NCBI RefSeq assembly: GCF_020382885.2
Contig: NC_058504.1
Span: 11,584,519 to 11,648,518 of the forward strand
From: Scatophagus argus
Taxonomy: Eukaryota; Chordata; Actinopteri; Scatophagidae
Reading direction: 5' to 3'
Length of the DNA: 64,000 bases
How positions within the stretch are numbered: the first letter of the stretch is position 1; each line of letters begins with the position of its first letter. This document shows, piece after piece, positions 1 through 64,000 of this stretch. The notes under the pieces were generated by a model. It was not told the DNA's origin and ran no database searches. It saw nothing but the letters and a program-made list of their open reading frames with translations. The position numbers and the translations under genes were made by a program.

Positions 1-275
1 CGTTGTCACCAAAGTCATACATAAATATTTAACTGTGTTTAAATTAACAATAACAAAAAGTAAGCTTACAGGGAGGAGGTTGGGATAGTGGAGGAGGCAG
101 GCAGCCAAGCCAGTGATGGAAAAGCATTAATGAAACAGCTGGCATCAATCAGCTAATGCAAGTGTCAGTGTTTAGCCTACACTACACTCCATCATGCTAT
201 TAACTGAGAGGTTCTCCCACACCATCACCCTTATTTAATGAGAATTACTCTACTGAATGTCACTAGTTCAAATCA

Positions 276-628
276 TTACAAGCCGTGGCCTAGAGGTTGG
301 AGAAGCGGCTTGTGATCGGAGGGTCACCGGTTCGATTCACCCAATTTGGGAAAAATTTGGGTGTGGTGGAGTGATTAATGCAAAAAATGCTCCTCCCCAT
401 TACCTGACTGATGTTACCCTTACCCTTGAGCAACCCCCCAATATGCTCCCCAGGCGCTTGATGCTGCCCACTGCTCCTGTGTGTGTTTCACTACATGTAA
501 TTTGCTGGGTGTTGTGTGTGTGTGTGTTCAACTAAGAATGGGTCAAATGCAGAAGACGAATTCAGTGTGTATGTAAAAATATATATACTGTCAATAAAGC
601 TGATTCTTCTTCTTTTTCTTCTTACAAG
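276..628 (+). mobile_element. tRNA-derived SINE with target-site duplication
   Basis: The head (from about 282) looks like a tRNA: an A-box-like GTGGCCTAGAGGTTGG at about 284 and a B-box GGTTCGATTC at about 330. A tRNA-unrelated body follows (to about 590). The tail ends in TCAATAAAGCTGATTC and a (CTT)n/poly-pyrimidine run. The 7-bp direct repeat TTACAAG occurs at 276-282 and again at 622-628, which fits a target-site duplication made by LINE-assisted retroposition. The intact ends suggest a fairly recent insertion. It lies in intron 4 of the receptor gene, in the opposite orientation. Confidence 0.8.
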
Positions 629-1872
629 CTAGTTCATTCCATCAGTGCACATTTACTTGAGTAAATCAATTTCGTGTACTTACAAATGGCTGTTACCGCA
701 TGTCTGCAACAGTTATGTGTGTGTTGAATGTTAAAGGAAGTGTTTATCAGCTCAAGGAAGGAACCACTTGGGACACATTCAAGCAACATGGCAACAACTG
801 CCCCCCTACCCACCTCAAATCTGCTGAGACTGGCATTTTTCTTCACCTTAGCAAGGCTGTAGGTGATGCATTATAGATAAGTAGCCTATCAATTATAAAG
901 TGGGTCAAGAATCCAACCATCACACTTAGTCTCTAATGCCTTAGGTCTGCTGTGAATGTGCAGACTAATTAAAAATGCAGAGGCCCCACCTGCTTACTGC
1001 AACCTCCAGTCCTCCAGACCTCAACCTGAAGTCATAAAGTCGTGCTGAACATCTCTTGTCATTTTGCCTCTTAAGCTAGTATTCTCTTTATGTGGTCTTT
1101 AGCTGACCAGCAATCTGTGTTCATAAAAGTTTAATGTGTACCATTCCTGTACAAATGACAGAGTGACACCACTGACCAAAACGCAGAAGACGCATGTCCA
1201 CACAGACGTGAGCCTGTAAACTATCGCAAACTCAGGTTCAAAGTTCATTCTTGACCTTGAATACAGCAAGTGAGAAATAATCCCACCAAAAGGTCCATTT
1301 AGTATATGTTCTGGAGCTTTTGATCGTACCACATGGTCTTCACGAGCAAAAGGATTTCACTCTGTTGTGTTTGGTAACTGTAGATACTCAAATTTGCATT
1401 TTTCTAGGCACTTTAAGGACTTGTTGTTCATGTTGACTTAGAAGTTAAGGCTCAAAGTGCTATGTGCTGATTATGTGGTATTGTTGATATTGACAGGATC
1501 TTGTGGTGACATTTTTTTCTCAGTCTTTTCAATCTAACCAATCTTTTGTTTTAGAAAGTTTCTGAGTCAGTTATGTTATGACTCTTCTCCACATGTGTCA
1601 CTCTTAGTCAGCCTAGTTGTTGTTTAGAATTTAGCATTATCCTAAATAAACTGTCACTCATGAAGATAGTGGCACCTATACAGCAACAGCTCCATAACTT
1701 TGTTTAAATGTTTGAAGTAAGAGTCTAAACATGGATACACTACATTAAGATAATTTATATTCATTTTGTAAACATCAGGTTTATTTTCTTCTGTTTAATT
1801 CCCAGTGGAACATTTCGCTCAGACAAGGTTAGGTAGCAATAACAATTAGGTAACACGCTAAGATTCTAAGAT

Positions 1873-1992
1873 ATTGGAGTTTTCCTGTGGGAATTTTTGC
1901 CCATTCATGCAGTAGAGCTTTTGTGAGGTCAGACACTGATGTTGGACCAAAAGGCCTGGCTCTCAATGTCTGTTCCAGTTCATCCCAAAGGT
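1873..1992 (-). mobile_element. Tc1/mariner-like transposase C-terminal fragment
   Basis: Read on the minus strand, this stretch gives LWDELEQTLRARPFGPTSVS followed by DLTKALLHEWAKIP. This matches the remembered C-terminal block of Tc1-like transposases, of the form WDELxRxVRAR...PTSxxxLxxALxEEWxxIP. There are no recognisable ends, catalytic D/E residues or start, so this is a dead fragment inside an intron. Confidence 0.55.
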
Positions 1993-2546
1993 CTTTTTTC
2001 TAAAACTGAATCATTGCACAGTGAACAAAAAACATTTTTGTGAACAAAAACTTTGTTAGAAGAGGTTTCCTCATCTTATGGTAAATTTCTTTGGCACTGT
2101 TCAAAGATGAAGGCCAACTGATGATAACACACATGCTCGAATGTTGAGATGTGGTTACCTGATGTGGGCATCGGTCCTCAAAACCCAAAGTTTATCTGCA
2201 GATTTTATAGTTTCAGTATGTTTCTATCTGGCTTTCTATGCAAAATCTGTAATCTCTCATCCCTTAAAAGGTCATCCCCATGACTCTGTCCATGGCATCT
2301 GTACAAAGTCCAGACAGTTAGCAACATTTCGGTTATAGTCATAAACCTAAAAGAGGAGAAAAGTGGAACAAAAAAGGAGAGGTAAGAGGATAGAGGGAAT
2401 AAGAGGATATAAGAAAATAATTTAGGAAAATGGGGCTTTTGAATGAAGTTGCTCATTGTTTGTGTTTGAACCTCTTTTAATCACTTCCGTGCGTTTTACA
2501 CACATGCACACACACGTTCATTCTGGCTTACACAAACCCAACGTAC

Positions 2547-3415
2547 TTGTTGTAGAGGACGATGTCTGGCAGCCAGATGTGTTGTGACGGGAGCCGGATT
2601 TTCTTGATCCCCTCGTACTCTTCAGGATCCCACATTAATCTGTAGTCATTCCACACCTAATGAGCACACACACACAAAAGGAAATAAATCAAGTCAAAAG
2701 TCATGGACTAGAAACATACATAAACATGCACATCAATACACATACTGGTTCAGTCAGCAGCTGTCTGGCAAAAATGCATTTTAAACAGTTGTATACTAAC
2801 ATATTTGTCCTAGATGCCACGAGCTGACCTCACCAGTGAACCAGCTGAATGCCTCTGCACATTTTCCTCAAAGTGATGCACTACCACAACCCCACACATG
2901 TGATTGTATGTCTGTGTGTGTTTATGTGCACACACTAAGGACAAATGTGAGTCAGAAACTTTGTAGACTTTGTACATAACCACACTTACACAAACAGGAG
3001 AGTAAGAGGACAAGTGAGGACACGAACCTGACTGAGCCAACAGTTGGTGGTCATAATCTGCTCCCTCTCGTTCTGAAACACAGACAGACAGAAGGTTTGT
3101 AGAGGGCAGACAGTATGGCTGCAGTACTTAGGCAGTAGCTGAAATCATAGCAATAATATCTGCACCATCTGTTTATTTATGAATTGTTATAGTAGGGTAT
3201 GTCTCGATGACATAAGCATATGTGGGTTTGCATGCGTGTGTGTGTGTGTGTGTGTGTGGCCTTACCACATTGATCAGCTGGGCCAGAGACACCTGGATGT
3301 AAATGGTGACCTGCTGGCTGTTGTTGACAGCTGGCCTGATCAGCTTGTTGTAGCGCTCCGGTGACAACAGGTGACTCACCAGCCGCTCCTCCACCTCTGC
3401 ACATAAGGCAGCTGC

Positions 3416-3446
<31 letters not shown>

Positions 3447-6400
3447 GAAAAGCAAATAAGTGCAGTGGATCAGGCTCAAATTGAAACAAGAGAATAAACA
3501 CAAGATGAGAAAAAGTTTTGAATAAACCAAGTCTCAGATTTGTGGAGTTGAATGAAAACAGGCCTGTTGGTTCTCCATTGGTGTCTCCACTTTGTCTCAT
3601 TATGTATTGGATAATTCAGTGATAACGAATAATCCAAGCAAGACTTTTGGCTGTAACTCTGTGTCTGAGATTTTGAAGACTGCTGTTTATGTCATAATAA
3701 ATATCATAGCGAATTAACAAAGGTGACTCAGTTTGATCTTGCAGATGTGTGTATGTAGAATTCCAAGTCAGAATAGTTGTTCATAAACGTTGTTTATGAA
3801 GTTTGAAGAAGTTGTCCGTAAAGTTTTGATGAGGTTTATCAAACATGTTTAGCATTAATCAATGACCTTAAATAGAAGAACTGAATAAATGTCACAAAAC
3901 CTGACTTTTTTCCTGATCATTGCTTACGTAATCTTGATCATCAGTGTGGCTGAACACTTTCATAACGATAAAACCCACAATAGCAGAACAAACACACACA
4001 CACACGGATGCCCAGAGCAGTAGTTGGTGAAGCGATGTTTAAATATCGTGCTGTAAGGTTTCATGAATTAGTTGCTGCATATCCTCAGATGTAATGAGTG
4101 TGTAATGAGAGTAACAATGCATGCAATATGCAGTCAGTCCATATGACAATAATGAGTCACATTTGAACATGCTCACACACACACACACACACACAACACA
4201 ACAAAGGACAGTGTTGAGATGGGTCACAGAGTTTCAGTGATGGTGAATGGTTTTAAACACAAATGTTGCCAAACTTTCAGAAATTCTAAACTTGTTGAAA
4301 AAACAAATCCAGAGTACCTTGTTTTGGCTTGTTTGAAAATGGGATCATTTCAACTTAAGCAAATATTGTCTGTCCTTCTGTTGAAAGTGCAGAAATATCC
4401 AGATGGATTTATCACTATCGTTATCTTATCCAACTTTCACCTGCAATCTAAATAGCCCGATTTTCTTCAGCGTGCACATGCACTTCCACAAAAGTCTTTT
4501 CTCTTGTTTTTTAACTTGTACCTGATTGCTGTGCTTTATAAATAAACTAGATAGAAAAAGGACAATATGAAATGGAGGGTGGTGAAGGAGAAGAAACACA
4601 GGAGAGCGAGGTGGATGACGTAACATTTCAAATCTGTATGCATCTCAGCCAAAAACACTGTGTTACATACAGAAACTGCTTATTTTTTACATTAAGTTCA
4701 ATCTTAATTTCATGATTAGTTATTCTGAGAGCCAGAACAGTAATTTATGTCCAGAGGTGAGCAGGTTTGTCTCCTGGGCCTCTACATCGCTGTTACTCTA
4801 CTTGTTTTGTCTGTGAGATATGCCTTTGCGTTCACACATCGCTTAGCTGAGACATGAATATCAGTGTCAAGTCAAATGTGTTTTATTTATATTTTAATAA
4901 CTCAGGGGGCCACACAGTGTTGTTTTGAAAAAGGAAAAAAAAAACTCCTTCAAAAAATTTTTTTTGACACAATAAACTAAATAAAGCAGGGATCACTTCG
5001 TCACATATAATAAATGTCATGTGTACAAAGCGAACTTAGATAGCAAAGTTACAATATGGAAAATCAGGATTAATGTTAGCTAGACAATAAATTGATTATA
5101 AGGTCAAGAAGTTGTCAGCTATTTTGAAAACTGATTAGTTGTTTTGGTCATTTTTTAAAGCAGAAATGTAGGACTGTGCTGCTCTTTTTTTCCTCATTTA
5201 TGATATAAAGTGTTTGAGTTTTGGACTGTTGGTTGGATAAGATAAGCAAGACATCAGTTTGAGCTCTGGAAAACTGTGATGAGCATTTCTGAAAATGTTT
5301 GACATTTTATAGTGAAAATAATCTTTTGCTGCAGCCCTACGAATTGTCGAATTGTAAATAGAAATACCAAAATACATCATCATCGTCAGTCATCACCAGT
5401 GCTTAGTCATGTAATCCCCTTTTCCAGTTTGTTTCCAATTCACTGGATGTCTCTCATTCAGTTCATAAGTGACGATTCAGCTTCATCTTTCTCCAGACAT
5501 TGTACCACCTTGATGATTCAGTCAGAATATCTTTAAAAAAAATATACACATTTGTCTTCATGGAATTTATTGCAAAACAAGCCTCGCACAGCCAGAGTGC
5601 ATCCCACAAGCTGAGCCCTACATTAAGAAACAACCATTCAAGATTCAAGGAGACCGATGAGTCAGCAAGAGTCCAGTCAGGTGTAAGAAGAGTTTGTGTT
5701 GATGTCTTAGTAATGCAAAAAAAAAAAAAAAAAAAAAAAGTGAACTGACGTCTGCTTTTAGCTGAGTCATCCGTGACCTTGAAAGACTACACCAAGCACA
5801 GAGATAATTGCAGTCTGCCTTTGCCAGGTCAAGGAAAGAATCTGACAAAACATCCACTACATTTAATCAAATTTTAAGACCTGGGCCGAAAGACAGCTGA
5901 AGTCCCGTTAAAAACAATAAATAAATAAATAAGGAAAGTTAGAGGAGAAGGGTTGTGTAACTGCATTTATGCGGTAGTTAGATATGGTCCTTGTTAAGCA
6001 TGTGACAGCTTGGCCAAGTTTAATTTCAGCTACAAAGAACACATCATTATCAGTATGGTGATATAGTTATATATAGTTCTTGCAAAAACATCTGAACTGA
6101 CATCAGCAATATACTGAAAAAGTGTACAGTTAGCATTTTTGGACAACTGGTTCTCAACAGTGCTGCCAGCTGTCATATCAATATATACCGCAGATAGAAA
6201 TGTTTTCTGAGACACGTCACGGTTAAAGTGAAGTGAAGAGGCACTGAGCGCGTAGGTGCATAAAGGACAGATATACTCTACATGTGGTCAGTCCGAATTA
6301 ACCTCCAGCAGACTTCCATCCAAAGAGCAGACGGGAGAAGTGTCCAACGTCTGAGCAACTGTGACACGACACCAAACCTCAAGGGTAAATGTCTTTGGAG

Positions 6401-9400
6401 AGCTCTGTAACACAGAGCTGTCTGTCAGAATAAGAAGGAACGGGACACATAAGAGGACAATAAACACATACAAACACAACAAATAACCAGAAGGACAAAA
6501 CAATTCTCAAATTAGTATAATGAAATAGGATCCGGCAGTGTCATGGGCATGATTCAGGGGAAAATCAGTGATTCATGAGTGTAGCTTGATGGGATCACAG
6601 CCTGGCAGCAGTTTATTGTTTATATGCAATAAGGCAGCAACGGTCTACATAATGGTATGCACATTTCTTGTACCAATTAAAAACAACTGGTGTGATTTTG
6701 AGATTTCGACACTTCCTATTAATCCCGTTGGTCTTGCCCATTGTGTGCTTCTCAGCATTATATGTCACCGTGCTTTGGTTAATGGGATTAAAGCTTTGTT
6801 AAAAAGCAACAAGCAGCAACAAACTGATGACTATCTTAGTGAGCTACAAACATTAGCTTTGCTGCTAAAATGAAGCAAAAATAAACAAACCATAAAAAAA
6901 AAAGGTATACTCACAAAAAAAAAAAAACAATCAAAGATGTGAGGATGTGAGTTCACTTGTGAGGAGTAAACCCCAGACTTTGACATTATTTGTAATGTGT
7001 GCCTCAACTCAGATAAAGTAACCCTAATAATGTCATCAAGATATAAGTATTTACTAGGCTGGGAGGGTCAAATAAAAGCATGAATGTAGGATCCAGTGTT
7101 TTTAGATATCCCAGCCTCCGTCACCCCCAGCTTTATGAAGGTGCAGCACTTGGCTGTGGGCAAAATGAAAACACCTCCACAAATTTACCGTGCACATGCA
7201 CAAACAAAAACTTTTGAGTAAAAACTATCAATTGAAGGACTGCTGAGGAAACAGGTCCAATGCGCATTTTAAACACACATCTTTCTAGTGGTTTAACCTG
7301 CCGTGTGGTCTTAACACTAATGGTTTTAGCCTTTGCTTTTTGTCTGGCTGCTCTCTGATTTCTGCCTGAGACAAACAGAAGATGTCATATTTCCTTAAAA
7401 ATGCAAAGGGGGAGATGGCATAAAAATAAACCTTATGCAAAAAGAAATTACAAAACTGTGGGAGACAAATGACGCCTGTGACCAATGGAAAGCAGCGAGG
7501 ATGTTGGAGAAACAGCGCGGGCTGTAAAGAGTGATGTAAGAGTTGGGGTTTGACAGTGAATGTTGAAACGGTAGATGAGGCTAAAATGAGATGTGTATGA
7601 GGTTGATGTAAAAAGAGATGGAGCATTAGGGAGTCTTCCAGCAGGTCTCATCACCCATGTATGCACACACACCCTCTCTCTCACACATACACTCTTGTCC
7701 GATTCGCTGCACTCTCCACACCTCAATAATTCATCGCAGCTAAAATAAAAATGCCATCATCTCACAAGCTCGGGCTCGACCACAATCAAAGATTATTCTC
7801 TGAGTCTTTCACAACCAGATCAAGATCAACACATAGTGTTTATCACAGCACAAAGAGCATTCAGACACACCGCTGTGTTTGGGAGATGCAGAGCGATGGA
7901 CAGGCTGTGTCATCAGTCCGCTGTCCAGGGAGAAGAAGCATCCTAATTCTGCATCCTGCAGGTTGTGTTTTAGGATAGTGAATTATTCAGCGCGTTGCCA
8001 TCTGGGGTGGCCTTTCTGAGGCCAAAACAATTTAGGTTTCGGCTGTTTTTGGCTTTGCTCAGTGCGCTGTCCGTATCAGTCACGTTATAAAAGACACCCA
8101 TGTGCCTTTTATATGCATCAGCGGCCACATGGTCAAGTTCCAATGAGACATTACACACATTGCTTGCAGTGTGTCTACTGCCTGAGATATTTTTGCAGGG
8201 TTTTTTATTTTGTTTGTTTTTTTTGTGGTATCTCAAAGGATTTCATTTGGTTGCCTGCCCTTAAACTTTTCATCACAGTACACACACAGTCCTTTCATCT
8301 GTGAGGATATAACCATCCATTCTTTTACAACACTGATTTTTTTTTTTTTTCCGCCTCTCTGGTGTCTTTCACTCCTGCTTTGCTCTTCCCTTCTCAGGTG
8401 TGACAGGAACATGTGCAGGTTGAGTACAGAAGTGAGACAATAGCAGCAGAAAAAAAAAGGCTTTTCCCTGTTCTGTTCTCAGCTCCCTCAGTATCGCCCT
8501 CACATGTAGCCGCTGCTTACATTTGCAACTTCTAACTGCGCCTGATGCAGCTCTCTCTGGCTCAGATGTCTCTCACTTCATCTGCCTCCTCATTCAAAGA
8601 GCAACATTCACACAAATGTGCCAACAGAATGACTAATCGTTTACTATTAAGCGTTGACTCACTGATGCCGGCCCCGAAAACACATCCACGAACATGCATC
8701 TGCAGTTATGAGAGAGCAGTTTTTAAAGTCGTGAGAATCAACAGCTTGAGAATATCCCCAGGACAAAAAAAATAAATAAATAAAACTACAGTACATATTT
8801 CTGCCCACATACTGCCTGTCCTCTGTGTCTCTACAGTCTGCAGCTGATCCTGCAGACTGTAGAGACACAGAGGACAGGCAGGTGAGGAAGTCAATATGGT
8901 GGTTATGGCATAACCCATAAGAACCCATGGCGACACAGGTGTCAAAGACTTTTAAATGAAGGAGGAAAAAATGCACCAAAAATGCCCAATGTAACATAAC
9001 AGATCTTAGACACATGGGGTACTTTTTCCAAAACAACTTCAGAAATGTGTACATGTGGCCCACTTGATCTGTTTCATATCCCCTCCATAATTTTCCTATA
9101 AAGATAAAATAGTCAGGGTTCTTATGGGTTAAGAGAAGGGGAGGATAAATGTGATAAATATCAGATGAAATAAAGAAGAAAAGCAGCTTGCAAGAAATGG
9201 CAAAGAGCAAATGCATGCCAGCAAAGTGGCTGAAGGGGTTTAGTCATTTTACTGGAGTGGCCAGGGTGAAGTTTGATAAGAGTGACACAGCCACAGTCAT
9301 GCAGTCTCTCTCAGCTGCACAGCACAGGTGAAAGTGAAAGAGACAGTTGAAAAGAGTAAAAAAGGGCCATGGGGAGGTAAAAGGCGATCCTAAAGTCTGA

Positions 9401-11121
9401 GAAAACTGACTCAGTTAAATAATCTGAAGTTTTAAGGAGTTTGGAGCAAAGGCAAGATTTAGAGGTAAGGTAATGCAATTCCTTTTTTCTAAGATTTTAT
9501 TTCAATTATTTGGTACATAAAATCCACACCTTCCACATCTGAAGCAAAACAGAGACCCGCAATCTTGACGACAAAGCAAAACAAAACAGGAAGACAAAAC
9601 AAAAAACAGAAATAACACATTCGTCCCGTACATCAAACAAACAAACAAACTCGGCTAAGCTTCAGAATTTTAAAATCTGATCACCTTCAATGAAATGGGT
9701 TAAAGATAAATAAACATGCATTACACATAACTCAAATACCATTCGTCTCATCCCTTATCCCTCCGGTGACCTCACTGTCACCTAAAGGGACTGTGATTCA
9801 GACGAAGGGACTGGAAAAAGAAGAGCTGAAAGGCCAAAAGGGCAAGCAAACAAACAAGTAGAGAGAGATAAGAGTGACAAGTAAAGACTGTCCCTCACTT
9901 GCATAATGAATTTCATCTTTGTGCCGTTTTACTGACAAATATATAATCATTAATATTGTTAATAATAATTCACAAACAAACATTATATATTGACATGAAA
10001 ATCTGTATAGTCATGATCTTTTTCAAAACTAACAAAATTGGACAAAATATTCAAAAAAAATTGAAACTGACTTAATTTTGAATCTTTTTTTAACTTCTAT
10101 AAAGCTTTTATTAGACACAGAGCATATAGATATACCTTATTAATTTCTATTTCTATCTGAATACAGCATGAGAAAACGAGTTCAGGTTATGTCAGCGGGA
10201 CTGAATCTATCTGTCACAGGAAGTGGGCATGATGGGTATTGGGGTTTGCCCTGTTGAGCGCCTTAATAGATCATGCGCATTGAGAGCCCTTTTCAGCACC
10301 ACGGACAGATCCCGTGCAGGATTCCCCTCTAGTGCACGTTGGACGCCACCAGACAAACACGCATTGAAGTCAAGGATCTTTTGGTCCATTTAGAACCTCT
10401 GCTATTATCATTAGAGATCCTTGGCACACACAAACACACACACTGCAGGCCATCAGGCACAGTGAGGGCCACAGAATCCCATTCTGAGATTTCATCAAGC
10501 ATATTTGAACGCCCATGTGTGTCTGCAGTTATAGAGCCACACCATCCAACTGCTTAATGAGTCATGAGAAGACCACGGTGCCAAATGGCTGAAAACTGTT
10601 GTGGGATGTGTTATTTAAATTACGTGCTAGGACTGCAGGGAAATGTGTGCTGCACCCTTCTCACACATTTCACACGTAAAAAGCTCTTTTATTAAGACTA
10701 CGCTGTGGGCTTGTCGTGTAAAGAGGAGCAACTTAGTTAATTGAGGCGTGCTGGGAAAAAAAAAATCACGTGCTGAGCTGTCTCTCATGCTTTACGGTAT
10801 CACGTGTTGTTTGAAAATTAGACATTTCCCTAGAATTTACATACTCATTTGTAGTATTGTAATGATTTTATCAATGAAACGTATACACATTTGATTTTTA
10901 ATATGAATAACATATACTTTCACTACCTAATCACATTAACTGGCATATGTAGAGGGGCCAGACAGAGTGTACAGCCCAAGACTGCGTGATTAAAGCCTCA
11001 TAAACAAAGTAGGGAAACCCCCCTGTCCCGTTCCGTCCCGTTCCGGGAGGATTTGAAAGGATTACTTACTCGCCACGGTGAGAACCAGGAGAGCCAACGC
11101 TGCTTTCACCGGGACTGTCAT
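2547..11121 (-). CDS. Neuronal nicotinic acetylcholine receptor subunit, beta2/beta4 type (first four coding exons, partial)
   Basis: This encodes the N-terminal ligand-binding domain of a pentameric ligand-gated cation channel subunit. Coding exons on the minus strand are 11121-11070 (signal peptide, starting [17 protein letters not shown]), 3411-3266, 3072-3028 (45 nt) and 2656-2547 (110 nt). All junctions are GT-AG and phase-compatible, and the 45- and 110-nt exons match the usual nAChR exon 3 and 4 sizes. Diagnostic stretches are [44 protein letters not shown] and the loop-A-region [24 protein letters not shown] and TTNxWLTQ resemble CHRNB2, while NEREQ and LPDIVLYN resemble CHRNB4, so the exact subunit is unresolved. 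It lacks the paired cysteines of alpha subunits only because that region is off the window. One oddity is Val where the family has Glu before the conserved Trp at the start of exon 4 (VWNDYRLMW). The exons for the Cys-loop, M1-M4 and the cytoplasmic loop lie left of the window. Confidence 0.9.
3235..3440 (-). repeat. (CA)n/(TG)n microsatellites flanking nAChR exon 2 on both sides
   Basis: On the minus-strand transcript, exon 2 is preceded by a (UG)n run (3440-3415) that ends in the acceptor UGUGUGCAG. It is followed, four bases after GTAAG, by a (CA)n run (3258-3235). The upstream run replaces a conventional polypyrimidine tract, and the two runs are complementary across the exon. Confidence 0.85.
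5085..5341 (+). mobile_element. MITE-like interspersed repeat, copy A
   Basis: It begins near ACAATAAATTGATTATAAGG and ends near TTTTGCTGCAGCCCTACG. The interior contains the recurring GATTAGTTGTTTTGGTC and TTGGACTGTTGGTTGG blocks. The same order of blocks (ends rich in ATTAATCGATTA, interior TTGGTC...AAATG, terminal TGCAGCTCT) recurs at about 20143, 34940, 36088 and 63663, so this is a dispersed, non-coding, probably hAT-type family. Boundaries are approximate. Confidence 0.5.
8812..8881. repeat. Perfect 32-bp inverted repeat with 6-nt loop
   Basis: The arms are 8812-8843 and 8850-8881, exact reverse complements over all 32 bases, with loop CTGATC (8844-8849). The total of 70 nt is pre-miRNA size, but the lack of any mismatch is unusual for an animal miRNA. 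The right arm runs into GTGAGG, so CAG|GTGAGG also looks like a splice donor on the plus strand. It lies in intron 1 of the receptor gene. It could be an inverted duplication from template switching, a dsRNA-forming hairpin or an assembly artefact. Confidence 0.9.
8911..9131. mobile_element. Short MITE with 16-bp terminal inverted repeats
   Basis: The left end TAACCCATAAGAACCC (8911-8926) is the exact reverse complement of 9116-9131. The 221-bp element has no coding capacity. If the outer TA at each end is read as target duplication, it fits a Tc1/mariner-type MITE with 14-bp TIRs. It starts only 29 bp after the perfect hairpin ends. Confidence 0.65.
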
Positions 11122-11700
11122 CGCTTCCTCCCCTCCAGTGCGACAGACACACGAAAACTTGCAGTGTGTTTCTCGCGTTCTCGGTTTTCTTCTTTTCTGT
11201 CCTCGTCGTGATGTAAGTGAAGAGTGAAAAGAAAAAAAAAAGGAGAAATGCAGGCTTGATTATAGCGGTTTCATTCCGCAAATGACGGCTGGTAGCTCAG
11301 TCTTGGAGGCATGGAGAGGAGCGCTGGCTGCTGTCTGAGCTCGGAGATGAGGAGGATGGATGCTTTCTGCCAGAGCGCACCGACTCCACCGCTTGGTCCT
11401 GGAGCTGTGATTGCGCGCAGCGGAAACCGGCTGCACAGAACTGAGTGCTTCTCAATTCTTCTCGAGCGAAGCAAACAACCTTTTCCTGGGGAATATGGGT
11501 CAGGAGCTAGTGGGGATACGCCAATCCTGTTATCGCCAAAGCGGCCATTCTTCAGATAAAAGATTTAAGCTCCACGGGCCTCACAGCGCCCTGCCCGCCC
11601 AGTGCGCTCTCCCGTCGGGCGTCAGTTCCACTCTCTGCCGTCTTGATCGACACAGTTTGACATGACAACAAACACGAAGCGATAGCAGTCAGAACCCCCG
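11122..11700 (-). promoter_or_regulatory. CpG-richer 5' flank of the nAChR gene
   Basis: CpG dinucleotides cluster upstream of the start codon, for example around 11150-11210, 11330-11440 and 11560-11660, against a CpG-poor background. This is the expected promoter and 5'UTR region. I see no clear TATA box at a useful spacing, so the transcription start cannot be placed. Confidence 0.45.
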
Positions 11701-13261
11701 CCACACACACACACACACACACCCACTGGGGAAGACATTTAATACCCAGCAGTCATTGAAATCAATCTCTTCTCCAATCAAAGGACAATCCCCTCATTGA
11801 AAATGTACTTTAAGTTAATTAAAGCACACTTTTATGGAGCTCAGAAGGGAGCAGCTCCAGGAAGCCAACTTTTGGTTAAACTACAAAAAGAAAACTGTAT
11901 CTTTTGATATTCTGCAGTCTGTTAACTAATGAAAAAATAAAATCATTTAAACCAGAAATTCAACAGCAAATAAGTAAAGGCCCATGTTATCTGCACTGAG
12001 CACACTGTGGTTCAACCGTTTGTTCCTTCAGAGATGTTTGGAAGGATGAGGGTGTGGGGTCTTGATGTTTCCTACAGCAAGTATGAATACCTTTAGGTCT
12101 TAGCAGCCTGCCAAATGAAATGAAAATAAGCCAGTGAATGTGATATTTTATTTATCCCTTTGGCAATCGTACAATCTGTTTCCTAACCATCATCACCAGA
12201 GGGAGGTCTGAGGTTAGGGTCAGATAAGGGACAGAGCTGGTGAAAAATGGTGTCCTACTCAAGGACACTTCAGCAGCTCAGACCGGCAGTACAGTCCAGC
12301 AATCCAGAGGCTAGCGAAAGAACAATCATCAGTCTCTGTCAGGTAATCGACCCAGATGTTTCAATTCATAACAACACAAGGACAGGCACGGTAATAACAA
12401 TAAAAGTGGGCAAACCAAAACAGTAAATGCTAATTAAATCCCTGTTTGCTAACCAAGTCAAGCCTGCCAGGTTGCGGAGCGTCAAAGTGAAGCATTCAAC
12501 AACAAGGGGAACCATGACAGGCAATACTTTTTATTGCTCACTCAAAATGTGGCTGAGCAGCCTCAGCTGGTAGGTCATGAGTGCATGAGTGTGATCAGAC
12601 GTTACAGAGGGGCGTGTGTGAAAGGCTGCAGGCTCCCTCACTCTGCACACGTCAATGCGGTATAACTACCCCGGAGGTCCCTTTGTGGATGTAAAGCAGA
12701 GGAGAGGGCAGGAGGAAGACGTGGCCTTCAGTGTGCTTCACAAAATGATTCCAGCTAATTATTTCACTGCAGGAGCGAAGGAGAAAATACAAGGATGAAG
12801 GGGAAATTAAAAAGCAACTCAATAATTGCAAAGAAGAGAAGGGAATTTTTGGAGGATATGATTTATTCCATGTGGAGAGGAGAAAAGGGTCAGGTAGTAG
12901 CTGGAAAACACATATTTGCTGTCTTACTGAGAGTCTCATGGGGCACGAGCCAGCAGTCTGTTAGCTTAGCTTAGCATAAGGACTGCGAACAGAGGGAAAC
13001 AGCTACCAAGGATGTCCAAAGGTTTAAAAAAAAAAAAAAAAAAATCTGTCAACCAGCACCTCTGAAGACCATTACCACGTACATCTCGTAGTTTAGTCCG
13101 TTAAAACATGTGAAAAGGTGCGAAAATGATAAATTGTTCCACTTTATCGTGGCTAGACGCTGTGACGTTCAGAAGAGAAACCACAATGCAACAAGCCCTC
13201 TAAAGTAAGTAACGACATCTGTTAGCACGACTGCTCATCCACTTTGGAAACATCATGCTTT

Positions 13262-13492
13262 CGAGTCAAGATTCAAAGACTTTTATTGTCAGTTCACTAT
13301 ATGTGCTGGACATACAGGAGAATCGAAATGATATTTCTCTCTCACCTTACTGCTAATGCCATGTAATTAAATCAAAAAAAGAGAAAATCTCATAGCAGCG
13401 ATAAACTATAGCAGTAATAAAAACTATAGCAGTAGAATATAAATATAAATATAAAATCCAACCTATGTACAATAATGACAGTGTAAATGCGG

Positions 13493-13533
<41 letters not shown>

Positions 13534-13755
13534 GTGCCGAGTCTTTATGTGCAAAACAGCTAAGGTAAGTCCTTGTGTAAATGGGTGTGTTACAGTCTGG
13601 GGTCAGGTTACAGGTAGTGGACAGAGTTTAGTGTCCTGACAGCCTGGTGGATGAAGCTGTTCAACAGTCTTGTGTAGTGGGCTACTTTTTCTCCTGAAGG
13701 CAGGAGGCTGAAGAGGGAGTGTGAGGGGTCGGCGGTGTCACAAGGGATGCTGATG
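13262..13755 (+). repeat. Interspersed repeat with internal (CA)n
   Basis: It starts with GATTCAAAGACTTTTATTGTCA, runs through a (CA)n tract (13494-13528), and ends with the block GTGTCCTGACAGCCTGGTGG and GAAGCTGTTCAACAGTCT. The block order matches the repeat at 18050-18530: TTTATTGTC head, central (CA)n, then a TGATGGC/AAGAAGCTGTT tail. This suggests two copies of one fish repeat family. The class is unknown to me. Confidence 0.5.
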
Positions 13756-14413
13756 GCTCTGCGAGTGTGGAAAATTTGCTGAACGATAATATAATAAATA
13801 TAAAGACTTATTTAATATATGAGGAGCAGTTTTCACAAAAGAAGGCTCACTTGACCACAGCAGGGTAAACCAAACATCCCACATCACGCAGACAGAGTTA
13901 CAAAGAGTGAACAAGTCAACCCACTTCTGAACACATTCTGTGGAGGCTAATATGTGATGCTTCAAATGTGCAGTCAAGAGAAAATGCAGGAACAGAGTGT
14001 CCAACTCCCACCTGAACTTTGGCTTCACTCCTCCCCTCACACAACTGAGGCATTTTGCAGTTCATACATTCATGCACACACACTCCATAAAATTAACCCC
14101 AAATTACATCTCCGAATGCAACCAAATTGTATTATCCTCCCATCACTCCCCATTACAGCCACACTTTAGGAACACGCGAGAATCTGCCTCCCAAACTCTG
14201 TGCCCGTCTCTTCTAATGAACATTATCTCTGTATCCTAAAAGCAATGGAGAGGAGCAAAGGGAGGCCAAATTTAATCAGAGCTACTTAGAGCTCATTGTG
14301 GGGTCTGCCGGGGCTCTGAAGAGCCAAGCAGCAAACACACAGACAGAGACTCAAAAAATAAAAGTCGTGAAAAAAAACCCCAAAAAAAACAGATAGCTGG
14401 GAAATTAGCTATA

Positions 14414-14485
14414 TTACCAGGATTCGAACCTGGAACCCTCTTGCTATGAGGCGACAGCGCTAACCACTGCACCACCGTGCCGCCC
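14414..14485 (-). mobile_element. tRNA-like repeat head (SINE-type, not a functional tRNA)
   Basis: The minus strand reads GGGCGGCACGGTGGTGCAGT, then GGTTAGCGC (A-box) and GGTTCGAATCC (B-box). This is a very common fish repeat motif that tRNA finders often report as a pseudo-tRNA. I do not see a complete tRNA cloverleaf. The body of the repeat is probably the AT-rich sequence further along on the minus strand. Confidence 0.6.
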
Positions 14486-15011
14486 ATAGTTATGAATAGA
14501 AAACGCAAATATTTGGCGCTTTAAGGAGTATTCAATAATGTGATCTGACTGATCAAAGTCTGTTTATAGGTCTTTGGCAGAAGGACGTCATATTTGAAAA
14601 AAGTTGGACAAAGTCTGTAGTGGCTTGTGGCTCTGATAAATTGTCTTATAGTTTTATCATTCGAGGCTACTTTACAAAAGTCACATTTGCCAAAGTTGTT
14701 GCAGGCAAATGAACCCAAATTTCATCGATGTAGTGCAAGTACTTAGACTTGAACAGAGTGAACTCTGCAATCATTCAGTAGCTCTGATTGTCACATGAAC
14801 ATTCAAAGTTGTAAAAGAGAAAGAAAGGAATCTTTCCCATCTCTACTATACATCCAACATGACATGAATGTGGCATCAGTAGGTTGAGTGCTGGAGACCT
14901 CATTTACTTCCATCATAGCTCCGCCCTACTTCCACCTGAGCAGGGATCCAACCAGCCTAAATCAGAGGAAGAGAGAACATCTGTCTGAGCATACAGGGCC
15001 TGTAAGTCAAG

Positions 15012-15130
15012 TCATGTCATGTCGGTTTTATTTAGATAGCCCATTGCCTCAAGGGCCTGTACATTATGTACAGCATGAGATATACATCATCTCTCTACAA
15101 AGGGATTTTACCCAGAGACTGTCCACAAAC
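15012..15130 (+). repeat. Interspersed repeat fragment with TTTATTTA-type head
   Basis: The sequence CAAGTCATGTCATGTCGG then TTTTATTTAGATAGCCC resembles a common fish repeat (CAAGTCAAGTTTTATTTATATAGCCC, remembered). A shorter relative appears at about 4866-4930. Boundaries are approximate. Confidence 0.4.
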
Positions 15131-18049
15131 TGAAAACAATAGCTTCCTGGCAGGTGAGATATAAACAGAAATACTTCTACAATAGGTAGGAAATGAATAA
15201 CACAACAGCAGCGATCATCCGATATCTACCAGAATCAAAACACTCTGTTATCATAATGTAATTAAACACTGTACACAGCTCTATATGTGCATGTAATGTG
15301 TCCTCTCAACGCTACTACACAAACACACACTCTCCACCCACTCTTGCAAGCAAACTCACAACATCTGCATTTATTTCCCTAAAGCTGCATCATTATATTG
15401 TATATCACTGTGTTGGACTCAGTTTGTTTCGTTTGCTCCTCTCCAAAGCGCCTCCTCACCGGCCTTCGCTCTCATCTAACAGTGTGTTTGTTTGCCTGCA
15501 GGCGGCACAGTCAGAGACAGTGTGCCCCGGTGAAGTGGCCGATTCCCCCGCTGCATAAATGTTATCATAAATTCATGTCACTGGAGAACATTTGTGTCTT
15601 GAACTGACAGTATGAGACGGGGCTCTCTAAATTCAAGACTGGTAGCCTGTCACATCTGGTCATTGTCCTGCTCCGGTGGAGCAGAATCGGTATGATGCAA
15701 CCTCCAGGATGTGTAGTGATGAACACTAAACTTCCTGTTGCTGCTCTGTGCCTTCGGTCTTTGTCTCCTTCATTTGCACTCTTACTCTTCTTCTTGTCCC
15801 TGTGTTCCATTCATGAGTCTGCTCCACTTTTTCACCTCCTCTCATCTTTTCTCAGAGCTTGTCTCTTTACTTTTACTTTCTCCTTCAGTCCTGTACATAC
15901 ACCGTCAATCCCTTCTCATCTCTCCTAAACCAAACAGGCACATATTGTAAACCCTTGCCGAGCTCCCAGTGGGTGGGGAGAAAAATGTTGGAAAAAAAAT
16001 TGCTGAAATCTTATCATGGCTCTGACAGAGCCTGCAGCCTCAGAGCTCGTCTCTGCGCTGTTTCAGAGTGTCCCCACTGCTCTTCTACATCCTGCCTCAT
16101 TTGGTTTTCTGCAACATTAGAAAGGAAGGTGGGACACTGCGAGAGCCTCAGGTTTGCCCTCAAAACTTTTGGAAGTCTAGGAAGTGAGATGTTCTAATTT
16201 TCCTGATCTCTTCACATTCAATACGCACACTGGTCTTATCTGAATATTACTGGTTTAAGGGTTCATATTAGGAAACCATTACACGCTGCATAACTTTTGG
16301 TGATGTGGAAAATCCACTTCACAGCAAAGCTATTCAAATGCAAGTATGTAGGTTGATCAAATTTTAAAATGGCCTTATAGGGCTCAGGGTGTGCAGAGCA
16401 GTGTGTACATGCATGGCTGCGCTGCCTCTGTGGCAGCCCTCCTCCACATAAAGCCTCTCATGTCATCTTTACTGCGGGCCAAGAAGATTCAGCACTGCAC
16501 ATAATCTAGAGGCAACAACAGTCTGGCAGGCTTGGACCCCACACACACATGCACTGTTGAAGAAATACGATGGCATTACACAATCCTGCATTTTCCTTTC
16601 CTGACACAGTCGTGTTCCCTGCTCAAAGACGAGATGGAAGAGGTGGAAGATGAAAAGGAGGGGACTAGAGGGGAAATGCTGATGAAATGAAAGTTGAAAT
16701 GATCAAGTATTTCAGGGAATTTGATTTACAAAACCACAATTGCAATAATTTTTTAACTGCAGTTATTTAAAGTTGGTGTTGTCTCATAGATATTGATGAA
16801 ATTGCATAGGAAAGGTTTTGCATGTTTATTGAAATTGATTTTTTTTTTTTAACCATTAGGTAACATACAATTTACAGACTTAACTTTTATAAATCCACAA
16901 TGATCACACGCCACAAAATTAGTGGAGGAAATAGTGGAAACATTTAAATGACTATAAATATTTTGGTGACAAAGTGAGTCACCATGTTTTGAATTGATAT
17001 CTATAGAACAATCTCACAAAGTTTTTTAATTTAATTTCATGAATTCATTTATAATTACAGAGTACATTAATTAATGATCCCCAAAACATGCCAGAGTTAG
17101 TGAGCTGATTAATTGTCAACGACAAGATGTTTTAAAACCTAAACAGCAATAAAAAAAAAAAAGAAAAGAAAAAAAAAGAAATCTCAAATTAATAAATCAG
17201 ACTCAAAGCTGCTTCATTTGTACAAGCATGACAAGACGGGACATTTTTGACTGCATCTGAATCTATCCAATATGCCCGCAGTTAGCCTGACATGTAGGTG
17301 TGGTTTTACATTTCATACTTCCAGGTGCACTCACATGAATATGAACATGAATAATTAAGTGTTCCATACTGTAGCTTTTCACCTGGAATAACTCTCGTAC
17401 CTGTCGTCCGCTCTCAGCTGTTTCAATAGCAGTCAGTCAGTGTCCTCTTGGTGGAGCCGTCTCCATTTGTGGATTGGTTACTCGCTCATCATTACTAATT
17501 CAATAAAACAGAAGATGATTCAAATGACTTAAAAGCACCACTTGTGTCTTCCCTTTTTGCTAATCAACATCAATGAAGCTTTAAGAAAGAAAGAGAGATG
17601 ATGTATGTACATTTCTGACAGCGACAACCTCCAAAGCCAAAGCATAAGGACTGAAAATATGGTTTACCAGCATTCATTCAGAGGTGACTGCTGTTATAAT
17701 TTAGTATGGATGTTTAAAAGTTGAAAATTTAGAGCTTTTTTAAAAAAAAAACACAACAGTTGACAAAACCATCTCACTTCATGGTAGGTTTAGTAGCCGT
17801 TTCTGAGAAATTTAAGAGCTTCTCATTGGCTAAAAACACTGAACTACTGAATTCATTCTTGAGCTTGAAGATCGAGTACATTGTAGTTAGGTTTTCATCC
17901 AAATGTTACAGAAATGTTCTGAAAAATCAGAAGAAAATGTGAATTTATGGTCGTGTTTTGCTTTGGATAGAAAAAAAAAAACAAATGGTCAAACACCATC
18001 TTTCCCTGAAAATTATGCAATATGATGGACAGTGCAAAAGCAGCTAAAT

Positions 18050-18530
18050 AGTCAAAGTCAAAGTCAAAGTCAAAGTCAAGTGTACAATAAAGTGTACTTT
18101 ATTGTCAAAGATCTATGTAACAGGGGTTAGCACAGAAAATTGAAATTTCGTTTGACCAGTCTCCAATGTGCAGTAAAAACTAAAAACTAAAACTAAAACT
18201 AAACATGTAGGTAAGACAGTGACAATAATTACACACACACACGCACACACACCCATACACATACACCCAAAACAGGCACACACAGTGTGCAGTAAGGACA
18301 ACATCCTGATAAAACTATGTACAATAAAAATACACACACACTGTCATAGCAGCAGAAGTACAGTCAATGGACATACCGGTATGTGCAGTAGTGTAGATGC
18401 AGTATGTAAGGTGCAAAGAGTAAAGTGCGAGTGACATGTCATGAAATGTTCATGGAGTGTTCATCAGTGTGTTGATGAGTCTGATGGCTTGTGGAAAGAA
18501 GCTGTTTCTCAGTCTGCTAATAGTGTGAGG
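18050..18530 (+). repeat. Interspersed repeat with (GTCAAA)n head and (CA)n interior
   Basis: A tandem GTCAAA array (about 18053-18078) leads into ACTTTATTGTC. A (CA)-rich tract follows at about 18233-18290, and the end is TGTTGATGAGTCTGATGGCT with AAGAAGCTGTTTCTCAGTCT. The organisation parallels 13262-13755. It is non-coding. Confidence 0.5.
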
Positions 18531-19712
18531 TGATATTGTTTAGTCAAGTTCAATTGTAGTTTTTGGTGGTTTATTTTTGCAGAATAAAGTAATTGCAATG
18601 GCTGCAACCATCAACGGAACTCATTTCAATCCACTGCATCAACAGTTTGAATCAAGATTATGTTATGTAGCCTACTTTCTATCACTATACAGCCTTGCCA
18701 GACTTAACGGATTCAACAGAAGGTGACTGAAACACAAGTCGTGAAGCACAGACCTGACCTAGTTAAAACCTCCATCTTCCCGTTAACCAAGCCACATATC
18801 GGCAGAGTTCCTATGGGCTTGCATCACAGCATAAAAAATAAGATGTGAAGTAATTATCTGGGGCAGAACATACAGAGGGCTGTTGAACACATGCAGCCCT
18901 ATGGAATAGGTCAGAGCTGGAGTATGAAAAGGTTGCTGTTGCAGTCCAAAAGCAGCATGGCAGACTTCGCTTTGGGGGGTTTTACGGTAGCAGGAATGTT
19001 GAACGAGGCTAAAGAGGTTAGCGCGTTGAATGATCTCCCATTTACAGCATCAGCTGCTGCCCCGTTTGTAATGTCATAGTGAGCTTTGAACTAAATATTC
19101 ACAGCATAATATAAACAGTTCAGCCTGTGGGATAAGGTATGTATATAAAGCACAATTCTTCAGCAAAATCAACTCATTCCAGTGGTATCAGTGAATTCAC
19201 TATCGGGGCCAAAGTCAATATGTTCAGATTGTTGAACTTGATCAAACTATGGAAGTTTGATATATAAAAATCACACACCTCACCTCTGAGGAACAGAGGG
19301 CTCAAGAGTCCTAAAGGGAGGACGCTGTTGTGGCTTCAACATGGCCTGCTCATCTCCAGTCAACCAGGTTCCTGCCAGTTCCAGCTCCAGGGTCAACCAG
19401 CCACTGGCCTGCTACACTCCTGCTAAATACAGCAGACCTAGGTCAGGTACTAGGTTCCAGTCCCGCTGCCCTCTTGATGGTCTAAACTTCTCTTGTGTTT
19501 CCCGGTCATCCTCTTGAGCAGTTTCACACCTCTGTTCATCCTCCTGCCCCATCATTCAGACCTGCATCATTCTTCAGCTCCGTCTGATCTGTCTTGACCC
19601 CCCCCCGCCATCCATTTGATAAACATGGTACAATCAGAAAAAACAAAACAAAGAAAAACAGCAGCATCATGTAGAGATGGAGCTCTACCCCTCAAAGGAA
19701 ACACCAGCTAAA

Positions 19713-19732
19713 GGGGGGGGGGGGGGGGGGGG
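19713..19732 (+). repeat. Homopolymer of 20 G
   Basis: This is an uninterrupted run of 20 guanines, rare in animal DNA and able to form quadruplex structures. It may also mark a sequencing-difficult or polymorphic site. A C-rich run lies about 110 bp upstream (19601-19608). Confidence 0.9.
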
Positions 19733-20142
19733 TTCTCAAACACAAACCAAAACAAGTCAATAAGCAGACAGTAGACAAGACACATACTCCCAAAATTTCT
19801 TGATTTACTATGCATTTGTGTGTGTGTGTTTGCTCTGAGAGTTTTGCACCCTGTACACCGTTACGTCACCATGATTCAGTCTGTGGATGACCTCAGCATA
19901 CCTGACTCAAGCTGCTTTATGGCCTGAAGCTGACACCTTGTCCCGAAGTGACACACACAGACAAACATGCAGACAAATGCACAAACAGACAGAGGCATAC
20001 ACACAAAAAGCAGAAACTTATTTTTGATTTTATAGGTGGATGTGGGCGTATGCTAGCACTTCATATCCTAGAACCACAAGCTTAGAAGCAAAAGACATGA
20101 TGATTTTGTGGAGGATGGTTACAACTGCATTAGGACTGCTAC

Positions 20143-20437
20143 TATTATTTTTACTTTCAATAATTCAGTTATTTTCTTGATCAATTGAGAGTTGTTGTGT
20201 CTATAAAATGTTTGTTCCCTTATCACTATTTAAATTTCTTTGTCCAAGCCAAAATCCTCAGATTACATGTTTAACCAACCAACAATGTAAAACTCATTTA
20301 CTTTGACCTAAACTAGCCTGTAGAGACTGTTTGTCATTCTTCAAGAAAAATAAAAGAGATTAATCACAGTAATTGCAGACTAATTTGCTGTCATGCTACT
20401 AATTGGGTAATCATGGTTTCAGCTCCAGTGCACTCAT
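20143..20437 (+). mobile_element. MITE-like interspersed repeat, copy B
   Basis: The head is TTTCAATAATTCAGTTATTT with TTCTTGATCAATTGAGAG, and the tail is TAATTGCAGACTAATTTGCT through GGTTTCAGCTCC. This is the same family layout as copies at 5085, 36088 and 63663. It is diverged and non-coding. Confidence 0.5.
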
Positions 20438-22533
20438 TTCTAAAATGAGCCCAACTGAATCTTAAAGCAGGACTGTGTCATGTAATTCTTTATCTTCCAG
20501 CTAAAATGCTGTAACAGCGCTGATGCAGCATCATTGTCTGTGTGGACACACAAGCAAGCATTCAGTGACGTAGCCATCACACAACCTGCACGACAAGGCC
20601 GCTTGTGAGACCTGGTGAACTTGCCACTTGTATGTATGTTTGCAGTTCAAAAAAAAAGATTTAGTGTGGAGTACCTCTCTGAACTTCAACTGAAGCGATG
20701 GGATATATAATAACATATGACATTACAATTTGAATCAACAGATAGAGTCAGTTTTGCTTGCAACCTATGAAAAACAGCCCCTGTCTGAATACTTATGTCT
20801 ATATAGTGTACATGTCATTCTCAACTGGCTATCAAAGACAAAAATTCCCTCAAGGGTACCTCCACATGTAGACTGCAAGGGGGCCAGAGGTCAAGCCACA
20901 AAGTGATCAGCAGAGAACCAGTCCACCTCCTGAGCCATAGCTGCTCCACTACGTATGTCAGTCCATTTGTTACAAGCACATGAAATAGGTTGGGTATACT
21001 TTCATGACCCACACCTTCATGCGTTAACCGCACCAGACGATACAAAATAAATCTCGGTGGGTGATAACTAATGTGATTCAAGGTGGTTCACTTGCTACTT
21101 TTGACCTGTTCGCCAACCCTCCTTCAAATAGAACGATCATTTAAATACAGCAGTAAATTGTATTTATGTGTCCCTGTCTGCCATAGTCACACCGGTCAAC
21201 GTGGACCCCAGAACAAAAGATTAAATCAGTAGAGAGAACTGATGTCACACCATAACCATAAAGGTTTTGAAATGAAAACCAAAGGCACAGAGAAGGAAAC
21301 AACAAGATATAGAGATGGCAAATATGGCTGTGGTCGTTTAAGTCAAAATATATTGCAGCGCTAAAAGTACACTTTGTGTCTCTGGGCACATCTGTACTTG
21401 TCCACTTGTGTGTGATGTGTGCATTGTTATGTTACACAGAAAGAGGACCCATAAATACAGCAATTACAGACACAACAGAAACACTAAGAAAGCCAAAACA
21501 CAAAGAAAACTCACTGAAAAAAACAGTAGAAGCAGGGAACACAGCAGGTAAGAGGACTTAAGGGAACAAGATACTCACACAAGATACACAGGGAACGCAG
21601 ATAAACCCACAAGACACACAGGGAGAGCACAAGTATTTTTAGACAGAAAAGGGACTGAACAGGTGAAAACAGTGTGGGTGGGGCAAGCAATCAAAAAGGA
21701 GGGAAAAACAGACAAAGACAGGAAATGAAAAGCTAAACAGGACACAAGAGGAGAAAGTCTACAAAATAAAACAGGAACCAACCTAAATATAAATGTCAAA
21801 TTCTGACATGCACAAGCTCGCATTCGTGCTAGTATGGGTGCATCTGTTCTTATCTGTCAAAAAAGATGTTTTCTGAGCAGTGACAGTTTTGCAGAGTGAG
21901 CCGGTTGCTGTTAGGAGTCTATCAAAACCATTAAAAGATAGATTATTAGTGCTCTAAACTTTAGTGTGAGTCTGAAAGACTTAAAGAATGATTAAAAACA
22001 AGTTTTGTTTATGTCATGCAAACAGCAATGCCCAACCCAAATAGTCTTACAAGTCCCAACTAAATGAACAAATCCAGAGAAATCATACTAAAAGCCTATT
22101 TAATAGTCTGCTGTACCTTCTTTTTCCAACTTTTGAGGTGAAGTTGAACACATTAGTATTGAGCAACCAGGTTCAGGTTGTGATCTTCAGTTTGTAGTCA
22201 CATTAGTTCATGGAAAATTAACACTCTAAAGTCATCATAGCATGTACCTTACCAGTTAATGTTTAGAAAGATATGTGACAAAATCTCATCATGACTCCTA
22301 AAAATCCCATGAATAAAACTCAGATTGCATCATCATCATCAACGCTTAAAAATATGTGAAGACATTAAGATAAACTACATTATAATAAAGCGTGATTTAC
22401 AAGGGGTTCATTTATTTGCAGTCATTCTTCTGTTTTGAACTGTAAAACATAAAAGCCGGCTGACAATAATTACATACATTCATGAACTATCCTCAAGGGA
22501 ATTATCCTGAAGACTGGGAAGATGACCTGAGTG

Positions 22534-22540
<7 letters not shown>

Positions 22541-22575
<35 letters not shown>

Positions 22576-22868
22576 TGAAACACATGCGATGTAGTCCATC
22601 TCCAAGCTCACCTCTTCTCACGACATAACATATTAAATGGAAACGCTTCGCCTGACGCTGTCACTCCCACTGAGGTCCCCGGTAAAGCACTGTTTCCACT
22701 GGCGCTGTCCACACACATCCCAGTTCTGTCTCTTCCTCTTACACACACACACACACAAAACACAACATGTCCCACAAGTGACGATGATGGCCGTTGACGG
22801 ATCAGAACATGATGACACAGCCAGCAGCCACCTAGCATGGAGAGGGGGAAATCCCTATGAAATAAATA

Positions 22869-22901
<33 letters not shown>
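22541..22901. repeat. Pair of (TG)n and (CA)n microsatellites
   Basis: (TG)15 lies at 22541-22570 and (CA)n at 22871-22901, with a shorter CA run at about 22741-22757. The two long arrays are inverted relative to each other about 300 bp apart. No gene is associated. Confidence 0.85.
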
Positions 22902-22905
<4 letters not shown>

Positions 22906-24289
22906 TCAGACAAAAAGATGGGCAGGGGACAAACTATCCTGCTGACGTGCTCACATTTAACCCTCACACTGCTGAGTGTGTGCCCATGGAGGGGATGGGA
23001 AACAATACACAAATGAAAGGGCAGAAAAAAAAAGATAGAGTGCGTGCAGGAGTGTGTGCATATGCTTGTGTGTGTGAGTGTGAATATAAGTGAAGCAGGC
23101 AGAGCTCACTGTGACCTCACTTTCTTTTTATATACAAGCAGGATGGAGAATCCATGTACCCTGTCAGCTCGAGACAGTGTACACAACACACACACATGCC
23201 TTTTCTCTCTCTCTAACACACACACACACACAAGCTTGCATTACACACTGAGAGTGTGTGCTGCCTGGAGGACAGCGATGGAGACATCTGAGGTGTAAAA
23301 GCCTCTCAGGCAGCAGCGGAAGTACAGAATCAAACCAAAGATGTGAAAAATATATATATTATTTTAAACTGAAGAATAAAGGATGTGGTGCCTGATCACG
23401 GTTTATCATTTTCCCTGTTAAATACTCAAATAATACTTAAAAGACATCATCCTAGCAAGCACAGACAAGCCAAAGTCAAATGCAAACACAAACACGTGGC
23501 TGATCTGACAATCATTCAGGGCTTCCTCTGAGGCCACAAGTGATGTTACGGTTCTGAATTGACTCTGTTACTTGAAAAGGGTCACACAGATGCCGTTTAT
23601 GCAAAACCCCCACTTGAATAGTGAAAAGACCAAAAGAATGACCTTCATCCACACTTTTAAAAAAATACAGTTTGCAGTAGGCTGACCTGCAACTGACAGA
23701 CTTAAATAAAGTTCTGCTTCCTCAGAGCCATCACTGTAGGACAAGCAGCATGGAACATGTCACCGATCCGAGCATGGCCTGAGGACAGGACAGCCAGTCG
23801 CATACAAGGGAGTGGAGTTCGACCAACCAGCCAAAGAGGAGGACATTTTTTACCAGCGGGACCGCTCTTGAGCAGTAACACTATAAGAAAAAACTGTTTA
23901 TGAGTTTCTGCTAAGATTATGGGTTCCTATCGAGCAGACAAGGATGTAAATATGAATGTGGTGTTTATCATGAAATGGAAAGACACTGTGATCTGTAGAT
24001 GCACATTTCTGCATTTTTCAGTGCAGGTTAACGTGTTGCAAATGAAATCAAATCAAACATAAGAAATTTCACAACATCAAACATTTATTCATTCATTTAA
24101 CTTCTGGCTTTACGCAACCTTGGTCATGAAATGGGAGATGCAGAAAGAGAAAGCAAAGACAAGACACATATTGTTTGTTCCATGAGCTGAGTAACTGGGA
24201 AGACAGTTTTAGGCAGAAATCCCCCATAACTTCCACTTCACTGCTCTGCAGCGGAAGCGGGTTAAAGGAGTGGGTGGTGATCACAGCAG

Positions 24290-24560
24290 AGGCAGGAAGA
24301 GAGGAGGAGAGGATGCATAAGTACAAGGGACAGGAGGAGAGGAAGAACAGATTGGTGAGACAGCAGAGAACAGAAAGAAAGAAAGAGGGCACAGGAGTAA
24401 ACATGAGAGGAAAAAAGAAGAGGAGCAAAGTCTGAGGAAAAGGACAAAAGTGATAGAGGAGGAGGAAGAAAAGTAAGGGATGCGTAATATAAAAGGGGAA
24501 TTAGAAAGAATTAGTAGAAGGAGCAAGGATAAGATAAAAGATGAACAATAAAATGGAGAG
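24290..24560 (+). repeat. Purine-rich, strand-asymmetric tract
   Basis: The plus strand is strongly A/G biased (GAGGAGAGGAAG, AGAAAGAAAGAAAGAGGG, GAGGAGGAGGAAGAAAAG). Open frames on the minus strand here are serine/leucine/phenylalanine-rich products of that bias and are not real proteins. Confidence 0.6.
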
Positions 24561-25779
24561 CGGAAGCAAATCATTGAACAAGGTGAAGGACGGGAGGACT
24601 CTGAGTCATCAGGCCTCAGCCAGGAGGTTTCATACTTAATTTAACTTAAACTCAAAAAAATATACATCTTCTCCAGCTTTCAAAGGGAGGCAATTAATGG
24701 ACATTTCATAAGTTTTGGATGGCATGAACTTTGTGAATAATCAGCCAATAGAAAACCTTGACATTTGTGTTCTTAAAGCAGCCTCAAGCAGCCCCATGCA
24801 AGTTGCTCACAAAACAAAAAAAAAAAAAATGTAACCATTTGTGCTGCAAAGCCTGGAGGTGACGTCTGCCTTTTGGAAGTCAGTGGTAGATACTGTATTA
24901 GCATGTACAGATACACAGTTTGAGTGCTGTAAACTAACAGAAGGAGCAAGACAAACAGCCGTGTGCTGCTAGGGAAACAGATGTGTGCAGTCTGGGGAAA
25001 GCACATGTACACCGACATGTGGAAAACAAACGAGTGCTGCAAAGGGAGCCGGATGACCCGTCTGCCTGTCTGCGCACCAACTGTACGCAGACGTTCATTT
25101 ACATTGCTTTGCATATTGAAAGTTAAAGAACGTAATCTCTGATAATGTATTCCTGCATGCTTGGCTTGAAAATCATAAATTTCTCGTTCAAGTTTAGCTT
25201 TAGTTACTTTGCTCTTTGCATCCTGATTTATGGACTCATTTATGTTGCTTTTTTGTTTTATTTTGCTGGCATAGTTCAGCTATATTGTTATGGACTGTTG
25301 TTGAATTGAGGTTCACAGGAAATGGCGCCTACCCGCCCTCATTCTATGGAGCAGAGAACACACTATTTAGAGTAACACTGTCTCACGCCAGAGTCCAACA
25401 AATCAGCAGACATCCTGTATTACTGTGTGGTGATTCGGTAATGTGGAGGTTCTGTTTAACGAAGTTAATAATCTGCAGTGAAACTGTGTTAATTACATAG
25501 CATCCACCTGTAAGCAAAAAAAAGCACGCACTTGAAGGACCACAACATAGGCACGTGTGGATTGATGGTAGTCTGGAAGAGACGTAACACCATCTGGTGG
25601 CAGTTTGAAGTCATTACAACTTCAGGCGAAAAACTGGAAAGAAGGAGCCACCTGAAGCAGTCAGTAACAACCACCACGTCATGAGAACCTGAACACAACC
25701 AAACTGATTTATTCTATTCACCATGTAGGAAAAAAAAAAAAGAAAAAATATATACAAAATGCAAAGTTTAAAAAGTTCA

Positions 25780-26437
25780 TATCAAGCCTTTTATTTGGTA
25801 TACAGATATTCATAGATTTATACAGTATATATAGATATATGTCTATATAACACATGTGCCACTGCAAAGTCACAGACAAACATATTTTTATTAATAAAAA
25901 AAAAAAAGAAAAGAAAAATGTATAATGTGCTTAAAGTAGAGCTGTGAACCGCTTGTAATGAATGATGACCAAAAACCGGAATGGTGAGGTAACTGCCAGG
26001 CAGGAAAACAATCACTTATGATGCTTGAATAATAACAATAAAAACAACATCAATAGTAATAATAATAATAATAAAAATAACAACAATAATAATAATAATT
26101 ATAATAATCTACCGAAACAAATGGATCAAATAGGCAACCGAGACATTTAGTGGCTTCATGGACCCTTAGTGTCAAACTAGAGAAAAGGATTTAAGTCTAT
26201 AACATACATACACGCATAGTATGCATACAGACAGACAATGCATAAACATACAAACAGGAAGTAAAGTCAGTCACTCGTGTGAGCAAAAACTCTCAGATGT
26301 TGTTAAATCTTGTCTGATACACAACAGAAACTCAGGCATGCTCCAAGACATCTAAAAATCTCACGCACAAGCACGCACACACGCAATGTACCGTAGTCCA
26401 GCATTACAGGGCTGACCAAACAACTTTTGCACATGTG

Positions 26438-26475
<38 letters not shown>

Positions 26476-26802
26476 CACACACACACACACGCACGCACCA
26501 CAGGAGAATAGTGGTTGGGCAGGGTGTAATTTGCTAAAAGATGTGAAGGCGTGCCTTCATGTGAAAAGGAAACCCTGATGATAGGGAAACGACAAAGAGT
26601 AGGATGACTGGGGAAGAGGGAATCTGGTGAAAATCAGATCAAATGTAAAAGATAACTGAAAAAGACTGAAAGGATAACAGACAAGCAGGACGTGCTGTGG
26701 TGTGTGTGTGTGTGAGCATGTGCATGTGTATCACTATATCATGAGCAGGTAGTGCCGAACATGTCTGACAGACAGCTAAGAGCGTCTGGCTCTCTCATGT
26801 GG
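25780..26802 (-). other. Probable 3'UTR of rnf38
   Basis: This follows directly downstream of the rnf38 stop codon on the minus strand. A TTTATT motif (AATAAA on the transcribed strand) near 25790 is a possible polyadenylation signal. It contains an AAT-rich microsatellite (about 26057-26108) and dense (CA)n at about 26440-26490. The extent is inferred. Confidence 0.4.
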
Positions 26803-39715
<12,913 letters not shown>

Positions 39716-40830
39716 GGCTGGGGAAGAGGAGGGCGGTGGTGGATGGACGTGATGAAGGTAGGCTGGAGAGATGGACGTCCAGAAACGGACAGGAGCCTCC
39801 CTCTTCAGACCGCCTCTTCGCGTCTCTCTATCCACCTAGTTACCTCTGACGACGACCGGCTACTGTCAGTGTTTTCTAAGGCATTTAAAGCTGTTGTTTC
39901 AATATAATGAGATGAGATACCTGAAAGAAGCGGGTTCAGCCCTCATATGTCGCACAAGCACCATCTGCATCACGTCCACTCTCTCCCTAGCTATCTCTGC
40001 GGGTCAACTTAACGGAAACCTTTCTTATTTTACGACTTGTGAAAGTGCTTGGAAATGCTGTCCTTACGTCGACATATGGTATAGCAAAACAATAATCAAA
40101 ATACTATTTTCTCTGAGTTAGTTACCACGGGTTTTCGTCGTTAGCAGAACATCAGCTGTACAAGCCACTGGCTTTCTTTTGTCTTTTCACAGTGGAGCAG
40201 TCAGGTTTTTCCCACAGTAAAATAAAGTACACTGAAAGGCAATAGTCACCGCAATTAGGTCCTACACGAGTGATCCCATTGCCGATATTGACAAGCAACT
40301 GCAACTGAAGTTAATATCGCTCGCTCTATGCTTGCAAAAGCTTGTCAAGTTAAATACTTAAATCCCTCAACACAAACAAGATGGCTAAGCTATCCGTGGA
40401 GCGTTAGCAAACTAAAGGAAACCAGCTGCCCTGATAGCTGGTTGTGAAACAAAGTTATTAGCATAGGTTTGTGAATAACTTGCAATGGGTAGCCTACTGT
40501 AAAGTTACACCCCTTTGCGTTGGCTAACTATACCTGCTCGCGCATTAGCATAATTTCGATTTTCCAGCTAGGCAAAGGCTAACAGGAAGCGGAGTCTGGA
40601 AGGGAAAACAAGTCCAACAGTTCCGACATTACAAGCTAGCTAATGTCGCACTGTGTCGAGGTTAGGCTATTCGTTAATCAGCGCTAATAGTGCCTTAGCT
40701 CAGACCGTATGCGAAAACTCTCAGCTACCTTATCCGTCAAAGGAGGTGGACAGTATTTGTCCAATTTAAATCCCCTCTCGCATTCACTATCGAGTGTTTT
40801 CTCTGGTCAGCGGGGATTGTAGTTGAGATC
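39716..40830 (-). promoter_or_regulatory. CpG-rich rnf38 5'UTR and promoter region
   Basis: CpGs are dense from the first coding exon upward (about 39430-39870) and recur at 40120-40360 and 40550-40810. The sequence immediately upstream of the ATG is C-rich with no in-frame ATG back to a stop. It is a plausible TATA-less CpG promoter; the transcription start is not determinable. Confidence 0.5.
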
Positions 40831-41292
40831 AATCAATGGGAGTTTCACATCTCTGCCAAGTCTCTCCAATCGATCACAGAGAAATATGTAGCTCATCAAA
40901 CGCCTTTCACGCGATATGTTTCTCAATAAATCACACAAACTCACAAGTGAGGAAATGTTAAAATTTGTGCAACACCTGACAAATTAAGATTGGTTAGATA
41001 AGCAGCGGTCAAAGTCGATTTTAAGATGTAGCCCGTTATCAGAGTTGACTACTTCAGTCTGACAAACCCCGGGCAGCTGTTCAGGTCATTAATAATTCAG
41101 TAGCTTCGTGCCAGAAATACTACAACGCTTTGAAAGCCGCTGCACAGTTTTCCAGATAGACGAGCTACACATATGCAGATATTTGAAGCCTTATCTGTAA
41201 TAAACCTTAACCCACATTTTTATGTTTTCCCATATCAGACGTCACACACTAATTCCATATTTTGAACACAAATCAAAGAGTGGAAATGTACG

Positions 41293-41298
41293 TTTATT
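41293..41298 (-). terminator. Putative polyadenylation signal of zcchc7
   Basis: TTTATT on the plus strand gives AATAAA in the transcript, 428 nt after the stop codon. It is the most plausible signal before the rnf38 promoter region begins at about 40.8 kb. Confidence 0.4.
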
Positions 41299-41725
41299 GT
41301 CGTCTTTACAATATAAAAATTATTCTTTACAAAGCCCCATCAAAGTTCTGTGCCACTGACCTGATTTCAAGCATTGTAATGAGACAAACTATATTCCTGT
41401 AAACCTAGCATTATATTTATGATAATAGCAAACAATACATGTGAAGCAGGCATAGTTTGTAAAAAACATACTGCAAAACACTGTATGTAGAAAATTGTCC
41501 CAGCATTGTAGTAGATACATTGCAGAGCATGGTTAAAGTACAAAAGTATATTCATTTCAGCTACACTTATGGTGATCATCCTTCAACTGTATACGCTATT
41601 CTACATTTTTTTCTGATAATAAATAAATGAGTCAAAAACAGATAGTAAATTTTGATATCAGTTGCATTTCTTATGACTTAAAAAAAACATATGTAAAAAA
41701 AAAACAAAACAAAAACTATCACTCA

Positions 41726-42213
41726 TTATTTTCTCCGATGGCGTACTCTTTGTTTTGGGGAAATAAGGTTTTCACTACAGATGTCTACCTCACCATAGCT
41801 ATATAAATCTCTCAGTTTTATCCCTCCTCTTTTCTTCCACCTCTCTGTCTCTCTCTTCTTCCTGCTCCTGCCACCCTCCTCGTCCCTCCTCTTCTTCTGT
41901 GGAGGGGCTGCGGATTGCCAGAGACCACGGAATGAGGGCCCCAAGGGGTCTGCAGAGCAAACTTCATCATCAGTGTTCCCCCAGGGTCTCCCCAGTAGTC
42001 CTCCTTCACGTCTGGCTTGAGCCTCTCTCCTCAGTCTCTTCACCTCCCGTCTCTCTCGGCGCCTCTCTGGCCAAGTCTTCCTCCTTCCAGCTCGGCTACA
42101 TGTCTCCTGCTTTGTCTTGCTCCTCCTCTGAACTGTCTGATTCTCCTCGCCGCACTCTCCCGTTGGTTCACAGTCATGTTGCTGGTCATGCACAGATCCT
42201 GCACTCACAAGAT

Positions 42214-42252
<39 letters not shown>

Positions 42253-45200
42253 AAAAAGATCACTCAATATCAATGAGAGCCTGTAAGTTAGAGAAAAAAA
42301 AAGTTAGAGGAAACTGATGTCTACAGCTGCACATATTAATATTTTTATTATAAAAACAGGCCAAATACAACATGAGAGGAGTTGTTTACCGAGACAAATG
42401 CACAGAATTATCAAGCAGCTCCACAGTTAACTTCAGTTCTACAAAGTCCTCATTTCAATTCACTATGTTGGGTTTACAGCCCGCATTTTTACTGGTTGAG
42501 TCATTTTCACTGCTCTCATCAACTGTTTTCAGCCGCAATGGGCGGCAACTTTCTATGAGCCATTTAGCAGCTAAAGAGCCACGGAAAGCGAAGCTGAATG
42601 TTGGAGTTACACTAAGTTGCTAGTTTATTGTAATGCGGACTAACTTAGTTTTAGCTAGGTGTACCTAATAAACTGGGAACTGAATGTACATTAGGTTTGT
42701 TAAGTAGCCAAAAACGTGAATGCTAATGATGCTCTGTGTCTGCTAGTTGTAAATAAGTAGCTGTTTGCTAGCAAGTTCACTGTGACAGATTATTTAGGTG
42801 ATAATGTTCAAATGTTTATAACTTGTCCTCCAGATGAAAAGTGACAAAAACAAATACTGCTTTAAAGAGCATCTTAACTAGCACTGAAAATCTTGTGTTT
42901 GCTGATATCAAGCGTTTTAACATTTCACCTTGCTGCATGATGTACGGGTTTACTTCAGGACTGCTGCAGATACAGGTGAGGATGTAGATACATAAAAGTG
43001 CTGCTTCTAGCAGTGCCAATTCACAGAAAATCAATTTTTGTATTGATGGATCGGTGTACAATCTAGTCAACAAAATTTAACAAAGAGGACAAAAGCGGGC
43101 AGCCTCAAGCACAGCAACGAACAGAAGAGAGCTGAAAATACATCATTTGAGAAGAGAAATTGGGTGTTCTAAAAATCCATCAACAACTTTATGCAACCAT
43201 TGTAATAAATACACTACATCCCCCTTCTCTCACACACACACACACACGGGCACAGGCTTTATTTGTAAATGGTGTAACTATCACAGCACCTGCATACACT
43301 TGTCGATGAATTGTCAACACATTGTTTTCATCCCACGTTGAAAATAAAGCTTTGCTTTTTCTTATTTTAAAGATACTGTGCAGGTTTTATAACTTAAAAA
43401 TCCATTTAATGCCGACAAACTTTACTTGAAGTTCTCTGAACTTTGGCAGCGATTACAGCTTACTCATCACCAACAATTAAATGTTATAATGATGCATCTA
43501 TCATTACAGATGCATTAATAGGCTCTTGCATTAGCAGTTCTTGGAGGTAACACACAGAGACCCCTGCAGCAAGCATGGGCCTGAGAAATAATTCAGCAGT
43601 TCGCAGACCATAAAACATCTTTTGAACTCCCTGCGAGCCAACGTGGCAGGAGATAAAAGACTCAGTTAGAAGAGCAGCAGCCTACCATATAAAGTATACA
43701 AAAAGTGCACAAAGCTCCTTAGTCAACAGTGGAAACTTAAAGTTTTCCCAGGTTTTTCAGCAGTCTAAGAACACACTTTGATCATCAAACCAGCTGATTC
43801 ATGAGGGTGAAAAAATGAAACAGGACCAAACTGTTGTCTGATAAACTTTGCATGACCTTATTCAGGAAAAAAGGAAAGACAAACCAAGATCCATGATGAC
43901 GTGAGGAACTTTACGAAGGAATGAAGGATAACGACGGAAGTAAAGCTTGGCATGTAGGGGTCCTGGTCCTGTGGGAGTGGGAGCTAGTCCTCATACTGAG
44001 TGCCAAACAATTCCAACCCAAGGTCAGTGAAGTCTTTCTGGTCTTAGCTGACGCATTGGAGAGGGAGAGGCAGATAAACTGGGAAGTAAACTTCAAGGTA
44101 ATCAGACCCATCTCTTTTGTACATAGGGGAACAGAACCAAGTACATCCCACAGGCCTAAACCCACCATACAAAAAATAGCAAGGTCTGGAGATGAAGGCT
44201 GATGTTGGACAGAAGCTGCAGTTTCAAGTTGCAGTCCATATCTCTGTACATCCAGACATTGTACTGTGGTCTTCCAGAAGTCAAGAAGATAATCCTGGAG
44301 GAACTTACAGAGCTATGTGAGGGTACTCAAGGGGTTGTCAAGAGGCATATGAGAGGGAAGCATCAAAATATCAACCTCTAGTGCAGGACTGCAGAGACAA
44401 ATGATGGAAAGTGTGGCTGTTCCCAGTTGGGGTTGTTTATAGAGGTTTCTCTGTACTGACTATTTGGCAAATCCTGACTGTTTAGTGTGCCAACAGAAAA
44501 GGGAAGAGGGAGGCAAGTTGGCGAATGGAGCGGGAAGCAGAGGGAGCCGCTTGCTCGATATGGAGCAGGTAAGAGGAGAGTAGCTGGAGGTCAGGGGAAG
44601 ATGGCCAGTGATTTGGTCAGCGCTGTTGACCCATTAACCAGAAGGTTTCACAGCTGAGTGTGGAAACACCATGTGGAAGTTGTGTACCATCTGTGAACTT
44701 AGCGTGTGAGATTGTAAAAAGGGACCCTTGGACGACACGATGCGTTTTTCCTCTTTAAAAAAGAAATCAAAGCAAAACGAGCACAGATAAAACACTTGCT
44801 CACGGAGTGCAATAACACTGTGTATATTATAATACACTATATGTTTAGTCACCTTTGGTTCTTTTCTGCATTTCTGTACGACACTGGCTGATGTCCTCCA
44901 TGGTGTCGTAGTGGCAAACATAGGGCAGTGAAGGAGAAGTCCCACTGATCATCCTCCTCTTGGTGCACTCCTTAGGTCGACAAAGAGATGAAGACACATG
45001 TCAGGAGACAGGCAGAGAATAAGAGCAAATTTGAAGGATGAGGGGAAAACAGGAGAAACAGAAAGGACAGAGAAAGAGAAGCAGAACATTAATAAAGATG
45101 CATACGTGCCAAGATCGAGCGAAGAAGTAAAAGAGAGATGGTAAAAGTAAGAGAAGAATAGCTTTCATTGGACACTTACATATCCATAATGGCCCCTCTC

Positions 45201-48200
45201 AGAGCAGTTGTAACAATGAGCGGGGTATTTCTTGTGTTTCAATGAGTAGATTGGTGGCCTGAGTGGAACATCTAACCGGACCTGGAAAAACATTTTGAAA
45301 TGTTCAAGAAGAACATTATTTGACATTTGCCGTTTTATGAAGACGCACCCATGCACTCATACTTTTCCATTTCTCATTTCTCATTTTGAACCATTTCTTT
45401 TTTCATAACTTTAAGCAAAAAAATACAGTCAGCCAGAAAGCTCATTTCATGTTTAGAAGCATTTGTGCATCTCGTTTTGGAAACAGGTCAGATTAGAAAA
45501 GTGCAGGCAAAGCTTCGACTCACTGTCAAATGGTACTGTCTCCATGTGTCAGGGCAGGCCTGAGGGAAAACCCGGAAAACAAATGAGAAAAAATTACTCT
45601 TTCAAGCAACAGACAAAAAAACATGAAGACGAGGAATTGTTTGCCAAGATCAAATAACACTTCACAAAGAGGGGCCCACAGACACCTGAGGCTGCAGAAT
45701 GTCAACACACAACTGACTTCCTTAAAACTGGCGACACACCTTCCAAAACAAATGCTCACAGGGGACAGAAGTAGAGGCCAACGGACAAACTCACATCAGA
45801 CAGGTGCCCTGCCATACCACAACGCTGGCAGTGTTGGTTCCACAGTGGGGGCCTTTCACAGGGCCTGAGGCCATGTGAAGGCAGGCCACAGCTGGGGCAG
45901 GGACGAGTCGGGCAGTCCCTGTGAATGTGGCCCTGAATCCCACACAGGATACAGGTGGAACATTTCTGCTGATACAGAGACAAAAAGATTTCTTTTTTCT
46001 TTACATAAAATGGATGTTATGATCTTTTCAGTCAACCTGGAACTACAACACTGAGAAAGAAACTTTAAATAAAGAGTGGTTAAGCTATTCAGCTGAAGCA
46101 AAAATCAACAGAAACATTTAGAGAGAACGTATTAGGCTTTACATATCAGAATAAAAAATTTCAGTGTTTTGTAATCTATTTTTGAAATGCATAATTTTTC
46201 ACAACAACACAGAAAAAAATTCAGTATTTATGCAGGAGATATAGGGAAGGAGAAGGGGATATAACCTGGACTCAAACAAGACACGTTGTTAAGAATCTCA
46301 GACCAGGACACCCACTGAAAGCGATTTCTTAATATTTGATTTAAATCGACTTAATAATGACATAAGAAAAATTACGTGTATATAAAAGAAAAGGTCATAT
46401 GAGTGCGTTCCTTTACCTTGTGGTAGTAGCAGCTTTTGGCAAGATGTCCCGTCCTGTTGCAGATGTTACAGTTCAGAAAACGACCAGGCACAAAATAGCG
46501 AATGGGGAGAGACTGATCAGCACCGTACTAGATGATGCGAGAGCACAAAGATAATTTAAATAACAATTTAAAAGGCCAGTCTTGTAAGTGTAGCCTTTTG
46601 ACAATACAACCTTACCTTGTCCTTCTCTGAAACAGCCCATGTATCCACGTAAGATTTGTCATTCTGATCTATAACGAACAGAAAAACCATGAACAATGCT
46701 ATGATTTGCATACATAAATATATTCAACCATGTTAAAATCATACAGTTCAAAGGCAGGATATCTCCTGGAATGCAACACACAGTTAAAAAAAACCCTTTT
46801 TATAAATCAGGTATTCTGTTTCATGAAGGTTGTAGCTCTCTCAGGACTTAGTAAACTGATGAAAAACACTTGACCTTCCCGCAATAACATTCACTGAGGT
46901 GAAACTTAAGGAAAAACTTAAAGCCTCTCTGCTCCAGTGGAGCTGCTGGCTGGAAAGATAAGATGAAGTGCTTGTGCAGGTTTAGTATCCTGGTGTGAAT
47001 ATGAGTATCATCATTAATGTGCAGCAGAGCATTTCAGAAAAGATGGGGCGCAAGCTGGCTAAACTGTGTAATATAAAAAATAAATTGCACTCCCATGGAT
47101 TCACAGACATCACTGCAGATAGTTCGGCCTGCCAATGAAATATTACTGCTCGTAGAGTTGTTGGTTATAGCAGAAAGGAGTTTTGTCTTTCAAATGATAG
47201 TTGAAACATTTGCCCAGAGGGAATGTAACACTTCAACTCAAAATCCCTATCGGTGAAGCCTGTTTGGTTTGCAAGTATTTTCAACATCACCCTGCATCTG
47301 TGAGTTTAAGAAATAAGAAATAATGTGTCTTCATTGTTTTACAGCAGTAATAACATAAGCAGGCCACAACACAAAGCTGTGCTCACCGTTTCAACAAAAA
47401 TCACAATAACAATTATTAAAACCCTTCTTTTAATTAATACTGACTTTAACTATTCCAGATGTTATATATTGCTGGGTGTGGGGGGTAATCTGACGATTTT
47501 ACATGACTGACCTTGAAGGCATCAACAACGTGCTTTTCAGGCAATTCATAGGGATTGCAGTTCATTGATCCTCTTACATTCCTCAATTTACTACCTCATT
47601 GATTATCCGATCTGTGCTATGTGAACAAATTAATATGGTGACACAGCCAACTATATGGCTACGCTGACTGGATCAATTACTTCTCGTGGCTCTTGCTTGG
47701 GTGTGTTATATGCTCATCCACTTATTAAACTAGTTGAATGCACAATACGGCTTGTGCTTACCCAGCGGCTGCAGTACCTTATTTAATCTCACTTACATGC
47801 ACATGAAATTCAAATGAAGCTCAACCTGTCCTATGCCAGTGGGTCAGCAGTGAAACACAACATGTACGTTCACATCTAAATTCTGAGATGAAGCCACACA
47901 CACTTGAAGCCTACATAGTGTAGCTGGCAGAGTCTAAATTACAGGTTACAGTGTGAATTTGGAATTTGACTGTGTCACATCTGACTAGAGTTAAACTCAT
48001 TATCCTTATCCTTATGTAGCTGAACTCTTTTATATATACTGTATACCTCATAGTTCACCGACAGTTTGACTTGTTTTGTTCCTTAACACTTCAGCTTCCC
48101 ACAATGCTAAACTAACCACCATAGAAAAACAACTCTTTGCTGCACCAGTAGTAGGACTACTGCAACACAAAAAATAATCCTACCTTCATCCTCAGAGTCG

Positions 48201-48556
48201 CCCTCAGAACTGTTCCAGTAGCTCAGGTTGAGCTGAATGTTTGAGTCTCCCAGCTGCTCCTCTCTTCCGAGGATCATCCACTCCTCGATGGGCTGGTCAC
48301 TGTCCTCGCCCTCCTCTAAGTCCAAACTCAGGTTGCTGTTCTGCACAGCCCGTCCAGAAGTGATGCTGAACGCCAGGAGGAGCGGAGGAGAGCTTTCTCT
48401 GCTGAGGCGTGAAGCTGGTTTACAGCTGATGCTTCGTTTCTGGCGACCGAATGTGAGCTCTTCTTCACTTTCTGAACTACCGAGATCCTCAATGAAGAAG
48501 AGATCGTCTTTGCCGCCTCCATCATCATCAGCATCTTCGCTTCCCTTAGCATCCAT
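41726..48556 (-). CDS. ZCCHC7, CCHC zinc-knuckle protein of the nuclear TRAMP-like RNA surveillance complex
   Basis: This is a complete 8-exon gene of 483 residues. Minus-strand coding exons are 48556-48184, 46668-46616, 46527-46417, 45965-45795, 45559-45524, 45281-45180, 44970-44853 and 42213-41726, all GT-AG and in phase. The start is the first ATG (MDAKGSEDADDD); the open frame extends upstream only through non-ATG codons. The order is an acidic N-terminus ending EEWMILGREEQLGDSNIQLN, then SYVDTWAVSEKDK, then zinc knuckles CNICNRTGHLAKSC, CILCGIQGHIHRDC, CPSCGLPSHGLRPC, CQRCGMAGHLSDAC and CYNCSERGHYGYEC. WRQYHLT and PYVCHYDTMEDISQC follow, and the Arg/Lys-rich tail ends RVRHRRK. The same order occurs in human ZCCHC7 (543 aa), where WRQYHLT is also exact. 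Human ZCCHC7 pairs with PAPD5/TENT4B to tail nuclear RNA for exosome decay; that role is transferred by homology. Confidence 0.93.
42214..44852 (-). other. zcchc7 intron 7
   Basis: This is a 2.6-kb intron before the terminal exon. The acceptor side is a (UG)n run (42248-42221 on the minus strand) preceded by a U-tract and followed by UUUUCAG. No other gene is supported; the open frames near 43.9-44.2 kb are short and unlike known domains. Confidence 0.6.
45961..45970 (-). other. Tandem NAGNAG acceptor at zcchc7 exon 4
   Basis: The minus strand reads TCAGCAGAAATGT, giving two adjacent AG acceptors three bases apart. Use of the upstream AG adds one Gln before KCSTCILC without changing frame. 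The downstream site is the one used in the model. Confidence 0.7.
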
Positions 48557-50119
48557 AATACACCATAATATACGACGAACAGCACCACCTAACGAACGCT
48601 CACTGAACAACTAGCTAAGAGCGGTGACTAATGGCTCATTAACCCCAACGCTTTAATAACCGAGCAGAAATTTAATAGCTTATTTGAGATATTTCTCTTC
48701 AACACGTGTTATTATGAGACTTTTATGAAGACATTCAGAATATATTGACACGTGGGCTAACCAACGCTATGCTAACGCTAACTAGCTTTAGCTCTGTAGT
48801 AACCAAGACAGTTATCTAAATAAGTGAACGCAACCAAGGGAACTAAAGTCTATAAAGACATTTTCGGACTCTTACCGTTTTAGTTCATTTTATGTAGGTT
48901 GTGATTTCACGGAATACACAATACTATTCGTTCCCTGTCGACAAATGAAATAGTTGTTACTTCGTTCTTGTTTACATGTTTGAAGCATGAAGCGCTTACC
49001 CGGAGTTTCCGGGCCTTTATATGTTGGACAACTAAAACTGATCCCAGCGTTTAAAAAACACAGCTTTTGCTTAAAATGTGTTTTACAAAAGAAAAACAAC
49101 AACAACAACAAAATACGCCACGACTGGATTTCGTAATGTGCATGGTTTCATCATCTTTTGTAATAAAGTAGCCTTAAAATTTTAAAATATTAATAAACTA
49201 TAGAAACAGTGTAAATAGATCTACGTTTATTTTCTTATTTGCTGGCAAAAAAACGAAAAGATAGAAACTCAAAGTCATTTGTGTTGTACAAAAAAAAGAA
49301 AAAAAACAGAAACATTAATGTAAACATTAATGTCCTCGACCTGTGCATGAGGCACATCCTGTACCAGGTGAGCTAACTGAGCATGGTATCACTACTTTAA
49401 CTTAAGTGAAAAGATCTGCGTACTTAACAACACCTGCAGCTCCATTTTACAAAGCATCAGTGTTTTGACAATAATTCATGTGTTTTGTTTGCAAAAACTT
49501 TAGTTAGCCCACATTCTACAATTTAACATCTTAACACAATGTGGTTGCATATTTATGGACTGATGCCATCATTTCTAATCTAAACGTGTTTAAATGTCAT
49601 CATAGACCGACAACAATTAAGCAGCTTTAGTATGGGATCTCGCCACCAGAATTAGATTCCTGGTAGCTGGGAGAAGACTTTAAAATATTTCTGGACTTCC
49701 ACAGACTGTTTATCCAGCTTTTGGCAAATCGCGATGATGTTTGAGCCATCATGTCTGAAAATAGTTAACTGAATGAAAAATCTGCATGTAATTTCTAAGA
49801 CTTGTCTGTGATTTCTAAAATCCCCCTGAACATTAAAAATAACCCGACTGTGGCGCCTGTACTACACCAAGCAAAAAGATAACTGAGCGCGTGCAAAGTG
49901 CGCGTGCGTCCCATCCAGGGCTCGTGCCGTTCAAGTGCTGTAGACAGACTCCTGCATCACAAACAAAAAGACTGAACTGAACTGAACAGTGCTCTCTTTA
50001 AACAAAAAAAAACTAGTATATGCTTAGTGTTTAAAACAAATTACAATTTGTACCAACCAACGTGTAGAAGTTAAGCAGGAGCACAGAGTTTGTTTTTTAC
50101 ACTAAACAGTCCGGATGTG
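48557..50119. promoter_or_regulatory. Divergent intergenic region between zcchc7 and the pax gene
   Basis: About 1.56 kb separates the two start codons, which point away from each other. CpG content is raised near both ends. The arrangement matches human ZCCHC7-PAX5, which are also divergent. A degraded tRNA-like stretch lies at about 49330-49382 on the minus strand (TTAGCTCACCTGGT then GGTCGAGGAC). I see no clear TATA box. Confidence 0.5.
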
Positions 50120-52745
50120 ATGGACGTACGCTTTGGACAGGTGCCGCTCACCGTTACGCACAGTAAGTAACGATGTGTCTTCAGTTAGAGGAGGTACCGC
50201 CAATACGCAGGCTGTAAGTTGCAGCCCTTCTTTTATTATTGTATGGTGATGAGTGCGCGGCTGCCCACGCAGTACCTTTTCATCGGTGTCTTTGTGATCC
50301 TCTCAGGGCATGGAGGGGTGAACCAGCTTGGCGGTGTCTTCGTTAACGGGCGCCCGTTACCGCACGTGGTGAGACAGCGCATCGTGGAGCTCGCTCAACG
50401 GGGCGTGCGGCCCTGTGAGATCTCCCGCCGGCTGCGCGTGAGTCACGGCTGCGTCAGCAAAATACTGACCAGGTAAAGGTACTCTGAGTGGTCATTTATT
50501 TAGAGTATATAATGATGTATTCAGTCATAGACGGAGTTATCGCCAGTGAACCAGATAATAATCACCTGGAGACTATCTGTAGTCTATGGAACTTTTCAAA
50601 ACAAAGTGTGAAACACGAAAACATCTTTAAAGTGCTCACTGGTAATTTGGAAATGCACATATGTATGCTTGCATGTGCGTAAATGCGTAATACTTATTTT
50701 CATGCAGCTTACTAGTTATATTATCTGATTTTATTTAACATATGCGTGTGATCATCCCGGGGTGCATTATTCAGAAATGTGTTTATTTTTAATATATAGA
50801 AATCTCAAGACCATATGATTTTTCTTGCTCTTTGAAGTGATATAGGTGCCATGCTTTCACCCACTTTATTCCACCTGAATCAGGTAAAACGTTAGACAGA
50901 CATCCTGACAGATATCAGTATTGTGAATTCAGATACAATGAAACAGGGAGCATCAGACCAGGACTGATTGGAGGCTCCAAGCCCAAAGTGGCCACTCCCA
51001 AAGTCGTGCAAACGATCCTGCATCTGAAACACACCAACCCCAGCATGTTTGCGTGGGAGATCCGAGACAGGCTGCTGCTGGAACGGGTGTGTGACGATGA
51101 AAGTGTGCCCAGCATCAGCTCCATCAACAGGTATGGACGATCTCGAGTGTGTGCTTGACAACAACAGACTCATACAGGGAGTGTTGAGTGAGTCCTGTCT
51201 GTCTCTGCAGGATCATCAGAAGCAAAGTCCAGTCTGAGTCTTACGAAGTCGGTGAGTTTCACTGTCCTTTCTACTCTTTCTTGATCTATCTGTCTCTCTG
51301 TGATGTTTCCTTACACTGACCTCTGGCCCCTGTATTGTCATCGGCATTATCAGTTGCCAGGGAAACAGCCTATTCTCCCGAGTCCACCTATTCCGTCTGT
51401 GGCATTCTGGGAATCAGGAAATGCAGCAGTAAACATAAGGAAGGTAATACAGTCTGTGAATGCAATCAGTGTATTTTTGTATTTATATGAGTATGCTTGT
51501 TTCTGCCCTTTTCGCAGAAGACGTTTTTGCACGTCACAGTAGAAAATGCACAGGTGTAAATAATAAAATGATGAATTAGCCAAATTTCATTGAGCCAAAT
51601 TTTCAATTAAAAAAATATTTCTCATTTACTTAAATAAAGTCTGAATTTCTGTCTCAGTTGTGAACTACAGTTTATGTTCTTACTGTTTCGGCAGGTGGAT
51701 AAAATAATGATACAATAAGAAAATTGTTAGACTAATTGGAACTTTTCTGCCTCTTTCAAATATGGATGCTTAAGAGACATCAGAGTTTTTTAATTTTCCA
51801 AGCTGTTTACATTAAATCACCATTTGACTGCATTTTTTCTTTCTCTCTCTCTCCTCCTGTGTCTGTGTTGAGGAACATGAAAAATCAAAAATATTTGTTC
51901 TCCACATTGACATCTTCAGGTGTAAAATAATCACAACTTCTTTTGTGTGAACACATTAACTCAAATTAGTAAATGAAATTAGTGTTTTGGGCACCACTAC
52001 TGTACAGTTTTCTTGGAGCCGGCATGTAGAGTCCAATGGAAATCTACTCTAAAATACAGTGCTTCGTTTAAAAAAAGAAAACATTTTTTATATTGAGTCA
52101 TACACCCTTATTTTTATTTTCTATATTTCAGAAAACCTGTGGGTGAAGTCAGAGATTTTTTTTCCTTGTTTTTATTTCATTGTTCTGAACCGAGTTGTGT
52201 AGGTGGATGTATTTACAGAGCAGACACACAGAATACGCTGACAGAATTCTGTGTTAATATTACTCTTGTTGAAACAGTCCCCGCGGCAGGACGTCCACCT
52301 CACCACCCCAGGCTTCTGTCCTCTCAGGCTGTAGGCTCTCTGCTCCTCCCAGCCTCCCCCTCACCTCAGCCTCTCATTACAGGCCCACGTACATCTCCAA
52401 CCCTCCATCACTGCAAGCCATTAGAACAGGGCATTGCACAGATGAAAATGTACACTTACAGCTGGGATGACACACATGCATGTATTTTATCATTCTACTA
52501 ATTAGAACAAGTGACAATTGCAGCATGGGGACGTAGGTAGGAAGAGAAATAAATGTGAGCTTGGACAGAAGCTGTTTTGTTTTCCAGGAGGAGACGTCTC
52601 CTACCACGAGCAGCCATGTTCCTGTAGTGATGCGTGGGGGTGGCCTGTCCCCTGCCTCACCCTTTACCATGGCCCACCAGCTAATCATAATCCAGACCTC
52701 TTGGGGCAGTATGCATCTAACTATGATCATTCATGTCTAATATGA
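50120..52745 (+). CDS. Divergent, compact PAX2/5/8-class paired-box gene at a PAX5-type locus
   Basis: This encodes a paired-domain DNA-binding transcription factor. Firm exons are 50307-50472 (166 nt), 50933-51130 (198 nt), 51211-51251 and 51354-51443. Likely exons are 50120-50162, 51518-51553, 52278-52388 (weak donor) and 52588-52745. The full chain is 843 nt (280 aa) with consistent phases, and phases at the paired-domain exons equal those I recall for PAX2/5/8. The paired domain (about residues 16-142) has [58 protein letters not shown] and SSINRIIR. ERVCD with [13 protein letters not shown] and INRIIRxKVQ points to PAX2/5/8, not PAX1/9, 3/7 or 4/6. An octapeptide YSVCGILGI (about 162-170) parallels YSISGILGI of PAX5. 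No partial homeodomain is recognisable. The last exon ([10 protein letters not shown] ... NYDH) faintly resembles the PAX5 C-terminus (YNDSWRFPN ... AYDRH). Many substitutions and short introns contrast with the conserved, very long vertebrate PAX5. Confidence 0.8.
50307..50472 (+). CDS. pax exon 2: paired domain, PAI subdomain
   Basis: It begins in phase 1 after CTCTCAG and ends ACCAG|GTAAAG. It covers the beta-hairpin ([17 protein letters not shown]) and the first helix-turn-helix ([20 protein letters not shown], then [11 protein letters not shown]). An in-frame ATG at 50243 upstream of the acceptor would allow an unspliced N-terminus; the spliced form is preferred because it keeps the family gene structure. 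Confidence 0.88.
50933..51130 (+). CDS. pax exon 3: paired domain, linker and RED subdomain
   Basis: It starts TACAATGAAACAGG after TTCAG and ends ATCAACAG|GTATGG. The encoded [20 protein letters not shown] and [20 protein letters not shown] carry the linker and the second helical bundle. Unusual residues compared with PAX5 include [12 protein letters not shown] where PAX5 has EKIAEYKRQNPT. Confidence 0.9.
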
Positions 52746-52951
52746 GTTCAGCTTTAATCTCTTAATTAAAATGATTTCTCTCATGTCTCCTCTTGTTTAG
52801 GGCCTCCATGTCCTTACAACTGAACTAGGCTGCAAAAGACCTCAGAGGAGAGAACATCATCCCCTCAGTGCCACAAACAAGAAGATTTCAAAACTGGATT
52901 GACTGAAATTGTATTTAGAACAATCCAAATCTCGATTAGAATTGTAAACAG

Positions 52952-52957
52952 AAATAA
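52952..52957 (+). terminator. Putative polyadenylation signal of the pax gene
   Basis: AATAAA lies about 207 nt after the proposed pax stop codon (52743-52745). It is in a suitable position for a short 3'UTR. Confidence 0.4.
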
Positions 52958-54741
52958 AAACTGAAAATAAGACTGAAATGACATCACTTTTTGTGTTTGT
53001 TTTCATTCATTTGGAGCCAAAGACCATACACATGCTGTGGTTTCAGAACCTTAGCAGACCTTCATCAGTCCAACGCATTATCCCGCCTCCCTGTCGCCCC
53101 CCCCTTGTGGCCCTCCTCATATTCCTCAGTCAGGGGCTGAGGGGTCGCATCATTAGGAGCCCTGTGATGGAGGACAGTGACTGTTTTCTCTCCTCGGTGC
53201 GCATCTCTCTGGCTTCCCCTCTAGCATGAGCGATTAAAGGAGGAGGTGGGAAATGCCAGAGGGACTGGCAGGGTCAAAGAACACCGCTGAGAAAAACATC
53301 TGTGACCAGCAGTGCGGCATCAGTCTATAGGAGGCGTGTAGAGAGCAGACGCATCGTGTGCATATCTACGTACATGCACTTTATGTATGCGTGACACATA
53401 AAGTATTTAAAATGTACAAATACTTGTATGCGACACCGAGGGGAATGTTTGTTGCAGATGTTAACATTTTCAATTTTAACGCCCTAAATGGAACGTAATC
53501 ATCATTGATGTTAGTTCCATCTGTGCTTTTCCTGCTGAATGTCACTTGTTAACTAATCCAGTAGAAGTTTGCATCATTAGGGGGCAAAGGCTGTCAGTGC
53601 TTTTGCTCATAGGTGTCACCGTCAGTAAGATTACACAGAGCTGTCACTTTCAAGCTGCAACTCGTTAAGACAACATATTTGGCTTTAAAAACAACGAATC
53701 TGAAGTGGCTCCTCACCCTCCGGCCATCTGCCAGTAATGAGTTGTTTTAGGTATTAGTTTTGTTCAGTCAATTCTCTGGAGGACATTATGAGACAAGCTG
53801 TTGCTAGGAGAACAGTGACGCCAGACGACCCAAAGGGGAAACTCTTATTTTCAGTCCTGACAACAAAACCAACAGGGACCCGATCAAAGACCTCAGGCTG
53901 TGCTCTGTGAAATAACACGAGCCAGTCCTACAGGTGTCCTAAAAAGTGAATACGTCTGAAACTAACAGTGAAAACATTTTTAAACCCATCGGTTGTGCTG
54001 TCAAAGCTTTAAATCAGTTGTTTACTCCTGCTCTCTCTTATCCAGGTTTCTGTGGCATGCCGTGCAGTGCAGCCTCCTGAAATAAACATGAAGATGTGGT
54101 TTAGTCACCTATGGAAAGCAAGTTTTTAAATGAATGTATTTTTAATTATCATTATTTTACATACATGCTACAGATGATTTTTAATGTGAAAAGCACATGA
54201 ACTACTCCTCAAGGACAACAGGTTGTGGACTGCAAGCTATCTGCATTACTCGGCAAACATGTCACCTGCTGAGTCATTCCTCCATGCAGGTATTTGCAGA
54301 ACACTTGAGGACACATTCAAATCTAAAAGTTACATGTAAAAAACTTGCTGTCACCTGTTTTTGTTCAGAACTCACTTGTCAAATACCTAAAATTGGCAGG
54401 CTGATATGTTAAACATTTAAAACTTGGGACTCTGCTGAAATAAAGTTGAAAAACTGTCATGCCCTCCTCACTGTGTTCTCTCATTGAAAATATATTTAGT
54501 TTTAACACAATATTAAAAGAGAAAGAAGACCTAGATTTTGTCTTTATCTCTATTGCATATTTGTAGATGGGGTTTTTTTTCTATTCGAAGGTGAATATGT
54601 CCATTGACTACATCAGAAAATGATGGTTCAGCTCTGTGTTTGCACTCAAGAGGTGGGAGGTTCAGCATCCATGTTAGTTTCAATTTCCCGGCCCTGTTGG
54701 CACACAGAGGATAAACCTGCTCAGTCACTCCAGCAGTAACG
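52958..54741 (+). other. Intergenic region downstream of the pax gene
   Basis: No domain-bearing frame is visible. The composition is ordinary and AT-rich, with no clear repeat ends. Confidence 0.4.
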
Positions 54742-56754
54742 ATGTGCAGCTGTAGTCCATCCTGCTGTCTGAACGACCTGAGCGCCTCCAATGATGCTGC
54801 TGCTGATCTTTGTCCACACCGTCGTTCACCCAGCAGCTGCGATGCGTTCAAAGATCGTCCGTCTAACGTTATTAGCATCTGCAGGGAGTACGAGCAGGCA
54901 GCAGGGGGCAACTTGTTTCCACACGTTTCACGGGTAAGGTGAAGTGAACGGTCTTCTACTGGTGGTGTTACTAGTAGTAGGTGTATTAGCAATATTAGAA
55001 TTGCTACAGCCACCATTGTACTTTCATCATCATTATTATTATTGTTATTATTAGTGTTAGTACTGTTGTTGTTGTTGTTGTTGTAAAAATTAAAAAGTGA
55101 AAAAGGAGAGAAAAGAAAACTGAAAACACATTTTTTAGGTTGGTCTTGAAAAGTTTTGTCTCATATAAACATCAGTTTGGAGTCTGCAGTGCTGTATGCA
55201 TGTCAAAGCAAGTAGACAATATTAACAACAGCAATAAACATGATAACGATGAATTTAATCAAACCAGACTTTTCCAAACAGACTCAAATTAATGGATCAT
55301 GATTTATTAGGCCACATGTTTAGTTATAAATTTATATAATTAATCATGTTATTTATTTAACAAGTGACACAGTGAAGGTCTTGGCTATTCCAATCTTATC
55401 ACATATAGCATTATATCATAGTTATTATTTAATTGTGGGTAATGTGGTACGAACAGAGTAAAACATTAACTAATTTACATGTCTCACGGTACACATGCGC
55501 TGTAGGTTGAACCACAGAGGAGAAACAGGCACAGTAAGAAATGGCTGCTGAGGAACTGCGTGCTATGTTTCCTCCTGGCATTGACTTTCCTCAGTAAGTG
55601 ATAAAATGTCCATGTGCTGACTGAAAGCAAACCAAGTTTTCTTGATGTACAACAGATTATAGAAGAGCTTAATATGACAAAGTTGACGAACGGCCATAGG
55701 AATCAATGGTCAAATGTCTCTGTGATATCAGTGCTTTCCAGTGGTGCAAGTGCACAAGTAAAAGTATTATCGGTATTACTATTATCAATAGATTGTAAAT
55801 ACTGATAGATCAATGCGTTTTACTGTTAATAATTAGCTGAAATATACATAGTTTCATCCAGTGGTTCCCAACCTTTGGTTTGGCCTCCTTCATAGGGTCA
55901 CAAGATAAACTTCTGCTGAGTCTTCTCAAATAATTTAATTTTTTTTTCTCTAACTCTTTAACTATAAATTGTTAGCGCCTCACACTTTTTTATGCTTATT
56001 GGTTCCTTTTCAAACCCTCAGTATTGATCCATAACAATGTATCAATAAGTTTACCATATGATTGAAGCAGTGGAGCAAAAGTATAAAGTAAATGAATATA
56101 AATTGAAAATACACCAGTAAAGAACAAAAACTTTAGAATTGTACTTAGGTAGTACTTTAGCGGATGTTATTTTGTTTATTTTGTTTTTTGGCTTATAACA
56201 GGTATAACTTATTACAGTATCAAGTTGGCTTAGTTCTAGTGATTATTATGACATTTTATAAGAAATTGCTTTTGAGTTGTTTGGGTTTTCCTTTTATTTT
56301 TGTCTTTTTCTTGCTCAAGTGGGAACAGTTGGAAAGGAAGACACTGATGTACAAGATTATGTAAGTAAATGTTAGCCCAAACACTTACAGCTTCCTGATA
56401 TAAGACGGAAAAGACTGTCTCTCTCTCTCTCTCTGAATGTCTTTCTCTGTCTTTTAGGATGCTGATGTCTTTCTTCTATTCCAAGCTCTGAGGTCGTTGG
56501 GACGTCTGCTGTTCTGGACTATTTTGTTGCTCCTGTGTCTCCTCCAGATGTTCCTCTGGTTGATCAAGTGCATGCTGTGGTTCATCTCCATTTCTGTGTC
56601 CCCCATCTGTCACTGTCTGTCGTTCCTCGTGTCCTGTCTTCTACTGCTGCTACATTACCTGTGTTATGCAGTGGTTTTTGCCACCGCCAGTCCCATGTAC
56701 GTTTACGGCATACTCCTCAGTGTCGGCATTTCACTTCTTATTTTCACCAGATGA
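54742..56754 (+). CDS. Unrecognised small multi-pass membrane protein (predicted four-exon gene)
   Basis: The predicted exons are 54742-54933, 55506-55593, 56320-56360 and 56458-56754, all GT-AG and in one frame (618 nt, 205 aa). The last exon is the best supported: 98 codons open after TTTTAG, very rich in Leu, Phe and Cys, with at least three hydrophobic segments (about residues 122-143, 150-182 and 188-204) and a C-terminus SVGISLLIFTR. Exon 2 encodes a basic stretch (RRNRHSKKW) followed by a hydrophobic segment (LCFLLALTFL). Exon 3 gives an acidic loop (GKEDTDVQDYDADV). The exon 2 acceptor has a poor pyrimidine tract and exon 1 is uncertain. I recognise no family. It sits between the pax gene and stap1 on the same strand. 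No function is claimed. Confidence 0.5.
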
Positions 56755-57713
56755 AAGCCAAACGTGTGTGGAAGATCATTTTCTTATATAGAAAGTAAAT
56801 TGCTAATTTTGCTTGTAAATGCCTAAACACCTTCAGCTTGACATTACACCACATTCTTCTTGATAACGAATGTTAGAAAACATTAGTGTAACAGATACTG
56901 CTGACTCAGTTGGTGAGTCTTTTCTACCTTTGCTGTTGTTAAATTTGACCATTTCATCACACCTCAGTAACATTTATACCGTCTCACTTTAAACAGCAAA
57001 ATGTTAACTATTGTGCTAATCTAATGTTTAAAATACGGCATCTTTTTAAAGGACATATACACCATAGTTTGTCTATGAGAGAGTTTACAATAATCATGAC
57101 TGTTAAATTGGGTGTCGTATTTAAGTGCTATCAAAAATACGTATTTTCCATATCACCTGTAGTGCTCTTTATCCATCTACACTGCTTTGGTGTGCATTGT
57201 TGAGTTAAAAATGTGCATTAAGTTATAGCTCATGTCAGAAAACTCCCTAAATGTGTGGTAACCATACCAATAATGTGATGGAAATAATTAACTTTCCTGT
57301 GCATTAAGAGTTTGTCTTATCTTGTGCTCTGTAGGTGTGTGTTGACTAGACAGAAGATTGCATGCTGAGTCTGCAGTCTTTGCTGTCTTTATGCCCAGGT
57401 TCAAAGTACAAAAGAACGTTTTTATTGGGGATATTTATACTAACTACTGCTTTCTTCATAAATCACTGCGGTGTTTCCTCATTCTCACAGGAGGACATTG
57501 CAGGTTTATAGACCAATAATCATTTCAGAAAAAGTAAACTAAGGACCCAACAGGGATTTCTCACTGCTTTGAGAGCCATGTGAGGCAACAACAAGAAACA
57601 AAACTTTCTCAGGACCAAAAACTGAGCTGTCTGTTGAGCGTTACGGACTTCACGGCTGGACGAAGAGAAGTGAACCGAGCACAAGTTGAGCCGCATCACA
57701 CGTGGATTCTGAC

Positions 57714-58859
57714 ATGTTTGCACACTCCAGAGTTGTCCACAAGAAGAGGGAGACCATCACCGCTCTGCCTCTCCACTACTCTGGAACTCTGCTGAAGAGA
57801 GAACGAAAAGATGAGGTGAGGCGGAAAAGACCCAGACTGTAAACGTATACAGTATGTAAGATAAAGAAATTTTCTATTTCTATGTGTACATATATTATTG
57901 GTATTATTATTATTACTATCATTATATACTGCTGTTGCTACCATTATATACTGTTATTTTACTATTATTTATTATCACACAAGTGTCCTTTAAGTGTATT
58001 TTTATTCTATTGTTCTACTTCAGCATTTCGTCTTATTGTATTTTTGTTGTATTCAAATGTACCGGACTGGTATGACATAAAGTCATCTATCTATCTGTCT
58101 GTCTATCTCTTTATCTAAACGAGTAATGACAGCATTCAGCATGAGGGTTTGTAAAAGCGGATTAAGTGCTGATGATTCAGTGCATGTGCAGCTGGCCAAT
58201 AGCAGGCATTCAAAATGACAGCTGTGATTTTCAGGATTTTAAGACGTTCTACGCGGAGCTCCGAGGAGCCACACTCTTTCTGTACGAGAATGACTCACAG
58301 GATACAGTAAGCAAACAGCTTCATTTGTTCCTCTGCCTTAAGTTTTACTCGTGACAGTAAAAATTGCAATTTATAAAATAACATTTTTACATGATTCATA
58401 AACAGTGAATTTAACAATCGTTTCCCCCAGATGTCTCTTGTGGAGCCTTAAACACCAAAGCAACACTGTTGAATCACGTTATAAGTCACTCCAATTTGAA
58501 ATCATGAATAAATGTCGTTCTGATCAAAAATGACTGATGACAAGCATCTCTGATTTTTGTTTTGTTTGTTTGTTTACTTTGTCAGTACACAGATAAGCTG
58601 TTCCTGGAGGACCTGAAGTCCATGGAGTTAGAGTCTCCATATAAGAATATGCAGCCATGCATCTTCACTCTCACACTGCCCACAGGGGAGGTGCAGCTTA
58701 AGGTGCGTTGCAGTGAAACCCGAAGGCTTTTTTCTTTTTTCTTTTGTTTGTAAGCTTCACGTGACCAAACTGTGTGCCGTTTGTGTTCCTGCACAGTTGA
58801 ACAATCCTGACAAAGGAGAGGAGTGGAGGTGTTACATCCTGACTGTGACCAAAGTAACC

Positions 58860-58891
<32 letters not shown>

Positions 58892-61221
58892 GCAACTAAG
58901 CTTTAAGACAGTGGGAGTCTGTTTAATCGATAAAAAAGCAATAACAAACCCCTGATGTTTTGAGCTCAAACCTGCTCCAAGAGCAGGTATTTAACTATAC
59001 ATGATTCTGGATCATGTATAGTGGAACAAAACAATTTGAAGGCATCTTTTTTTTTTCAAAAATGGATAGTGAGGTTACAAACAAGGTAGAAGGGATAGCT
59101 GCAAACTAAAAATAAAAAACAAGTTAATCTGTTAGGCACGAGACAGAAAGACTGTGTCAGTAAATATTAAGGAATTTATTTTCAGTGTTTGGATTGAACA
59201 CTTTTCTCACACTAGGATTTAGTTACTAATCCATTGCATTCTGTGTGAAATAGCCTGTACTTGTAATAAGAGTGAGTCAATGTTGAGGCTGAGCTCTGCT
59301 TCCCTGCAGAGACAGATTCCCAGTAAGGTGCAGCTGCTGCCTGGTCAGGTGTCACGGCTGGAGGACGCTCTGGCTGAGGAGAGGAGGAGAAAAAACCTCC
59401 CCATGTTCCGTCCGGAGCTCCCACCCCGACCAGCCCACCTAAACACAACCCCCATCTCCCCTCCGCTGACCAAAGACAAGCCAGACCATGACTCGGAGTT
59501 GCCCAAGTAAGTTAGACTTTCCTTTTCAGATTCTTCTTCCTAGTTATCTCCGCTCTCTGACAGACTGAATAACTACTTATTCCAACAAAAGATACAGTAA
59601 CACTAAGTGGTTATTAGCATTTTTGATCTCAACCACTTCTCATTATCTGAAACCTATAAACTTGTGTGCGTACATGCGGACCTTGTCCCCTGCCCTCTCG
59701 TTACGTCTCCAACGTTATTATCTCCAGAGGCAATGAGGAAATGTTTGTGCTTTTCTCGTGGTTCCTGCAGGTGTTTCTTCAACGTGACCCGGGAGGAAGC
59801 TAAACGGATGTTGGAGGCAAACCCCGAGTACGGAAGCATGATCCTCCGTCCATCCAAACTTCCCAACAACTATGCTGTGACCCTCAGACAAGTGATGTCC
59901 AGGTCTGACAATCCAGCTCAACTGCTGAAATGTACCATACAGAATAGTGCATGAGTTCATCTTTAGGAGACTCTCTTGAAGTGAGAGAAGTTGTCAAAGC
60001 CTTTGCAACCATTCACTCATCACATGAATATGAATCATTGGTTTCATAGCTTTTCTTTTATAGATAAACATATGGATTGGTGGTGGTTGCTTTTTGCTCA
60101 GTTTGTTTGCATTTCATATATAAAATGCACAAACAAGTCCAAGCGTTGTTGTTCGTCAAAGGTCAGCAGAAAGCAAATAATCCTCCTCTTCCTTGTGTTT
60201 CAGTGGGCCTGTTGTGACCCATTACAGAGTGACCTCCACAAACGCAGGTTTCATCATTGAATTGGACGAACCAGTAAGTCCCACTGAAAAAAAAAAATCA
60301 AATTGTTGCTGTGCGTTCATACACTCGTACTTATGGGAATTAAGATCTTTCCAAGTCGGCTGCTAAATCATCACCGCGTACATGTACTGTGTGTAAACTA
60401 AAACCTGAAATGCATAATTCAGTCCTGCAAAATGTGGATCCTCTTATGATTCCAGATATTTTGAGATTGGCCACCTTGATCACCAACATAGTCGCAGCAT
60501 TGGCCGCAGAGTAGGAAACGTTTACATATGCAAGTGGAAATGACGTCAATCATTGTTAATTTCTCTGCTTTTCTTCGCATGTCCTCTCCCCCGTAGGTGA
60601 CCGTCTCCTCCTTGGACAGTGTACTTAAATACTTTCTTGAAAAGACAGAGTACCGTTTTCAACCCTACATGCCTTCTGAGCCCTACAACACTCGCATCGG
60701 TGAGAAGAGCACCGCTGTCACAATTACACTCATGTTCAGCAGCAAGTTCAAAACTCCTAACAGTGTGTGTTCAACAGATTTGGCGCCTGCTCCGGAGTAC
60801 ATCACCATGAGGCCATTTGCATCTAAAACAGTACCCAAAGCTGAAGTGGTACCTATGCAGAAGTCACAGACCAAAGATGTATTTCCGTCCTCTACAAACA
60901 AGGGTGTGGAAGGTGAATACCTGGAGCCTGATGCTTCCTGCTCTGATTATCAGAACCTTGAGTAGGTTGGGAATGATTTATCAGATGCTGCTTTGGGTTG
61001 GTATATCAAGATGCATATATGAGTAGTCTAAATGAGTGTTGTGAATGAATATTTTTCGTCTGCCAGCTCAGTTGAATGAAGAGCTTCTGGAAGCTTTTAA
61101 AAAACTGAAGAAACCCGTCAACGCCACAGCTGGCAAGATGGAAGTCATCACCTGCGAGGGTGAAACCAGTGAAGATTCCAAGTTCAAAGTACAGTGGAAT
61201 CCGGAGACTGCAGCAAAGTAA
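57714..61221 (+). CDS. Signal-transducing adaptor protein (PH-SH2), STAP1-like
   Basis: This is a cytoplasmic adaptor acting downstream of tyrosine kinases in haematopoietic signalling (family knowledge). Coding exons are 57714-57815, 58235-58306, 58586-58702, 58797-58853, 59310-59506, 59771-59902, 60204-60273, 60597-60699, 60778-60912 and 61067-61221 (1140 nt, 379 aa). The PH domain runs from ITALPLHYSGTLLKRE through FYAELRGATLFLYEND and LPTGEVQL to GEEWRCYILTVTK. The SH2 domain runs from CFFNVTREEAKRMLE through GSMILRPS (Arg of the phosphotyrosine pocket) and THYRVTS to LDSVLKYFLEKTEYRFQPYM. ITALPL and LRGxTLF are closer to STAP1 than STAP2, but the C-terminal extension with a charged helix (LNEELLEAFKKLKK) recalls STAP2. 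The 78-nt stretch 60700-60777 and the read-through after 60912 give alternative forms. It is convergent with the ankrd13-type gene. Confidence 0.9.
60700..60777 (+). other. Optional 78-nt in-frame intron in stap1
   Basis: The stretch begins GTGAGA and ends TCAACAG, is a multiple of three, and has no stop in frame. Removal joins YNTRI to DLAPAPEYITM; retention adds 26 residues. Splicing is preferred because the retained peptide resembles nothing in STAP proteins. Confidence 0.55.
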
Positions 61222-61689
61222 CAAAGTCTAACAAAGATTACAAGCTACCCTGTGGTTATCATTCTGGCACTAATGACACAACATTAGTGAAAATATGTCA
61301 GAAATGAACTGGTGTGGAGATTAAATTTAAATGAAAGAGGTTCTCAGTTTCTTAAAGCAAACTGTCACAAACTCAGAGGATCACAAAAACAAAAATCCAT
61401 TACAGTTTCCCAGAAACCAAAGTGATCAGGGTTGTTGTCCATGTTTGATATGAAGGAACGATCGAACAGTGGAATTTGTTCTTTTGTTGAAAAGAATTCA
61501 ATATAAGACATAATGCATGTGGATTGTAATTCTTTATTTTTCACACATATGAGTAAACCAACATAAAGGTTTCAAATGTTATAATCATATTTTTATTCCA
61601 TAGTTATTCCATCAAGATTGTATTTTCATATTTTCATATTTATCACAGATAATGTTATAGGTTTAAAGTTTAAGGATCATTCATCACTC

Positions 61690-61695
61690 AATAAA
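61690..61695 (+). terminator. Putative polyadenylation signal of stap1
   Basis: AATAAA lies 469 nt after the stap1 stop codon. Minus-strand AATAAA signals for the convergent gene occur at 61592-61597 and 61533-61538, so the two 3'UTRs may overlap. Confidence 0.45.
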
Positions 61696-61972
61696 AGACA
61701 GCAAGACTGTGAAAAATCTTAATAATAATAATAAAAAATCCAAAGACTTTTGTCTCCTCCCTCACTGTAGTGTGTATTGGAGTACCTGTTTCACTCTCAC
61801 TTCTTATATTCTGGTCCTTTACGCTCTGTTGTAGCAGCCTTCATGTGAGAAAGACAAATAAAATATCTGTAATAACTTAACATCTCAGGATTTAAAAAAT
61901 AAAAATAAAAACAGAATAAATTAAGAGGATTGTTCCCCAGTGAAAATCACAGCTCCACTGCTGTTGGTGACA

Positions 61973-63605
61973 TTACTTCTCGGTGAGTGACAGCTGCAGG
62001 ATCCTCTGCAGCTCCTCTTCTTCTTCCTTCTGCTGCCTATGACACAAATAAGAAATATCAATTTTTATTTGTATTAAAACTTTTACCTTGAAGGAATTCA
62101 TTACTGTTTTAATAATTAATTAATAATAATTATTTTAATTACAGATTCCTGACCATAACTGATGTTTCATTTCACAACAAAAAACTTAACATTCTTAACA
62201 TTCTTGATGTCAGAGGATGGTTGATATTATTGTAATTAAGTCATCGTAATGCCTGACTTTAGTATTTAGGTACAGTAGTTGCGCGCAAACATCAACAAGG
62301 TTTTGGAGAAGGTGTTTTCCTTTCAGTATATAAAACTGACTACAGTAAACACATAAACAGATGTGATAAAAATACATGTATTTGGTGTCTGTAGGTTTTT
62401 CTGTCCAGGAAAGAAGAGTAGATTTGGGGCAGAGTTCCTTGTAAATACTGTAATCTCAATATTCCAGTATTCAGCTGGGAAGAAGCAGGCAGCGTGTGTG
62501 TTTTCTCAAGCCCACACACCGCAGTCCACAGAAAACTTTCATCTAAGACACCGCAAAACACAAAAAGTCTTGGCACTAGACATGGTATGGTGTTAGCGTG
62601 TGTGTGGGTCAGGTGAACTGGCAACAATAAACTGACCACAGGTGAGACTACGAGTGTGCACAATCACTGTGATAAGAGCTAGCCAAGATGACAGAAGCCA
62701 TCTATGACCTATACTACTTCTGGCCACCAGGGGGCGTTCGAGATGTTCTGGCTTGGCTTCTGGGAGACTTTCATGACATCCGTGTTGTTTTCCTCCCACC
62801 TCACCTGTCCATCTCCTCCTGCTCCCGGCACGACAGCTCCATGGCAATACGCAGCTGCTCGTCAAAATTCGACGCCACATCAAAGTGTCCTGACAACCGT
62901 GGATCGGTCACTGCGCTGTAGGAGAGAGGGGAGTTGGCGGTGGGGTCCAAAGGGGAGATGGAGGACGGTTGGCTGGGGTCAGCCCTGTCCTCCCCCTCCC
63001 TGCTAGCCAATGAAATGGACAGGGACTCCTGGATTGCCCTGAGAAAGGAAAGAAATTAAGATATTAAGACTTAAATCAAACGATGTCTTAACGAGAAAGT
63101 TTCACTGCCGGGCTTCATTACAGGATGACTGTGATTTGCGGCTCCCAGGAGAAGGTGGAGAGTAAAAGCTAATCACTGAACTCTATTTAGAGACTTTTAA
63201 TTAAATTACTTCACAAGCCACAGTTGTCCCAGGATAAGAAAATATTATGAATTAAACCACATGATGGTTTACAGTCACAACCGCAAATGCTTCTATTTCT
63301 CATCTGGGACCCTTCCTTTTTCCCTTTTTCTAGTCAAAGCCACACAAAGATAAACTAATCCGCCCTGATGACAGCCTCAAGGCTCTACTAAATTCTACTA
63401 TATTCATTCATTCATTATTCTTTTGTTGTTATCTGCTCATGGCACACAACTTTTAGAAACCCTAATGAAATGACAGGAAAAAAATTATGAGAAATCAGAA
63501 AGCTGAAATCTGAAGGTCAGCTCACCTCTCCAGCTGAGAGTCTTCTTCGTACAGTGGGCTCTGGAGCACCGGGCGGCTGTTCGTCAAGGCCTCCCAGATG
63601 GTCAC
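61973..63605 (-). CDS. ANKRD13-family ubiquitin-binding protein, last three coding exons (partial)
   Basis: These are the C-terminal exons of an endosomal adaptor that binds Lys63-ubiquitinated receptors through ubiquitin-interacting motifs (family knowledge). Minus-strand exons are 63605-63526, 63038-62805 and 62036-61973, phases consistent, with the stop at 61973-61975. Exon order gives VTIWEALTNSRPVLQSPLYE, EDSQLERAIQESLSISLASR (UIM), FDEQLRIAMELSCREQEEMD (UIM) and EEEEELQRILQLSLTEK (C-terminal UIM). Ala, Ser and the acidic patches of the motifs are intact. ANKRD13B and ANKRD13D are the likeliest paralogues, and I cannot separate them. The ankyrin repeats and GPCR-chaperone domain lie beyond the right edge. 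Confidence 0.85.
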
Positions 63606-63662
63606 CTAAAAACCACACACTTGAGTGAAATTCATCAGGACTCCTGGTTTTAGTTAGAATTA

Positions 63663-63955
63663 GGGGTGCAGCTAATGATTATTTTGTTAAGTCTACAAAA
63701 TGTCCCAAAAAAATACAAAAACTGCTCATCAATATTTCCCAGGGTGCACATGATGTCTTCAAATTGCTTCTTTTGTACAACCAACAATCCAAAACCCAAA
63801 AACATTTCACAGCAAAACCTTACATCTAATGAATGAGCAATTGTTTAACTCCTTGCTTTAGAAATTACAGAAACAAATAATCTATTCTCAAAATAGTCAG
63901 CAACTAATCATCTTTCAGTCGACCAATCGATTAATCAATTATTGCGGAATACAAT
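63663..63955 (+). mobile_element. MITE-like repeat in the ankrd13-type gene intron
   Basis: It starts GGGGTGCAGCTAATGATTAT and ends GTCAGCAACTAATCATC with ACCAATCGATTAATCAATTA. The interior has CTACAAAATGTCCC and CCAACAATCCAAAACCC. This is the same family as 5085, 20143 and 36088. Confidence 0.6.
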
Positions 63956-64000
63956 CAACCGGCCGATAAACTTCAAAGCTGTCACACTGTAAACGATGAC

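Follow-up and report, generated by a model that had tools for sequence, protein, structure and literature searches.

A second, compact pax5-type gene head-to-head with a zcchc7-like gene in the fish Scatophagus argus

Short splice forms of mammalian PAX5 lack the homeodomain and the transactivation domain and are expected to compete with full PAX5, and fishes already offer examples of PAX duplicates that diverged or became shorter in pax10 and pax4, which belong to the PAX4/6 group and are fast or truncated. For the PAX2/5/8 group, teleosts are described as having Pax2, Pax5, and Pax8, with pax2 present in duplicate (PMC2532684). In mouse, Zcchc7 adjoins Pax5 (PMC6132355), and Table 1 of the same paper gives fish pax5 with exon 1B present and exon 1A absent. 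Here we describe a gene, which we call pax5b, in a 64,000-nucleotide stretch of Scatophagus argus DNA (the window). We consider it probable that pax5b is a second copy of pax5, a regulatory gene of B cells and brain, that it arose by duplication of a zcchc7-pax5 block, most likely in the teleost whole-genome duplication, and that it now encodes a short paired-domain protein which would act as a repressor or competitor.

Gene structure and domain content

The exons in Table 1 give exact copies of three Scatophagus argus database isoforms (P0001-P0003), for which the only database names are 'Pax-5-like' or 'Pax-1-like'. A 'Pax-5-like' locus of the eel is also listed in one paper. Coding exon 1 is the counterpart of pax5 exon 1B (MEIHCKHDPFAAMH), which in the canonical pax5 of the same species lies at C2:15539321, and similar exon-1 starts occur in most rows of the orthologue alignment A1. 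The two paired-domain exons recognised in the earlier note, 166 and 198 nt long, were both confirmed, with AG/GT borders and the same sizes in the canonical gene, and exon 3 encodes the PAX5-type R of LERVCD. The compactness claimed there also held, the gene spanning 2.7 kb as against 46.5 kb for canonical pax5 on contig C2, but the proposed 2.6-kb extent ending at 52745 did not, as the stop codon of P0002 is a TAG at 52826-52828 (TGA at 52821-52823 in P0003), and an AATAAA lies downstream of the last exon at 52953-52958. Where eight exons had been counted, the database isoforms back seven coding exons in P0002, plus the alternative terminal exon of P0001.

Table 1. Coordinates of pax5b and its neighbours in the window
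Feature	Position	Strand	Remarks
rnf38-type RING gene	27287..39835	-	span approximate; outer limits from ORF list only
zcchc7-like gene (C12 copy)	44848..48553	-	head-to-head with pax5b, upstream
pax5b (PAX5-type gene)	50120-52828	+	start exon 1B-like
pax5b coding exon 1	50120..50162	+	14 residues plus phase-1 base; donor GT at 50163
pax5b exon 2, paired domain N-terminal half	50307..50472	+	166 nt, as in canonical exon 2; AG/GT borders
pax5b exon 3, paired domain C-terminal half	50933..51130	+	198 nt, as in canonical exon 3; AG/GT borders
pax5b exon 4	51211..51251	+	41 nt, 13 residues, AG/GT borders; in P0001-P0003
pax5b exon 5 with octapeptide	51354..51443	+	AG/GT borders; 19-residue stretch given
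pax5b alternative terminal exon, isoform X1 (P0001)	52278..52501	+	coding part with stop; exact P0001 reconstruction
pax5b exon 9-like (ends NPDLLG)	52588..52708	+	exact P0002 reconstruction; phase-1 join to exon 5 in P0002
pax5b last exon (exon 10-like)	52801..52828	+	exact reconstructions of isoforms

For the paired domain, the Pfam family PAX (PF00292) matched P0002 with 221.3 bits and an E value of 3.3e-66, which excludes chance, and the best PDB sequence match was Pax5 1k78 (233.6 bits). The structural model has six predicted paired-domain helices and Pax5 1k78 as its best Foldseek match, with a poor overall superposition (rmsd 13.8, TM 0.44 by target) and a close fit in one subdomain only (1k78_I, rmsd 2.9). 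Downstream of the paired domain, canonical exon 5 matched pax5b exon 5 at 23.5 bits (maximum of 30 shuffles, 18.1), and the octapeptide reported earlier is present there, though in the diverged form YSVCGILGI. The most frequent form among the orthologues is YSISGILGI (24/69); the octapeptide pattern was matched in 54 of the 69 rows and was absent from 15 models, medaka included, several of which are truncated.

Exon 4 is the region's best match to canonical exon 4 at 16.5 bits, and the exon 9-like stretch matched canonical exon 9 at 17.7 bits, both against shuffles reaching 18.1. Profile comparison of exons 9/10 was not significant (hhalign 13.2; 40 column shuffles with mean 9.7 and maximum 16.1), and the resemblance of this stretch to canonical exon 9 is no more than suggestive. 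A partial homeodomain was not found with canonical exon 6 as query over 51131-53100 (best 16.2 bits; 30 shuffles with mean 15.0 and maximum 18.1), and a homeodomain hidden in an intron was rejected, nothing rising above the shuffles. Similarly, searches for the transactivation/inhibitory region with canonical exons 7 (13.9 bits), 8 (14.2 bits), and 10 (11.9 bits) did not exceed shuffles, and the Pfam C-terminal domain PF12403, found on many canonical pax5 rows, fell on none of the pax5b rows among the matches listed.

These features suggest how the protein may work. As a duplicate of pax5, pax5b would have retained exon 1B together with the paired domain and the octapeptide. It would have lost any detectable exon for a partial homeodomain, a C-terminal transactivation region in recognisable form, and intron sequence amounting to tens of kilobases. 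The protein would still bind DNA through the conserved β-hairpin, the N-terminal recognition helix, and the linker, with its C-terminal subdomain and paired-domain residue 42 altered, and would recruit Groucho/TLE through the octapeptide; with no recognisable activation domain, it may repress or compete at a subset of PAX2/5/8-like sites. The same gene could instead encode an activator or a cofactor-dependent partner, as might be suspected from a partly conserved, cysteine-bearing tail (consensus QPCSCNDAWG), but the scores of canonical exons 7 and 8 and the distribution of PF12403 argue against such a role, and we regard it as rather unlikely.

Neighbourhood, relatives and origin

The zcchc7/rnf38 neighbourhood that had been proposed for the locus was recovered, with a head-to-head gene that we take to be zcchc7 and, past it, a RING gene of the RNF38 type. 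Four exons of the zcchc7-like gene in 44848-46016 match a second copy adjoining canonical pax5 on C2, and its 5' exon (48195-48553) was assigned by reading only. Searched against the genome, the zinc-knuckle exon matched twice, each pax5 being head-to-head with one match, and the two copies are strongly diverged (43% in this exon); Pfam returned no family for it, and its PDB matches are CCHC-knuckle proteins generally, yeast AIR2 among them (E 0.077). For the RING exon (27287-27478), the top PDB match was RNF38 with an E value of 4.1e-17. The names STAP for 55543-59954 and ANKRD13 for 62801-63055 were dropped, Pfam being empty in the three pieces sent.

A search of the same genome for PAX genes includes five PAX2/5/8-type loci, among them the separate, long canonical pax5 on C2, by which pax5b is refuted as the sole pax5 of the genome; two pax2 genes and one pax8 are also present. 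When the window was compared by blastn with 214 kb of C2 for non-coding elements common to both pax5 loci, the two best matches were pax5b exons 2 and 3. Since a zcchc7-like neighbour stands at both pax5 copies, we concluded that the block was duplicated.

Orthologues of pax5b with a complete paired domain came from 69 named acanthomorph fishes and from no other group among the matches listed, and in the same matches canonical pax5 of Lota, Lampris, Clupea, and Chanos appeared without pax5b. The teleost genome duplication is the likely, though not proven, date of the event, and as every orthologue observed is acanthomorph, a duplication shared by all teleosts would require that other lineages lost the gene. 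The distribution itself favours a later duplication of the zcchc7-pax5 block, in the acanthomorph stem, followed by fast divergence, as does residue S108, which is common to clupeocephalan and elopomorph pax5 and absent from Brienomyrus pax5. We nevertheless find this later date distinctly unlikely in view of the strong divergence of the zcchc7 copies, to which the position of the best RING-exon paralogue on C2 (80%), 8.8 Mb away, adds weakly, as a C12 paralogue is nearly equal (79%).

A paired-domain phylogeny without far outgroups, which took in 31 of the 84 pax5b rows, set pax5b inside PAX2/5/8 and next to teleost pax5, in line with the PAX5 identity first proposed. The pax5b rows formed one clade (100/99), and support was moderate for its grouping with teleost pax5 (80/89) and with all pax5 (82/85), neither value being starred and the bootstrap being unsettled. 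On this tree, AU tests did not reject pax5b with pax2 (p 0.452) or with pax8 (p 0.375), and when invertebrate and pax1/9 sequences served as outgroups the root fell between pax5b and all other PAX2/5/8 genes, the AU values being 0.497 for pax5b with pax5, 0.323 with pax2, and 0.183 with pax8. Both results would suit a fourth PAX2/5/8 paralogue left from the early vertebrate duplications, and the AU tests a derivative of pax2 or pax8, but the diagnostic residues and the neighbourhood oppose these origins. At the LLAERVCD site, which has G in pax2/pax8 and R in pax5, the 31 pax5b rows have R (20) or Q (11) and never G, which occurs outside the 31 in Sparus rows P0077 and P0154 (LLLDGVCD). The derived residues R59 and S108 are each found in 24/31 pax5b, 7/8 teleost pax5, and 0/6 non-teleost pax5, the teleost exceptions being Clupea for R59 and Brienomyrus for S108. 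With Zcchc7 adjoining Pax5 in mouse (PMC6132355) and a zcchc7-like gene at both fish copies, we give such origins very little credence.

Constraint on the paired domain

The earlier note had described many changes in the paired domain and a retained duplicate under relaxed or new selection. The changes are real: pax5b is identical to its own canonical pax5 at 101/121 residues (83%) and differs at 20/121, whereas the two pax2 copies differ from the same pax5 at only 4 and 5 of 121 and from each other at 3/121. The canonical paired domain was identical (117/117, mean distance 0.000) across 13 species or species pairs for which both copies were at hand, and that of pax5b had a mean distance of 0.164 in the same pairs, so that pax5b, checked for identity across fishes, differs by about 16%. 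Against sister pax5, for the paired domain only, dN was 0.117 and dS 1.985, a ratio of 0.059, with 17/10/65 differences by codon position.

Of 74 relatives examined, 69 have a paired domain that is complete and can be aligned. Across these 69 species, 55 of 117 columns were invariant, and all 55 hold the pax5 residue. Five columns were changed in 69/69 pax5b, with three of these falling in the C-terminal subdomain's first helix, and residue 42 was changed in 69/69; by element, the share of differing residues peaked in helix 4 (59%) and was lowest in the linker (6%) and the hairpin (7%). Judged from these substitutions, the pax5b paired domain is under strong constraint with clade-fixed changes, and the retained duplicate of the earlier note therefore stands without simple relaxation, which the dN/dS ratio and the invariant columns contradict. 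A decaying pseudogene or over-predicted model, to which the octapeptide-less orthologue models and an exon-9 donor that seems shifted in the Scatophagus argus genome might point, is barely credible and was ruled out by the open frames with splice signals, the low dN/dS, and the invariant columns with fixed new residues. The short-contig proteins P0155-P0158 and P0161 were set aside as transcript proof, as they look like genomic ORFs that include stretches of intron.

Significance and comparison with known systems

We found no account of pax5b in the searchable literature; the suggestion that such a gene had not been described is correct for searchable papers but not for databases, where automatic 'Pax-5-like' and 'Pax-1-like' models exist. 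A further PAX2/5/8 member in 69 named acanthomorphs, including model and farmed fishes, would alter the reading of knock-outs, expression surveys, and B-cell studies. Because the canonical paired domain is invariant in the 13 pairs and pax5b has fixed replaced residues, pax5b amounts to a natural experiment in how paired domains acquire specificity; the two genes can be compared within the same animal. More tentatively, this fifth PAX2/5/8 gene of acanthomorphs might represent a distinct short PAX class, homeodomain-less, probably repressive, with its own DNA preference, evolving fast beside a sister with a frozen paired domain, and it may be linked to some trait particular to the lineage, whether in B cells, ear, midbrain, or gonad.

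Like canonical pax5 and human PAX5 (BSAP), pax5b has an exon 1B-type start, the same sizes and phases of exons 2 and 3, an octapeptide, and a head-to-head zcchc7-like neighbour. It differs from canonical pax5 in that neither a partial-homeodomain exon nor a recognisable transactivation region was found within its much smaller span, and in a fast paired domain with helix 4 rewritten and residue 42 changed throughout. Like pax2a and pax2b it is a teleost duplicate within PAX2/5/8, although both pax2 copies, in contrast, are slow. Pax10 and pax4 belong to another PAX group and show other domain losses. With the short PAX5 splice forms, pax5b shares a paired domain without an activation domain, but those forms are isoforms of one gene, whereas pax5b is a separate gene with paired-domain changes of its own.

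A second pax5-type gene and its structure

The compact pax5-type gene of the window, here called pax5b (5b for its fish orthologues), is a real, conserved and under-described gene. Teleosts are described as having Pax2, Pax5 and Pax8, with pax2 present in duplicate (PMC2532684), and the pax2 copies of Fugu have been studied (PMC1896008). Our searches of open-licence PMC papers found no fish described as carrying a second pax5 gene, though such a description may exist elsewhere.

A Pfam PAX search of the S. argus genome (570.7 Mb in 48 contigs; 150 of 169 candidates scored) returned, with strong and weak hits counted together, 41 matches at E <= 0.001. Judged from their residues and from the tree, five loci belong to the PAX2/5/8 type: two pax2 genes (contigs C10 and C21), pax8 (C20), canonical pax5 (C2) and pax5b (C12, on which the window occupies C12:11584519-11648518). 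The canonical long pax5 that the earlier note proposed to look for in the same genome is thus present; it extends over ~46.5 kb from exon 1B to the stop and retains a partial-homeodomain exon at C2:15517338-15517478. The paired domain of pax5b is identical to that of its own pax5 at 101/121 residues, to the two pax2 proteins at 98/121 and 97/121, and to pax8 at 93/121, while own pax5 matches the two pax2 proteins at 117/121 and 116/121. At G000:C16:315230-315538 and 13 other places in this genome, paired-domain-like matches are weak (27-40 bits) and in some cases contain stops; they probably stem from Tc1/mariner-type DNA transposons, which have DNA-binding domains similar to the paired domain.

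Joining the exons of the window reproduced the S. argus database isoforms P0001 (253 aa), P0002 (228 aa) and P0003 (186 aa) letter for letter, with AG/GT at all internal exon borders. The homology given for exon 1 follows from a published table in which zebrafish and Fugu pax5 have exon 1B and exon 1A is without a hit (PMC6132355), together with exon 1B of the own canonical gene at C2:15539321.

Exons of pax5b in the S. argus window
Feature	Position	Strand	Remark
Exon 1	50120-50162	+	counterpart of pax5 exon 1B
Exon 2	50307-50472	+	joined-exon reconstruction of database isoforms
Exon 3	50933-51130	+	joined-exon reconstruction of database isoforms
Exon 4	51211-51251	+	joined-exon reconstruction of database isoforms
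Exon 5	51354-51443	+	joined-exon reconstruction of database isoforms
Alternative terminal exon	52278-52501	+	joined-exon reconstruction of database isoforms
Exon 9-like piece	52588-52708	+	joined-exon reconstruction of database isoforms
Last exon	52801-52828	+	joined-exon reconstruction of database isoforms

The exon-9 splice donor seems to have moved by 4 nt in S. argus (52703-52712 / 52801-52828): the junction with the last exon reads LLG-PPCHYS or similar in many orthologues but LLGQ-ASMSLQLN in P0002, the final residues of which are therefore out of frame relative to those orthologues. The intron before the exon 9-like piece (52277-52590) looks conserved across species, with similar peptides in genomic ORFs of other species in differing frames; it could be regulatory sequence or the remnant of exons that were lost.

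Origin of pax5b

When 1680 window ORFs were compared by tblastn with the 214 kb that surround canonical pax5, the upstream neighbour, which we take to be zcchc7 as did the earlier note, matched with four colinear exons at C2:15582791-15599408, head-to-head with canonical pax5; the other matches were pax exons and a possible repeat. That both pax5 copies have this neighbour, oriented alike, is the pattern expected from duplication of a block. The zinc-knuckle exon of this gene has two genome matches at E <= 0.001, itself on C12 and the C2 copy at 43% identity, and given this strong divergence the C12 copy (44848-48553) may be changing rapidly, like the pax5 beside it. The RING gene beyond it is RNF38-like (best PDB match RNF38), and its RING exon has 14 genome matches, the best non-self one (80%) lying on C2 at a distance of 8.8 Mb and scarcely better than one on C12 (79%). 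Downstream of pax5b are exon-like ORFs at 55543-59954 (+) and 62801-63055 (-), and Pfam found no family in three pieces of them (55543-63055).

When invertebrate and pax1/9 sequences served as outgroups, the root of the tree fell between 5b and all else, a result that a long branch pulled toward far outgroups would produce, and AU tests rejected none of 5b+pax5 (0.497), 5b+pax2 (0.323) and 5b+pax8 (0.183). In a vertebrate-only PAX2/5/8 tree using 31 of 84 5b rows, 5b formed a single clade (100/99) within pax5 (82/85) and adjoining teleost pax5 (80/89), the latter two supports being unstarred and their bootstrap unsettled. The topology of this tree agrees with the pax5 assignment of the earlier note, but AU tests on it left 5b+pax2 (0.452) and 5b+pax8 (0.375) unrejected. 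Diagnostic residues favour a pax5 origin: where pax2 and pax8 have G, the 31 rows have R (20) or Q (11) and never G (two Sparus rows outside the 31 do have G), and derived R59 and S108 each occur in 24/31 5b and 7/8 teleost pax5 (the exceptions being Clupea K59 and Brienomyrus T108) and in none of six non-teleost pax5. We read pax5b as a duplicate of pax5, for which neighbourhood and residues give good support and the tree moderate support; the copy probably dates to the teleost duplication. The identity of European eel LOC118227625 bears on this date; it appears as 'paired box protein Pax-5-like' in a blood gene expression table that leaves its copy status unstated (PMC9780358), and a '-like' name is not diagnostic of the second copy, as canonical pax5 rows bear it too (P0107).

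Distribution and constraint among fishes

Three protein searches were made, and among the matches listed in the first two (best 120 of 5656 and best 120 of 6563) we classed 84 proteins as 5b type on the criterion of resembling the window gene more closely than own pax5. In the second, a profile built from 36 of these, 5b rows headed the ranking, a handful of arthropod or other PAX rows falling between them, and canonical pax5 occupied the list from ~315 bits downward with one 5b fragment (P0071) among it. The third, with a 104-residue tail as query, returned 56 proteins, five without a name; every named one is from an acanthomorph fish. The deepest lineage with 5b among the proteins found is Myripristis (Holocentriformes), in searches that a very diverged 5b outside acanthomorphs would escape.

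Over 117 residues in 13 pairs with both copies (12 species, plus Takifugu rubripes paired with T. flavidus), the canonical paired domain was identical in 13/13, its rows being drawn from likeness-ranked lists and so possibly biased, and the 5b domain differed by a pairwise mean of 0.164 (range 0.043-0.256). Between the two S. argus paired domains (121 codons) dN was 0.117 and dS 1.985, near saturation, giving a ratio of 0.059, with 17/10/65 differences at codon positions 1/2/3. For column-wise analysis the 84 rows were reduced to 69, each a different named species, by removing 10 isoform, fragment or near-duplicate rows (one, P0006, from another Epinephelus species) and five (P0021, P0037, P0077, P0109, P0121) whose 117-residue stretch was insertion-shifted or did not end in SINR/SVNR. 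Of these 117 columns 55 are invariant and show the pax5 residue throughout, and at five (37, 77, 80, 82 and 100; PAX5 residues 57, 97, 100, 102 and 120) the pax5 residue is absent from 69/69 rows. Arginine 31, described in PMC9372349 as under stringent conservation across the nine PAX proteins and as weakening human PAX5 when changed to Q, is retained in 66/69; the sole losses are in the three sticklebacks (P0043, P0050, P0066), where H replaces it.

Paired-domain changes and possible function

An AlphaFold model of the protein (53 sequences, mean pLDDT 69) scored mostly 82-97 in paired-domain blocks, 60 in the hairpin, 53 in the linker and near 50 in the tail. Its best Foldseek match was Pax5 1k78 (rmsd 13.8, TM 0.44 by target), the two subdomains being differently set and a single subdomain alone giving rmsd 2.9. 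Across the 69 rows, the mean fraction of residues unlike pax5 by model segment is low in the conserved hairpin (0.07), linker (0.06) and recognition-helix segment (0.14). Helices 5 and 6 have 0.14-0.20 and helices 1 and 2 have 0.24-0.25, whereas helix 4, with which the C-terminal subdomain begins its helices and which holds columns 77, 80 and 82, reaches 0.59. Column 37 corresponds to paired-domain position 42, and positions 42, 44 and 47 together distinguish recognition by Pax6 from that by Pax5. Czerny and Busslinger reportedly attributed this difference to three residues in 1995. At the three positions Pax5 and Pax6 align as Q/I, R/Q and H/N, and the 5b triplet is RRH in 61/69 rows and QRH in none.

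The octapeptide, which binds Groucho/TLE co-repressors, is present in 54/69 5b models and is diverged, or its exon absent, in the other 15. Medaka models of two species (P0078, P0079) are without its exon, possibly because that lineage lost this putative co-repressor motif or because annotation overlooked it. A search for a homeodomain exon in pax5b gave no match above shuffles. PF12403 occurs, among the matches listed, in many canonical pax5 rows and in no 5b row, and the 5b tail is cysteine-bearing. The 5b protein would bind a subset of PAX2/5/8-like sites and, once bound, may repress or block them. The C-terminus of PAX5 activates transcription. According to PMC9372349, a PAX5 protein without its C-terminal transactivation domain did not activate a reporter.
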